DNA from: Geranomyces variabilis
Taxonomy: Eukaryota > Chytridiomycota > Chytridiomycetes > Spizellomycetales > Powellomycetaceae
DNA length: 64,000 nucleotides
Assembly (NCBI GenBank): GCA_027603065.1
Contig: JADGJP010000004.1
Span: 848,180 to 912,179 of the forward strand
Direction of reading: 5' to 3'
Part shown: positions 1 to 64,000 of the stretch, piece after piece
Layout: each line of letters begins with the position of its first letter
How positions within the stretch are numbered: the stretch's first letter is position 1
Position numbers and translations under genes: made by a program
Notes under the pieces: generated by a model
Databases searched by the model: none
What the model was told of the DNA's origin: nothing
What the model saw: only the letters and a program-made list of their open reading frames with translations

Positions 1-60
1 TGCCCAGCGGCAATCTAATTGAAACGATGAACAAATTTCTAATCTCCTTTTGCACATCAG

Positions 61-264
61 ATGCCCCACTTTTGCCTGTTTTCCGACACGGTGAATGTGG
101 CTTCTCGGATGTGCTCCACGAGCCTGCCTCTCAAGCTGCAGGTATCCGAGGCCATGGCCGGCTATCTCGACCCTAACCGATTTTCAGTCCAGGAGCGTGG
201 CACGATCAGCGTCAAGGGCAAGGGCGAGATGAAGACTTTTTTCGTTTCCGAGCGCGAAGAGTAA
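61..264 (+). CDS. Class III nucleotide cyclase (guanylyl-cyclase type), C-terminal exon
   Basis: This is the last exon of a gene that begins left of the window. It follows a clear intron end (branch-like CTAAT, pyrimidines, CAG at 58-60) and stops at 262-264. The 67 residues carry the C-terminal core of a class III cyclase catalytic domain: CLFSDTVNVASRM holds the Asn and Arg used in catalysis, followed by LKLQVSE, then RGTISVKGKGEMKTFFV. The KGKG.M.T(Y/F)F ending is typical of receptor-type and soluble guanylyl cyclases rather than of fungal Cyr1-type adenylyl cyclases. Such enzymes make cGMP (or cAMP) from the nucleoside triphosphate. The part that would decide substrate specificity and any sensor domain lies outside the window, so GTP use is inferred. 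Confidence 0.8.
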   Translation: MPHFCLFSDTVNVASRMCSTSLPLKLQVSEAMAGYLDPNRFSVQERGTISVKGKGEMKTFFVSEREE

Positions 265-508
265 ATTCCTTAACATATCTCCATTGGGGTTTCGACTTGA
301 GTCCTATATTTTTTCTTCATGACAAAACGCGTACAACGAATTGGCCAAATGAAAGTAGATTTGTAAAGAAAAAAGAAAAACACCCCAAAAGGATGTGGAG
401 ACATGATATTACGCAAATACGCAGGTTTGATGCAAGGGTGCGGTCGCCTGGTGCGAAAGAGTTATGATGATAAGAGGAGAAATTAGGGATGGGCAAAGTC
501 CGCGGAAT

Positions 509-1097
509 TTAGACCAGGCAGTCGAAGCAGCAGCACAAACATGCACCAAGTGCACTGTAATTGAAGAAAAGAGACAAAAACGAGTGAGATTCAAGCAGAA
601 AAATGAGCCAAAATTTACAAAGGAGTTTCCATACCATCCAGCCATCAATCCGTCGTTGTTGCTCTTCTGAGGCTGCTGCTGGTAGATAACGGGAGGCGGT
701 TGCGCCTGGTACTGCTGCTGCGGGTACTGCCCCTGCGGAGGGTACTGCTGGCCGCCAAAACCTCCTTGATTGGGTCCATAGTTTCCACCTTGCGACCCAA
801 AACTTCCTTGTTGAGCCGGCTGCGCTGGGTAGGGCGGGTTTGCAGCTCCGTATTGTGGCGCGCCGTACCCTTGCTGCGGCGCCGGATACCCTCCTCCCTG
901 CGGAGGCGGTGGGTAATAGCCTGAACAAAAGACAGAGGAAGATTAGCGTTACAGCGAGGATACTAACCAAAGGGGACGAGACGTCGTTTGACGTGACTAG
1001 CTGCATCCACCATACCCTTGTCGGTTCCCTGTCCTTGCGGCGGGGCAGCACCGCCAGCGTTGTTCTGATAGTAGTAAGGCTGCTGCTGTTGGCTCAT
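509..1097 (-). CDS. CYSTM-type cysteine-rich tail protein, Q/G/P/Y-rich
   Basis: Three exons on the minus strand: 968-1097, 635-920 and 509-554. Both introns are GT-AG (47 and 80 nt), and 153 residues result. The N-terminal two thirds is disordered and very rich in Gln, Pro, Gly and Tyr, with repeats such as QQY, PPQG and YPAPQQGYG. The last residues, LMAGCALGACLCCCFDCLV, form a Cys-rich hydrophobic tail like the CYSTM module of fungal and plant tail-anchored stress proteins. That tail appears only after the third exon is spliced in, which supports the model. Members of this family are thought to sit in the plasma membrane and to respond to metal or oxidative stress; that role is carried over from the family. 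The function here is unknown. Confidence 0.7.
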
Positions 1098-1417
1098 TGA
1101 TGGGTTTTGACGGAAGGAAGCTGTGTGTGTTGTTGGGGGAGAACGAAAGAGTCTTTCTGGGCTATGGGCGAGGCGGGGAGGGCGACGGCGGGGGGCAGGT
1201 CAAACCGCAAACCTTGTCAGCCCTTGCTTGACTTGCGACTCCCTGTGACTGAGCGCCAAGTTATTCGAAATTGCCGCTGTGCTGAATCAGCAGAGCAAGG
1301 AATTGTTCTTGAAACACGGAGGGCTTTGGGCAAACAACGCCACACTTGCCTGCCTGTTTTGCTATGGTATGTCAGAATATATGAACTAGGCGAGCGATTA
1401 AGTTTATTACTGCATTT
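1098..1417. other. Spacer between tandem minus-strand genes
   Basis: About 320 bp between the start of the CYSTM gene (1097) and the stop of the seven-TM gene (1418). It should hold the promoter of the first and the 3' UTR of the second. I see no conserved ORF, RNA gene or repeat in it. Confidence 0.4.
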
Positions 1418-2796
1418 TCAATGGAGTCTGGCTTCCAAGAAGAGTCGAACAGTTATCAAGAAGCCTATAAAGCAAGCTGCTTGAAGCAGAGGCCCCAATC
1501 CCGCAACCACGTGCAGCAAGATCTTGTTGTACGGATCGGTTACCTTGAGCTGAACCCCGTAAATGACAAGGTCTGCAAACGAGATGACACACAGCAAACT
1601 AAGCAGCCACAGCGCACGCCGCCCTGATTGTACAGCTCCAGCGAGCGCTACTCGAGTAGCCGCTGATCGCTGGCAGCCGCGGCCGCGCTGCGATTCGCGT
1701 TGAGATACGCCCACGCTCCCTTCTTCAACATCTTGATTCTTAAGGTCAGGCACATGGCCGGTATTATCGTGGACGGGTGCAGGTGCACCTGCCGCAACGG
1801 ATGATGATGGCAACAGCGTTGGTCCTTCTTGCTCTTCGGTTCTGAGAGCCGTCGAGACCGAGGGCGACGGTCGCATGAATGCATCCGCTCCTGTTTCCGT
1901 CGTAATAGTCCCGCCATCTGCCGCCGCTGACGCATATCCAGGCAGAGCCAAAAAGGATGCGGCCTCCGCCGTATTCGCGCGAGGTTCCGGCTCATCGTTC
2001 TCCCCAGCTCCGTCCGAGTCACTCTCCGCTTCTGTTCTCTTCGTTGAAGACACTGTCGGGAACGCCGATTTCTTTGCTGTCATCCCGCCACCGCTCTGTG
2101 CTCGCAAATCTGTCGCGCCTACGCCGGTGTTGACAAACCGGCTGATCTTTAGCACACTTTGCATAAACGTCCACGAAAGAAGATTGTCAACGGCCAGCGT
2201 GAACAGCGCCAGAAGAGCTGCTGTAATCTCGGCGACGTTATAGTATGCCGACTCCGGGTGGGCGATAAAGTACGCATACGTGACGACGGAAATGACATGG
2301 ATTACGACCGCAAAAACAAACAGGGCATTTGTGACCCAAATAGGCACTGAGCTTGCAATCAACTTGAAGCGCCATAATACCAGGCTGACTAGAAAATCGC
2401 TCTTAGCGATTCGTCGCAATCCCTTGAGCCCAACCAAATCTCCTTACCGTAAGAAAAAGTCGCAAAGGCGAATAAAATGGACTTGAATCTGCCATACATT
2501 TCATATCGATCGTCCCACTGCTTGTATTCAGCCGAAAGTCTCGCATCGATTGCTGGCGCTATCGCTTCCATTTGCATCAACTTTTCCACGGCTTCGAACT
2601 GCGCCATCGTTTGCGGCACAAGGAGAACAATCCATGCCGAAGTCGTAACCGTCATAAATATTAGTGTAGCATTGACGCGGGTTAACCCGCGTATTCGTGC
2701 TAGGTTGCACGCGCTAACGACAAGCAACGCCGAAATGAGCAGTTCCAGTGCTAGCAGCGCTTGACAGCCAGTCAAGTACGCTTGATCCCGGCTCAT
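1418..2796 (-). CDS. Seven-transmembrane protein, receptor-like, family unknown
   Basis: Two exons (2448-2796 and 1418-2388) joined across a 59-nt intron with GT...TTTTCTAG signals give 439 residues. Seven hydrophobic segments are visible, roughly: ALLALELLISALLVVSAC, ATLIFMTVTTSAWIVLLV, the segment spanning the splice (SILFAFATFSYVSLVLW), ALFVFAVVIHVISVVTYAYF, ITAALLALFTLAVDNLL, LWLLSLLCVISFADLVIY and VVAGLGPLLQAACFIGFLI. A loop of about 150 residues rich in Ser, Glu, Ala and Pro separates TM5 from TM6. Seven helices with a long third inner loop resemble a G-protein-coupled receptor, but I recognise no family motif. The assignment is topological only. The gene is divergent from SYG1. Confidence 0.6.
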
Positions 2797-3235
2797 GTTT
2801 ATAGGCGGGAGAGTCAGTGAAGATTCCTTGCAAAGCACGATTCCCCACGTGACGGAATAATGGAACGAGAGCCGGGGAAGAGGGAATTCGACGCTGTCCA
2901 AAAATAAATCGCACACGGCGCGTTAGCGAATGCAGCATAATCCACTGCAGAACTGTAGCCATAGTTGCTACTTACTTATTATCATCAGGCGTGCGCTGTT
3001 TTGGACGAATGTCTCCCTCCGGAGACTCGTAGGTTCCAATGAAATATTGCGGCCTTTTTACACAGGTTATGCATTGGCAGGGCTTCTTGAGCTGCCGCTG
3101 GCAATCCCCCCGGGTTGCGTTTGGCGAAGATTCGATAGATCAGCCCGTGTACTAGATATAGGAAATGAAATGAAGCGCGCGAACGCTTGAATCCCTGCAC
3201 TTGGTCTCCCCGGTTGCAGCATCGGCCGCGCGGCC
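2797..3235. promoter_or_regulatory. Divergent promoter region, seven-TM gene / SYG1
   Basis: About 440 bp separate the two start codons and must contain both promoters and 5' UTRs. Short ORFs crossing it show no family resemblance. No clear TATA box stands out. Confidence 0.4.
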
Positions 3236-6174
3236 ATGAAGTTTGCAAAGTATCTCGCAGAAAACAGCGTGCCCGAATGGCGGTCCCGATACGTAAACTA
3301 CCGGGGGCTCAAGAAACTCGTCAAGCAGGCGACTGCCGCAAAGTCGTCTGCTCTAAGTTCAGGCTCCGACTCGCAAGGCTCGCTTGAAGGCAAGGCAGGC
3401 AACCGCACTGAGCGAGAGATTTTCTCTTCCTGGACCACGTGGTGGCTAATTCTTCCTCTCCATATAGGGTCTAGTGAGGCGCTGACCTCGCCGCCCTCTA
3501 CCGTCGCCCCAAACCTGCATACCCGCACATCTACAGTGGAGTCAGGTCTGCACCTTCAGGATGATGCGGAGTTTCTGTTGGCGCTGGAGGAAGTCCAACT
3601 GCAGCGGGAGGAGGTCGCATTTTTCACAAAGCTGGACTATGAAATGAGGAAAGCCGACACGTTTTACAGAAGTAAAAAGAGGGCTCGTGTGTGGGTTTGA
3701 AAGCACTGCTGGGCACTCATGGTCACATGATAGTGAAGGAAAGCGATGCAGCCCACCGCTTAAAAGACCTACATCGGCAATGCGACATTATGATGCAGAA
3801 GGAGGTGGCTGCACATGAGGTATGGTGGAACGGATGCCGCATAAGTTCTTCTGTTGGTGACCTGTCCCGCTGATGGCCTTTCGCTCAAGCAAGCGCCCAG
3901 ACGCACATTTCTTGGCGCAGACCATGAAGGTCGGCAGGAGCGCTTCATTATTGAGGACGATGAGATTGTGATTCCCGAGTCAGCAAGTGATGCCGAACAT
4001 TTCACGCCTTTGGTGAAGAATCCGAAGCATCGTCTGCAAAAGGCGTTTCTAGAGGTACTACCGTGTGACGTGCGGCCAGTTCAACGCGATTGGCTATCTT
4101 ATTGCATGCCGTACTGCGTAGTATTACCGACTGCTTGAGCTCCTCAAGAACTTCCGGATCATCAACCAGACCTCGTTGACCAAAATTCTTAAAAAAAATG
4201 AAAAGAATACTGGCACGCAAGGCGACTGGTACCTCGCGCGTGCTAAACGCCTTCATCTTTTCGTATCCAACACGATCGACGAGCTTATAACGCAGACGGA
4301 GACGCTGTTTACAAAGGTGTTTGCCGATGGCAACCGGCAGCACGCCATGCGCAGCCTCCGGATCCCGGACGTGAAAGCTCAAGACAGCGGTGTTGTGAGC
4401 TGGCGAACAGGCTTTCTGCTGGGCTTGTCGGTACCCGCGATTCTACTGACGTTGAGGAAAGTGTTTCATGACGGGTTTCCCGACCCGAATGTTACGCTGA
4501 TCTTGCTGGTTTATGGTGGTTTAAGGTCGGTATTGTGGCATTTCTTGCCCGTAGCTCTGCCACTCAGTCTCTCATCCATTCTCTCCGTCGCAGCATCCCC
4601 ATTTTGTTTCTTTTCCTTTACGCTCTACTCCTTGTCATCTGGGCGCGCTTTCACGTCAATTGGGTCCTCGTGTTTGAACTTGACCCTCGAGGTGATGATC
4701 CTGGCGCTCTGTGGATGCCCCGCTGCTTTTGCTAATCACGTTGATTTGGCAGACTACCTCCCACCAGAAGGCTTTAGCGAGTTTGCCTCATTTCTTTTCT
4801 TCCTGTTTTCGTACACACTGTACCTCGCACTGGACGACAACTTCCTTTCTTTCATCTCGCTCAAGTGGTATCCAACAGTACGTCAGTCATTTGCGGTTCA
4901 TTTTGACCACCCCTATTCTAAGCTGACAGGGGCACCTTCATTCTGATAGATTCTCTTGGTCGTTATCCTGATTATTGTTCTGAATCCGCTTGATATTTTT
5001 TATCGCTCATCACGAACCTGGTTCATTCGGTCTGCGGTATGCGCGTGTGACCTGTAAATGTCTTGGCAGGAATAAGCTAATTAATTTGCGTTCTTCGGAT
5101 TAGGCTCGAATCGTTCTTTCGGGATTCTTTCCAGTCCAGTTCCGCGACTTCTTCATAACCGATCTTCTCAGCTCCATGACGTATATGTTTGTTTCTATGC
5201 CGGTTCTTGTGTGTTCGGCGGTTTACGATCTCGACAATCTGGAGGCGCACTGCGGATTTAGTAAATCATGGACCGTCCCAGCAATAACCGCGATCCCGGC
5301 ATGCTGGCGCCTAGCACAATGTCTTCGGCGGTACCACGACGCGCCATTACGGCATCCACATTTAACCAACGCGTTGAAGTACTGTCTATCGCTTTCGGTG
5401 ATTTTCTTGTCGGCGACAGCCAAAATCACCGAGAGTTCTGTTGCGCGCGCGTTTTGGATATTGTTTGCGATTCTGGCGAGTTGTTACGCATATTTTTGGG
5501 ACGTTTGGTTCGATTGGGGCTTGTTCCAGCGGCAAAACAAGAACAAATACCTGAGAAAGGTTATCGTGTATCCAAAGTGGGTGTACGGAACCGCAATATG
5601 GTAAGTATGGTCGAAGTGAGGTATGGCGGCTTTCTGCCATAAACTTACCGAAACTCCCTTGACCCTCAAAAACCCGCAGCACAAATTTTGTTTTACGGTT
5701 GTCATGGGTGTTCTTGCTGTCGCCGAATAATTGGGGCTTATTCAATGACGCCCGGTTACTAGTCTATTTGCAAGCGTTAATGGAACTGTGGCGCCGCTTT
5801 ATTTGGTGCATCATACGGATGGAGAACGAGCACACCAACAATATCGGCAACTTTAGAGCGGTAACAGAGGTGCCGTTACCTTTCAGGTAAGAGAGAGCTC
5901 GAATTATTAATTGCAAATTTGAGCGGCGCTATTCCACAAATGGCGAGTGCTATTGCTGACAACATCCGGCTGCAGAGTCAAGATTATCCCTCTTACGGAG
6001 GACGCGTTTGCTAACCGCAAAAAGAAGCCTCGCAGCGGGAGTCGCAGTGGGCTTTCGATCCTCGTGCACCGCGATCCAGACCCGCTGCAAGAAGAGGACG
6101 AAGACGACATGGACGAAGACGATATTGTCGAGGCGGAGCGCCAGTTCGGGCCCGCAAGCGTTGTCAAAAACTAA
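3236..6174 (+). CDS. SYG1: SYG1/XPR1-type phosphate exporter (SPX-EXS)
   Basis: Ten exons: 3236-3671, 3734-3819, 3890-4054, 4122-4525, 4594-4691, 4753-4877, 4950-5036, 5104-5600, 5680-5886 and 5976-6174. They give 767 residues, or 741 if a GC-AG intron at 3390-3467 is removed. The N-terminus is an SPX domain: MKFAKYLAENSVPEW, then YRGLKKLVK with the lysines that bind inositol pyrophosphates, and later HRLQKAFLEYYRLLELLKNF. Membrane segments follow, including IWARFHVNWVLVFELDPR. An EXS domain then carries NPLDIFYRSSRTW, FRDFFITDLLSSMTY and RMENEHTNNIGNFRAV. The tail is acidic (EEDEDDMDEDD). The family exports phosphate under SPX control at the plasma membrane or in the Golgi. The gene converges on PGK1. 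Confidence 0.93.
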
Positions 6175-6446
6175 ATGGGTACAGGCCTTACTACAAGTCA
6201 TATTTATGCGCGCCAGTCCGCTGCGAGGCGAGAGGCTGAACGCGCCAAATCTGTTACTGTCTGATTAATTGTATTGATTTTGGTAATCATTCAAACAAGT
6301 GAATGTGGCGGCCCTTAGCGAAACTATTCGTGCAGCTCCTCTGGACCGTCTCATAAACGCGCTTGGCTGCTAAAGTATACATGATTTACATGAATGTCAT
6401 TGCTAGACAAATGAAGGTGCTATCTGCTCTGCTCGACGGTTTTCTC

Positions 6447-8047
6447 TCACTTCTTCTCTGAAAGGGCTGTGACACCGGGCAATTCCTTGCCCTCGAGGAG
6501 CTCCAAGCTTGCACCGCCTCCGGTCGACACGTGAGAAAAGTCGTCCTCGCGCTTGGCGTTGGCAACAGCCGTGGCGGTGTCTCCACCGCCAACAATGGTG
6601 ATTGCGCCCTTCTTGGTGGCTTCCGCACATGCCTCGAGCAATCCCGTTGTGCCCTTGGCGAATTTGTCAAACTCAAACACGCCAGCGGGACCGTTCCAGA
6701 GGACCGTCTTTGCGTTGGCAACGACCTTGTGGAACTCCTCAATGGTGTTTTTGCCGTGGTCGAGACCCATCCACTTGTCGGGTACACCTTCCTGCTTGGT
6801 CGCGTAACCAGTGTTTGCGTCCGCCGAGAATTTGTCGGCAGTGACAAAGTCCGTGGGGAGGAGAAGGTTGACGTTTTTGGCCTTTGCCTTCTCGACAAGC
6901 TTGCCTATAATCTTGGCACCCTCATCGTCAAACAAGGACGCGCCAATTTTCACGTTCTCGAGGGTCTTCAAGAAGGTGAACGCCATGCCTCCGCAAATGA
7001 TGATGGCGTTGACTTTGTCGAGGAGGTTTTCGATTAGCTGGATCTTGTCCGAAACCTTCGCTCTGCGAGAGGGGGTTTGTGATTTAGGACGGCGTAATCG
7101 ATATCGATTAAGGCACGCCGCTGGTATGACTCACCCTCCAACGATGGCAACAAAAGGAGTCTGCGGGTGCTCGAGGGCCTTGGCAAAGAAGTCAAGCTCT
7201 TTCTTCATGAGGAAACCGGCGGCCTTGATGGGCAAGTTAACGCCAACCATCGAGCTGTGGGAGTTGAGGAGTGAGTGTAGAGGCTCATACGCGGTCAAAC
7301 GCACATCAAGTCTACATCGAACACCATGTCCAATCGCTACCGCTCTCACCTGTGAGCACGGTGAGCAGTGCCGAACGCGTCGTTGACATAGATGTCGCCA
7401 AGCTTGCTGAGGGACGCACGGAACTTTTCGACCTCTTCCTTGCCAGCCTTGACCTTCTTTCCATCAGCGTCCTTGGTGGAGCCCTCCTCCTCGACGTGGA
7501 AGCGCAGGTTCTCGAGAAGGATGACCTCGCCGCCAGTAGCCTTGGCGCAGTGCTCCTCGACTTTGGAGCCAACGCAGTCCTCGAGGAAGGTGACTTTACG
7601 GTCGAGCAGCTTGCCGACCTCATCGGCCACCGGCTTTAGCGAGTATTTTGAGACAACCTTGCCGTCCGGACGGCCGAGGTGCGACATCAGAACCACGCTC
7701 TTGGCGCCTATATGTTTGTATCAAGTCAGTGGATCATCGACGCGCCGGGTGTGGGCGTTTGCGTTGTGGTGCTCGCGTTAAAGTCTGTCAGTGTTACCTT
7801 GGTCGAGGGCATACTTGATGGTCGGGATGGCGGCAGTGATGCGCTGGTTGTTTGAGATTTTGCCGTCCGCAAAGGGAACGTTAAAGTCGACACTAGAGAG
7901 ATTGCCTGCACTGTCAGCGCACTTGGGACGAGCAGTTGAGGCAAGGGTGATCGAATTCATAGATTGATGGGCTCACCGGATGAGGACGCGCTTGTCCTTG
8001 ATCTCCTGTGCGATGTCCTTGATGCCGAGTTTGTTGCTGAAAGACAT
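6447..8047 (-). CDS. PGK1: Phosphoglycerate kinase
   Basis: Five exons (7977-8047, 7798-7892, 7707 down to 7350, 7135-7254, 6447-7062) encode 419 residues, the usual length for the family. Phosphoglycerate kinase transfers phosphate from 1,3-bisphosphoglycerate to ADP in cytosolic glycolysis. Visible marks are VLIRVDFNVP formed across the first splice, [17 protein letters not shown], the substrate-binding GTAHRAHSSMVG across the third splice, [27 protein letters not shown], and the nucleotide-binding GGGDTATAV and [14 protein letters not shown]. Every donor and acceptor is GT-AG and the phases match. Codon use leans to C- and G-ending codons, as expected of a highly expressed gene. Confidence 0.97.
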
Positions 8048-8256
8048 GGTTTGTGGTGTGTGTTTTGTGTGTGTATGCTATTTGGGATGGGTGTGTTGTG
8101 TCGGGCGCGGGCGATGACTGACCTCGTTCGGGCGGTGACGGAACAAGACGATGTGGCGCAGCGGGCGGGCGGAGGCATCGGAGATCCCCTGGTCGCGCGC
8201 GCACCCCAGTCGCTGGCGGCGATTCCCGCATTTTGATACATCCCCCCACGCAAGCA
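8048..8256. promoter_or_regulatory. Bidirectional promoter, PGK1 / methionine synthase reductase
   Basis: Only 209 bp lie between the two start codons, so both genes must share regulatory DNA. A TG/CA-rich stretch (about 8048-8105) lies just upstream of PGK1, and a pyrimidine-rich CATCCCCCCACG lies just before the MTRR start. I see no TATA box. Confidence 0.5.
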
Positions 8257-10594
8257 ATGGCCGCCGAGGAACCCGCTGCACCACACAACACGCCCGCAGA
8301 AGCAACGCGCAAGGCCGCCTCTCTGTCGGTGCTGTACGCCTCGCAAACTGGAAACGCAGAGTGGATTGCAAAGCACATCCACGAAGAGGCTCTAGCGCGA
8401 GGCATAAAGTCCGCCTGCCATGTTTTGGACGATCACGCAAAAGCCGACTTGTCTGGAAACAACGCAATTGTCCTCGTGGCTTCCACGACAGGTGATGGTG
8501 ACCCGCCAGACAATGCCACAAAGTTCTGGAGGTGGCTCAGACGTGCAAAAGGCGCTGATCTCGAGGCTTTCAAGGTTTGGCATTATCCGCGCTTACGCCC
8601 CATGCCAGTAATTGAGCTCGAACACTAATATGAGTCGATTATTTCTGTCTGTGCAGGGCAAGCCATATGCGGTGCTCGGCCTTGGGGACACCAACTACAG
8701 CAACTTTTGCAACACCGCCAAACGACTGGACCGCCGGATGAACGACCTCGGCTCCATACCCTTCACCAAAAGCGGCTTCGCAGATGATGCTACTGGACTT
8801 GAAGCTGTAATTGACCCATGGTTAAAGAAACTCTGGGACGACTTGCTGAATGTTGTCGAATACGACGAAGCAAAGGAGAGGGCTTTTAGGGACAATGCTG
8901 GAAACGCCGAATCAAAGCTGGACATGGGGAAATTCGGCGTCGCCAAAAAAGACGATGCGGCAAAGAAAACAAGTGCAAAGGCCACTTCAGCAACACCTGC
9001 GGACGAGGCTTCAATCGCCGCTGTAACCGCAGAGACACAGGCGCTTTCTGTGTCCGACCAGGACAGGTCGTCCGTTGCAAACCAGTTTACCTTGCCAGCA
9101 GCTTCGTCTGCGCATGATCCAACACCTATCGTGGTCTCTCCTGCCGGACTGCAGGCTGTGACTACGCTTACGGGGGTGGCCAAGCTTCCCACTACCTATC
9201 TTGAAGTGGAGCGCGTGCCTGGCGCAGATCGACCTCTTGCCGATAGCCGCACCAACTACTTCAAACCATCAACGGCTCGCGAGTCAGCATTTGAAATCAC
9301 CGTGCAATCACCTTTCCTTGCGCGCATCTCGCGCGTGAGATGTCTCACTGGCGCGGCTGCTTTGAAACGCGTGCTTGAGATCGAGTTGGATATCAACGGT
9401 CTCGGCTGGGATTACACACCCGGTGATGCCTTCGCCGTCGTGTGCCCGAATCCGGACGAACTCGTGCTTCCAGTAATCTCACGCCTGGGCCTCGATGCCA
9501 CTGCGCTTTACAAAGCCGGCTCAGCAGCAACTTCGGCGTCTCAAGGATTCCCGTTCAGCATGGAGGAGCCAGTTTCAGTCTACGAAATGTTCCGGTATCA
9601 TATCGACCTCCATGCATTCCCCAAGAAGTCTTTCATGAGGATGCTGGCCGAACATACAACGGATCCATCGGAGAAGAAGACGCTGCTCTATCTTGCGAGC
9701 ACACAGGGCGCAGCCGATTACCGCGGCCTGAAAGCACAACAGCCCTCGTTTCTTGACCTTCTTGTGTCGTTCCCAACATGTTCGCCTTCTCTAGCTCGCC
9801 TGCTTGAGAACCTTCCGCACCTCCAGCCGCGATACTATTCAGTAGCGTCATCCCCACTTGGAGAGCAAAAGACCGGCACAGTCCGGTTTGCTTTCAACGT
9901 GGTCGAGTATGCGACTCCCGCTCCGTACAACAAGCCCGTCGCGGGTTTATGCTCAACATGGCTGGACAAGCTTACAGGAACCCACACGGATCGCAAGTGG
10001 CAAGATCTGGCAGACAAAGCACTGACCGTGCCGCTGTTCCCGAAACCGCGCCCAGAATCATCCCACCCGTTCGAACTGCCCAGCGACGCGTCCGCTCCAA
10101 TTGTAATGATTGCCGCAGGCACGGGTATCTCACCCTTTTCTTCGTTCCTCGAGCACCGCGCCCGGCAGTTACAGCACTCGCCGTCGACCGCGTTTGCGCC
10201 GTCGTGGCTCGTGCACGGGTGCCGGTTTCCAGGTGCGGACGGCGATGCGCTGTACGACGCGGAAATCAGTGCCTACCTTGCCGACGGCGCGCTTACGCAT
10301 TTGACCCGCTGTCACTCGCGGGTGGAGGCCCCGCCGCCGCCTGCCGATGCGGGAGTCTCGTACAAGTATGTGCAGCACGCGCTTGCGGCAGAGGGCGTGC
10401 GCGTTGCGGAATTGCTTGCGGACGCGAGCGCGAGGTTTTACGTTTGTGGGAGCGTGGCAATGGCAAGAGAAGTCAACGGCGCTTTGGCGGCCATTTTGGT
10501 CGCTCAGGGCATTTGCGCGGATAACGTTGCAGCGATCGGGCGGCTAAGCGAGATGCAGGCCGAGGGGAGGTATTTGCGCGATCTGTGGACATAG
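8257..10594 (+). CDS. MTRR: Methionine synthase reductase (diflavin reductase)
   Basis: Two exons (8257-8574 and 8657-10594) make 751 residues. The flavodoxin-like FMN domain shows VLYASQTGNAEWIA, VASTTGDGDPPDNA and LGLGDTNYSNFC. It is followed by ADDATGLEAVIDPW, which is characteristic of methionine synthase reductase, and a linker of about 130 residues. The FAD domain has PRYYSVASSP, and the NADPH domain has MIAAGTGISPFSSFL, FYVCGSV and the end EMQAEGRYLRDLWT. The enzyme passes electrons from NADPH through FAD and FMN to cobalamin on methionine synthase, keeping the B12 enzyme active. Cytochrome P450 reductase or NDOR-type diflavin proteins are the alternatives; the ADDATGLE..DPW segment and the C-terminus favour MTRR. 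MetH itself is not in the window. Confidence 0.87.
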
Positions 10595-10703
10595 AAATCT
10601 CTCGCATATATAAATAGAAGCATTTCATGTAATAGTTGCAGAATGTCATATCATATGCCGGTAATCTAGTTAAGAAATTATATGTACATGGAGTTGCACG
10701 GCG

Positions 10704-12581
10704 TCACTGTTTGCCTGGCAATAGCTGCTTCTGCTCACGGAATGCCTTTAGCCGGATGCTCTGGATCTTGATGAAGCCCTCAGAGTCGGACGGGTTGAAA
10801 CCGCCGGCCTCGTCCATCGAAGCGATCTTGGCATCGTACAAAGAATTGGGAGATGACCGGCCTTCAATTATAACGTTGCCCTTATAAAGTTTGACTGCAA
10901 AGAACGTGAGCGTAAGTGCTTTGAGAACTGGCTCAAAGTAATCTCCACGACGAAGTACTCACGATTGACGACTCCGTTGACCGTGGCTTGTGAGCTCTCC
11001 ACGCTAGCCATGATAAATTCCCGTTCTGCCGAGTACCAAAGCCCATTGTAGATTATTTCGGACAGGCGCTGGGCGTATTGGTCCTTTAGGCGGCGGAGCT
11101 CGCGGTCTAGTGTCAGACCCTCCAAGTCGACATGTGCGGCGCGGAGAATGGTGCCTCCAGGTGTCTCGTAACATCTGTCAAGTTTTGTTAAAGTGAGCAT
11201 TTTGAAAGCGTTGCTACAAAGGGGGCAAGTTTCAACGGGTTACCCTCGGGACTTAATGCCGATGAAACGGTTCTCCACAATGTCGATGCGGCCGATTCCG
11301 TGCTTACGGCCTAGCGCGTTGAGGTACAAGAACAGATCGAGGGAATCCGTATGCACTGAAAATGCAAGAAGCTAAGCAACAGCACTCTCCGTGAAGCCCA
11401 CAAGATTATGCACCGTTCTTACCCGTCTGCTTGTCTGTTGTGTTGACCACCTTGACCGGAATGCCATTTTTGAAATGGATTGCCTGTGTAATCAGAGTAA
11501 TGAGAACCGCTGAAAAGTCGGCGCTCCTCTTCAAGCAGTATTCCTTACAATTCGCTCAGGAGCATCGGGCGCATCCTCCGGGTCCACAGTCAGCTTCCAC
11601 ATGTCCTTTGGCGGGGTGATTGCTGGGTCTTCAAGGATGCCAGCCTCAAAGGAGATGTGGTAAAGGTTCTCGTCGGTAGACCATGGCTTAGAAGCCGTCT
11701 GCACGACAGGAATTCCCTTTGCAGCTGCATATTCGAGCAGTGCGGGACGGCCGGGAAACCGGTTGAAGAAGGCTGCAAAAAAGAGCTTACAAGATCAGTA
11801 CGAGTATGAAGATCGTGTCAGACCGGCAAGATTTTTTTTACCTGGGTCGCGCCACGGCGCAATGACTTTGATATCCGGCTGCAACGCGTAGTATCCGAGC
11901 TCAAACCGAACCTGGTCATTGCCCTTTCCGGTACAACCGTGGGAGACAAACTGGCATCCTTCACGGACTGCAATCTCAATCTGCAATGCAAGAGACGGTT
12001 TAGCAGGCAAGCATCAAGACGAAGTACGAAGCACACGCATGATGCACACCTGTTTCCGGCAAATTACTGGCCGAGCAAGTGCAGTACCGAGAAGGTAAAC
12101 ACCCTGTGTGCAAAATGTGAGCATCGATAAGCCGAAAAGCGGTTTGCAATGCATTAACAAAAAACACACCTCGTAAAGGCAGTTGGCTTGTACCGACGCC
12201 CATACAAGATCCTCCACAAACTCCTTGCGCAGATCCTACAACCACCCAAATTGAGTCAGCTGGCGGCGGGGTAGGTAAGCGCTTTTGCTTTGGGTTTTGA
12301 TCATTCACAAACCTCAATGAAAACCCGGGTGGCACCGATTTTGAGAGCTTTTTTTTTGGCAGCTTCAAAATCCTCCTCCTGACCAATGTCTGCCATGTAA
12401 GCTAGCACTTCGTAGCCCTTTGTAAAACGAGCAATAGTCAGCAAGGGCAGTCCTTTGAGCGTGCCGTGGGAGCGAGGGTGGTGTGTGAACCAACCTGGTC
12501 AATGAGCCACGCGAGGATGCATGAGGTGTCGAGGCCGCCTGAATAAGCGAGGAGCACTTTGCCCTTTTCTGAAATAGCCAT
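10704..12581 (-). CDS. ARG1: Argininosuccinate synthase
   Basis: Ten exons: 12495-12581, 12313-12417, 12170-12235, 12050-12103, 11842-11980, 11549-11772, 11423-11483, 11244-11355, 10963-11174 and 10704-10894. All junctions are GT-AG and in phase, giving 416 residues, the normal size. The enzyme joins citrulline and aspartate with ATP in arginine synthesis. The PP-loop [14 protein letters not shown] is near the N-terminus. It is followed by [27 protein letters not shown], the aspartate/citrulline-site region [37 protein letters not shown] and LYKGNVII. Several exons are very short (54-66 nt). The gene converges on MTRR with about 110 bp between the stops. Confidence 0.96.
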
Positions 12582-12922
12582 TGTATGTTGCGGTAGCAAG
12601 TGACGAGAGAGTGTGTGCGTGGGGATGGGTGCTTTTGCTGCTGTGTTGCTGCCGGTGTTGTTGACGGGTGGACGGCCGGCTGTCTGTCCGGAGCCTTTAT
12701 ATTTATCGGGCGGCGGGAGATAGAGAAACGCGGAGACCAAAAAGATTGATTAGATCAAAAACGTGGAATGACTCACTCACGCTTCCCGAATCCCGACTCG
12801 CCAATACAACCGAATTTGCAGTCCCCACATATGAAGAGGGGCTCTTTATAATATCATTGTAGAAAAAAAAAACAAAAAAACTAGGAAACAAAAAAAGTCC
12901 ATATAGATAAAATGTCCGCCGA
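12582..12922. other. Spacer upstream of ARG1, 3' of the ABC gene
   Basis: About 340 bp between the ARG1 start and the ABC transporter stop, both on the minus strand. It holds the ARG1 promoter and the A/T-rich 3' UTR of the transporter (poly-A runs near 12862-12890 on the plus strand). No gene is seen. Confidence 0.4.
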
Positions 12923-15900
12923 CTACTGCTCCTCCTCCTTCTGCAACATCTGTTGAGAGACCAGTTCCGCATACAAACCACCTTGCGCAACAAGCTCGTC
13001 ATGACGACCGCTCTCGGCAACCTGACCGGCCTTGACCACGTAAATCCGGTCGGCGTTTTGGATTGTCGAGAGTCGGTGAGCAATGACGATCGTCGTTCGG
13101 CCAGCCGCTGCCTTGTCAAGCGCTTCTTGCACCAGTTTTTCGCTCTCAGAGTCAAGAGCTGAGGGAAGAGCAAAGAAGAAATCGTTAACATGCAGTCCAC
13201 GGAGTTTCGCGTCCATGTTCGTTCTTCCAACTCACCTGAAGTGGCTTCATCCAGCAGCAGCAGCTTCGGCTGGCGGATCAGCGCCCGCGCAATGGCGATT
13301 CGCTGCTTTTGGCCTCCGGACATCTGTCCACCTCTCTCGCCAACGCTCGTGGCGTATCCTTCCGGCAACGACATGATGAAATCGTGGATGTTGGCCGCCC
13401 GCGCGGCGGCCTCCACCTGGTCCTGCGTGGCGTTGCCCTCGAGCGCGCCGTACTTGATGTTTTCCAGAATGGAAATGTCAAACAGCACTGGCTCTTGACC
13501 AACCAGTGCCATCTGCTCGCGGAGGTAGCGCAAGTTCCACTCGCGCACGTCGTGACCGTCCATTTTCATGCGGCCCTGGGTAACATCGTACCATCTCTCC
13601 GACAGACCGAGCACGGTGGACTTTCCACAACCGGAATGTCCCACCAACGCAACCGTTTGGCCCGGGAGAGCGGCGATCTAAAGCCAAACGCGTGAGGGGC
13701 GCGCCTTTGAACAAAAAAAAATGTGAAGCAATGACTCATACCTGCAGTCCCCTGAGAATCGGAAGGGTGGGGCGGGTAGGATACACGAAGTGCACATCGT
13801 CAGCAGACGGCTCGCCGCGCGGCGACTCAGGTTTCATGCCGGATAGGTCCGTGGAGTTGATGCGTGAGTTGCGATCCAGAATGTCGAAAATTGCGAGTGC
13901 TGCAAGCTTGGCTTTCGATGCGTCCGGCGCAAAGTTTGTCAGCTGGCCCGCAGCCATCGCGGAGAAAATAACCTAAAGAACAACGGCGTTGAGCGCCAAC
14001 ACTCAGCTCAATTCGACGTTCCTGTAAGCAGCTTACCGCAAACAAGGCCGTCATGATCTGCTGCGGGACATAGGTGCCATGCAGAATCAAGCGGGATCCG
14101 TACCAAAACGCCACAGCTGAGAATAGACTGTTAAGATTTCATCGCCGCTCAACACTGCCTGCCCTTCCCGTCGGGCTTACCATATGTAAGGAAGATGGAG
14201 CTTTCTGCGCCTGCAAATCCAATGGCACTGACGAAAGCGCCGTTGATGACAACCTTGTGAGGAATCTCAATCAAAGTCGAGTATTGCGAGAGGAAGGCCC
14301 CCTCCTGTGTCAACGTCTGCACGGTTCGGACTTGTTCAAGCGCTTCGTTGGCTGTGGAGTTTGCGTCGCGGTATGCACTCTTGGCCTTTTCACCAGCGCC
14401 TGTCAGCGACTTCAATTGCATGAAGCCACCCACACCGACCAGCGGGACACACGCAAGAACGACAAGGGTGAGCTGCCAACTTTTCGCAAAGGCGATGGAA
14501 AGCCTGTATAAACAATATTTATGTTAGGTTTGATTAGGTTCAGTGGTAATGAAGGAGAAACATCAAATCTTACCCGACGGCAAAGTTGGATATCAAGCTC
14601 ACTATTTGTGCAAAGGTCTGTCCAGTCAACCCTTGCACCAAAGTTGCATCTTCAGCCAGGCGCGCGGTGAGAGCACCAGTGCTGTTCTTGTCGTCATCGA
14701 AATAGCCGATTTCTTGTTGAACCAGAGCGGTGAAAGACTGTATGCGTAAACGAGTAGTAAGTTTGTCACCGGCGATGCGGAGCAGGCCGATTTGCAGGGT
14801 TTGAGCGATAAAGGCGCCGATGGCTAGAATAAGGAAGCCTAGAGCCCACTGATTTGCTTTACGGGTCATCTCCGACGGGTCCCGATCTCCGAATACCGCG
14901 AGGATTTGGGCAAAGATAAGAGCGAAGATAGGCATAACCGCACCGGTGCCAAGGGCACAGAAGACGCCGAGCAACATGAGGCCCCATTCAGGCTTGTTCA
15001 TACGGACTAGACGCATGACATCGACCTTTCTCTTCAGTTGCTCAGCGCGCTCGGCCTCAGCAATTTCCTCGGGGGTGAGTTTTGCGACACTGCTTGCAAC
15101 AGACACTCGGCGGTCGGGCTTGACAGAGTCCACGCGAACAGGCTTAGGCGGAGGGCATTCCACAACATCGACGGCAACCGGAGCGTCGCCGGGCAAATGT
15201 CCATCGGTTACCGTAGCGCCAAGAGCGGGAGTACCGAGTGTCTTCTCGCTTTCGTCTAGGCTGTCCGAACTGTTGTTCCGACCCATGGCTCCGCGGAGCT
15301 TCTGGGCTTCCACCAAACCATGGTAAGCCCCGCCACGGGCAATGAGCTCGTCGTGCGAGCCCATCTCGACCACAACACCCCTTTCCATAACAACGATCAT
15401 GTCCGCGTTTTTAACCGTCGACAGACGATGAGCGATTACAATGGTGGTTCGCCCAACGGACGCTTTTTCGAGGGCCGCCTGGACCTTCTTTTCAGATTCC
15501 GTATCCAACGCCGAGGTTGCCTCGTCGAGTAACACGATCCGCGGGTCGCGGGCGACCATACGAGCGATGCAAATGCGCTGCTTTTGGCCACCGCTCATCA
15601 TCCCTCCTGATTCACCGACCGAGGTGTCGTACGACTGGGGAAGTGAAGTGACGAAGTCTGCATTTGCGGTCCTGCAGGCTTCCTCTACAATGGCGTTTTG
15701 TTCAGCTTTCGAGTACTCGGACACCGGGCGGCGAAGACCATACAAAATGTTCTGTCGCACGCTGCAATTGAAGAGTGTCGGCTCCTGGCTAACCAGACCG
15801 GTTTGCTGACGAAGCCAAGTGACATTCAAGTCTTTAAGTTCGACTCCATCAAGAGTGATGGTGCCCTCGCTTGGCTGATAGAAGCGCTCGACGAGCTTGA

Positions 15901-17365
15901 TGATTGTAGATTTGCCACTGCCGGAGCTGCCGACTAGGGCAACGGTGCTTCCAGCTTTGATTGTGAGGTCTTACGCAAAAGTGTTATTAGTAAAACGATG
16001 TGCGGTCAAGCGGCAAGTGGAGAGTGGCATACTCACTAAAGTTTTTCAGAATTGGAACATCAGGGCGGCGGGGGTAAGCGAAGGAGACGTTCTCGAAAAC
16101 AATGTTGCCCTCAACCTTCTCGGGTTGTTTACCGCCAGGGTCCGACGCGTCGACAGGAGACAGACGATCAATAGTGCTGAAGACCTTGAAGGCCGCACCT
16201 TGTCCAGACGCTATACTGGTGAACGAGGGGGCGCACTGACCAAGCGAGAATGCGCCGATGATCAAACTGAAGAAAGTGTTTACCACCTCCTTTGCGTTCA
16301 TGGTGCCAATGCGAATCTGGCGGGCGCCGAAGTAGAATGCCAGCTGTTGTGAACGCAAGAGTGAGTGACTGAAGCGGCGCGAGAAGGGCAGCCGCTTACG
16401 CTTGACAAACTTACGGAATAAACGGAAAAGATGACGAGCTGGATGGATCCGACGCCGACAGCTCCGATCACGCTGTTTTTGATGGCAGTCTTTTCTGCAT
16501 GGCCAAGCAGACCCATGTAACGTTGGATGGATCTCTGCTCACCGCCAAAAGAGACAACGGTTCTGATTCCTGAGAGGACTTGCTGAGCAAGACCTCCGGC
16601 GGCAGCGTATGCGGTGTTGCCGCTCTTTGACCCAGCAGCCAGCGCTTTGGTCATGATCACGGCCGACGCGACCAGCAAAGGCAGGCAGGCCGTCAGAACC
16701 AGCGCGAGACGCCATCCGCGAACGTAGGCGATCACAAAGCCCGCGACGAACGTGGTCAGGAACTGGACGATAAGGCCAACTTTCTCGGAGATGCCTTCCT
16801 GGATCATGCTGGTGTCGGCAATCATGCGGGTCGTGAGCTCTCCGGTGCTCACGCCGTCGAACCATCCAATGTCTTGGCGAAGCAACGCTTTGAAGTACTC
16901 TTCACGAATCCGCTTGGCTTGGTTCTCGCCTGCAATCATCAGGAATGACATTTGGATATACGCAAGGATGAACAGGCCGACGGCAAGCGCGACGAAGAAG
17001 ATACACGCTTGCTTGGCGCCATCGTTCAAATCGTCGATCGACGCTTGGGTGCCCGAAAAGTTGACAAAGGATCCGATCAAGTTTGAGAAGACGATGGTCA
17101 TCACCGGCATTCCGGCGCCGTGGCCAGCAGCGGCGACACATCCGACAGCGATAAGAAACTTGTCCCATGCGGTGGCATATCGAAACAGTTGAAAGTAGGA
17201 GACTTTTGGCTCGGCGGGTTTCACGGCGTCTTCGTCCTTGCTGGCAGCTTTTGCACCAATGGCGGCAGACGGGAGCGCGTTTGCCTCTGCGGCGACGGCG
17301 CCTGGCACGTCGACGACCACGGCCGGCATTTCATACGCATTTTTTTCGTCCTTGAACGACGACAT
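12923..17365 (-). CDS. Full-length ABCB (P-glycoprotein/MDR-type) ABC exporter
   Basis: Eight exons: 16415-17365, 16037-16343, 14574-15969, 14181-14503, 14037-14116, 13742-13972, 13236-13677 and 12923-13158. They give 1321 residues in the order TMD-NBD-TMD-NBD. NBD1 has Walker [11 protein letters not shown], signature MSGGQKQR and Walker [11 protein letters not shown], then the H-loop IAHRLST. NBD2 has [27 protein letters not shown] (followed by ALD after a splice) and [14 protein letters not shown]. Both sites look catalytically complete. The long acidic-basic linker between halves contains RRVSVAS, a possible phosphorylation site as in mammalian P-glycoproteins. Members export lipids, peptides or xenobiotics from the plasma membrane, or serve vacuolar roles; the substrate cannot be told. 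Confidence 0.95.
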
Positions 17366-18169
17366 GACTTATTTTCTGGTAGCAGTCGGAGTATGAACAG
17401 TGCTGCGGTGAGAAGTTGAACGGCGAGCGAGGGTTGACAGAGAGACGGACAAAGAGAGAGCGAGGCGTGTGTGTGTATATATATATATATATGTAAGGAG
17501 AGTGGAATGCGAACCCCGCAACGGAATGTGGAGCGGGCGGTGGAGACGGGCCGCTCTTTCTTTAATCCATAACACAAGATAGCGAGCGACAAAATGTGCT
17601 CGGGGAAATTTTTTCTTGTCCGTTGCTTGCGCCCGCCCACTGGCAAGTGCCGCGGGAACATTGGAGACTCCGAGAAAACGACAAAAAACCTTCACGTTCG
17701 TCTAATCGTCCGATAAATTGCTCCGCCCGGAGATTTAGCGCCCGCCACGTTGCACATTGAGAAGCGAGGGGGCTTTCCCATCGTACGAGTTAAGAGTTAG
17801 TTACCTTTACGTATGCGTCGTTCCTCCCGCCTTCGCCCCCCGGCTCTCCCCGACTCACTCAGCCCCGTGCCTAACTCCCCTCTTACCCTTGGCCGTCTTG
17901 GACTTGTTCTTTGTCCGATACGTCCCGTACTCCGAGCCTTGCAACAAGAGTGATATCTCGGTACTAACGCGCGCATCCCTTGTACACAACCGACAACGTC
18001 TGCTTACGGTCCAGCCCATGATCCAAGGCAGAAAACGGAAAGAGCTCCACATCCTCTGCTTGTGCGGGCACGTTTTCCCCCCATCTACTTCGTGGAGGAA
18101 CAAGTATCCTTCTGGAAAATTGGTGAGTATGGTTATTTCCGGAAGCAAGATGAACCAGACTTACCATGA
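17366..18169. other. 5' region of the ABC gene and unassigned DNA
   Basis: About 800 bp. The part next to the transporter contains an alternating (TA)n run near 17475-17492. ORFs across 17757-18160 on either strand show no family resemblance and are interrupted by the TIR element to the right. Confidence 0.35.
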
Positions 18170-18171
18170 TA

Positions 18172-18281
18172 CAGCCAGTGGACAAAAGTCGGAGACCCCC
18201 ACCCCCCACAGCCGCCGCGCAGGGCACTCTCTTCCTATGAAATTTTTTTGGCCGGGGTCTCCGACTTTTGTCCTCTGGCTG
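18172..18281. mobile_element. 110-bp TIR element (MITE-like, TA target site)
   Basis: A compact element bounded by 28-bp terminal inverted repeats (18172-18199 and 18254-18281) that differ at one position. The outer end reads CAGCCAG(T or A)GGACAAAAG. It is flanked on both sides by TA (18170-18171 and 18282-18283), the target duplication expected of Tc1/mariner/pogo-type transposases. The 54-bp interior has no coding capacity, so it must be moved in trans. A second copy of the left end lies at 61351. The superfamily is inferred from the TA flanks and the CAG start only. Confidence 0.75.
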
Positions 18282-18283
18282 TA

Positions 18284-18788
18284 TTCCAGAAGACAACAGA
18301 CGATCTCGAGGTTGATCGACTGTGCTCCGAAGGTTTGCAGAATGGCGTGAACACGTCGGCGTGAGCTGAGGAGCTCCTTGATTGTGTGGTACTGGATCGA
18401 GAGCACATTTTGCATGTCAGCGGTTCGTTTCGAATGTCGGGAAACCGGTTTTGCTCCCTCGGAGTGTCGGTCCACGAAATACTTTGTAGAGGTTTCGCCA
18501 CTCTGCCATACAGTCTTCCCAAAACGGTGACATGCTTCCCGGAATATGGGATGAACGTAAGTTTGCAGATGATCTGTCTCGAGACGCTGACAGTTCTTCA
18601 GCGGATTGTTCTCTCTGGTGAACGCACGGCAACTGCAAAATGTGAAGCATTGGTGAGGACTGATCTCTTGTCTCCTCCAGAGCTCTCTCCCATTCATCGG
18701 CTTTTTTTTTTCCCCAATGCTCCGCAAAATTGGTCTTGATGTGAATCTATCTTACCATCGGTAACTCTCTAGACTTCAGCAATCTCTG
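18284..18788 (-). other. Unassigned decayed sequence next to the Fanzor remnant
   Basis: The minus strand is open from 18727 into the TIR element (18161) with no recognisable domain. The frame reads through both TIRs, so its end cannot be an original stop. This is probably chance or relic coding sequence. It may have belonged to the same inserted unit as the Fanzor remnant, but nothing shows this directly. Confidence 0.3.
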
Positions 18789-19206
18789 TCAAGACTCCGC
18801 TCGCATTGGCTTTCGGACAATTGAGCAAAGTCCCACGTTGAATGCGCCAACGTTGTCACGCCGTCCAATAAATCCACACTTCCCACACTTGAAGGCCTTG
18901 CTTGCGCCGATCTTGTGGTAAATAAAGTCTCAGTAGGGGCATTATTTTGTGTTGTATTCCTCGGTCGTGGCAAATCACGTCCTTGACCTCAAGCTGCTGG
19001 CGTTGTTTCCGGACCATCCTAGCCGTCATGAACTCAGGCAAAACAATCATGTCGTATGCTCCGGCCAGATGGTTCGCAAAGGCATTGTATGCCTGAGGCA
19101 CTGTGGGCTTCAAGAGCCTGGTGGTCAAGATTGAGAAGGACGCGTGGGCATGAAACCTCGTGTCAGGGAGTTGACTTTGGCAGGGCTGGCCCCCGAACCC
19201 GAGCAA
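18789..19206 (-). pseudogene. Fanzor (eukaryotic TnpB-like nuclease) C-terminal remnant, broken
   Basis: On the minus strand the region reads, in two frames, the end of a Fanzor/TnpB RNA-guided nuclease. One frame gives the RuvC-II strand AGAYDMIVLPEFMTARMVRK (19030-19056 covers YDMIVLPEF). After a shift, the other frame gives TEEYNTK (18954-18965 covers TEEY), then KIGASKAFKCGKCG (CxxC at about 18873-18890) and RRDNVGAFN, which fits the RuvC-III (R/D)RD.NGARN block. The gene is dead: there are stops inside the first zinc-knuckle half (where TC..CG is expected), the second Cys there reads Tyr, a frameshift lies between the blocks, and the helical stretch normally found between RuvC-II and the zinc finger seems deleted. 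The N-terminal RNA-binding part is not found. It stops at 18789. Confidence 0.72.
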
Positions 19207-19562
19207 CTGAATAATAAATTAAAACAACGCCCGAGCGCCGCCCCTTGTAAAAAAAGAACAAAATAGCGGTTTGGTCAGGGTTCCTATTGAGAAGCGCGCC
19301 GGGCTCCCCCCGACTGTTTTCCGACAGCTCTGTTCGTTGGCGGTGGTGAGAGTAAACAGAGCGATGTTTTTTCGATACCCGAAGGTATTCGGGACCTGAG
19401 GGCCGGGCACTTCTGTCCTCCCTAAACCCTTTCCGAACACCGTAACCTGGCGAGCTTAAAAGCGCAAGGCCGCCGGGAGGCCGCCATCACCAAAAAACGC
19501 AAACGGCGTGCTCCCTTTCCTAAACTCAAACGTTCCGTAAACCCATTCAAAGCAATCGCATC
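19207..19562. other. Promoter side of the repeat-protein gene
   Basis: About 350 bp between the Fanzor remnant and the start of the secreted protein gene. A short minus-strand ORF (19219-19440) has no family resemblance. The last 100 bp presumably carry the promoter of the gene at 19563. Confidence 0.3.
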
Positions 19563-21045
19563 ATGCGTACAAAAATTGCCTCCTGGATTCTGGCAGCTTT
19601 CGTCATTTCTGGTGCCGTCGGCGCTCGCTTGGTACGAAATTTTTTTTTGAAGCTAACCCTGAAGACCCTTACTAACAAACTTTTCTGTTAAATCTTAGCC
19701 TCTCCATGCCCGGCAATATGAGGGTGTCGAAGTCGGCGTTTTGACTGAATCTGGGACAGAGGCGACCGCTGTAGTCCAGGAACCAGAGCCCACGGCCATC
19801 ACCGAGGAATCTTTGCCCTCTGCTACCGATGACATTTTCCCTTCCGTCACCGCCAGTACGGGAGAGTCTCTTCCTACGGCGATCGCCGAATCGGCCACTA
19901 CCGATGTCGAAGAATTTCCTTCCGCCACCGCCAATACCGGAGAGTCTCTTCCTACGGCGATTGCCGAATCGGCCACTACCGATATCGAAGAATTTCCTTC
20001 CGCCACCGCTAATACCGGAGAGTCTCTTCCTACGGCGATCGCCGAATCGGCCACTACCGATATCGAAGAATTTCCTTCCGCCACCGCCAATACCGGAGAG
20101 TCTCCTCCTACGGCGATCGCCGAATCGGCCACTACCAATATCGAAGTATTTCCTTCCGCCACCGCCAATACCGGAGAGTCTCTTCCTACGGCGGTCACTG
20201 AATCGGCCACTATTTTCGTTGAATCCTTACCTTCCGCAACCACTATTATCGAGGACACCTCCTCATCTACTTCAGTAGAAGTGGAATCCATTCCGTCCGC
20301 AACTGCAGCCACGTCGTCCACGGAAAGGATTGGCGTTCTTGAGATCACGACGCCAGCTGCCCCTTCCGCAACCTCCTGCCCATCGGCTGTCACAGTCACT
20401 GTGACTAAAACCGTTTCGCAGGTTTCTCCACCTCGTCCTACTCAGGGGATCAAAGTTCACAAGGTCCCCAGCGCTACCCGAGGTCGCGAGACCCGTCGCC
20501 CTGTTTGCACTACGATCTGCCCGGCCCAGCGCAAAGGTACTCGTCTTCCGAAAATCAAGTCCAAGATCCAGCATAGCGGCATCGGACGCACCAAGCCCCG
20601 CATCGGGAAGACCAAGACACAACCCGGCTCGACCCGCCCGAACGGTAACAAGAAGCCGGCTACGACGACTTCATCCCCCGTAAAGATTCAGGCTGTTGAG
20701 ACGACTCAATCAAGCGTCACGACCACCGCTGTACATACATCAAGCACTTTGCATGTCAGCGCCACGGCCGCTCACCGCACAACGTCTACTGTGACCCACG
20801 CTACTAAGACTGCACTCTCTGAGGCTTTAACCATCCTTGCGGTGCCGACGGTCCACCACACCGCACCGCCCGCGCACGTGACGGTCGCTTCTGTTCATCG
20901 CACCGTCGCAGCGCCGCCAGCCCACCTTACCGTCCCTGTTCACCACACTCCATTGGTAACGGCAACTGCGACGCATTCTGTGGCTCCGTCATCTCCAACG
21001 CACGTCGCGGTGCCAGCGACTCATGTCGCTCCTGCGCCGTATTGA
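19563..21045 (+). CDS. Secreted Ser/Thr-rich repeat protein
   Basis: Exon 1 (19563-19631) encodes a signal peptide, MRTKIASWILAAFVISGAVGA, and the intron falls right after it. Exon 2 (19699-21045) encodes the rest, 471 residues in all. After the leader come five copies of a 26-residue unit (core: ESLPTAIAESATTDIEEFPS), then a Thr/Ser/Pro/Val region. A short basic block around RKGTRLPKIKSKIQ follows, with CTTIC just before it, and the end is His/Pro/Thr/Val-rich (VHHTAPPAHVTV). This composition suits an O-glycosylated wall or matrix protein. There is no hydrophobic C-terminal GPI signal, so it is probably soluble or wall-bound. No enzymatic domain is seen. Confidence 0.75.
19861..20250 (+). 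repeat. Five 78-bp in-frame tandem repeats
   Basis: Units start at 19861, 19939, 20017, 20095 and 20173, exactly 78 bp apart, and each begins GGAGAGTCT. The middle units are nearly identical at the DNA level, including synonymous sites; the last is the most diverged. This points to recent expansion by slippage or unequal exchange. Confidence 0.9.
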
Positions 21046-21361
21046 GCGCGAAGGTCCTCGCCTTTTTGTAAATAGCTTCACCCCCCGCGCATTTGTACAT
21101 AGCCTTTAGTGCGCTGAGGAGTCTGCTGTAGATATGGTGACTGTATAAATAAATGAGATGGTTTTTGTACATACACATCGGTTCGAGCGGGGTGAATGGG
21201 TCTTTTGGACAGCTGCGTGGTTGTCATGGTGGCGCAGCTGCTGCGCGCAGTCGTCACTCACTGTCTGACTGCTGCAGTTCCCTCGCCGCCGTTCAAGCAT
21301 TTCTCCATCTTAAAGCCTTTGCGCCTCGTTAATAGCGATTCTGCAGCATTCGCCGGCCCCA
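21046..21361. other. Spacer before VID27
   Basis: About 316 bp between the repeat-protein stop and the VID27 start, both on the plus strand. It holds the 3' UTR of one and the promoter of the other. No other feature is seen. Confidence 0.4.
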
Positions 21362-23966
21362 ATGAACTTTTTACGCAACCTTATCGGCTCAGACCAGCCC
21401 AAATCCCACGAGGATCTCGTCGAGATCTCCTCAGGAACCCTCTACCGGGTCACACCCGCCAATGGAAAGCAGCTCGTCTTTCGAGATGCCGCCGCCGTCA
21501 TTCGCAGCACCACCACCCCGTTTCAATACCAGCTCGTCATAACCCGCATATATGCTGAAGATGAACCGGAAAATGACGAAGATGTCTTTGACGATGACGA
21601 GCACGTGTACCTCCTCGACAAGGCTCTGCGCCTCCGCCGCCTGGAAGGCACTCCCTCGTCAATCGAATGGGCCGATGCTGCTGGGCAAGGAAAGGGCTGG
21701 GAGTTTGAGATCGATCCGGAAGTGGACATTGACACTCAAACGAAGTTTGAGGACTTGGCCTATACGTGCATGTACGAACGGCAGGAGGGCAAATCGCACT
21801 CGACCGCAAGCGATCGGGAGCTGGCTGCGTTTGCCGAACAAGTAAAAGCCGCTGCCCACGCTAATCCTATCGGGCAGAAGATTAAGAATACGGTGAGTGG
21901 CAGGAGAATGGCAAAGACTTGCGCCGCGCAGAGGCGTTTAACGAAGGGACGGTGATGACTTTCAATCCGACACCGAGAACAGAGAAAGTGAGAGACAAAA
22001 TTACTCTCTGAGTCCAAAAAACATCAACTTGCGCGCGGTGCAGTGTGGAGATGTCAAGTGTTATTTACTCACATGATCGTGTGCCATACTGTTCTTAACT
22101 CTAGACACGCACACCAGTCAAATCACAGGCCGGATCCGTTCAAGGAACCCCAACACCACGGTCTCCTCTAAGCCCCGTTACATCCAACCAGACTTCCGGC
22201 GCGCGGTCTTCAGCCCATTCTCACCTTCCTGGACATCTCGCATCCCGCCCTCTTGCCGCCGTGCCTGTTGGAGAAACCATACACGTTGCGAACGTCATGC
22301 TCCACCTCTATGATCCCAGCGTTGGCCAGTTCTTGCCAGTTGACCAGCGTGCTACGGCTGAGATTACCGAAATTGCAGAATGGCAGTTCCAGCTTGTAAT
22401 TAAGTCCACGACCGACTACGTGTGGGTGTGCCAACCTATCGAAGCTGAGATGCAACCGACTTTCAACGCCGCGCTCAAATCATTTTGCTGGAACTATATC
22501 CAGGAATCCACCCGGATACCGTTATACACGTGGTCGGTTGTTTTCCAAAACGTCGATGACGAGAATGAGTTCAAGGGACTGGTGACCGAGTGCCTATACG
22601 AGCAGTCGAACAAAGAAGTCTTCCGCAAAATGAAGCAGCAGGAGCAGGACTACCTGCTGCGACTGTACGATGACGATCCGATGGATGTAGACGTGCGCGA
22701 GGAAATTGCGGCGGAAAACGATCAAGAGCAGTGGGAGGAGGAGGTAGAGTCTCCGCAGGATGCCCCAGGTGCGTCCGATGCCGAGGACTCGGACGATGAG
22801 ACCGGTCAACAGGCGTATAATGCCGCAACTACGGGCAGCAAAAACAGCCAGCTCGCCGTTGGTTACAAGCACGAGCGCTCGTTTGTTGTGCGTGGAGACA
22901 AAATCGGAGTCTTCAAGCACACCGAGGACGACCGCATTAAATTTGCGACAACGATTAATAATGTCCGAGCAATGGACGGGGTGACGTTTTCGCCGCGAAA
23001 GGTCATGCTGCATCAGGAGGACTCTGCTCTGTTGATGATGAAGCCCGGCGACGAAAACAAGCTCTATAAGATGGATCTCGAAGTTGGGAAAATTGTCGAG
23101 GAGTGGAAGGTCGACGATCACCGCCAAATTGAAGAGATGGTGCCCGACCAAAAGTACGCGCAGCTGACGCAGAACGAGACACTGGTCGGCATCGGCCACA
23201 ACTCTATCTTCCGCCTTGATCCGCGCCTCGCAGGCAACAAGCTCGTAGAATCCCAGTCCAAAACGTACGCAACAAAAGCTGACTTTTCGTGTGCGGCGAC
23301 GACTGGGAAGGGCGAGCTGGTGGTCGGCTCGACGAAGGGAGAGATTCGCCTGTATAACAAACTGGGTATTAACGCGAAAACACTACTTCCGGGCTCTGGC
23401 GACGCTATTATCGGGATCGATACCACCGAGAACGGCAAGTGGATTGTCGCGACTTGCAGGACCCACCTGCTCCTCATCAATACCGAGATCAAGAGCCAGC
23501 CAGGTACACTTGGCTTCCAAAAATCAATGGGCCAGGAGAAACCGCAGTTGAAGCGGCTGCAACTGAAGCCGGAACACGTCGTGTGGCTCGGTGGCAGCGT
23601 CAGCTTTACCCCTGCACGGTTCAGCACGGGCGACAGCGAAGAACAGGCAATCATTACGTCGTGCGGCAAGAATGTGATTCGGTGGAACTTTAGGCGCGTC
23701 AAGAGCGGCCACTATTACGACTACACGATTAAGCAGTACGAAGACACAGTTGTTGCGGACAACTTCAAGTACGGCGAGGACAGGGCCATTATTGTTGCCT
23801 TGCCGAGTGAGGTCGAGATGGTTACAAAGGTAAATAGCTCGTGAGTTGTGAATGAAGGTAGACGCTTAATAACTGACGGACCCTCTTATGTACCCATCAG
23901 AACCGTCTTTCCACTCCGGTGAAGCTTCTTAAAAGCCGGTCGCACATCGTTAACTCGCCATTTTGA
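21362..23966 (+). CDS. VID27: VID27-like cytoplasmic protein
   Basis: Three exons (21362-21892, 22105-23829, 23901-23966) encode 773 residues. The N-terminus (MNFLRNLIG, ISSGTLYRVTPANGKQLVFRDA) and the acidic middle (DDDPMDVD, SDAEDSDDET) fit VID27. The C-terminal WD40/beta-propeller-like VID27 domain carries LAVGYKHERSFVVRGDKIGVF, LLMMKPGDENKLYKMDLE, GKIVEEW and DRAIIVALPSEVEMVTK, ending SRSHIVNSPF. Yeast Vid27 was named from vacuole import and degradation screens of fructose-1,6-bisphosphatase; its molecular role is unclear. The first intron is 212 nt, far longer than most here, and holds a probable snoRNA. The gene converges on the Rho-like GTPase gene. Confidence 0.92.
21947..22015 (+). 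ncRNA. Probable box C/D snoRNA in VID27 intron 1
   Basis: Inside the 212-nt first intron of VID27 there is a perfect C box (GTGATGA, 21952-21958) and a perfect D box (CTGA, 22008-22011). They are bracketed by a 4-bp terminal stem, GGAC (21947-21950) with GTCC (22012-22015). The 69-nt size and intronic position in the sense strand are standard for box C/D methylation-guide RNAs. The guide would be the stretch just upstream of the D box (about 21991-22007). A weak D'-like CCGA lies at 21967-21970. I did not identify the rRNA target. Confidence 0.6.
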
Positions 23967-24248
23967 GCAAGGAAAAAAACCTCAGAGCTGGCCCACTGTA
24001 AATGGGCTTACACATTCGGAGGAGGGTTTTCAAGAAAGCGTTTCAATTGACGTTATCACGTAGCGCGTGCCTCTCTCATGTCCCGACACTGCATGTAGTT
24101 TTGTATTTGTACAATAATATCTGAACGGTTATGAAAATTGGGAGAGATTTTACTTGAATGTGATTGCAAGATTTTCTGTACACTTATCATGCGCCTCCCT
24201 TCCGCCCTGCCTCCCCCACCGTTTGCCATTGTTTGGCGCGATGCACGA

Positions 24249-25355
24249 CTACATGACGACGCATTTACACCCACCGCTGCGTTGTTTAGTTGCTGTGGTT
24301 GGCTGAGGTACCTGTGGTTTGCTTGGTTCAGGGATCTTCGGCTCTTCTCCTTTTAATGGAGGAGTAGGGGCGGGAGACGGCGGCGCGAGGAGAATCGAGG
24401 GTGATTTTTGCTTGATCGAGCTGGATGGCTTGGTAGAACGTTGCGACGCGGCAGAATGCGCGGACCGGATACTCTTTATAGATTTCCGTCGAGTGGCCTT
24501 GTCATCATCATTATTCGCAGTGGCAATTGATGCAGTCGCGATTGACCTGCCGCCCAAAGACGTTCGCCGCGGGAGTACCCGCGGCGTCGGTGATGCGGGT
24601 GATTCAGATTGATGGCCGTCATTGTCGGAGTCTGAAGATTCTGAGGAGCTTGGCGCCGGCCGTGAGGTTTCCGAGTCAGGAGTTGATGGTCCAGCCATCA
24701 TCTCGTCGGTCTGCGGGCCGCCAGCGTCCAGCGCCTCGACCGTAGATGGTGTTTGTAATGACAACGAGCTTCTCCGTTTTCCCCGCGCACCGCCTTCAGC
24801 GGACACGCTTGGCCGGCCCGTCAGTTCTGTGTCTCCGGCACCCAGTATCGCACGCGCGGCATCGAATACTGCGTCGACATTGATGCTATCCCGCGCGCTG
24901 CATTCTATGTACTTTGCGGCACCAATCCGCGCTGCGACGGCCTCGCCTTCGTCGAACCGGACCGGCCGGAGCGACTCGCGCGACAGTCGTTGTGCTGTCT
25001 CTTTGTCGCTGCGGAGGTCCGTTTTCAGGGCGACGAGAAGAATTGGGACTTTGTCGCTAAAGTAGCGGACTTCCGGAACCCACTTTTCGTCGACATTTTC
25101 CAAGCTTAACGGGTCGTCCACCGCAAACGCGATAATAAAAGCGTCCGCATTATCGTAGGAAAAAGGCCGAAGTCTATCGAATTCGTAGCTGCCTGCTGTG
25201 TCGGCGAGCTCGAGCGTGCACCCGCTGCGCGCGTATGTGTCGGAGACAGTTGTGAAATGGGTGGCTGGGAACGGCGCACGGCAATAAACCAGGCACAGCG
25301 CCGTCTTTCCTGTCCGCTCGTCACCAACAACAACCACTTTTTTGCCACCTGCCAT
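24249..25355 (-). CDS. Atypical Rho-family GTPase with long Ser-rich tail and CAAX box
   Basis: A single exon encodes 368 residues. Residues 1-170 are a Rho-type G domain: P-loop GDERTGKT (11-18), switch I VSDTYARSG, DTAGSYEFDRLRPFSY (52-67), ENVDEKWVPEV, LKTDL (110-114) and ECSA (151-154). Compared with Rho and Ras, the position of Ras Gly12 is Glu13, the catalytic Gln61 position is Ser56, and the Asn/Thr of the (N/T)KxD motif is Leu110. The protein should therefore be GTPase-poor, like the Rnd group. A tail of about 190 residues rich in Ser, Pro and Arg ends GGCKCVVM, a CAAX prenylation box with neighbouring Cys. It is probably a membrane-tethered polarity or cytoskeletal regulator. The consequences of the substitutions are inferred. 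Confidence 0.85.
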   Translation of the reverse strand: MAGGKKVVVVGDERTGKTALCLVYCRAPFPATHFTTVSDTYARSGCTLELADTAGSYEFDRLRPFSYDNADAFIIAFAVDDPLSLENVDEKWVPEVRYFSDKVPILLVALKTDLRSDKETAQRLSRESLRPVRFDEGEAVAARIGAAKYIECSARDSINVDAVFDAARAILGAGDTELTGRPSVSAEGGARGKRRSSLSLQTPSTVEALDAGGPQTDEMMAGPSTPDSETSRPAPSSSESSDSDNDGHQSESPASPTPRVLPRRTSLGGRSIATASIATANNDDDKATRRKSIKSIRSAHSAASQRSTKPSSSIKQKSPSILLAPPSPAPTPPLKGEEPKIPEPSKPQVPQPTTATKQRSGGCKCVVM

Positions 25356-26096
25356 AATGGTGTGTTTCAGGCGGTAAGTCTAGGAAGTTCGTAACAATTT
25401 GGCCGCCGAAGTCCTGCAATACAGGCGGTGGAGAGGAATGAAAGGTTGGCGCGCTCTGGCTTAATTCTAAGTCGTTACGAAGAGGAGGAAAGGACCAAAG
25501 GCGGGGGAACTAATTAATTACCGAATCTGAACAATAGTCGCGCAGCCTGTATGCTCTTCACGAATCGGGACTCAAATTGAGATTACCGGTCTCGGGTTTT
25601 GAAAGATAAGAACTGGAAATGTCTTTTCCGTTGCGGAGAGTCAAATCTCTAATGCGTGGTAAGGTGCGCTTTTATTGGAATGTGTGGCGGGAAGCCAGGA
25701 AAACCGCACGTTGCAAGCTGCACCCCGGTGAAGGCCGAGCTGTCCGAATCTGACATCTCATGTGCGGGACTGTAATTTCGATCTCCATATGCCATGCTTC
25801 GTGGCGGAGAGCCTCCTATATATGCTAGGAGACCGAGAGTCTCGCGGGAATGTGGGCAGCGTCTCTGTCAGACTGATGCCAGTTGTGGGACGCCGCACGC
25901 GGCGTGGCGCAGTCATGGGTTTCCGCTGGTATTCACCCACGATTCCCTCTCTTGGCGGCCGCTGTCGAAAGTGGGCAATCTTGGCATACGGCCGTATAAA
26001 GCGTATAAAAGGCGTGATGGAACGCTGATTGCTCTTTCTTGCTACGAACGGATACACACGGACGTTTTACCCGCGACAGCAACTTTCATAGTATAA
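25356..26096. promoter_or_regulatory. Divergent promoter region, Rho-like / MICAL-like
   Basis: About 740 bp between two divergent start codons. TATA-like sequences on the plus strand (GCCGTATAAAGCGTATAAAAGG around 25990-26012) lie some 90 bp before the MICAL-like start and could serve it. No conserved ORF is seen. Confidence 0.45.
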
Positions 26097-28029
26097 ATGC
26101 TCTCCTCGGCTCCTGATATGGCTACCCCGCAAGCCCGCTTCGGCGCCTTTATTGAAGCCGCCGACGTCGACGACACTGTGGCCGCCTTCGAGCAGCTCAA
26201 GCTTCATGACCAGGCTGTCAGCGGCAAAACGCTTTACGAAAGGTTGAAGGCAGGCCTGCTTCCGAACGTTATCTACCGCCAGAAGGGCTACTTTACCCTT
26301 CTCGATCAGAAAATCGCTGCCGCCAAAAGCGTCTGGCCCGGGGACTTTGTGCCCAAACGTTTCTTGATTAGCGGCGCTGGACCTTGCGGACTGCGCGCCG
26401 CGGTTGAGCTGGCTGCGATTGGGCACGAAGTTAATATCATCGAGTTGCGAAACCAATTTTCCCGGCACAACATCATCAAAACGTGGAATGCGACGATTGC
26501 CGACCTTACCGGCCTTGGTCTCGGCCTCTTTGTACCGAATTTTCAGCCACACGGTCACCTGCATCTGGAAACCAGGAAGATTCAGCTTGTTTTGCTGAAG
26601 ACTGCTTTGATGCTGGGAGTGGCCGTACAATACGACGCTGGGTTGTGTGGTCTTGTGGACCCCGCATCGGAAACTGCGGCGGGCAAGAGCAAATTTTGCG
26701 CATGGACATTGCCTGCTGCGAAAGCTCGCGCTTTCTGTCGAGCGCGTTCTCAACTGCCACCTATCGAATCTGACGCTGTCCCCGCCGAGTTGGCTTTCCA
26801 GGTTAACCCCGACTTGGACGCCACCGCCGAGCGGCGCAACAAAGTCGACTTTATTCAGCGTGCGCTCTCCTCGGACGGCGCCATCCTCCCTGCCGGGCAG
26901 CCCCTTAACTCACTGGCTGGCCTGATCGAGTTTGACGCACTCCTTGTCGCCGAAGGCGAGGCATCGACGCTGATGCGCCATATAGGCTTCGATCGCAAAT
27001 ATGCTCGCTTTGCCGAGGCAATTGGAATGGTGATCAACCTGGAGTTTTCACCCGCTGTTGCCGCTGCGAAGCGTGGCGCGCGTCCCCCAGAGCTGATGTT
27101 GCCAGAGTTTGTAGTCGGAAGAACGGAGGCCATGTGGCGAACAGGGATCTTGGGCAAACTTGACCGCGCCGGTATACAAGTTGAAAACATTGAATATATG
27201 AGGTTTGTCCATGCGTGCGCCATGCTACGGACTACGCGAACATGAAGGAGTCTAACCTATACCTCAATGTTTCAGAGGGCTTCGAACGCACTTTCTTGTG
27301 GTCACGGTGAAGCGCGCATCGCTGCTTGCGGCCAAGGTCTTGCGCCAAAACGTCGGCGCCATTCGCGATACCCTGGCTGCATCTAACGTTGACATTGCGG
27401 AACTGCGCAACTTTGCTCGCTGCATAGCGTCCTCGGCCGGCGTACCCGAAGAGGCACCATTCTGCGATCGTCACGGCGTACAACTTTTCGACTTTTCGTC
27501 GAAGGGAATGGTCATGCAGAGCATGAGGGTTTTGGAGTCAGAAAACGACACCAAAGCCGTTGTGATGCCGATAGGCGACGCCTATCAGAATCCGTTCTGG
27601 CCACAGGGTCTTGGTATCAATCGCGGCTTCCAGACGGCTCTGGATGCCGTCCATGCGGCGCATCTGTTCTTTGCCGCGTCTCCCGATATGGCGTTAGAAG
27701 AGCGGGCTTTTTCGCGCCGCACTTGCGAATGGAGAACTCTTTCAAATGAGGGATTACGACTTCCTACACCCGCCGCGCCGTGGACTGCCGACCCACTCTC
27801 ACGCTACGATGTTGGCTTATATAAAAATATCCACTTTCACGACATGGCCGATCCGAATCTGTTGCTGGGGCGCGCAGAGTTTTGGGCTAAGACCAGCGCG
27901 CCCGCCTTTTGCGACGCAGAAGGCCAGGCAGCCGCGGCAGCAAACATCAGAATGCCGAAAAGAATTATGGTACAGCTAGAATTGGAAGACTCACGAGGCA
28001 AGGAGATTGTTTCACCTGGACGTAGTTGA
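26097..28029 (+). CDS. MICAL-like FAD-dependent monooxygenase
   Basis: Two exons (26097-27202 and 27276-28029) give 619 residues. The Rossmann FAD site FLISGAGPCGLRAAVELA is followed by VNIIELRNQFSRHN, as in MICAL enzymes, and later by QLVLLKTALMLGVAVQY. The C-terminal half has LLVAEGEASTLMRHIGF and DAYQNPFWPQGLGINRGFQTALD, matching the MICAL (E/N)PFWP.G.G..RGF motif. MICALs oxidise methionines of actin and disassemble filaments, using NADPH. Here there is only the monooxygenase part: no calponin-homology, LIM or C-terminal coiled-coil domain is seen, so the actin link is not shown. Plain aromatic hydroxylases are the alternative, but the SRHN and PFWP.G.G motifs argue for MICAL. An alternative in-frame ATG is at codon 8. 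Confidence 0.8.
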
Positions 28030-28294
28030 AAACTAGGGGGCATTAGAACTATGGTAGCGATAGAGTTACTCAAATTCATGACAGTCACAATGCTGACGGG
28101 GTTGTCAGTCTTGAATCAGAAGTTTACTATAAAGAAACCCCATTCCGAAGCTCTAAGCGCAGACAATGGAGAACATTTTCGCCGGGCGGGGCATTTCTGG
28201 ACAGCTCTCCGTAGCTGTGTGACCGCACGCGTCTGGAGCAGCTCAAGAGCTTCCCCTCACTTTCCTTCCATCTCAAAACAGATCCCAGTAAAAC

Positions 28295-29428
28295 ATGGCC
28301 ACAATTCCGAGCTCCCTCTTCGGTTCCTCCAGTCAGCAGCAACCGCAGAATCTTGTCCAATTCAGAGCGGGCAAGTGCACTCGTTCGGGGACCACTGTGA
28401 CGCCCGAAGCGCGGAAAGGGTGAGGCAGCGGAAGAGTCAAACTGTTTTGGCTGCACTCGCCAACACGGTCTCCCTACTATGCAGTCTCCTCTACATGAAC
28501 CAGGGCGAAGACGGCCTGCTTCACTTTTTCTGGAAGGATAGACGCACCGGCGCAATCGAAGACGACCTCATCATCTTCCAAGGCAAGCCGCGTGAACGCC
28601 TTGACGATCGCTTTGCTTTAATGTTCTTACACGGTTTTGATCGCTAGATGAGGCGGATTTCGAGAAAGTCACTCAGTCAACGGGACGTGTCTACGTGTTG
28701 AAGTTCAAGTCGTCGTCGCAAAAGTTGTTCTTCTGGATGCAGGAGCCCAACGCCGACAAGGACGAGGAGTTGATTGCCAAGGTACCGTACGTTCTGCGCG
28801 TGGGACCAGAGCGCGGCGTCCGATAACTGAAGGGATCTTACAGGTCAACTCACTCATCAACAATCCGCCGTCTTCGGGCGATGATCTGACGCAAGCCCTC
28901 GCCCAAAGCCAAAGGGAGGATACACCTGCATCTCCTGGTGGCACGCCGTCGCAGCTCGAACAGATCCGGAGAATCCTTGCAAACATCAGCGTTTCCGGTA
29001 GGAGGAGAAGAGAGACGGCGTTGGCTTTTATGTTTGACTTTTGACACATCCTCGCCGCCAGACCGGGAGGCGGAGACCACAACACTCACACCGGAACTGG
29101 TGGGACCCATTCTCAGCAACGCCGAGATATCTTCTGTCCTCTTTCCCAACTTGCCGTACAAGGCGTTCCGAACCAATGCAGAGCTTGAGGTGTGGCCGAT
29201 TGTTCGACCAAGACGTACTTTAAATGTTAACTAACCGATTTCTGGCGCTTGTAGGATGTCATGAACAGTCCTAGTTTTCGGCAGTCTGCGCAATCTCTGA
29301 GCGCGGCGCTTCGCCAAGGACAGCTTACAGAGATAATTCAGCAGCTAGGCGGGGAAAATTTTGAGGCACTGCACACGTTCCTGCTGCGTCTGCAAGAGCG
29401 TACAAACAGCGCGATGGATACCGACTAG
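28295..29428 (+). CDS. RPN13: Proteasomal ubiquitin receptor RPN13/ADRM1
   Basis: Six exons: 28295-28419, 28485-28582, 28648-28781, 28844-28997, 29062-29189 and 29255-29428, 270 residues. The N-terminal Pru domain is clear: [65 protein letters not shown] and [11 protein letters not shown]. It binds ubiquitin and the proteasome base (Rpn2). The C-terminal half resembles the DEUBAD domain that binds the deubiquitinase UCH37: [12 protein letters not shown] and [23 protein letters not shown]. Yeast Rpn13 lacks this part, so the longer form is like that of animals. The second intron (28583-28647) starts with GC rather than GT; no GT donor would keep the frame. Confidence 0.93.
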
Positions 29429-29642
29429 GAGGCTACCTGGTACAAACCTGTTGCTGGTGAGGGAAATGAAGAAAAAAATGATTTCATTTCTGAATAACGT
29501 CCCGCCTTAGGATTATATATATATGAACATGCGCGTATGTGTTGAGTGAGCGAGAGGGTGGGACACGTTAAGGTCGCCAGAGGGGGGGAAGGGGGGGGGG
29601 GGTTCGGGTAGGGAGGGGGAATATGACCTCGATTTTTCTTGA

Positions 29643-31072
29643 TCAGTCGATTTCGATTCGGGGACGCGGAACTGCTGGCGTCATTTCCAGGTCTTTCTTC
29701 TGCATCCGCGTGTCGACTGAGAGGACAGTAAAGAATCAGTGTGTGCCAGAGACAGCAAAAGCTCTGCAAGTGCCCTCAAAATACATACCCATCTCGCGCA
29801 GCCCCGTATCGAAACCCTTTAGACACGTTACTGCGTTGATGATGGTCATAATATTAAGCAGCAGCTGGACCGCAGCTGTGAGATGAGAATGAAAGTGATT
29901 AGCGTTACTAGCTAGCAAAGTGGGAAGTCATCAATGCCATGTTGGAAAGGATACCAAAAGATGTAAGCCAGATGTTTGTGATCTTCAACTGCGGTTGGAG
30001 CGCTGTTTGGGACGCGACAAGCACAAATATGACAGCGGCAATATTTCCGCCCAGAAGCGCAAAGAAGGCGTACATTGATGTTCGATGTGCATATCGGATA
30101 GCGTACCATCCGCACGCGTAGTAGGAAGTGGCGAAAAGACCCATTAGCACCAGCGGTGGTATCCAGTACGACTTTTGCGAGCTGAACGTATTGGAATTCG
30201 GAGAAGGCGCCGGCGAGTCGGCGTCTATTTTCGCAAGAATCATAGCCACCAATACTTGAACAAAGATGCCCACGCTGAAGTATAAGTTTACTTTGAGCAG
30301 CAGGATGAACAAGTGGATGTGGCGAAGCAAGCGCTTCTTGACCAAGCTGGCGCCCTGGGACTGGAAGATGTGCCAACCATACTCGCGGTACACTTTGTAG
30401 GCGAGGAAGCACGAGAGCGATGACGTGACAAAGAGCACGCCGATGATGGCGTACGAGACAAGTCGTGCAACGGTCACGGGAGCGTCGGAGATGCTGGCCA
30501 TGTCCATGAGCTCCCGCATCGTCATTTTATCGTTTTGTGCCAGAGTAAAACCGCGTGGGGTAGTGGCCTGGCACTCTTTGCTATTATTCTTGGCCTCGTC
30601 CCAAGCACCTCGAAGGTCGTTCTTCGGGAATCCCTCCTTGATAGCGCTCATCCATGCCTCATTGCACGTGGTGAGCTTTTCAAATTGTTGGACTTGAACA
30701 ATCGAGTAGCCAAAGCATGCAACGTTGAAAATGGCCACGGCAAGGGTTTGCATTGTGTTCTTGTGTACGTACTGGATGGGATTTAACAGGCATCAATGAA
30801 ATGGAACGCGGCCAGCTGCAAACACAGGAGGTGGCGGAACCTACCGCTTCGGCAGTTAAAGCCGCTTGGAACACCAACGCGAGAATGAAAAGGGCAAAGT
30901 AGACCATAACGAAAATCAACGAGCCTCTGTTTTCAAAAGCTTCATTCAGAAAGGCGTGGACTTGAGAGATGACGACGACCTCAAGCGGAGTGACTATCAG
31001 GGCGGTAAGGACGGAGAGACCGACGGCCAGCTGAGCCCAGCTCAGAGCGGAAAACCGGGCAGCCAGGCCCAT
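29643..31072 (-). CDS. UPF0658 Golgi-type multi-pass membrane protein
   Basis: Four exons (30845-31072, 29955-30771, 29789-29875, 29643-29716) encode 401 residues with about seven membrane segments. The stretch YVHKNTMQTLAVAIFNVACFGYSIVQ spans the first splice. YREYGWHIFQSQGASLVKK and LFILLLKVNLYFSVGIFVQVL fit the fungal UPF0658 Golgi membrane family, as does the end INAVTCLKGFDTGLREM, where the last helix and tail are restored by splicing. Members have no known biochemical function. The tail after splicing (VDTRMQKKDLEM) is short and charged. The family call rests on recalled resemblance, so another fungal seven-TM group is possible. The gene converges on RPN13. Confidence 0.7.
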
Positions 31073-31545
31073 TTTTGGTGACGGTGGTGGTGGTGGTGGC
31101 AACTTTTGCCGGTAAGCGGGCGGTTGGGAGGAGGAGCCCGCAGGGTCGTAATGTTTTGAAAAGGATGTTTGGTGTGCTAGCGGCTCCTTCTTGCCCTCCT
31201 GCATCGCAAGCAAATGCACAGGTGGTAGACGGTCGACGGCGACGGCGACGGCGGGGAGGCAGACGCTAAGTTGCTAGAGCGCACACAGGAATGGAGCGAG
31301 GGTGGAAGATGAATGCTGCCGACGTCTCTGCCGACGGCGGGACGCAGCCGCGAGGGGAAGCGGAATGCGGCGCACAGGGGACCAGGAGGGACCTCGTCCT
31401 GAAACACGCGGGGAGTGAGGGCGGATGGGAGACGGAGACACACGCCGGTGGCTGTGCACTCAATCCGTGGCGCAGCACCCGTAATGACTCAGAACTTTCC
31501 TCGCTTGCTCTCGCTCTGAGGGACCTCCACCCAACATAACGACAC
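31073..31545. promoter_or_regulatory. Divergent promoter region, UPF0658 / eIF2B-gamma
   Basis: About 470 bp, GC-rich with simple GGTGGTGGTGG and CGACGGCGACGG runs (31080-31260). It must contain both promoters. ORFs through it are low-complexity shadows. Confidence 0.4.
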
Positions 31546-33828
31546 ATGTTCTTGAGCAAGACAAAGACAACCGCAAAAGGAACGGCAAATCTCGTCACGG
31601 AGTTTCAGGTGCGCAACCGATGATCATTCGTACAAACCGGCTCCGCGCTCAGTGTCAGCCTCTTCATATACCAGGCGGTGATTCTCGCGGGACGAGCAAA
31701 TTCCAACGGCGGGTATGGCAGTCAGAGTCGTCTGGTCCCAATTGCCACCATACGCTCGCTGAGATTAGCGCATCCAACTTTTACTTGAACCTAGTCTCGA
31801 TGGGATCACTGACGATGGAAACGCGGCCAAGACGGAGCATACTATCCCGAAAGCCGTCCTGCCTGTCGCTGGCAAGCCAATGATTCACTATCAGCTGGCC
31901 TGGTTAGAGGCCGCCCGAGTCCAGGGTGTGTAGCAGTTGCTTGCTCTCCCACAACTTCAAGGTTGCAACCAAAGTTTGACTTAAACCTTTGCGCGGCGTT
32001 AACGTCAGATGTGCTGGTGCTGTGTCCTGCCGGCTCGAAGAACGAGATACAGTCGCAACTACAAAAGTATGCCGGTTCGAGTGACGCGCTGAACATTAGG
32101 TGTCTTCCCACCAATGCTGGTGCGGGGACTGCGGACGCCCTTCGTCAGTATCATGAAGAGATCAAGGTGAGTGTGACCTCTGAATGCGATGGGCGTTCGA
32201 TACGGTCACTATCGACAACATCAGCTCATTCCACATCTTTAGACGGACTTCATTGTCATGAGCTGTGACGTGATTACCGATCTTCCGGCACACCACTTGA
32301 TTGACTTGCATCGTATACATGGACCGGCCGTGACGACTTTGATGTACGATGGCTCGCCTTTCGATCCCGCATCAGGCAAGCGAGGAGATGGTAAAAGATG
32401 GCCACTCGTCTTGGTTACTTCGGTCCTTTGTCGCTAAAACTGATTGTTCCTAACTGTTGTTAGAGTACAATCAACATACCTGCATCGACATGGAAAAGGG
32501 CCGGCTGGTCCATGTAGACGACCCCGACACAATGCGCTTCCAACCTCTGATGCTTCGAAAGTAAGAGATGCTTAAAGCGGATTACCGCATGCAAAGACAA
32601 GAGACTGAGCCGTGGCATTCCGGAGCAGATTTCCGCGCGTGAGGATGCATACCAACTTGCGCGATGCGCATATCTACATATTCAAGCGTTGGGTGCTTGA
32701 CCTGGTCGTTATGGACGAAACGATTACCAATATACGGAAAAAGCAGGACGGTCTTTTGCGTCGTCTGTTGCGCTGTCAATGGAGCGACACTTCGCTTTCG
32801 AAACTGCAAACAGACTTTAAAAACTCAAGTGAGCACAGCTTCAACTCGTTTCATCTGGAAGCGCAGGCAGAATTTGTCTAAACATCCTGATGGTCTAGAT
32901 ATCAGCGCGTCTCCGGATCCCTTTGAAGAGGCGCTACTGCTGTCCACAACTAATAGTCGCAGTGCAACGCTACGTATGTGACTCTGGCGTGAAATTTTGG
33001 GCAGTAAGCTATGCCGCAGACTGATGATATCCTGTCTTTTCATGTTGACAAGCAGCCAAGCTAGAGCCTTTGTCCCCGAATACGAGCGGAACTCTTGATC
33101 TTGCCGCGCGAGAAAGTGTGGTTGAATCTTCCAAACGCGAACCTTTGATGCCCAAAGAGGTTGTTTGCGCAACCGTTATCTGCAAGGACGCCTTTTGCGC
33201 TCGGGCAAATACTGTAGCTGCGTATGCAGAAATCAACCGTCAGGTTTGACCAATATGTCGCCGTTTACCGCGGATCTGGCAACTGTACTAAGTCTCCAGT
33301 CACTTTTTCTCTTCTTGCAGCGAGCGCAGGCCGCTCGTGCCACGCAGTCTGTTACCAATGACATTAAGCCGAAGCAAAGCCAGGTACAGTGTCCTATTTA
33401 CTCAAATACTTTCTTGCTCTCCAAGAGAGAGTGCTGACGTTACTTTGGGGGGGTATTCAGATTGGCCCAGATTCCATCATCGAATCTGACCAAATCGGCG
33501 AGCGGTGCAGCGTGAAGAAATCGGTCATTGGCAAGCATTGCACTGTTGGCAAAAACGTCAAAATTGCCAACTCGGTTGTGATGGATCATGTTGTCATTGA
33601 GGACGGTGTCAAGCTTGATCGGTGTATCCTCAGCGTAAACGCAAAAGTTCTCGAAAACTGCAACCTGAAAGATTGCGAGGTGGCGCCCAACTGGACTGTC
33701 GCCAAAGGAAGTACGTATTTTCGAGCGTTCGCGGGGCACGTGCGTCTTGATCACGCTATGCTAACATAGCATCTTGCTTTTCAGCTGTGGGGGTTTCGCA
33801 ACGGCTGGGCCCTGATTGGCTTCAATGA
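31546..33828 (+). CDS. GCD1: eIF2B gamma subunit (translation initiation GEF)
   Basis: Twelve exons: 31546-31608, 31675-31712, 31795-31925, 32009-32166, 32243-32390, 32464-32560, 32629-32828, 32899-32973, 33056-33243, 33321-33383, 33461-33710 and 33785-33828. Phases all match and 484 residues result. The nucleotidyltransferase-like N-terminus has TEFQAVILAGR, IPKAVLPVAGKPMIHYQL, TDFIVMSCDVITDLP and RDAHIYIFKRWVLD. The C-terminus has a left-handed beta-helix of hexapeptide repeats: IGPDSIIESDQIGERCSVKKSVIG, then CTVGKNVKIANSVVMDHVVIEDGVKLDRCILS. It is part of the eIF2B exchange factor that recycles eIF2-GDP and is the target of the integrated stress response. The epsilon subunit is excluded because no C-terminal W2 domain is present. 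Confidence 0.92.
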
Positions 33829-34057
33829 AGTAACAATAGAAAGCTATATATTTACAGAGGAAATACATGCGGCCACTGGGGCGATGTCAAATGATGAGCA
33901 ACCACCAGCCTTCGCGCTGCGCAATCTATGTGGGTATCAAAATTGTCATTCGTCTGTCCTGTCGAAACGAATTCCAAAAATAAAAAAACTCGGCGCCTAA
34001 AATGTATAAAACCCCTCGCCGCTAGCGAAAGCTTAGCCCGCCCCCTTCTTGCCCTGG

Positions 34058-37000
34058 TTAACGGCACAATGCGCGGCGGTCAGCAACCACGACACGACAA
34101 GCTGTTTGACGCGAGCGAATATTTACCTTTGCCTTCCTGCTATTTGCTAGCTCCTGCCGCTGCTTTTGCTTCTCTGCTTTTTCTTGCGCCTTCCGCAACT
34201 TTTCAGCCTCGCGGTGAGCTTTGATAGCCGGGTCTGGGCCTTTGCCGCGTTTCTTTTTCGCAGCGTCCTCTTGTGCAGTACTGATTCCGATCGCCTTTTT
34301 GCGACCCATCTTTGCAGCCCCGAGATGCACCTTGCTCCTCTTTGGCCCTGTCTTGTACTCGTCCTCGATCAAGTCCCGCGCGGTGATCCGTTTGCGGTAG
34401 TACGGCTTGAGGAGGCCAATCACGTTGCGATGACGCACAGGCCTCCACGGAAGTGCAGACGGCTTGCCGACCGTCTCCTGTGGCGCGACTTTGGCAGGGA
34501 CACAAATGCAGCAAGTTAGCATTTCTACTTCAAAAGTCAACTGTGCTCTGACGCGCACAGTGTTCCTTACCAACTTCTTCTTCTCGATGCACCGTTCGTC
34601 GCCGCACCCGAGCACGGATTGGCTTGGGTTTGTCAGACTTTTTGTTCCACACCTCCTTCGGCACGCTGGTAAAGCCCTCAATGCCCATATCCTTCAAATG
34701 AAGAATGTCCAGATCGAAGAAGTTGCCACTGCGGAAGTAAATCGACATCCTTGAGTGCCCTGATTTCGTGTACTTTTATCAGACTTTGTTCTAACAAACC
34801 TGACGAAATCGTCCCCGATCTCTTCCTCGTCAATGTCGCCCTCTGGCTCTTCATCGTCCTTCGTAAGATCCTTATATCCATATGCCAACTTCCGTCGCAG
34901 CAGCGTCAACTTGTCGCCATATCGGTCGATGTCCAGGCGAACGTGCTTGTCAAGTACGGCCGGTTTTTCAACGCCATTTTCTTCTAACGCGTGAGTCAGG
35001 ATTTCCTAAAGCCGGTCCCATTAAGAACGAAACTGCGCAGAGCGGTCAAGATGTGTCTAACGGGGCGCCTACCTCGGAGGACATTGAGCGTGAGAATTTG
35101 TCCTGGAATAGTCGCATACTCTTCCCGAGGTTCAGAAAATAGTCCGAGAAAGTGTCCGTTAAAGTGGCCAGCGCTGGCTCGCTCGCCACTGAGTAAATAT
35201 ATGAGCACTCCAGCGAAACGCACAGTAACGATGGAGAAACACAGCCCGGCTTTACCATCAAATCCAGCGTGCAGGAGCATCTTTGCAACGGTCTGCTTTG
35301 ATATCTCATTCACCACTTCCCGGTTCATGATTAACGGTGGTAACGGGTCTTTATGCTTTGGCGGTTGATATGGGGGTATTGGTTTGCGCTCCGACTCGTA
35401 TGGAACATCCGCCTGCGGTCGCTCAGACAATCAGAATTCCTCAGAAAAGTAAACATGGGCTCGCTAGTCCTTACCTCGCGGGCCACGATTTTGGCGTGCA
35501 GCTCTTTCACACGCTGGAGCTCCCTTATGTTTTGATGCACCTGCTTTTCCAAAGCTCCCTTAGGTTTCTGATTAATTTCGGGATAATCAGACACAGATGG
35601 AAGATCAGACAGCCTCCCACTGGAAGGTTGAAGAAGGTCAGCACGCGGACTTCGACGGGCTATGATGGTAGCGAAGCGTACCTCGGGTCCTCAAAAAGCA
35701 GCGCCGCATCTTCCTCGCGGCCGCGCGGAGCGAATGGCGGTTGCTTCAACCCCGGCACGCAACCCGCCGGGTATTTGATTTCCGGGAAGTAGCTCTCCTC
35801 AAAAATATGCCGATAGTCGTCCTCGTCAACGACCTCACGAGTCATCGCCGCGGCATCGCGCTTCTCGAGGTAGTCTAATCGCCGCTTCTTATTCCGGCGC
35901 ACATAGTCTTCCTCGTCCAGCACTGACGCTCCCAAACTTTCCGGCGTCGGTATCAGCGCTAACCGATCCTCAAACTTTCGCTTTACGTTCTCCGCACGAT
36001 ACAACTTTGCCATTGTTAGCAAAACTTATGCAAAGAACGTAAACTCGACTGTTGAGAGGTCAAAAAGACTTACTGAGCGTTGCCGGACAATTGGTGCAGC
36101 TACGTGCTTCCATTGTCGCTCTTGCATTGAACCCAGATCAACGATCATGTCCGTTCCCGGTGTCTGGTCGCGCGGTGCTGATGGCGGAGCAGCCGGCTCC
36201 ATAACCAGCGCCTCGTCTTCTGCTGCCGGTGGCGCGCTGTGCACGCCTTCATTGACAAGCGTTCCATTGGATGAAGCATGTTCCAACACCTTAGCGAATA
36301 TGATTAGTTGTAGGTCGGTAAGCCTACCGGTGCGTATCAAACTCACTGCGGGCCGGGCGTCGAGCTGGTGCCCGTTGGGGTGTTCTGGCTCTTCCGGCGC
36401 GCTGCCGTTGACTTTCGGAGCGAGCGTCCCATCTTCCGGCACTATGCGGCCACAAAGGTTAGAGCCTGCCTGATGCTTCCGCATCGCGCAATATGATCCA
36501 TACCATATTCGTCCTCCGAGTCTTGGTCGTCGTTAGTTGTAACCAGCACAATTTCTATTTCTGGGATCTTCTTTAGAACGTCGTTTGTCTTGCGCCTCAT
36601 CGCATTCGCATGCTTTCGATATATGTTATCCTGCGATGGTCTCATCAGTCATCCTGACCTTTTCAGTCTGCGAGATCCCAAGAGTACTCCTTACCGGCGG
36701 GTGCAAGTTATATTGTAGACAATTATTCCAGATCAACGCCAAATCGTCCGAGAATTCCTTTTTGCTCATATACTGATGACGTTCCAACTTGGTCGTCATC
36801 TACATAAATTGCGTTTTAGAAAGCGATAGCGGATGAAGGCGTGCGATGCGTACGTACCGTGCCCAAATCCATTGGGTGTTTAATAACTTGAGACGCGCAA
36901 AGCTTGATGAGACGTCGAATAGCTGAATACTTGCCTCAAGACGGTCTGCTTACCATCATAATAGTCTGGCACCTCCCGTTTGTTTACAGGCTGCAAAAAT

Positions 37001-38315
37001 GGGACCGAGTGCGCCTGTTCTCGTACTCTCATATTAGAAACTAGACTCTACTCGGAAAGAGAGCCATTTACAAGTTATCTTAACATACCGAATACGCTTT
37101 CAGGTCTGCGAGGGCTTTCTCAAGGCTCAAATACAGTTCTTCTTGCCCAATGTTATCACTTGCCTGCGAGCGGCCAGTAAGCCGATGTCACAGATTGCGA
37201 ATTTCGACATTGACCTTCATACCCATTTCGATCGGCTCGGCCGCACTTCGTCAAGAAGCTGCTTGATGCTATCGACGCGCACTCCATCCGCTCCTTTCAC
37301 TGCCATAAATAAATACTGGCACCAGACGCACTGTGAGTACGACAATACAAGTTGCTGCCATAATCGAACGTCTCAGGATGCACACCTTCAAGCTGGAATG
37401 TACATCGATTGGGGAGCGCGCCTGGGGAAGAACAGTCGGTTCAGATCTATGCCAATGCAAGCAATGGCGCTCCGCCGCGAGGAAGCCAAACAAACCGTTT
37501 GCGTCGCGTCTTGCGCTTGTGGTGAGCCCGAGCGCACGCTGCATTCATCATCCTGCTAGGTAGCACATACAGTCAGCCGTCAGGAGCAATCGGTAAATGG
37601 GACGCAACCACCAGATGCGGGCAACGAGGGGATCTTACATCATCAGGCTCGCTGACCATCAGTTCAACATCGTAATCAAAGCTGTAATATACATCGTCAA
37701 TTGGCACGTCCAGATTGAGCACTGGCAAGCTTGAATACGGCGGCTCCTCGATGTCGGAGCCAAGCGCGTCGCCTAGAAAGATGCAGAGATTCAAATGTAA
37801 GACATCTGAATGATGGATGGAGCTCTTTTGCCCTTCCACGTCGTCCGCACCAGGGTCACTCGTCTCATAGTCGTCATTATTTCGATATATCGGCATTGGT
37901 GGAAGGCCGTACGGAGTCGAGGGTAATGGCGGCGCAAGCGCTGTGCATTGCTCCCGATTTTGCGGAAAGATGCCGGGTATCAGCTGCTCAAATATCATTT
38001 GCCGTATCCGCGCGGTGGCGACAACCGAGAACGGCACAGGTGCAACATCGTCTTTGCAGCTTGGCGGCGGATGTATTATAACGTCTTCAAAGCACAAGGT
38101 TTAGTCTCAGTCCAACGTCGATGGTCTCCAGTTTGCAAGGGTTTACCGTTTTTTGGCGGCCGCAAGTTTCCCGTCATGAAGGCCCGCCACGAGGCGCTGT
38201 CGGAGCAGGCGCGCACAAAGACGCGGCCTTCTTCTGGAGAGAGCCACAGATTGTAGCGGCCATTCTCAAGCAGCTTGGAGGCAGTATCATAGTGCCAGTT
38301 GTTGGCAGCCGTCAT
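34058..38315 (-). CDS. SPT7: SPT7-like SAGA subunit with bromodomain and histone fold
   Basis: Nineteen exons: 38147-38315, 37639-38084, 37496-37552, 37386-37421, 37223-37330, 37089-37163, 36954-37014, 36858-36886, 36695-36799, 36504-36630, 36347-36465, 36074-36289, 35682-36004, 35475-35619, 35256-35412, 35073-35188, 34800-35005, 34571-34728 and 34058-34488. All phases agree, 1027 residues. The bromodomain is assembled over five exons: [26 protein letters not shown] and WNNCLQYN with the acetyl-lysine Asn. A histone-fold region follows: SKQTVAKMLLHAGFD, LATLTDTFSDYFLNLGKSMRLF, EEILTHALEENGV and DIDRYGDKLTLLRRKLAYGY. That pairing is the signature of SPT7, which scaffolds SAGA. The C-terminus is a basic KKRGKGP...EKAEKQKQRQ tail. 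The last residues depend on not splicing again. Confidence 0.88.
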
Positions 38316-38580
38316 TGCGTTGCCGTATATGATCGCCAACGAGATTGTGGTGGGTCAAAATGCCAGGCCCAAAATAGCTTGGCCTGCCGGCGAGGGAAGG
38401 CTGGTTGTGAATGGGGCTCGGACCACTCCGGCAGGCAAGGCCGCTGTGCCCTCCGTTTCTCGCTCCCCAAGTATTGTATGACTACTAGCCTCCGGCGAAC
38501 ACCATCGTGTCTTTTATCCGCCGTCGTTCGTTAGGCTTCAGCGCTGTCGCCACCCGTCATCCCTTGACTCCAGTGCCGAA

Positions 38581-39527
38581 ATGTTCCTCTCCACGCTTGG
38601 CGCATATGCTGGCTTTACGATTGGAACCCATGCCCTTGCACTACTTACGGCCAACTCGAGCTGGGTGGACCGCGCCTGGAGCATTGCTCCCGTGGTCTAC
38701 GCCGCAACCCTTCGTGGGACTGACCTGAGAAGTTCGATTGCGCTGGCTTGCGTAACACTCTGGGGCAGCCGCCTTACTTTTAACTTTTGGAGAAAGTGCG
38801 TACACCCCGCTGTGAATAAATTTACATTAGGCCGCGACGTGGAATCTCAAAAAAAACTCGCTTTTTCAGGGATGGGTTCAATATTTGGACGGAAGATTAT
38901 CGCTGGGCCCAGCTTCGACAAATTCTTCCCAGTTGGGCGCACGCGCCGTTCCATGTCCTCTTCATTACTTTTTACCAAAACCTGCTGCTCTTGCTGCTGG
39001 CCATCCCATTCGCCTCGATCGCTCAGTACCCTTCACCATGGACTTTTGTCGACAGTTTAATCCTGGCTGTCTATGTCGCACTATTATTGTTGCAAACTAC
39101 CGCCGATGAGCAGCAATGGGCGTTTCATGAGAAGAAAGCGCGGGCTGGGCCAAAGATGCACCCAAAGTTTTGCACCACCGGCCTATTCCGCTATAGCCGG
39201 CACCCGGCGTTCTTTGCCGAGATGGGAATGTGGTGGTGCATCTGGGCTTTCGGTTGTAGTGCAAGAGGAGAGCCGGTGTACGATTGGACGCTTTCAGGCC
39301 CAGTGCTCTTGACCGCGCTGTTTCAAGGGTCCACTGCTTTCACCGAATACCTTTCGGTTGCAAAATATCCTGACTACAAGGTACGAGCAAGAGTGAAGGT
39401 ATGCTGGTTGGGAGGAGGTTCGTGCTGACGTTCACGCTTCTACTGTCAGAAATACCAGAAAACTACCTCCCGGTTGATACCACTTTGGCCAGGGCCACCG
39501 ATATCGCAAGGCGAGGGCAGCGATTGA
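38581..39527 (+). CDS. DUF1295 / steroid-reductase-fold membrane protein
   Basis: Three exons (38581-38795, 38870-39380, 39450-39527) give 267 residues. There are six or so hydrophobic segments and the DUF1295 marks: WVDRAWSIAPV, LWGSRLTFNFWRK, DGFNIWTEDYRW, ADEQQWAFHEKK, GLFRYSRHPAFFAEMGMWW, and the C-terminal YQKTTSRLIPLWP. RYSRHP..F.E is the cofactor-side motif shared with isoprenylcysteine methyltransferases and steroid 5-alpha-reductase-like enzymes. The protein is probably an ER membrane oxidoreductase acting on a lipid; the substrate is unknown. It shares a 265-bp promoter region with SPT7 and converges on DRC5. Confidence 0.85.
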
Positions 39528-39710
39528 GCGCCAGACGTATTATGGAAAGGAATCTTAAGGGCGTATTCTTAAGCTCCACTTTTATTTTCATTGACAATCC
39601 CTTGTATAGCCAATTGGAACTCAGCTGACACACCACTCATTCGAAGGTCTAAATGAGCCATATACTGTAATAGGCTGCATTAGTTTTCCGAGTTCATAAG
39701 CTTGACACTG

Positions 39711-40272
39711 CTACTCCCTTCCTTTCTCGTGTGCTATTACCTTATTTTGACTGACCGCGTCAAAGATGGCTTTGCCAGCAGCATCGTCCGCGGCCTCTTT
39801 CCCGTCATCTGGCGCCAAGACTCTTGGCTGCACGACGCTCGCCTTGCCCGCCTCCAACGTCGTGCTCCGCATCAAATCCTTTGCCACATCTGCCGTTCCC
39901 AATTTGTTGCAGCTCAAGTCCAATTCGACGAGAGCCTTGCCATTGACTTTTAATGCTTTGCACAACGCATCGACCGTCAAAGTGGACATCTGGTTGCAGC
40001 TGACGTCCAGCGCCTGCAGCGTGGTGTTTTCACGTAAAGCGGTGAAGAGCGCCAGTCCGCCGCGGTCGGACAGATGGTTCATGCGGAGCCGGAGATGCGT
40101 AAGTTTGGCATTTGATGCCAGTGCGGTTGCGAGAAATGTCGCGCCTGGTTGGCCGATGCGGTTGGACGAGAGCGTAAGGTGGGTGAGCGATGTGGTTGGT
40201 GAGGCCAGTGCAGTTGCGAGAGCGTGTGCGCCAGCGTCAGCGATGAGGTTGTGCGACAGGTCTAGAGGAAGC

Positions 40273-40352
<80 letters not shown>

Positions 40353-41621
40353 GAGAGAGAGAGAGCGAGAGAGCGAGAGCGCGAGAAACCACAGCGCCGC
40401 TTTTAATATCGGATCTCAAGCAAAACAACTCGAAGCGTTTAACATACCGAGTTGCTCCAAAGTGCGATTGTCCATGAGTGCATTGGCGATCAAATGACAT
40501 CGATCGTCATCAATGCCGCTTGCGGCGACAGTGAGCCGCCGGAGGACACGGCTGGCCTTGAGCGAGTCGGTCAGGCGCACGGTATCGTTTAGCGTCATCC
40601 CAAAGTACTCCCACTCAAAATCTATGCCACAGTCTCGCACGCTAATAACCGTCCTGGAGTTAGTGAAGACATCGCAAAATATCGCGCTTGGATAGGTTTT
40701 GTTTTGGCCCTCTTGGCTCATTACCTGTAGCGCACGTTTAGCTCCTCAAGATTCTTAAGCTTGGCAAATACCAGGCCCAGGTTCAGATGATCATGGCGGA
40801 CGCCATTCCCACACACAGTCCGCGGGCCCCGCGAGTTGTTAGAGTTGGCCGCGGGCTCCCCCTTCCCATCTTTCTTCCCAGCATCATAACCCGCAGGCCG
40901 CAACTGCCTTGCAACCACGGTAAAAACGTACGGAGCCGCAAGTTCCAGCTGCGCCCACAGATCTTGCTCCATCTGCTCACGGTCTGCAGTGCCGACAATG
41001 TCATGCCCAGCAGCAAGCGGAACGTACTCTTCCAAAAGCTTTTGTACATGTGATTCGAAGAACAGGCGTTTCCAAGACCCTGCGTGTTCGCGTACGTTGC
41101 ATAGTTTGAATGTCACAAGTGAACGGCGCTGCCAGTAGTCTTCGTCTGGAACGAGCGGCGCGGTGATACGGAGTGGGAGCGCGACCGAGATGTTGGACAA
41201 GAGTCGCTCTCGGTACTTTTTTGGCACGCGAGATAGGATTGGATGCTCTGATCGCCAGTGAAAGGGTATCTGTGTTAGAATATTTATGACAGTTTCTCAA
41301 ATCGTCTGACCCGGTGAAGTTACCTTCAAACCGGGCAACGAGCACATTGATGCACAGATCGCTAAGCTTTTTGACCGGCGACAGGTTCCACGAGAGGTCT
41401 TCTGCCAAAACCCGGCGCCGTGCAACTGGCTCTGGCGGCTGATGAACTCTAGGTTCGTATGGCGCCGGCGTTGGTACTGCCGGTTGCGCTAGAGTCGCTT
41501 GCGGGGCGGATACCGCTGGTGGCTCGGCAATCTGAACTGGAGTGAGAGCATCGCCAGTGCCAGCGGCCACGGGCTTATCGGGTCCGGGTGTTGGTTGGTC
41601 TACAGGTACTGGCTCTGGCAT
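39711..41621 (-). CDS. DRC5: Nexin-dynein regulatory complex subunit 5 (DRC5/TCTE1)
   Basis: Four exons (41324-41621, 40725-41247, 40448-40641, 39711-40261) encode 521 residues. After a Pro-rich start, the conserved TCTE1 block reads LSDLCINVLVARFEEHPILSRVP, then LLSNISVALPLRITAPLVPDEDYWQRR and AGSWKRLFFESHVQKLLEEYVPL. Leucine-rich repeats follow: RRLTVAASGIDDDRCHLIANAL, then LDLSHNLIADAGAHALATAL after a splice, THLTLSSNRIGQPGATFLATAL, THLRLRMNHLSDRGGL, and more to about residue 480. DRC5 lies in the link between outer doublet microtubules of motile cilia and is used only in flagellated cells. Generic LRR proteins are the alternative; the N-terminal block makes DRC5 the better call. The third intron is mostly a CT-repeat. 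Confidence 0.85.
40270..40382. repeat. (GA)n/(CT)n microsatellite inside a DRC5 intron
   Basis: About 110 bp of almost pure GA on the plus strand, with a few A, GG and GC interruptions. It makes up most of the 186-nt third intron of DRC5 (40262-40447). In the transcript it is a CU-tract directly before the CCTCTAG acceptor. Confidence 0.92.
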
Positions 41622-41914
41622 GATAGCTTGTTGGACAAGTCGTGAGGTCCGCCGAAAGTATGGCTGGCTTATTTCTTACGCGCGGTTTTGGACAGCTCAA
41701 GTCACGTGACCAGCCTTACTGTACTATATTTCCGCGCGCTGCTCTCGCCCCCCTCGTTCACCTTGCACCACCATCCGACAGTGTGTTGAGGTAGCAAACT
41801 AAAATTTTATATAATGTGTCCGGACCAGCCGGAATGGTAAATATATACATGTGGTTGTGGTAATGCGAGGTTTTACAGGAATGCAAACGAATTAAAGGCC
41901 GCTATATAGCTTCT

Positions 41915-42811
41915 TCAGAGGGCCACTCCGCTATCCATCGACTTGAGCGTACCGCTTTTGAGAGCCTGCTCGTCGTCACTGCCAGGAGATTCAAGCGCAA
42001 CGGCAGCGGCCGAGACTTGAATAGGCCGATCCATGCTTCTCACAACGTGAAATCGACTTGGGCTAGGAGTGTCTGTAGCTGCATGACTCTTTGCACGGAC
42101 GTGGCCGGGCCGACGTGCGGTGTAGTAATCGCTTTGTTCGCGTGTGAGCTGGAATCTTCCTTTATTAGAGACGTGGACAAGGCGGTTGCCGACCGATGAA
42201 GAGCTAAGCTGCTGGTGCTGCTGCTGCTGCTGCGCATCGTCATTGCCACCGGCGCGAGGCACACAGATGCTTTTTGAGCGGGTGTGTTTGAGCGCCTGAA
42301 GCTCAAGCATTTCGGCGCTGCCCAGGAGGAGCAGGTCGTCTGGAGCAGTAGCTGGCGTCGCGGGTCCGGATGGAGAGCGGGTGTGGCGAGGAGAAGACAG
42401 AATGGGCGACAGTGCGCGGCCCAGTGGCATGGAAGGTGGCGGAAGGAAGAACGATTTGTCTAGTACTGGTGGGACAATTCGAGTTGTTTGCGAAAGAGGT
42501 CGCAGCGGTATTGGACACGTTTTCGCATTTTCAATGATGTAGATGTCCGTAGGCGATGGGTTTGACGGTTGGGATGGAGTTGATATGATGGGAGGGTTGG
42601 GTAAAACAACAGCGACCTGCGCTGTTGATGGTGATGGTGATGGTAACGGTGCTAGTGCAGGCCCAGGCGCTGGCGCTGGCGTTGCAGGGCTGGACGGCTT
42701 TCGCTTATCGCCGCCGCCTTTGGAGGCAAAGAGGCCGGCGAGTTTGGAGTTGAGCCATGTCTTTTTCTTTGAAGCTGAAGCTGCTGCTGTTGAAGTGTGG
42801 AAGGTAGCCAT
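41915..42811 (-). CDS. Ser/Pro/Ala-rich low-complexity protein, function unknown
   Basis: A single exon of 298 residues with normal start and stop. It begins MATFHTSTAAASASKKKTWLNSKLAGLFASKGGG, a basic leader that could be an amphipathic helix. The rest is disordered: PAPAPGPALAPLPSPSPS, several S-P and R-x-x-S sites (KHTRSKS, RAKSHAATDTPSPSR), a short poly-Gln (QQQQQHQQ) and the end SGTLKSMDSGVAL. Repeated R(A/S)KS motifs suggest kinase targets or 14-3-3 binding, but this is inference. I recognise no domain. The sustained open frame and coding-like third positions favour a real gene. Confidence 0.55.
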   Translation of the reverse strand: MATFHTSTAAASASKKKTWLNSKLAGLFASKGGGDKRKPSSPATPAPAPGPALAPLPSPSPSTAQVAVVLPNPPIISTPSQPSNPSPTDIYIIENAKTCPIPLRPLSQTTRIVPPVLDKSFFLPPPSMPLGRALSPILSSPRHTRSPSGPATPATAPDDLLLLGSAEMLELQALKHTRSKSICVPRAGGNDDAQQQQQHQQLSSSSVGNRLVHVSNKGRFQLTREQSDYYTARRPGHVRAKSHAATDTPSPSRFHVVRSMDRPIQVSAAAVALESPGSDDEQALKSGTLKSMDSGVAL

Positions 42812-43770
42812 CGGGAGGGAAGTGTGTCTTTTTTCAGGTTGTGCGCGCTGTCCCCATGTGCGGTATCTTTATGTGGGAATGTTTGGGTGGGTGACCTGCA
42901 CACTTGCTGTGCTCTCCGCTCCGACAGAGGCGGCGGGGAGTGGTGGCGTTTCCGTTGTGTGCTGAGGTCCTGCCTGCGTGCGTGTTTTGAGAAGCTGACG
43001 ACAGAAGCCCGCGGGGAGCAGAGGAGGCTGAGGGAGAGACAGAGACAGAGAGAGCGAGAGAGAGAGTCTCTGGAGGGAGGGGACGGAAAGCGCAGGCTGG
43101 TGCGGCGGGAGCGGGAGAGGCGGGTGGTGGGCGACGTTGGGAGGGGTCCAGCAGTGAACGAGACGAGAAAGAGAGAGAGAGCGGGAGAGAAGACGACAGT
43201 TTATTACCATCGAGCACGAGCACGGCAGTCTCCAATGTTCTTATTGACACGCCAACCCAACGCAACGCAACGCAACCCATCCCATCCAACACCATCCATC
43301 CATCCCAACAGGCGGACGGGGTGCGGACGGGGTGCGGGGGGCGTGGGCGGGGGCGGGCAGTGAGCAGCGAGCAGAGCAGCGAGCAGAGAGAGCAAGCCAG
43401 CCGGCTGCGCAGCGCGCGCGTGCGGTCAGAGCATCAATTTTTACGTTTTTGCGCGTGTCCCGTCTCACTGTCTCAGCCACAGTTTGACACGCACCCCTCC
43501 ATCCCAGTCTCCCAGTGCGCCCAGGAGTCCCAAGCCTCCCGCCCCCTCCTCCCACGAAATGTGCATGCACGCACGCCACCGCTGCCCGCACCCGCGCGCG
43601 CATTTTGGTTTCTCCTCAATGCCAAACTGTTTGTATGGTAAAATCCCCCCATTTATAACTACGCCAAAAAAAATATGTCAAAGCGTCCTCGGATCCTTCC
43701 AGAACGACCACTTAATATATGAGAGCCGCCCTCCTCATGGGGACGGGAGAGTAAAGAAAAAACAGCTCAC
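42812..43770. other. Long spacer with purine-rich and CAACG/CATCC runs
   Basis: About 960 bp between the low-complexity gene's start and the HOOK stop. It contains a GAGA-rich stretch (about 43033-43072), several CGCAACGCAAC / CATCCATCC short tandem repeats (43255-43310) and a GC-rich block. ORFs on both strands here are low-complexity shadows. It probably holds a promoter and long UTRs. Confidence 0.4.
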
Positions 43771-46691
43771 TCATCTTCGGCCCATGCCAAAATGATCGAG
43801 CCGCGCCCGCTCGCGCTGCAACCAGCTCTTTTGCGGGCTGCCGTCCGCCGCCGGCGCAACAACTTTGAGTCGCGCGCTCGCCTTGATCTGCTGCTCCGTC
43901 ACCGTCGCGTACCACGCCGACGCCATCAACCGCTGCTCGCGGCGCGCTGCTGCGCGTGTGTCCACAAGCTCATCCTGCACACGCTGCAGCGCCGCGTCGC
44001 GCTCCTGGATCTGCGCTTCCAGCGATGCTACAGCCTCGCGGTAATGGTCGTCATCCTTGGGTGCCCCTGCCGCTGCAAGATCCTTGAGTGCATTTTCTTG
44101 GCGCCGGATGTGCTGCAAAACAAAACCAAACAATTAGCACCTTTTTCCAAATCCAGCTGTCCACAAAAAGCTGTCCATAAAAAGCTGTCCACAAAAAAAC
44201 CCATTCGTCCCTACCTCCTTCGCCGCTTTCAATGCTGTGTGCAGATAATCATTCTGGCTCTGCGCGTCCACCGCCTGTTTGGTAATATTGGCCAGCTTCT
44301 GCACCCCTTCGTCCGAACTCTGCGCAACGCTTTCCATAGCCGCAAGGTCTCCCCTCAGCTCGGCAATCACCCGGTCGTGCTGGTTGACCGCAGTCTGCGC
44401 GTCCGCGAGCTCCATCTGAAGCCGTTCGCGTTCGTGAGAAATCTTGTTGTAGCGGCCCATCGCCTGCCGGAGGTCTTCTGTCAGCTTCACAATCTGCTTC
44501 TGCTGCGCTTCCAACTGACTTAGAGTCGCGTCATGTGTCGCGCTCGTGCCCGCGCTGGTCGGAGACTGGTGCGCCGTGCCATTTTCGCGGATTGCCTGAA
44601 GCTGGCTGATTTCGTTCTCCAGTGCCACGTTCCTCTCTGTCGCGGCTTTGTAGTCGTGCTCGTACTTGGCTGTCAAGCGTTCCGCGTCCTCCAGCAGGCC
44701 TTGCAAATGCATCACCTTGTCCGTCAAGGTCTGGCTGGCCGCCGCCGCGCCGCGCAGACGTTCCACCTCCCGCTCCAATTGGGTAACCTTTAGCGAAAAT
44801 AGCGTCTCCCCAACGCCGCTTGTGCCATCCACATCGCCATCCTCGCCTTCAACCCTGTCTCGACCGCCACTGACACCGCCGCGCTCAGCTATTTGATACT
44901 CAAGATCCTTCAACTGATCTTCCAAACTCTGAATGAGCTCTCCATCACTTCGCTTTTCGAGCTCGCTCCGCTCGATTCTCGTTCGCGCCTCCGTAAGCTG
45001 GAACTCTAATGTCGAGTTCTCAACCTGTAACGCGCCATTGCGCGTCTCTAGCTGCGCAAGCTGCTCGCGCAACGTCTCGACCAGCGGACGCGCGCCCGCA
45101 ACCTTGCGGAACTCTTCCTCCAAATTCGCGTTGCGCAGCGCGTGCTGCGCGTTTAGTTCTTCCGCTGCACGGAGCTGCCGGCGAAGATCCGCAGCGTCCT
45201 CGAAACGCTTCTTGTACTTGTCAAGAAGGGCTTCTGACTTTTGCAATTTGTCGGCAGTGTGACGGAATTCGTCAAGCGAGTCTTGCAGGCGTGTCACCTG
45301 CTCGGCCTTTTCTGACGCGGCTTCAAGCTGTGCAAGCAAGTGTACGACTTAAAAAAGCTGGAACGTGCAATGCTTTCAGAAGCTTGCCTTGCTTACCTTG
45401 CGCTTCAAGTCCGAAATGACTCCAGTGGAGTTTTCAGCCAGGACCTCCAGCTCCGTTCGCCGAGTCTCAGACTTCAATCTGTCCATGCGCAAGAACACAG
45501 AAGTGAGCCCTTTGGCTCTTGCCAACAGCAACAGCCGAGACTCTCTCTTACAGCGATGCTTTTAGATTGTCGATCTCCGTCCGAAGCAAGAAATCCACTT
45601 GGCCGGCTTCGGAAAGGTGAGAGAGGGTGCCCTCCATGTCCTTCAAGCGCTTCTCAAGACCATCTTTGGACTCGGTCACTTTTTCGTAATCTAGACGGAG
45701 TGCATCGAGAGAGTTGGCCAGCTCTCTATTGGAGCGCTCGAGCTCAGCCCTTTCGTCCAAAAGCGCGGCTGTAACGGCTCCGTCGACATCTCCCTCCCTG
45801 GCAAAAAGAGATTGTCGTATCAGCTTGATAGGTCGAGCACGCCACGCCAAATCAAAGTAAGTTTTTGCGAAGCTTACTCTGTGCTCAGGAAGGGTCGCAT
45901 ATTGTCTTCCGCCGTCTCCAATCGACTCATGACCTGCAATGGGTTGTAGTCAGTGCCGGTTATTGAAATCTGCAACATGGCAGCACGGCGAGGCTAGATG
46001 CAGAGACCGCCGTGATTACGCAGCCACGTTCGCTTTCTTCCTCTCAAAGCATTCATCTGCCAGCGCTCCTAAGCTACTTTCGACTGCTTCTTCCTACCGT
46101 TTCGATGGCCAACATTAGCGCATGCTGACTCGCTGCGTCCATGGTCTGGATGGTTGCCACATGCCGCTGGTTCCCTTCGCATTGCACAGCGAGTGCGACA
46201 ACCAGCTGTGCGAGCTTCAGCGTCTCCACCGGGTCGGCGTCGCGTGCCACAAGAGTAAGGTTGGGGCCTTCAAGGTTTGCAGTGTTAAAGCCCAGCACCT
46301 CCTGATAGTAGCCGAGTATAAGCTTGTGAAGCTTTTTAAGGCCGTTGAAGTTCATCACCCAGTTGGTGGACGGCGGGCCGTGCGTGGGCTTGAACCATTG
46401 CGGATCGCTAGGGCAGAGTCGTTAGACGCCTACACAAGCGAGGATTATGTGATCTTGCACCTCTCTCACATTTCAGTAAGTATGTCGTGGAAAATGGCGG
46501 GACCGTCGAGGTCGTCGAGGCCTCGGCAGGGGCGAGAGATGCAGTCGAAGGTGTTGACCTGGTTTGCAAGCTGTTAATTCCGGTGCTTCGCTTTTTGACT
46601 CCTATCTCTCAGCGACACGTCCTCAACGGCTTACCCAGTGAACCACAGCAGACCCGAGTGCGTCGGTGTCTACCATCATAGTTGCGGCCAT
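43771..46691 (-). CDS. HOOK: HOOK-type dynein adaptor
   Basis: Eight exons: 46635-46691, 46470-46558, 46098-46407, 45878-45933, 45552-45797, 45397-45478, 44215-45327 and 43771-44112, 764 residues. The N-terminal HOOK (calponin-like) domain reads VNTFDCISRPC, IDPQWF, NFNGLKKLHKLILGYYQEVLGFN, DPVETLKLAQLVVALAVQCEGNQ and TMDAASQHALMLAIET. From about residue 150 to the end it is almost all coiled coil (EQVTRLQDSLDEF, RTRIERSELEKR, QKQIVKLTEDL), ending SAWYATVTEQQIKASARL. HOOK proteins link dynein-dynactin to early endosomes and other cargo; the fungal homologue HookA does this in hyphae. Intron 7 (44113-44214) contains three copies of a 15-bp CTGTCCA(C/T)AAAAAG unit. Confidence 0.9.
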
Positions 46692-46969
46692 GGCGACAGT
46701 GGGCGCCGTGCTTGACGCTTTAATGTTAGCAAGAATTCAAGTTAAACGAAAAGCCTGCACTCGCACCGGCACGGCCGTTTCAACGCGCACCGTCAGCGGG
46801 ACTATTGTATGGCAAATGATGCTTGCGTCAGCCTCGATCAAACAAAGTCTTCGCCTGTCGAAAAAAGTGGGCCTATTTTTGGGTTAGAGTTTAGAATGCA
46901 AGGCGTCCTTCTTGTATGCACGCAACTATCGCAGCTTCTTACATTTTCTGGTCATCGTCGCTCCAAGGC

Positions 46970-47795
46970 ATGCGAAGTCAGAGCTCTCGTCGGACAGTCT
47001 CCCTTTTCAAATCAGCAAATTTCCCGCCAGAGCCACCAGAAGGATCGCAGCGGCATGCCTCGGAAGTGCCACATTTGCCGGCCCTCGAAATTGACCACCT
47101 ACATGGGACTGCGGTGTGTAATGTGAAAACGACTTTATGTGTTGAGCGTCAAAAGACTTGGCACCTCAATGTGTGGCATTCGCTGATGCTTGATTAAACA
47201 GTTTGGTTCAAACCGACTAAGCGCTTATTCAAAAACGCGGACGTCCGCCTCTACCAGACGCCAGAACACTACGGTGCATCTCCCGTCTCAAGCCTTAAGA
47301 ACGCCGTCAATGCGCCTTCATAGACTCGGCACTTCCGACGGACCTGCGGGATCGCCGGCCGCACCAATGCGCCCAAGCGTTCCAGCTCGTCGCGCGACAG
47401 CGTCGCGAGCGTCCCCAACGTCGGCCTCAATAATACGCCGCGAAGACCAGAACACCGTTGCGCCAGGCTGCGTTGAATCACCAATATCAAAAATCGAGCA
47501 TCCGCCACCACGGCCGGTTCACCTCCCACCTATAGAGTTAGCTCGCGAGAACTCGGCACGCGCCTCGGCGGCCTCCACCTCAAGTGGTATTTCACTTCCT
47601 GCGCTGCTCCCCGGAATCCCTACGCGTGCTGCAGAGCGGTCACCGCTTGCGCACGTCTACAAAGCTCGGTCGCAATCGAATGATACTCTCAACATTGGAG
47701 AGGCGCCCGTCGAGGCGGCAGCGCCTATTCGCCGGTTGTTTGAGAGCGAGCGACGAGCACGCCATGGTCACGGTACCTATAATTTGTTACTATAA
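46970..47795 (+). CDS. Ser/Pro/Arg-rich protein, function unknown
   Basis: Proposed as two exons, 46970-47113 and 47202-47795, with a GT-AG intron of 88 nt, giving 246 residues. Exon 1 reads MRSQSSRRTVSLFKSANFPPEPPEG; exon 2 continues with SKTRTSASTRRQ, HPPPRPVHLPP and RRLFESERRARHG. The composition is disordered with many S-P and R-x-x-S sites. I recognise no family. It is divergent from HOOK (279 bp between starts). The C-terminal end is uncertain because the next 110 bp also stay open in another frame. Confidence 0.45.
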
Positions 47796-47958
47796 GCGGG
47801 AGAGCAGCGTCTCGTCACCGGCAATGGAGGACGGCCGCCAGTTGCTTGTGCGCGCTCATGCCCGCGTAACAATAGTTGCGCTGGAGCCCGACGTCAAAAA
47901 GTCGAAGTCGAAACCGACATAGCGAGCACTTGATTCTCACAAACAAGCGTCACTCAGA

Positions 47959-48682
<724 letters not shown>

Positions 48683-48855
48683 GGCACGTAGACGACAATC
48701 AAATCTATATATACGGCGAGTAACATGCCGGTCTACATTAGGGTCGCTAATGTGAGCATACAGCCTTCCTCCCGCTATGCATACGCCGTTACTTTGGATT
48801 GGCGGCCTCAAAATATCGCGCCTTTCTGGCAAATCGCCCGGCCCGGCTCGATGCA

Positions 48856-50770
48856 TCATGCTTTTCCGGCAAAGTCCATGAAAACACGCTTGAGCGGGCC
48901 GGCCGCGTCAGCCAAATTTAGCCCAAGCGACCGAACCGCGGCAACACCTGCAGCGTCCGTCCCAAACAGCCGCGAGAGTCCATCCACTGACTTCAACATT
49001 GCCAATGTCGGCGCATATCGCTGCGTCGCATATGACTCGAGGAGATGGATATGGCCTGGATAAATGAAGAGCACCAGTCAGAAAAACTGCGCCCATCATG
49101 GGAAAATAAAACCCCCTGTGGGGCAGGTATGGAAACTTACCAATGTCCTGGCCCACTTCAATGCCTTCGGCGATAACGTTAGCAAGAGATTCAGCATCCG
49201 CAAGGCCAAGGTTGAGGCCCTGGCCGGCTAGCGGATGAATCGTGTGCGCCGCATCACTGCCGAAGAGAAGGTGCAATTAGTCTTGCTTGACTTAATGTGT
49301 TTGATTCCCCCCTCCATCGCTCTGATATGTGCCGCCAAACCTACCCAATCAGCGCCACTCGTCCAGCCACATATCGCTCCGAGTTCCTGAGCTTGAGGGG
49401 AAATGCGCCTCTGCTCCCGTCAGCTACCCCGAGAACGCGGGGCGGGGTGGATGCAGCGTAGCCTGAACTTGCAGCACGGTCCAGCGCCCATCGAGCTTCC
49501 TCGCCGCAATCGGCAGGTGGCTCGCCTGCGGCCCCGATCGCTGAAGTGAGAAACTGGACGTCCGGCCAGGCGGCGCGGACGGCAACATTGACGAGATCAA
49601 CGAACGAGGCCGAAGGGAGCGCACAAAGACGGGTCGCGAGCGCCGGCGTCGTTGTCCAGACAAGAGAGCTGTGCATGTCATCAAGCTAATAAGCGATGTG
49701 AAAAGGAAAAAGCAAAGGTCAATGGTTTACAAGTTTGTTTCAACCTGATGAGCAAGCCCCCGTTTTTACCATCATACCGGAAGCAAGGCAATCGGGCCAG
49801 TTGGGAGAAACCTTTGCCATGCGGTATCATTTCCGTTGCTGCCTGTCTCCACTTTTAACGTTGCCACAATTCCTTTTTGCCCGTAATCCCACCCAATGGA
49901 TTCTATGTTTGCATACGTTCGCACGCGCGAGTTGCCCCCATCGGCGCCAACCAGCAGTCTGGCGCGCACCTCGCTGCCATCGGCAAGATGCACGAGTGGA
50001 AATCCACCTTCCTCCGTGACGTTGCTCACAGCAGTCCGGTTAAAGACTTTGGTGGCTCTAAGCCTTGTGACCAGCGAGGATTGCAGCCTTATGTTTTCAA
50101 CAATGTGCGCAATGGCAGGATCAGATGGATCGGACGGTGAAGAGGTAAAGCGAATTTGGCCGTTACCGACGCCGTCCCAGACCTAATGGATAGACGCATG
50201 GATGAATGGAATGGACAGTCAAGGAGCGGATATGTGGGCGGACGCTCAATAGAATTCGCTCCAACTCTGCCATGATGTGTAGTGCATAGGGCGTGTTGGG
50301 TACCTGCATAATGCCATATGGCCGCGCGCGATCCGCCAGGTCTGTCCAGGCGCCGAGGCGATCGATGAAGCGCCGCGATCGCGGTGTGAGAGAGCTTACG
50401 CGATTCGAAAAAGCCGGCGCAGCGTTATCCTGCTGAAGAGCAGCCCCTGCACTTGTGAAAAGGTCTCCTGCTTCAACAAGTGCAGTTTTGAGCTGTGCGG
50501 TGATAGGGTTGGAGGCTGAAGACGGAACGTTTGTTAACGCGCGGAAACAGCGGCGCGGAGAGTCGTAGTCCGTAGGGCCTAACCAAGAGCACAAGCCAAA
50601 GCGGTTCCGACGATTCCACCTCCGACAATACAAACATCACAGGTGTGCGTCGCTTGAGCTGTCGGTATAGCCGTCGCCGCCGCATGGGTGTTGGAAGAGT
50701 GCCATTGGCGGGAGCGTGGGCTACGGGATATACGGCGGGCGGCCACCAGCCCAGCTGAGAAACGGAGCAT
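48856..50770 (-). CDS. COQ6: Ubiquinone biosynthesis flavin monooxygenase COQ6
   Basis: Six exons (50584-50770, 50304-50515, 49778-50182, 49345-49685, 49141-49256, 48856-49055) give 486 residues. COQ6 is a mitochondrial FAD monooxygenase that hydroxylates C5 of the ubiquinone ring. The leader MLRFSAGLVAARRISRSPRSRQW looks like a mitochondrial presequence. The FAD Rossmann motif DVCIVGGGIVGTALACAL is followed by FSNRVSSLTPRSRRFIDRLGAW, VWDGVGNGQIRF, LLVGADGGNSRVR, and the second FAD motif [24 protein letters not shown]. The last sits across a splice with matching phase. Loss of COQ6 blocks coenzyme Q synthesis in yeast. The gene could be confused with other UbiH-type hydroxylases, but the set of motifs fits COQ6 best. 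Confidence 0.92.
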
Positions 50771-51042
50771 TGCAGTTGCCGTCCTCAATGCCGACCAGTA
50801 GAGTTGGCCGGGAAGACGAGGAATGGGTGGGTGGGTAGGGGTTGGTGAAAGGCTGACGGCGGGATGAGGGAAGGAAGGGACGGGCGATCGAGATTTACGT
50901 AACCGACAGTTCAAGCCACAGCGGCCCTCCGCGCATGCCTTTTCTCGACAGCTCTTCTCGACGTCCTCAGGCCGCCCCCGCGCCTGCCTTCTCTCGACAG
51001 CGATCTAGGGCTGGATAGTATCCTGCAACCAGTATACCCTCA

Positions 51043-53389
51043 ATGGCAGCTGCGACCTGCACCGCACTCGGCGCAAGCTCGGCAGCTCTTGCTTCACCCA
51101 CGTCGCCTGCGACTCCGGCGTTCAGTCTGCCGCCCACCGCCCCGCCTTCGCCAACGACAGCTATAACATGTCTTCCCGCAAATCTTTCCAAACCAATACG
51201 TATGCTGCAACCAGCAGCGGCTGGTTCTCTGAATTCTCTTTTCCCCTTCGAGCTCCTAACGCGCATTCTCACTGCCCTCGATTTACGATCTCGCGCCCGC
51301 GCATGCCGCGTTTGCTCTCTTTGGCAGCGAGTGCTTTATTCAAACCTTCTTGCATGCTGGACGCGCCTAGATCTCAGTAATCGCTTTTCTTTGGGTGGAG
51401 ACAAAGTAGCAGAGAATGGTCGCGGTGAAGGCGGTAGAATAGAAAGGTTGCTATTCGACACATTGTTCGTGGGGCAGTCAAAAGCACGTTTTGCCAAATT
51501 GGCGAAACTGGACTTGAGCTGCACCGACGTCGACCTATCCATCTTTTCCAACCCGCTTCTTTCGGACCCACTGTCAAATTCGCTGACGCATCTCATTCTC
51601 AACGGCTGCATGAACGTAGACGGGGGATCGCTATACCACCTGAAAAGTCTCAAAAAGCTGAAGGCTCTGGACTTGTCCCACTGCGAGCTCGTCGACGATG
51701 TAAGCACAATATGAATTCCATGTTATGTGCCGTATCTCAGACAAGAAGGCTGACCTGCAGATTTTCCAGGCGGGACTGGAGCTGTTGTCGTTTTACGTCC
51801 CGTGGCTAACACACCTCAACCTCTCATACCTGTTTCGGGTCACTGAAAAAGGTGTCGCTCGAATCTTTCGCATGCCGGGGGTAATCGGCGTAAACTTGAT
51901 GGGCTGCTATCGAATTAAAAGTTATCCCTGGGCGCTAAATGACTCAGTACCCCGCACGGCTCTTCCAATCAGGGAGCTTCTTCTTGGTGAAGACTCTCGA
52001 ATCCAGACGCGCGGCTTCTGGCTTCTTTGGTGCACTTTCGCCTTTTCAACCACACGGCTGGTCTCCCTGTGCCCGTTCCTCGAAACCCTGCGGCTCAACA
52101 TGGTATTATTTGATCTCCCTGCAAATGGGCTGCAGACGCTGCTGCGTGGCTGCGGTCATTTGCGAAATCTGAGTCTTGTGGTTGACCGTTCCGCCGTACC
52201 CGCGCTCGTGGAGGTCTCCAGTATACTCAAAAACCTCGACTCCCTGGAAACGACCATTCACATCGGCGTTACCAAGGAAATGATAAAGAACCTCACAGAG
52301 AGTGGTTGCCTCGACAAACTCAAGGCAATCAAATTTCACAGCAAGCACACGACTGTGTTTTCCAACGAAGGGCTCGCTTTGCTTTGCACCGCGGCAACCG
52401 GTCTCGAGTACCTCGAACTCAATGGCGATAAAATCACCCCTTCTGGACTTTCGCCCGTTCCGGATAAAATTCCTGCGTTACAAAGTCTCCTCGTACATCA
52501 CGTCGCCGTCGACAGCAAGACGATGCGTCAACTTGCGGCAGGATGCCGTGAACTGAAAGAGCTTACGATCACAGATCTACAGCAGACGGCTTACAGCAAT
52601 CGAATATCTCACGTAGTCGGTTGTGGGTTAGCTGGACCTCTGAGCAAAATCAAGAAGCTGGAACTCAGCAGTTTCGCCGGCTTTTGTGACAAAGACTTGG
52701 CACTAGTGAGTGAAGGCGGAAACGAGGCAAGACAAATGCGACCCTTTTATTGCCTGCTCACCCGTTGTCTGCACGAGTAGATTCCGCTACAGTGCCCTAC
52801 CCTCCAATGGATCGACTTTTCTTTCTCATTTAGTTACCCAAAAACGACGACGGCCATTTCAGACAATTGTCGAGCACTTTTATATTTACGCCTTTGCAGA
52901 TCAAATCGCCCAACGCTGACCGCAGCAGCTCCCCATGCGGCTAACGATGATATCATTACCACATCCTCTAACCCTCGTCAGTCAACATCGGATTCAGCTC
53001 TGAAATCCCGGCGGCCGCCGCCGCCCCTTTCCGGCTTCCATGCATCATCCCAAGAGTGCCGCGCCCTCTACCACATGGCTCTTCAGGGATGCCGCCGCCT
53101 TCGCGTTCTGGATTTGACCGGCGATCTGGGGTTGACAGACTGGACCTTGCAAAATCTTGGTTTTCTCCCCTCTTTACACACGGTTTTTCTCGATTCGATC
53201 AAGGGGATCACAATCAAGGGCGTCGGCGAGTTTGCGAGGCGGAAAGAACGGCAATTGAAGCGTGTGCAGGTGCGGAATTGCCGGAACTGCCAGGGGGTGG
53301 AAGGGTTGGAGGATGTCGAAGGCTTAAGGGTCGAGATTGTTGTTAATGGAGGCAGAGTGCTGGGACGGAGATGGGAGGAGGATGCATGA
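51043..53389 (+). CDS. F-box/leucine-rich-repeat-like protein
   Basis: Three exons (51043-51699, 51770-52705, 52793-53389) encode 729 residues. After a Pro/Ala/Thr-rich start, residues about 65-105 (FPFELLTRILTALDLRSRARACRVCSLWQRV) form an F-box, which binds Skp1. Leucine-rich repeats follow: LAKLDLSCTDVDL, LTHLILNGCMNVDGGSL, LKALDLSHCEL, LTHLNLSYLFRVTEKGV and more, ending LRVLDLTGDLGLTDWTLQNLGFL. Exon 3 inserts a Ser/Pro-rich segment (SNPRQSTSDSALKS, RPPPPLSG) between two LRRs. It probably recruits substrates to an SCF ubiquitin ligase; the target is unknown. The third exon is supported by a long frame without stops and by the LRR continuing across both splices. Confidence 0.75.
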
Positions 53390-53651
53390 TTTTCCGATAT
53401 ATAGCTGTGGCAGAAATTAGTTTCCCGTCGTTCCTCTAGTGAAATCACATATCGGAAGGTAGAACTTTGTTGCATTTGTCTGTCTATGAGTCACATTGCG
53501 TACGAATTTAATTTTTTGCTGCAACCGCGGCCGATATTCTCAGACCGGCCAGTTTTCCACCAGCCAGTCTCCGCAACCTCCCTTCCCAACGCAATCGCCG
53601 CCAAAACCGCCTTAAACCCAGGTGGAGCAAAAGCCAACAGCTTGAGCGGCA

Positions 53652-55183
53652 ATGTCCGCCCCAATCCAAGCCGTTGCAGACCCTTGCTTTGTTGCCCCCG
53701 TTTGTAACTTTCTCGCCGACCATAAGTGGTTCCTCGACGGCTTTCATCTTTATGATTTTTTCACAAAAGGAGTCTGGGACCGCTTTGCGAACAAGGAGTG
53801 GGCCGAGTTCGTGGATTTCCACTGCAAAAGCGCTGGCGCCGACGAAACCGGTTTTATTGACCTGTTAATCGACGTTGTGCTGGGAGGCGCAGTCCCAGAA
53901 GATTGGCCAGCGACCTTCAAAAAGTTCGTTGAATTGACGCGAACTTTATCCCTGGATCGAAGAGTTTCAGTAGATAAGGACCTGCACCTTGAGCTTCCGA
54001 TAAAATACGATGAACAAGATTGCACGCTTGCAGCACTTTCGCGCAAGAAGCTACACGAAATCGACCGTCTTGCGCGGGTGGTTCATACCTTGGTTGAACG
54101 TCATAATGCTGATGTAAGGTATTTTCGAGGCAATATTGTGTAAGCGTTTTTATTGGGATGCTTGTGTTTACAAATTGCCCGTCCCATGTAAAGGCAATAA
54201 TGGACGCCGGAGCAGGAACCGGATATCTCACGCATCTCGTTGCCTTGCAAAATCCCGGTGCTCAAGTCTACGCCATTGACTCTGATGCGTCTCGAACCGT
54301 GGGGTCTAAGGACCGAGCTAAGCGCGTGCTGGCCTCGAGTGCACACAGGTACCCGTCGTCGATTCTTGAGGGAGCCGTCGGGAGCCACGCTGCTCCAGCT
54401 TCTCCCGTGCAACATATCACGGGTCTTGTGGATGTTTCGACAGTCCGGCGCTGCGCCGGGGAGAGGGCGATACTTACGGGGCTTCACTGCTGCGGAGACT
54501 TGGGTGGCCGAACAATGATCGAGGCTTTTGAGCAGTGCGAGTCCGTTAAAGCTTTGTGTGTCGTTGGATGCTGCTACCAACGGATACACGTTGGCGGAGA
54601 CAAAGGTACACTTATGATGCCCGTGCGTCTAAAGCACATTATCACTAAACAACATTGTTCAGCCGGATTTCCTTTAAGCAGCTTTATTCGCACCGCTCTC
54701 GACACTGCGTCTTTCGCTCTAAATACGCGATCACTGTCGACCGCGTGTTTTTCGTTTTCTTCCTTTCCCGACCGAGCCGCCATCCGCTCCTCGCTCCACG
54801 GGCATACCAATCGCGCTCTGCTGGAACATCTTCTTGCTGCCCACGCTCCATTACGCGTCGGCTCAGTCCCGGCGCATGCTCATGTGTCGTTCGAATCTTA
54901 TGCGCACGCGGCGGCGAAAAAGTTGGGATTACTGACAGAGGATTTAGAGCAGCGAATCACAGCGATGGAGGATATGAGGCGGGGATCGGAAGGGCGTATC
55001 GCATTTTGCGTAGCGGTCAGGAGCTTAATGGGTAGCGTGGTAGAGGCGCTTGTGGTTGCTGATCGCGTAGCGAGAATTAGAGAAATACCGGGAGTGGAGC
55101 GGGTTATCGCCCGAAATTTGTTCGACGCGGCCCTGAGTCCCAGGAATGTGGTGATTATAGGCGAGAAGGCTGTAGGCAAGTAA
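53652..55183 (+). CDS. METTL25: METTL25/RRNAD1-like methyltransferase-domain protein
   Basis: Three exons (53652-54113, 54194-54605, 54663-55183) give 464 residues. The N-terminal part, NFLADHKWFLDGFHLYDFFTKGVWDRF, is typical of the family. The SAM-binding site DAGAGTGYLTHLVAL is followed by YAIDSD; LTGLHCCGDLGGRTMIEAFEQC and VVGCCYQR match the METTL25 family (HTCGDLG and GCCYN), and the end has SGRIAF-type ARNLFDAALSPRNVVI. METTL25 proteins are predicted methyltransferases of unknown substrate. The intron at 54606-54662 is kept because removing it restores KAGFPLSSF, a family feature. The stop lies 15 bp from that of the SENP8 gene. Confidence 0.82.
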
Positions 55184-55198
55184 ACGTGATTTCACCCT

Positions 55199-55932
55199 TT
55201 AGCTACATTGTCCCGCCAATCCTTTGATTCGCTCCTTCAACAGCGATCGCATGCGGCCTGGTGGCGTCAAGCCGACTGCGGTCAGTCGCTTCAAGCTTTC
55301 CTCAATCACTTCCTTTGAAGACGGAACAGATTCGCGGTGCAAGCGATACGATTGCGCGAGCTCTTCCATCATAGCGCACACGAAAACCCCACAATCCGAT
55401 GAATTCGCTTGTTGATTGCCAGGTGTATGTAACACTTTTGGCGGCACAGAAAGATTTACTAACTCGCTGAACCGGTGGATTGTTCTAATTGCATGCCAGT
55501 CATTGTGTGAAGCCATTGAATCGTAGATGTAAAATGTCCGCGCAGGCCGATGATAAACGAGCAAGCTCCTGTTTGTGAGCGTGTAAATGTGCTCATGAGT
55601 TTATGAGAAAAGAAACAGATCGCTTGGTCTTACCAGTGGGTACCGCCGCCAGTGCCTCCATCACCGTCATTAATTGGCAGAAAAACCAACTCCGTCTCGC
55701 CAATGTTTGCGGGCATGACTGGGGCAAGCGCTAGGATGCTTCCAGCGCTTTGTGCGAGCAAGGTGACCACAAGTGGCCTTACAAATAGAATGGGAGCATT
55801 CTGAGCGGCGCTCTCCAAATACTCGCAATGGAGCTCGATTATCGAATCAGTAAGCCATCCTCCGTTTTCCAGGCTCTCTAGATCACGGTGGTATAGAACA
55901 ACGTCCCTCCAAGCGAGGAGGGGCTTGGTCAT
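55199..55932 (-). CDS. SENP8: SENP8/NEDP1-type NEDD8 protease (Ulp1 family C48)
   Basis: Two exons (55634-55932 and 55199-55568) encode 222 residues, close to the normal length. The catalytic triad is visible: His in GGTHWSLLVYH (across the splice), Asp in FYIYDSMAS, and Cys in SSDCGVFV; the oxyanion Gln sits in NQQANSSDCG. The N-terminus WRDVVLYHRDLESLENGGWLTDSIIELHCEYL and the VFLPINDGDGG segment fit SENP8, a cysteine protease that matures and removes NEDD8 from cullins, rather than SUMO-specific Ulp1, which is longer. Plain Ulp proteases are the alternative. Confidence 0.87.
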
Positions 55933-56227
55933 GAGGTGGGGAGGGCAAGGGCGAGGAAAGCGCGCGCATGTCGCTCCCCAAGCTCTACCTTCGAAAAGAC
56001 AATCACCCCTGCTCAGCTGTAAAAGCTTAAGTACCAGGGGGTTTGCTGCGGGAGGCGTATAGGAGTTCCAGCGGTCAAGATTTACCTATCGTTGAAAGGA
56101 AAAAAATTACTAATTAGGGATCAAATTAAGAAGCCAAAAGCGCTTCACAAAAAAACGCACGGCCAGAGCCAAGGGATTCTAATCTATCTATAAACATGGC
56201 CACGCCACTCTAGGCCCAATTCCCCTT

Positions 56228-57918
56228 CTACGCCAGCATGACTCCAAAGTTGATGAATCCGCCGCCGCTTTTCTCCTTCTTTGGCGATTTACTGTCAATG
56301 TCGCCGCCGCGCGGAGGTGCAGTGACGTTCGCTGGAACACCGGCATCGACGGAATATTTGCGATTGTAAGCGCTTCCGTTAATGTTTTGGGGACCAGAAA
56401 TGCCATAGTCGTGGAAACGGGGATCGAAGTAATCCGATGGGCCGACACCAGCGGCGAACTGGTTGTGTTCAGAAATATGTGCCGGAGACATTAGCGACGG
56501 AGTGGCGGGCTGTTGCGGTCGTCGAACTCCGCTGCCAGCACCGCCTGAACCGGCGGAATGGCCGGATCCTCTCGAAGCACGAGATGCACGATCAGCCTCG
56601 GCCGCGTGCAAGCTGCGATGTCTCGACCGCGACCGGTCGTCGCTGCGCTGGGTGGCACGCCTGCGTTCACGCCCGGCGCGCTCCTCCTCCTTCGCAGCAG
56701 CCAAGTCGTCAACACACGCTCGCAGCGCAGTGAGCCAGTCCATCAAGTCGGCCATATCTTTGCATTGCAGCTGCCATACAATATCGACCTTCGTTTTGGG
56801 TATCATAACACCGTCTCCAAGGTAGTCTTCACCGGTGACCTCGAGGACACCGACGCCCTTTTCTCCAACACGAACGCCAGTATTGCGCGTAATTTGAAGG
56901 AATGACGTGGCTTTTTGGTCAGGATCGTCAGAGTGGAAAACCCACAGTTTGTTGTTTGCCAAGCAGTAGAAGCGTTTCTTCCATGCTTTTTGAAACAGCC
57001 GGCCGGGCGCGTGCTTGGACATGTAACCGGTCTTTGCACCCGGGTAGCTGCTGAGTGTTCCGAGGGTTTTTTGCGATGTAAAAACCGAACTAAACGCGCC
57101 GGCTCCACCGCCGATGCCTCCACCGCCGCCGCCACCATGACTACCGAGACCGCTGGAGGAAATGCTTGGTGTGGGGATGAAGGAAGACGCTGCCGAGCTT
57201 CCTCTTCGGTGGCCCATGTAGGACGCCCGAGACGACGAGGAGCCCACAGAGATAACCGAGTGGCGGACGGTATCGGACAGAACGGAGCTTCGTGCAGAGG
57301 ACCGGGCGGGTCGGAGGAATCCGCCAGAGTTGCGGTCGTCGGACTGCCCAGGCATAGGTCGGGGCAGGTCGAAGGACCGTGGATTCCGGATATAAGCGGT
57401 GGGTGCGGGATCGGCAACAGATTGAGGCGGAGCCGAGCGTTGGTAATGCTGCTGGTGATGATGCTGGGACGGATCTGCGGGCCTACGGCGTGGCCAAAGA
57501 AAGAAATTAACTGCCATCCTCAAACAAAGCAAAGGACAGAAGTCGGGGTTTTTAGCGTGATTTACCTCTCCGTAGGTGAGACATCTGCAAAATCATTCAT
57601 GCAGTCTTCTAGATCCGCCAAGAGATTGTCGACGGTTCGCAATAGGGTCGAGTTTTTTTGCACGGCAATTCCGCGCGGAGGACTGGGACTGGCAGATGGA
57701 GTTTGGGGCAAGCTGGTTGTGGGCGGCGGGCCGGGAGGAGGTGGGAAAGAGGCTGCTCCGTCTCTCTCGCTATAGCCAGCGGCCATGCCGGCAGCGTTCG
57801 GTGGCAGCGGCGGCGGGTGGTTACGATTGCGAGCGGAGAACTGGGTATGATAATACTGCGAGGAGGAAGATGGCGTCGCACTTCTCGACCGCGGCGGAGG
57901 GACGGGTTGCATTGCCAT
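56228..57918 (-). CDS. PH-domain protein with disordered flanks
   Basis: Two exons (57566-57918 and 56228-57482) encode 535 residues. The 5' part is Pro/Ser-rich (MAMQPVPPPRSRSATPSSSSQYYHT) and ends STLLRTVDNLLADLEDCMNDF, a short coiled or helical motif. A PH domain follows at about 270-370: KTGYMSKHAPGRLFQKAWKKRFYCLANNKLWVFHSDDP and WQLQCKDMADLMDWLTALRACVDDL. The tail is RS-rich, then GGGFINFGVMLA. PH domains bind phosphoinositides or partners; the basic KAWKKRF patch is where lipid would dock. The acceptor could also be at 57526, which would add 14 residues. The gene is head-to-head with another PH gene. Confidence 0.8.
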
Positions 57919-59015
57919 TGATGAAGCTCGGTTTCTCGATGATGATGATTAGCGGTGGAGAGTCGAGCGCAATGGAAAGCCGAGGACAGGCAAACAGAAA
58001 GACATAGCGCTGGGGGGTGTTAGTGTTGTGTTGTGCGGCTGCGGGCCGCTCTGTCTGTCTAGTACAGTTTACCGCCGAACGCTTGTGCGCGCGAGCAGTT
58101 TTAGCCCGTCGCCCAACAGAGACTAATCAACACGCACAGCCACCACCCAACTCTCTGTTCATCCTCTCCGCCGCAACTGCCGGGCGCCGTCCTTCTGACC
58201 CGACCGCCCGCCCGCCCGCGCGAGCGGCGGCACCCCGAAAAACCAAATGCCCATTGATTGCCCTCCACCGGCTTTGACCTTTTCATGGGAGGCTCGCCGC
58301 GGGCGAGCGGGCCTGCTCCTTCCGTGTGGCGTCCCACCAAGTCAAAGACATACTGTACTAGTACACATTACACTCTCACGGAGGCGAGACCCCCCTGGTG
58401 GCCTGCCAAAATCGCCTCGCCCGCTTCCGTTGCCAAAAAGGAATCTTATCAATTTGGGGTGGGGGCCTCGGGCACAGGGGTCAAGACCTTGTGCTCTAGG
58501 CATTTGGGGAAAAAAAAATCAAACCGACAAAAAAATGACCTACCGCGGTGACCCTCGTACGCGGCAAACACAAGCTCGGACTGTAACACGGCACCAACAA
58601 CCGGGCCAAACCCTCTTGGTCGGCCAAGAGAGAGGGGTCTGAGGGGGGGACAGGCCACCCCGATTGTGCAGTGCAGCCATCGGCTTTCCGGCATGCTAAG
58701 CCATCAAGCGCCGGCCGGCACAACGCCCACTTTGTCTGCCTGGCGCTGGCGGGAGCAACAGGCAGCAGGCTAGCAGCCGTCCACGGTCGAGGGGCGGCTT
58801 TTTCGTGATTTGTCCCAACGATATCTCCCTCCTCCAACTCCACCCGGCTTTGTGTCTTATAATCGCCGGCATATTCCCTCACGCCGCCCTCCTCCTGCTC
58901 TCTTTTGTGTTAGTTTACAGTGAAATATATATAGGTCCTCATACCATCAGCTTGACCTCTCGATTCCCATATCTTCTCTTCCGCGCGCTTTGGTCCTGCC
59001 TACGTCCCGCTCAAA
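57919..59015. promoter_or_regulatory. Divergent spacer between two PH-domain genes
   Basis: About 1.1 kb with both promoters. It includes GC-rich blocks (about 58080-58260 and 58590-58720) and an A-rich run near 58510-58540. A TATATATA run lies at about 58925-58932, some 85 bp before the plus-strand start, and could be its TATA box. No conserved ORF is seen. Confidence 0.4.
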
Positions 59016-60667
59016 ATGCCTTCCCAGACGCACTACGGCGCGTCCGGCTCGCAGTCGGCCGACCACCATAACAACCCCTCTCAAAAGAGCCAAACTCTGG
59101 CGTCGGTTGACGCTCTCCTTGCCGAAATACAAAATGAAATCCAAAGGACAATGGAAGCGCCGCCACCTCACCCTTTCCGGCCGACGAGGCAACAGTCCAC
59201 AAGCAGCGCTGCGCTGCCACAAAGCAGGCAGCACCGCGACGTTGTTGCATCGCCAGAACCGCATTACTCTCCGCCACGAAGCGTTCTGTCAACGTATTCC
59301 TCTTCGTTGCACTCACACACTTCGCAGTCGGACTCTGCCGTACATATCTCTGAAGATCTCGGTACTCCCGCCCCGATCGCCCGCGCCGCCTCCGAACGCC
59401 GCGCACGGCCTGTCTCTCAGTACTCTTTGCATCCGGCTACTGTGGGCCCAGCCACGGCGGCGGCTACCCCACCGGTCATACTCTTTTCCGGATTTTTGCG
59501 CAAACAAACGACGACGAGCATCCCGGGCATCAACCCTCTCGCTTTCAAACCGCGCTTTCTTGTGCTGACCGACACCTTCCTTTACGTCTTTCGTTCTGGG
59601 AATCTTACGGAGCGCGCGGCCGAGGCAATGCCAATTACAATCGCAACTACCGCGGCTGTCGGTGCCGACGGACTGTGGGTGCTCGAGCTTGTTTCCAAAG
59701 TAACCGACACTGTCTCGACAAACACGGCAATGCGTAACTGGAAGCTGCAATGTTCAAGCCGTGACGAAATGGTGGAGTGGCTCTCAGTCCTCCGTTCCGC
59801 AATCGACCGCGCCAAAATTCTGGCCGTGACGAGCGGCAAGTCTGCTGCCGCTTACCCAAATTCCAACGCTGGAAAGGGGGTACAGCTTGATGTGCTCCTT
59901 GGTCTCGCTAAACCGTCAGCTGCCTCTTCCGCGGCTGGCAAAAACGGCTCGGTATCGTCGTCGTCATCGTCAGTGTCAGCCGCACCAAATAGCCGCGGTC
60001 CAGAGCTGATGGACACCATCCGAATGCTTGAAGACCTGGAGCTTGCACACTCCACCAGCTCGGCGGCGGTTGCGATCAAGGGCGAGCATGCTCCGCCGCC
60101 GTACACTGTAGAGCAGGACCTCTACCACCACAATTACGAGCAGTATGCACAACCGCATCAACCCATTGCACCGCCATTGTCTTCTCCGTCCGCGTTCCAC
60201 CACGACTACCATTACGAGGCTCAACAAAAGCACCAACGCCGTGAACAGTCCTCATCGTCCTCACGAGTGCACTCTCATCCCGTGCACCCTACGCAGCCAC
60301 CCCATCACGCACTCCACCCGTCCGCATCGCAACACGTTTCCCACCCCCCATTTGCGCACGGTCAGCAGCCTCATTTCCATATCGAAGAGAGCAGCATCGT
60401 CACCGAAGTAAAGACGGAGAAGCAGCTCAAAGAAGAAAAGAAGGCCGCCGCAAAGCTCGAAAAGGAACAGAAAGAGCAAGCTGAAAAGGAAAAGAAAAAA
60501 GAGAAACAAAAGAAGAAGCCGTACACGCAGCTCGGGGTTCACGGCGACACTATGCTGGTCTTGGGCAACAGTTTCACGTGAGTCGGCCCCTTGCCACACG
60601 TCCACTAAATCCGCGCGCGATCTTATTTGTTCTAATCCTTTCTTGTTTACGTAGGTATGGCGTTTAA
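59016..60667 (+). CDS. PH-domain protein with basic coiled tail
   Basis: Two exons, 59016-60577 and the tiny 60655-60667 (13 nt, encoding part of the last codons), encode 524 residues. The N-terminus SQTLASVDALLAEIQNEIQRTMEA echoes the VDNLLADLED motif of the divergent neighbour. A PH domain lies at about 150-270: LFSGFLRKQTTTSIPG, FKPRFLVLTDTFLYVFRSG, and WKLQCSSRDEMVEWLSVLRSAIDRA. A His/Gln/Pro-rich linker then leads to a lysine/glutamate helix (KQLKEEKKAAAKLEKEQKEQAEKEKKKEKQKKK cannot be a membrane segment and is likely a coiled coil). The two neighbours look like diverged paralogues. Confidence 0.78.
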
Positions 60668-61348
60668 GCCCTACACGGGAATGCCTTCGACATTTGGACA
60701 CTGGTTGCTGATGCCAGTAGTCATAGCCATGTCAGTTGTCTTCAAGATTAAGCCATAACATTTACCCAACCTCGCGCGCTACAACGCCAATGTATATCCA
60801 GTGCCCTCCATACATAGATTTTGCCCTGCATTTTTTTTTTGTTTATATTTTTGCGTACGAAACACTATTCTTCATTTTGATCATGATTCTCGACATTTAC
60901 ACGCTGGACCGGCAACGGCCTTTATGGTGGACGACCCCGTGGTGGCCCTTGCACGAGGCGAGCTTGAAACCAACAGGCCAAACTCTGTCTTTCCATGCCG
61001 GTCTAAACGTTTCTTCTGGCAACACTTGTTGAATGTTACCATCACAATTTGGATGCAGTGAAGTCTCAAAAAGAGAAGAAGGCCGTTAAAGCACTGAGCT
61101 GTCAGGAGAGAAAAGATCTTACTGTAACCCTCTGTCAATATAAAAGATGGCACGGGATGCATCCAGTTATGAATTAACTTCTTCCTCCTGAAAGGTACTT
61201 CCGTAAGAGGGTCACCTGGATATGATCCGTTAGCAACTGAACTACGGGTAATCTGGTGGGTAACCCCACGGCTAACGCCTTAAGTTAACCAATGAGTTGA
61301 AGTCAATGCATTATGTTGAGACTATTGTGCAACTGGCAATGACTCACG
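60668..61348. other. Spacer right of the PH gene
   Basis: About 680 bp. Open frames here (60736-61061) have no family match. The DNA is less GC-rich than the gene regions and leads into the repeat-rich right end. Confidence 0.35.
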
Positions 61349-61350
61349 TA

Positions 61351-61372
61351 CAGCCAGTGGACGAAAGTCGCC
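61351..61372 (+). mobile_element. Second copy of the TIR end (partial)
   Basis: After a TA at 61349-61350 the sequence CAGCCAGTGGACGAAAGTCG repeats the left end of the element at 18172 with one change in the first 20 bases. It runs on similarly for about 30 more bp (CCCCC, then CGGCCGCC). I found no matching right end within the next 250 bp. This is either a truncated copy or the left end of a longer, decayed relative. Confidence 0.6.
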
Positions 61373-62550
61373 CCCCGTCGGCCGCCTCGCGACAATAGTG
61401 CGGAGCAGCTGCATGCTCCGAGCCTCCCGTTGCCCTTCCCATGTCCCTTGTCGCGACGCGGACCACTTTGCCTTACACATCCGTCTATAACATCTCCACA
61501 GCCAGACATCGTCCCTATATATCTGCAGAGCGCCTTGTAGCCTACGATTCTGTGCATCTAATGCTCAAAAAATTTGTGGTTTAAAGGTTAAATGAATGTA
61601 GCAGATCAGTTTCTAGGTAGGGGATTGACAGGAACATTTTGATGTTGCGGAAGATGCTTGGGGCTTCAATCTAGCATCTGGTTGCTCTGCCATGAGCATT
61701 TTAACTGCCTGCATACAATGGGGCAAGCTCTCAATGAGGTTTTGCAGGTATTTAGGAGAAATGGACAGCCAGACTGTTGCGATGCACATTATCCTCCCCT
61801 TTTTTTTATCCCCTCCTGAAATGTCACCCATTTTTTTGGGACAGAAAATGTGCGTTCACAGCCTGTGTAAAAAACACTGTTTTTTCAAACCCACTTTTTT
61901 TGGGTCTCCATTTTTAGAGGAACTGAAATTAGGTCTTTGGCGTGTGCTAGTTTTTGAAGATAACATGAATATTTCACTTTTATGTTAAAGATACTTTTTT
62001 GAAGATAACACTATACAGTTAATTTAATGTTTGTATTTTTGGAGATAACTTTTTGCAGTTACCTTAACGTTAATGTTTATGGAAAGAAAAATTGTGGTTT
62101 CGTCAAAAGCTGGTTTTTTTTTTTAAGGGCTTAGCTGCAGGCTTGTTATTTTTGATGTCCATTTCACCGGAATCAACACTTATTTTCTATATAGTCTATT
62201 TGGCAGGTATTAGAGTATATTCACTATGTATATCCCAAATCAAGACATCAACTTGTCACTAAGCTCAGTTAGAACTTTGGCCAGGTATAGGTTCCAACAT
62301 CATCTTGTCAGCTGACCCAGTCGACTTTTGAGATACCTCCAAGAATCGTTCCGGATTGGTCCTGATGACCTCCCACATCTATTTCCTTCCAATCTCACTG
62401 ATTTTCAGCATCAACTCTGAGGGCTTTGCGTCCGGATTTAGCCTAGCGTTGAGCCAAATGGTTTTCAGATTCTGTCCCTCTCATTGCAGCAGATACAGTG
62501 CAAAAAACACCGTTGTAAAATGCCGCTCGATAGGGGCCCTTTTATAAAGT
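61373..62550. other. AT-rich, gene-poor island
   Basis: The sequence is visibly richer in A/T than the genes around it, with homopolymer T and A runs near 61800-62130. It contains relic frames on the minus strand: 61613-61831 (72 residues, starting MGDISGGDKKKG) and 62265-62444. No intact gene is seen. Confidence 0.5.
62265..62444 (-). pseudogene. Decayed ORF with one internal stop
   Basis: Sixty codons on the minus strand read RLNPDAKPSELMLKISEIGRK, a stop, then MWEVIRTNPERFLEVSQK and TGSADKMMLEPIPGQSSN before a final stop. The even composition and single internal stop suggest a relic of a real protein, perhaps a transposon protein, but I recognise no family. Confidence 0.35.
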
Positions 62551-63732
62551 GAAAAGCAGAGGAGTTGAACCTCCCTTGTCCTCGGGGCCGTCCCCTCTTA
62601 TGTGGAATAAAAACGGACGGCCCATACTGCATCTAGGATCACCTAGATATAGCAGTGCTGCGCGCAGCAACAGGCTTGCACAGCTGCGCAACAGGCGCAG
62701 CAACGGTACCCGGTACCCCCACAGTACACCCCCCTCAGGTTCGACTCTACAGGAGCCAAACCTTCTAGAGGCGCGGTACCGGCCCGGAAGGACGCCACAC
62801 AGGCGCCGCTCAAGCTACAGGCTCGTTCACCTACAGGGCGCCCCGTGGGCAGGCATTACCAGTGCCCGGGTTGCTTCAGGCGACCAAGCTTGAAGTCTTT
62901 TATAGGTTGCAGTGAGACCCTCACGCACGGCTCGACTACAGGTCGAGCCCCGTCGGCACAACGGGTGCCGAGGCTTTACGCGGCCAACCGCCTAGACTCA
63001 CTGGTCATCTTGGACCGATTGCCTAAGCCCTGGAGTTTGCGAGCAATGCTCAGCAGCCCTCCATCGCCCCACCTAACTCCGGACCTTGCGGCGGTCCCTC
63101 ACAGGCGACCGTCCTCTACGGGCCCTCCCCCACCGCAGGTACTCCTTGCGGTCCGGGGGCCCGTGGGCATCTGGGAGTCCTCCCTCATGGGATCCGCACG
63201 GATCCGCTTGGGGACTACCAGGCTTGATGCGTCACGTGCCGCAGCGGGTGGTTCCGGGCCGTGTCAAGGGGAGGCGTGTCGCTCCACGTGTGTTCCTGGA
63301 GGTGACGCTGCATTCCGTGCCGGACCCTTGTGCAAAACCCGAATGGCCGAGACGGGGCAGTGCTGTAGCTGTCCCGTCCGCAGGGCCATTGCTGCAGCGG
63401 GACGCGGCGCGTGGAATGGTGTGGCGTGGTACTTGCGACAGCTGTCCCTTTGTGGCGCGTGCTCCACTGCCACCCCAAGCTGGGAGTATTTAAGGCAGGC
63501 ACCCACCGCGATGCCCCCCTCTCTTCTTTACTCCCCTGCCTTCCTTGCGGTGGTCGTCACGGCGCAACCAAAGGTCACCCTGAAGGTGGCTGTTCACGTG
63601 GACGCCGGCACGGCGCTCGAAATGCGGCATGACGGAAAAATCATCACCGGCTTTGTCGGCACAACCTTCTGTGTAAAAATAAAAATCATTGCGGTCTCCC
63701 AGTATAAACTCATTTTTGCGCTGTATTTCTGT
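62551..63732. other. GC-rich repeat-like DNA, possible retrotransposon LTR/3' region
   Basis: About 1.2 kb, abruptly GC-rich next to the AT-rich island, downstream of the chromodomain ORF (minus strand). A 9-bp perfect hairpin (GGGCCGTCC/GGACGGCCC) sits at 62585-62623. On the minus strand a purine-rich run (about 63508-63525) could be a polypurine tract, followed by a TTAAATA that could be an LTR TATA box at about 63486-63492. LTR ends could not be fixed because the partner LTR lies outside the window. Confidence 0.35.
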
Positions 63733-63999
63733 CTACTTAATTTTTTGTGCTCGCGTACTACGGAGGGCGGGATGGCGCGGCCAACATGTCCTCTCCTTCT
63801 CCGGTAGTGCCCGCCACGCTGCCAAAACGTCCGTTCCAAGGAGTTCTTCCTCATCCCGCCAAGTACCGTCTGCCTCGGCGTAACTCAGCCACTTGAGGAA
63901 GTACTTGCGGCGGCCGCCTTTCATCTGTTGAGGATTAAGGGGAGCGGAAGCCACGCCCCGCGTGGCGACCGCAGGAAGGCTAGATTTAGGTTCACTACT
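63733..63999 (-). CDS. Chromodomain end of a Ty3/gypsy-type (chromovirus) polyprotein, partial
   Basis: The minus-strand frame is open from the right window edge to a stop at 63733, 88 residues. It contains MKGGRRKYFLKWLSYAEADGTWRDEEELLG, matching the chromodomain core (YLVKW.GY....TWEPEE.L). A domain of this kind sits at the C-terminus of the integrase of chromovirus retrotransposons and targets insertion to chromatin. The integrase catalytic core would lie to the right. A host chromodomain protein is the alternative; the position right at the C-terminus and the repeat-like surroundings favour the retrotransposon. Confidence 0.6.
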   Translation of the reverse strand, partial: SSEPKSSLPAVATRGVASAPLNPQQMKGGRRKYFLKWLSYAEADGTWRDEEELLGTDVLAAWRALPEKERTCWPRHPALRSTRAQKIK

Positions 64000-64000
64000 C

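Follow-up and report, generated by a model that had tools for sequence, protein, structure and literature searches.

A decayed gene end of probable Fanzor2 type in the chytrid Geranomyces variabilis

The minus strand of the stretch of DNA analysed here (the window, 64,000 nucleotides, contig C34:848180-912179) carries what is very probably the 3' remnant of a decayed tnpB gene of Fanzor2 type, once part of an IS607-type mobile element of Geranomyces. The homology to Fanzor is real: at 19116-18813 lie two collinear blocks of a TnpB/Fanzor C-terminus, both of which align in tblastn to the reference protein HDU87_003161 (P0004) of Geranomyces variabilis, which has 839 aa and is marked partial. 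An earlier note on this DNA had named it the relic of a Fanzor RNA-guided nuclease; that name is supported and, through the relatives of the relic, can be narrowed to the Fanzor2/IS607 type, while the interpretation as a whole stands in part.

Homology of the relic to Fanzor nucleases

The two blocks lie in different frames (Table 1). Block A is 70.5% identical to P0004 and scores 66.2 bits in a tblastn search of the window, with an E-value of 2.5e-12 in the whole genome (a 23.8-Mb assembly of 91 contigs); block B is 76.9% identical and scores 90.5 bits, with a genome-wide E-value of 2.8e-22. As a control, 100 mononucleotide shuffles of the window were searched and hits counted at E up to 1000: 98 of the 100 gave a hit of some kind, the best at 27.7 bits, and the next-best P0004 match in the real window after the two blocks has 26.6 bits. 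When the pieces of the relic were joined, with X at the stops and 89 of 105 residues scored, and compared with a large protein set (33 candidates), a single protein was returned, P0004, at E 6.4e-33. A genome-wide search with the Pfam profile PF07282, the kind of check proposed earlier, does list the relic locus, as the lowest of seven matches (24.2 bits, E 8.9e-4) and under the curated cut-off of 26.3 bits. The 46-aa open piece of the relic alone reaches 19.7 bits (E 9.7e-4) with this profile, and the longer open frame, which holds YDMIVLPEF, gives no match in Pfam at E up to 1. Against PDB sequences the block A frame alone finds nothing at E up to 10, and block B finds insignificant matches only, with the Fanzor2 9b0l third at E 0.69. 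The PF07282 score alone being thin, the relic is taken as genuine because two collinear P0004 blocks score far above the shuffles.

Table 1. Parts of the relic, with positions in the window
Feature	Position	Strand	Counterpart or basis
Block A, what is left of the helix and RuvC-II strand region (LLKPTVPQAYNAFANHLAGAYDMIVLPEFMTARMVRKQRQQLEV)	18985..19116	-	P0004 residues 686-729
Junction, 16 bases	18969..18984	-	gap read in the sequence; arithmetic on the alignment
Block B: TEEY carrying the alternative Glu, C4 zinc ribbon (damaged), RuvC-III RDNVGAFN	18813..18968	-	P0004 residues 786-837

The motifs on which the first reading was built, YDMIVLPEF, TTEEYNTK, CGKC after KIGASKAFK and RDNVGAFN, are all present on the minus strand in the order claimed, and the blocks are collinear on P0004, as had been predicted for a RuvC nuclease. 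The extent proposed for the relic, 18789..19206, needs correction, as detectable homology begins at 19116 and not at 19206. Many nearly invariant columns of the family are preserved. The collinear RuvC-II strand, zinc ribbon and RuvC-III RD that characterise Fanzor membership are found at the relic, with the zinc ribbon itself damaged: of E-x6-C-x2-C, the E and the first C are kept and the second C is a stop. A CxxC zinc knuckle is there as CGKC; the first zinc pair is damaged. PMC10711439 gives DPG and E-x6-C-x2-C as marks of Fanzors and pro-Fanzors and places the Fanzor catalytic Glu six residues from the zinc motif, a spacing that we read as E-x6-C, with the catalytic Glu as the first E of TEEY. 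On this reading the catalytic Glu of Fanzors sits in TEEY and not in LPEF.

Damage, and a second copy

Between the blocks there are 16 bases where 56 codons would be expected, which fits the loss of about 51 codons together with a net one-base frame change. Two stops interrupt the frame of block B, one of which stands where the second zinc cysteine belongs, and the relic aligns over 96 codons only, the models of its relatives having 480-1258 aa. In the P0004 search of the window the DPG/RuvC-I region was not found at the relic, and nothing upstream of it significantly matches residues 1-685 of P0004; in a low-stringency search for further remnants, the only one of the matches listed that has E below 0.001 and lies outside both relics is P0017 at 16961-16560 (E 8.7e-5). 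Two stops, a one-base shift, some 51 missing codons and the absence of the N-terminal part make the relic dead, and as its frames read it can encode no working nuclease. Inactivation through stops and a frameshift had been recognised from the start; the missing codons come in addition.

A DNA search of the genome finds a relative of the relic at one other place, C5:551176-551384 (L012:4877-5085). There, 127 bases are 83% identical to the window copy in one direction and the adjoining 82 bases, also at 83%, in the opposite direction; the pieces stand head to head, the second repeats part of the stretch of the first, and this copy, too, is broken, with its parts rearranged. In the 127-base stretch the two copies differ at 22 sites, 7 of 42, 8 of 43 and 7 of 42 for the three codon positions. 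Such an even spread is what a lack of selection on a protein would produce, though at 22 differences the sample is small. This even divergence leaves the proposal of a recent loss unsupported; with 96 aligned codons left, a deletion inside them, two stops and a change of frame, the relic is well decayed.

The family of the relic in chytrids

With P0004 as query, 19 proteins were obtained from the 7996 candidates sharing most words with it: P0004 itself, 15 proteins at 49-80% identity (P0005-P0019), P0020 at 30%, from Amoeboaphelidium (Aphelidiomycota), and the TnpB-like P0021 and P0022 at 23-27%. The sources named for nine of the 16 proteins P0004-P0019 are Geranomyces variabilis, G. michiganensis, Thoreauomyces humboldtii and Borealophlyctis nickersoniae, all chytrids. 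DPG of RuvC-I is found in 13 of these 16 relatives, an intact E-x6-C-x2-C in 14, and a PF07282 match above the curated cut-off also in 14. The relic is collinear with P0004, sharing 71 of 94 compared residues, and with P0005 (G. michiganensis HDU86_001589), sharing 65 of 94; it consists of 96 aligned, broken codons, whereas P0004 has 839 aa (partial) and P0005 712 aa. A tree of 20 sequences and 96 columns, from which P0013 is left out as the region is absent there, places the relic outside P0004-P0006 with support 79 and on a long branch, a placement that is not relied on.

The RuvC/TnpB fold that goes with membership in TnpB/Fanzor is found in the predicted model of P0005. Its top match in Foldseek is the mimivirus Fanzor2 (TnpB-like L79, 9b0l), which is however viral and has 16-18% identity to the model. 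The Fanzor1 SpuFz appears first at rank 41; SpuFz1 of Spizellomyces punctatus belongs to the same nuclease superfamily, and the model matches its structure 9ceu at E 8.7e-5. P0004 compared with PDB sequences likewise has 9b0l as best match (E 5e-5), and SpuFz1 is not among its matches at E up to 1. Cyanobacterial pro-Fanzor TnpBs (PMC10711439) are prokaryotic counterparts, with 25-45% identity over parts of the protein; 17 of the 19 prokaryotic loci related to the query A2 are cyanobacterial by name. The viral_contigs scanned with the same query gave 25 pattern matches, none of them confirmed. A PDB profile search with A1 was set aside, since none of its seven rows is a Fanzor: six of them, reaching E 0.0013 at best, align to positions 1-257 of a profile that has 805, and the sole related nuclease is CasPi, at E 0.36.

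A recombinase domain occurs in three of the 16 relatives. The Pfam resolvase domain scores above its cut-off in P0009 and below it in P0014 and P0016, MerR was found by Pfam in P0016, and the IS607 transposase model NF033518, with which five relatives were scanned, gives 73.2 bits for P0009 and 57.3 bits for P0016, both below its cut-off of 110 bits. In these three gene models an IS607 recombinase part (MerR and/or resolvase) is joined to a Fanzor2-type nuclease. One may ask whether chytrids indeed make the two as one fused protein, by way of splicing or frameshifting, of which the relic would be the tail; transposition and RNA-guided cutting would then be united in one polypeptide. We regard this as doubtful. 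In the gene models of several relatives the recombinase part is shortened or, by eye, seemingly in another frame, so that gene prediction may have created the fusions. In this genome, six frames of intron-less translation searched with PF00239 and NF033518 hold no candidate for an IS607 recombinase.

Other Fanzor-like loci in the genome

The search of the genome with P0004 gives six rows, on C34, C5 and, weakly, C11 and C18. The expectation that live relatives might exist in the same genome is therefore not upheld for the family of the relic, of which this search found no intact copy in the assembly, the hits being the window copy, the broken C5 copy and two weak matches to another family; apparently intact relatives occur in other chytrids. 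A different, distant Fanzor-like family with long open frames is present. One member, on C11 (L013:4879-8231), is mostly open with a frame of 550 aa, matches residues 1-817 of the 851 of P0003 in three stretches and may be near-complete. On C18 a Fanzor-like gene (P0002) is in two halves, and in the gap (L014:5375-5493) lies a relative, at 73% identity, of a short terminal-inverted-repeat (TIR) element described below. All 490 residues of P0002 (HDU88_003727, G. variabilis) are covered by exact 20-residue matches to the C18 locus L003, a basis for taking the assembly to be that of G. variabilis (Spizellomycetales), and the public gene model seems to pass in part through the TIR element. Further PF07282 matches are found on C44, C45 and C39.

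A 533-aa frame on C13 (L006:205-1806; C13:124413-126011 and its stop) has an ING-type PHD finger, matching ING4 at E 2.6e-10, with DPG and E-x6-C-x2-C downstream of it; by eye, there is a change of frame within the zinc ribbon. Searched against the genome, this frame gives ten matches: itself, C11, the two C18 gene parts, C7, C38, C28, C42, C15 and C18:156110. Those on C7, C38 and C28 concern the nuclease end and those on C42 and C15 the PHD finger only, while the match at C18:156110, over the middle part, may be unspecific. The Fanzor-like fragments lie at C7:124093, C38:120320 and C28:233829, the latter two with an internal stop. It would be unusual for a Fanzor-like nuclease to carry a domain that reads histone marks, and no description of a Fanzor with a PHD finger was found in the open-licence literature. 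Among the side findings this frame is the one most worth following.

Surroundings of the relic

Inverted repeats of at least 14 bases were reported in 17500-19800 only at 18169-18284, separate from the relic, which is truncated. They form a 116-base element with 31-base inverted arms and TA near the outer ends. It is an abundant short TIR element: of 147 candidate places in the genome 40 were scored, this copy among them. It weakly resembles MIR6024 (Rfam, 26 bits against 72). On the other side, 19741-20399 is, by eye, a repeated Ser/Thr-rich coding stretch within a plus-strand frame of 434 aa (19741-21045) for which Pfam yields nothing at E up to 0.001.

At the relic itself neither element ends nor a guide-RNA region were recognised. 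Nor was the conserved omega-RNA-like 3' end for which the earlier note suggested looking found beside the relic and its C5 copy or beside C11 and C18: in both pairs DNA similarity ends near the end of the reading frame, though in copies that are decayed or 70% identical this is weak evidence of absence.

Discussion

The Fanzor2 label of the relic comes from its relatives, most of which have DPG and the alternative Glu and a few of which carry an IS607 recombinase in their gene models, with 9b0l as top match of the P0005 model. According to PMC3627910, some of the Fanzor2 elements encode serine recombinases of IS607-like type, and Fanzor1 belongs to other superfamilies of transposons. Against this reading stand the relic's score below the Pfam cut-off, its lack of RuvC-I, the results with PDB sequences, the recombinase domain in three of 16 relatives, above cut-off in one, and the failure of the searches given above to find an IS607 recombinase in this genome or to recognise element ends. 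The intact protein would most likely have been an RNA-guided RuvC endonuclease. It would have bound a guide RNA from the right end of the element and cut matching DNA beside a short target-adjacent motif, which would have helped the element to persist after its serine recombinase had moved it.

A different origin is suggested by the TIR element that lies 529 bases downstream, with TA in its outer ends: the relic could be a fragment of Fanzor1 type that had been picked up by a Tc/mariner-like TIR element, as in S. punctatus, with the nearby element as a non-autonomous relative. The SPu-1 element of that species has 33-bp TIRs and putative TA duplications, according to PMC3627910, whereas some gene models of the relic's family carry IS607 domains. 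As the element stands at 40 scored places in the genome its proximity says little, and both the recombinase domains in three of the 16 relatives and the P0005 model, nearest to a Fanzor2 and far from the first SpuFz, argue against Fanzor1, so that we hold this origin to be improbable.

A continued use of the remnant, as a shortened exon or a regulatory RNA derived from a Fanzor gene, has in its favour that the relic adjoins the plus-strand frame 19741-21045 and so may be transcribed. It is harder still to reconcile with the data, given the two stops and the frame change, the even spread of differences from C5 over the codon positions, and the presence in 17800-19800 of only two Rfam matches, both below the gathering score and outside the relic, and we consider it very improbable. 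There remains chance similarity of a zinc-ribbon-like stretch that never had a Fanzor history, with which the sub-threshold Pfam score would agree; two collinear blocks that no shuffle approached have already refuted it, and a second copy at 83% DNA identity exists on C5, so that its probability is negligible. The decayed end of a Fanzor2-type gene thus remains by far the most probable reading.

The relic is dead and ordinary, and the kind of enzyme is already known. The locus points to a chytrid Fanzor2-type family of which we found no description: for Fanzor in Geranomyces, IS607 in chytrids and transposition in Geranomyces the open-licence literature (supplementary files excluded) yielded none, and in the Fanzor paper PMC10432273 'chytrid' occurs twice, both times in the reference list. 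For G. variabilis one record contains a protein that appears almost complete, whereas only debris is left in this assembly, and the gain and loss of guided nucleases could therefore be followed within one species.
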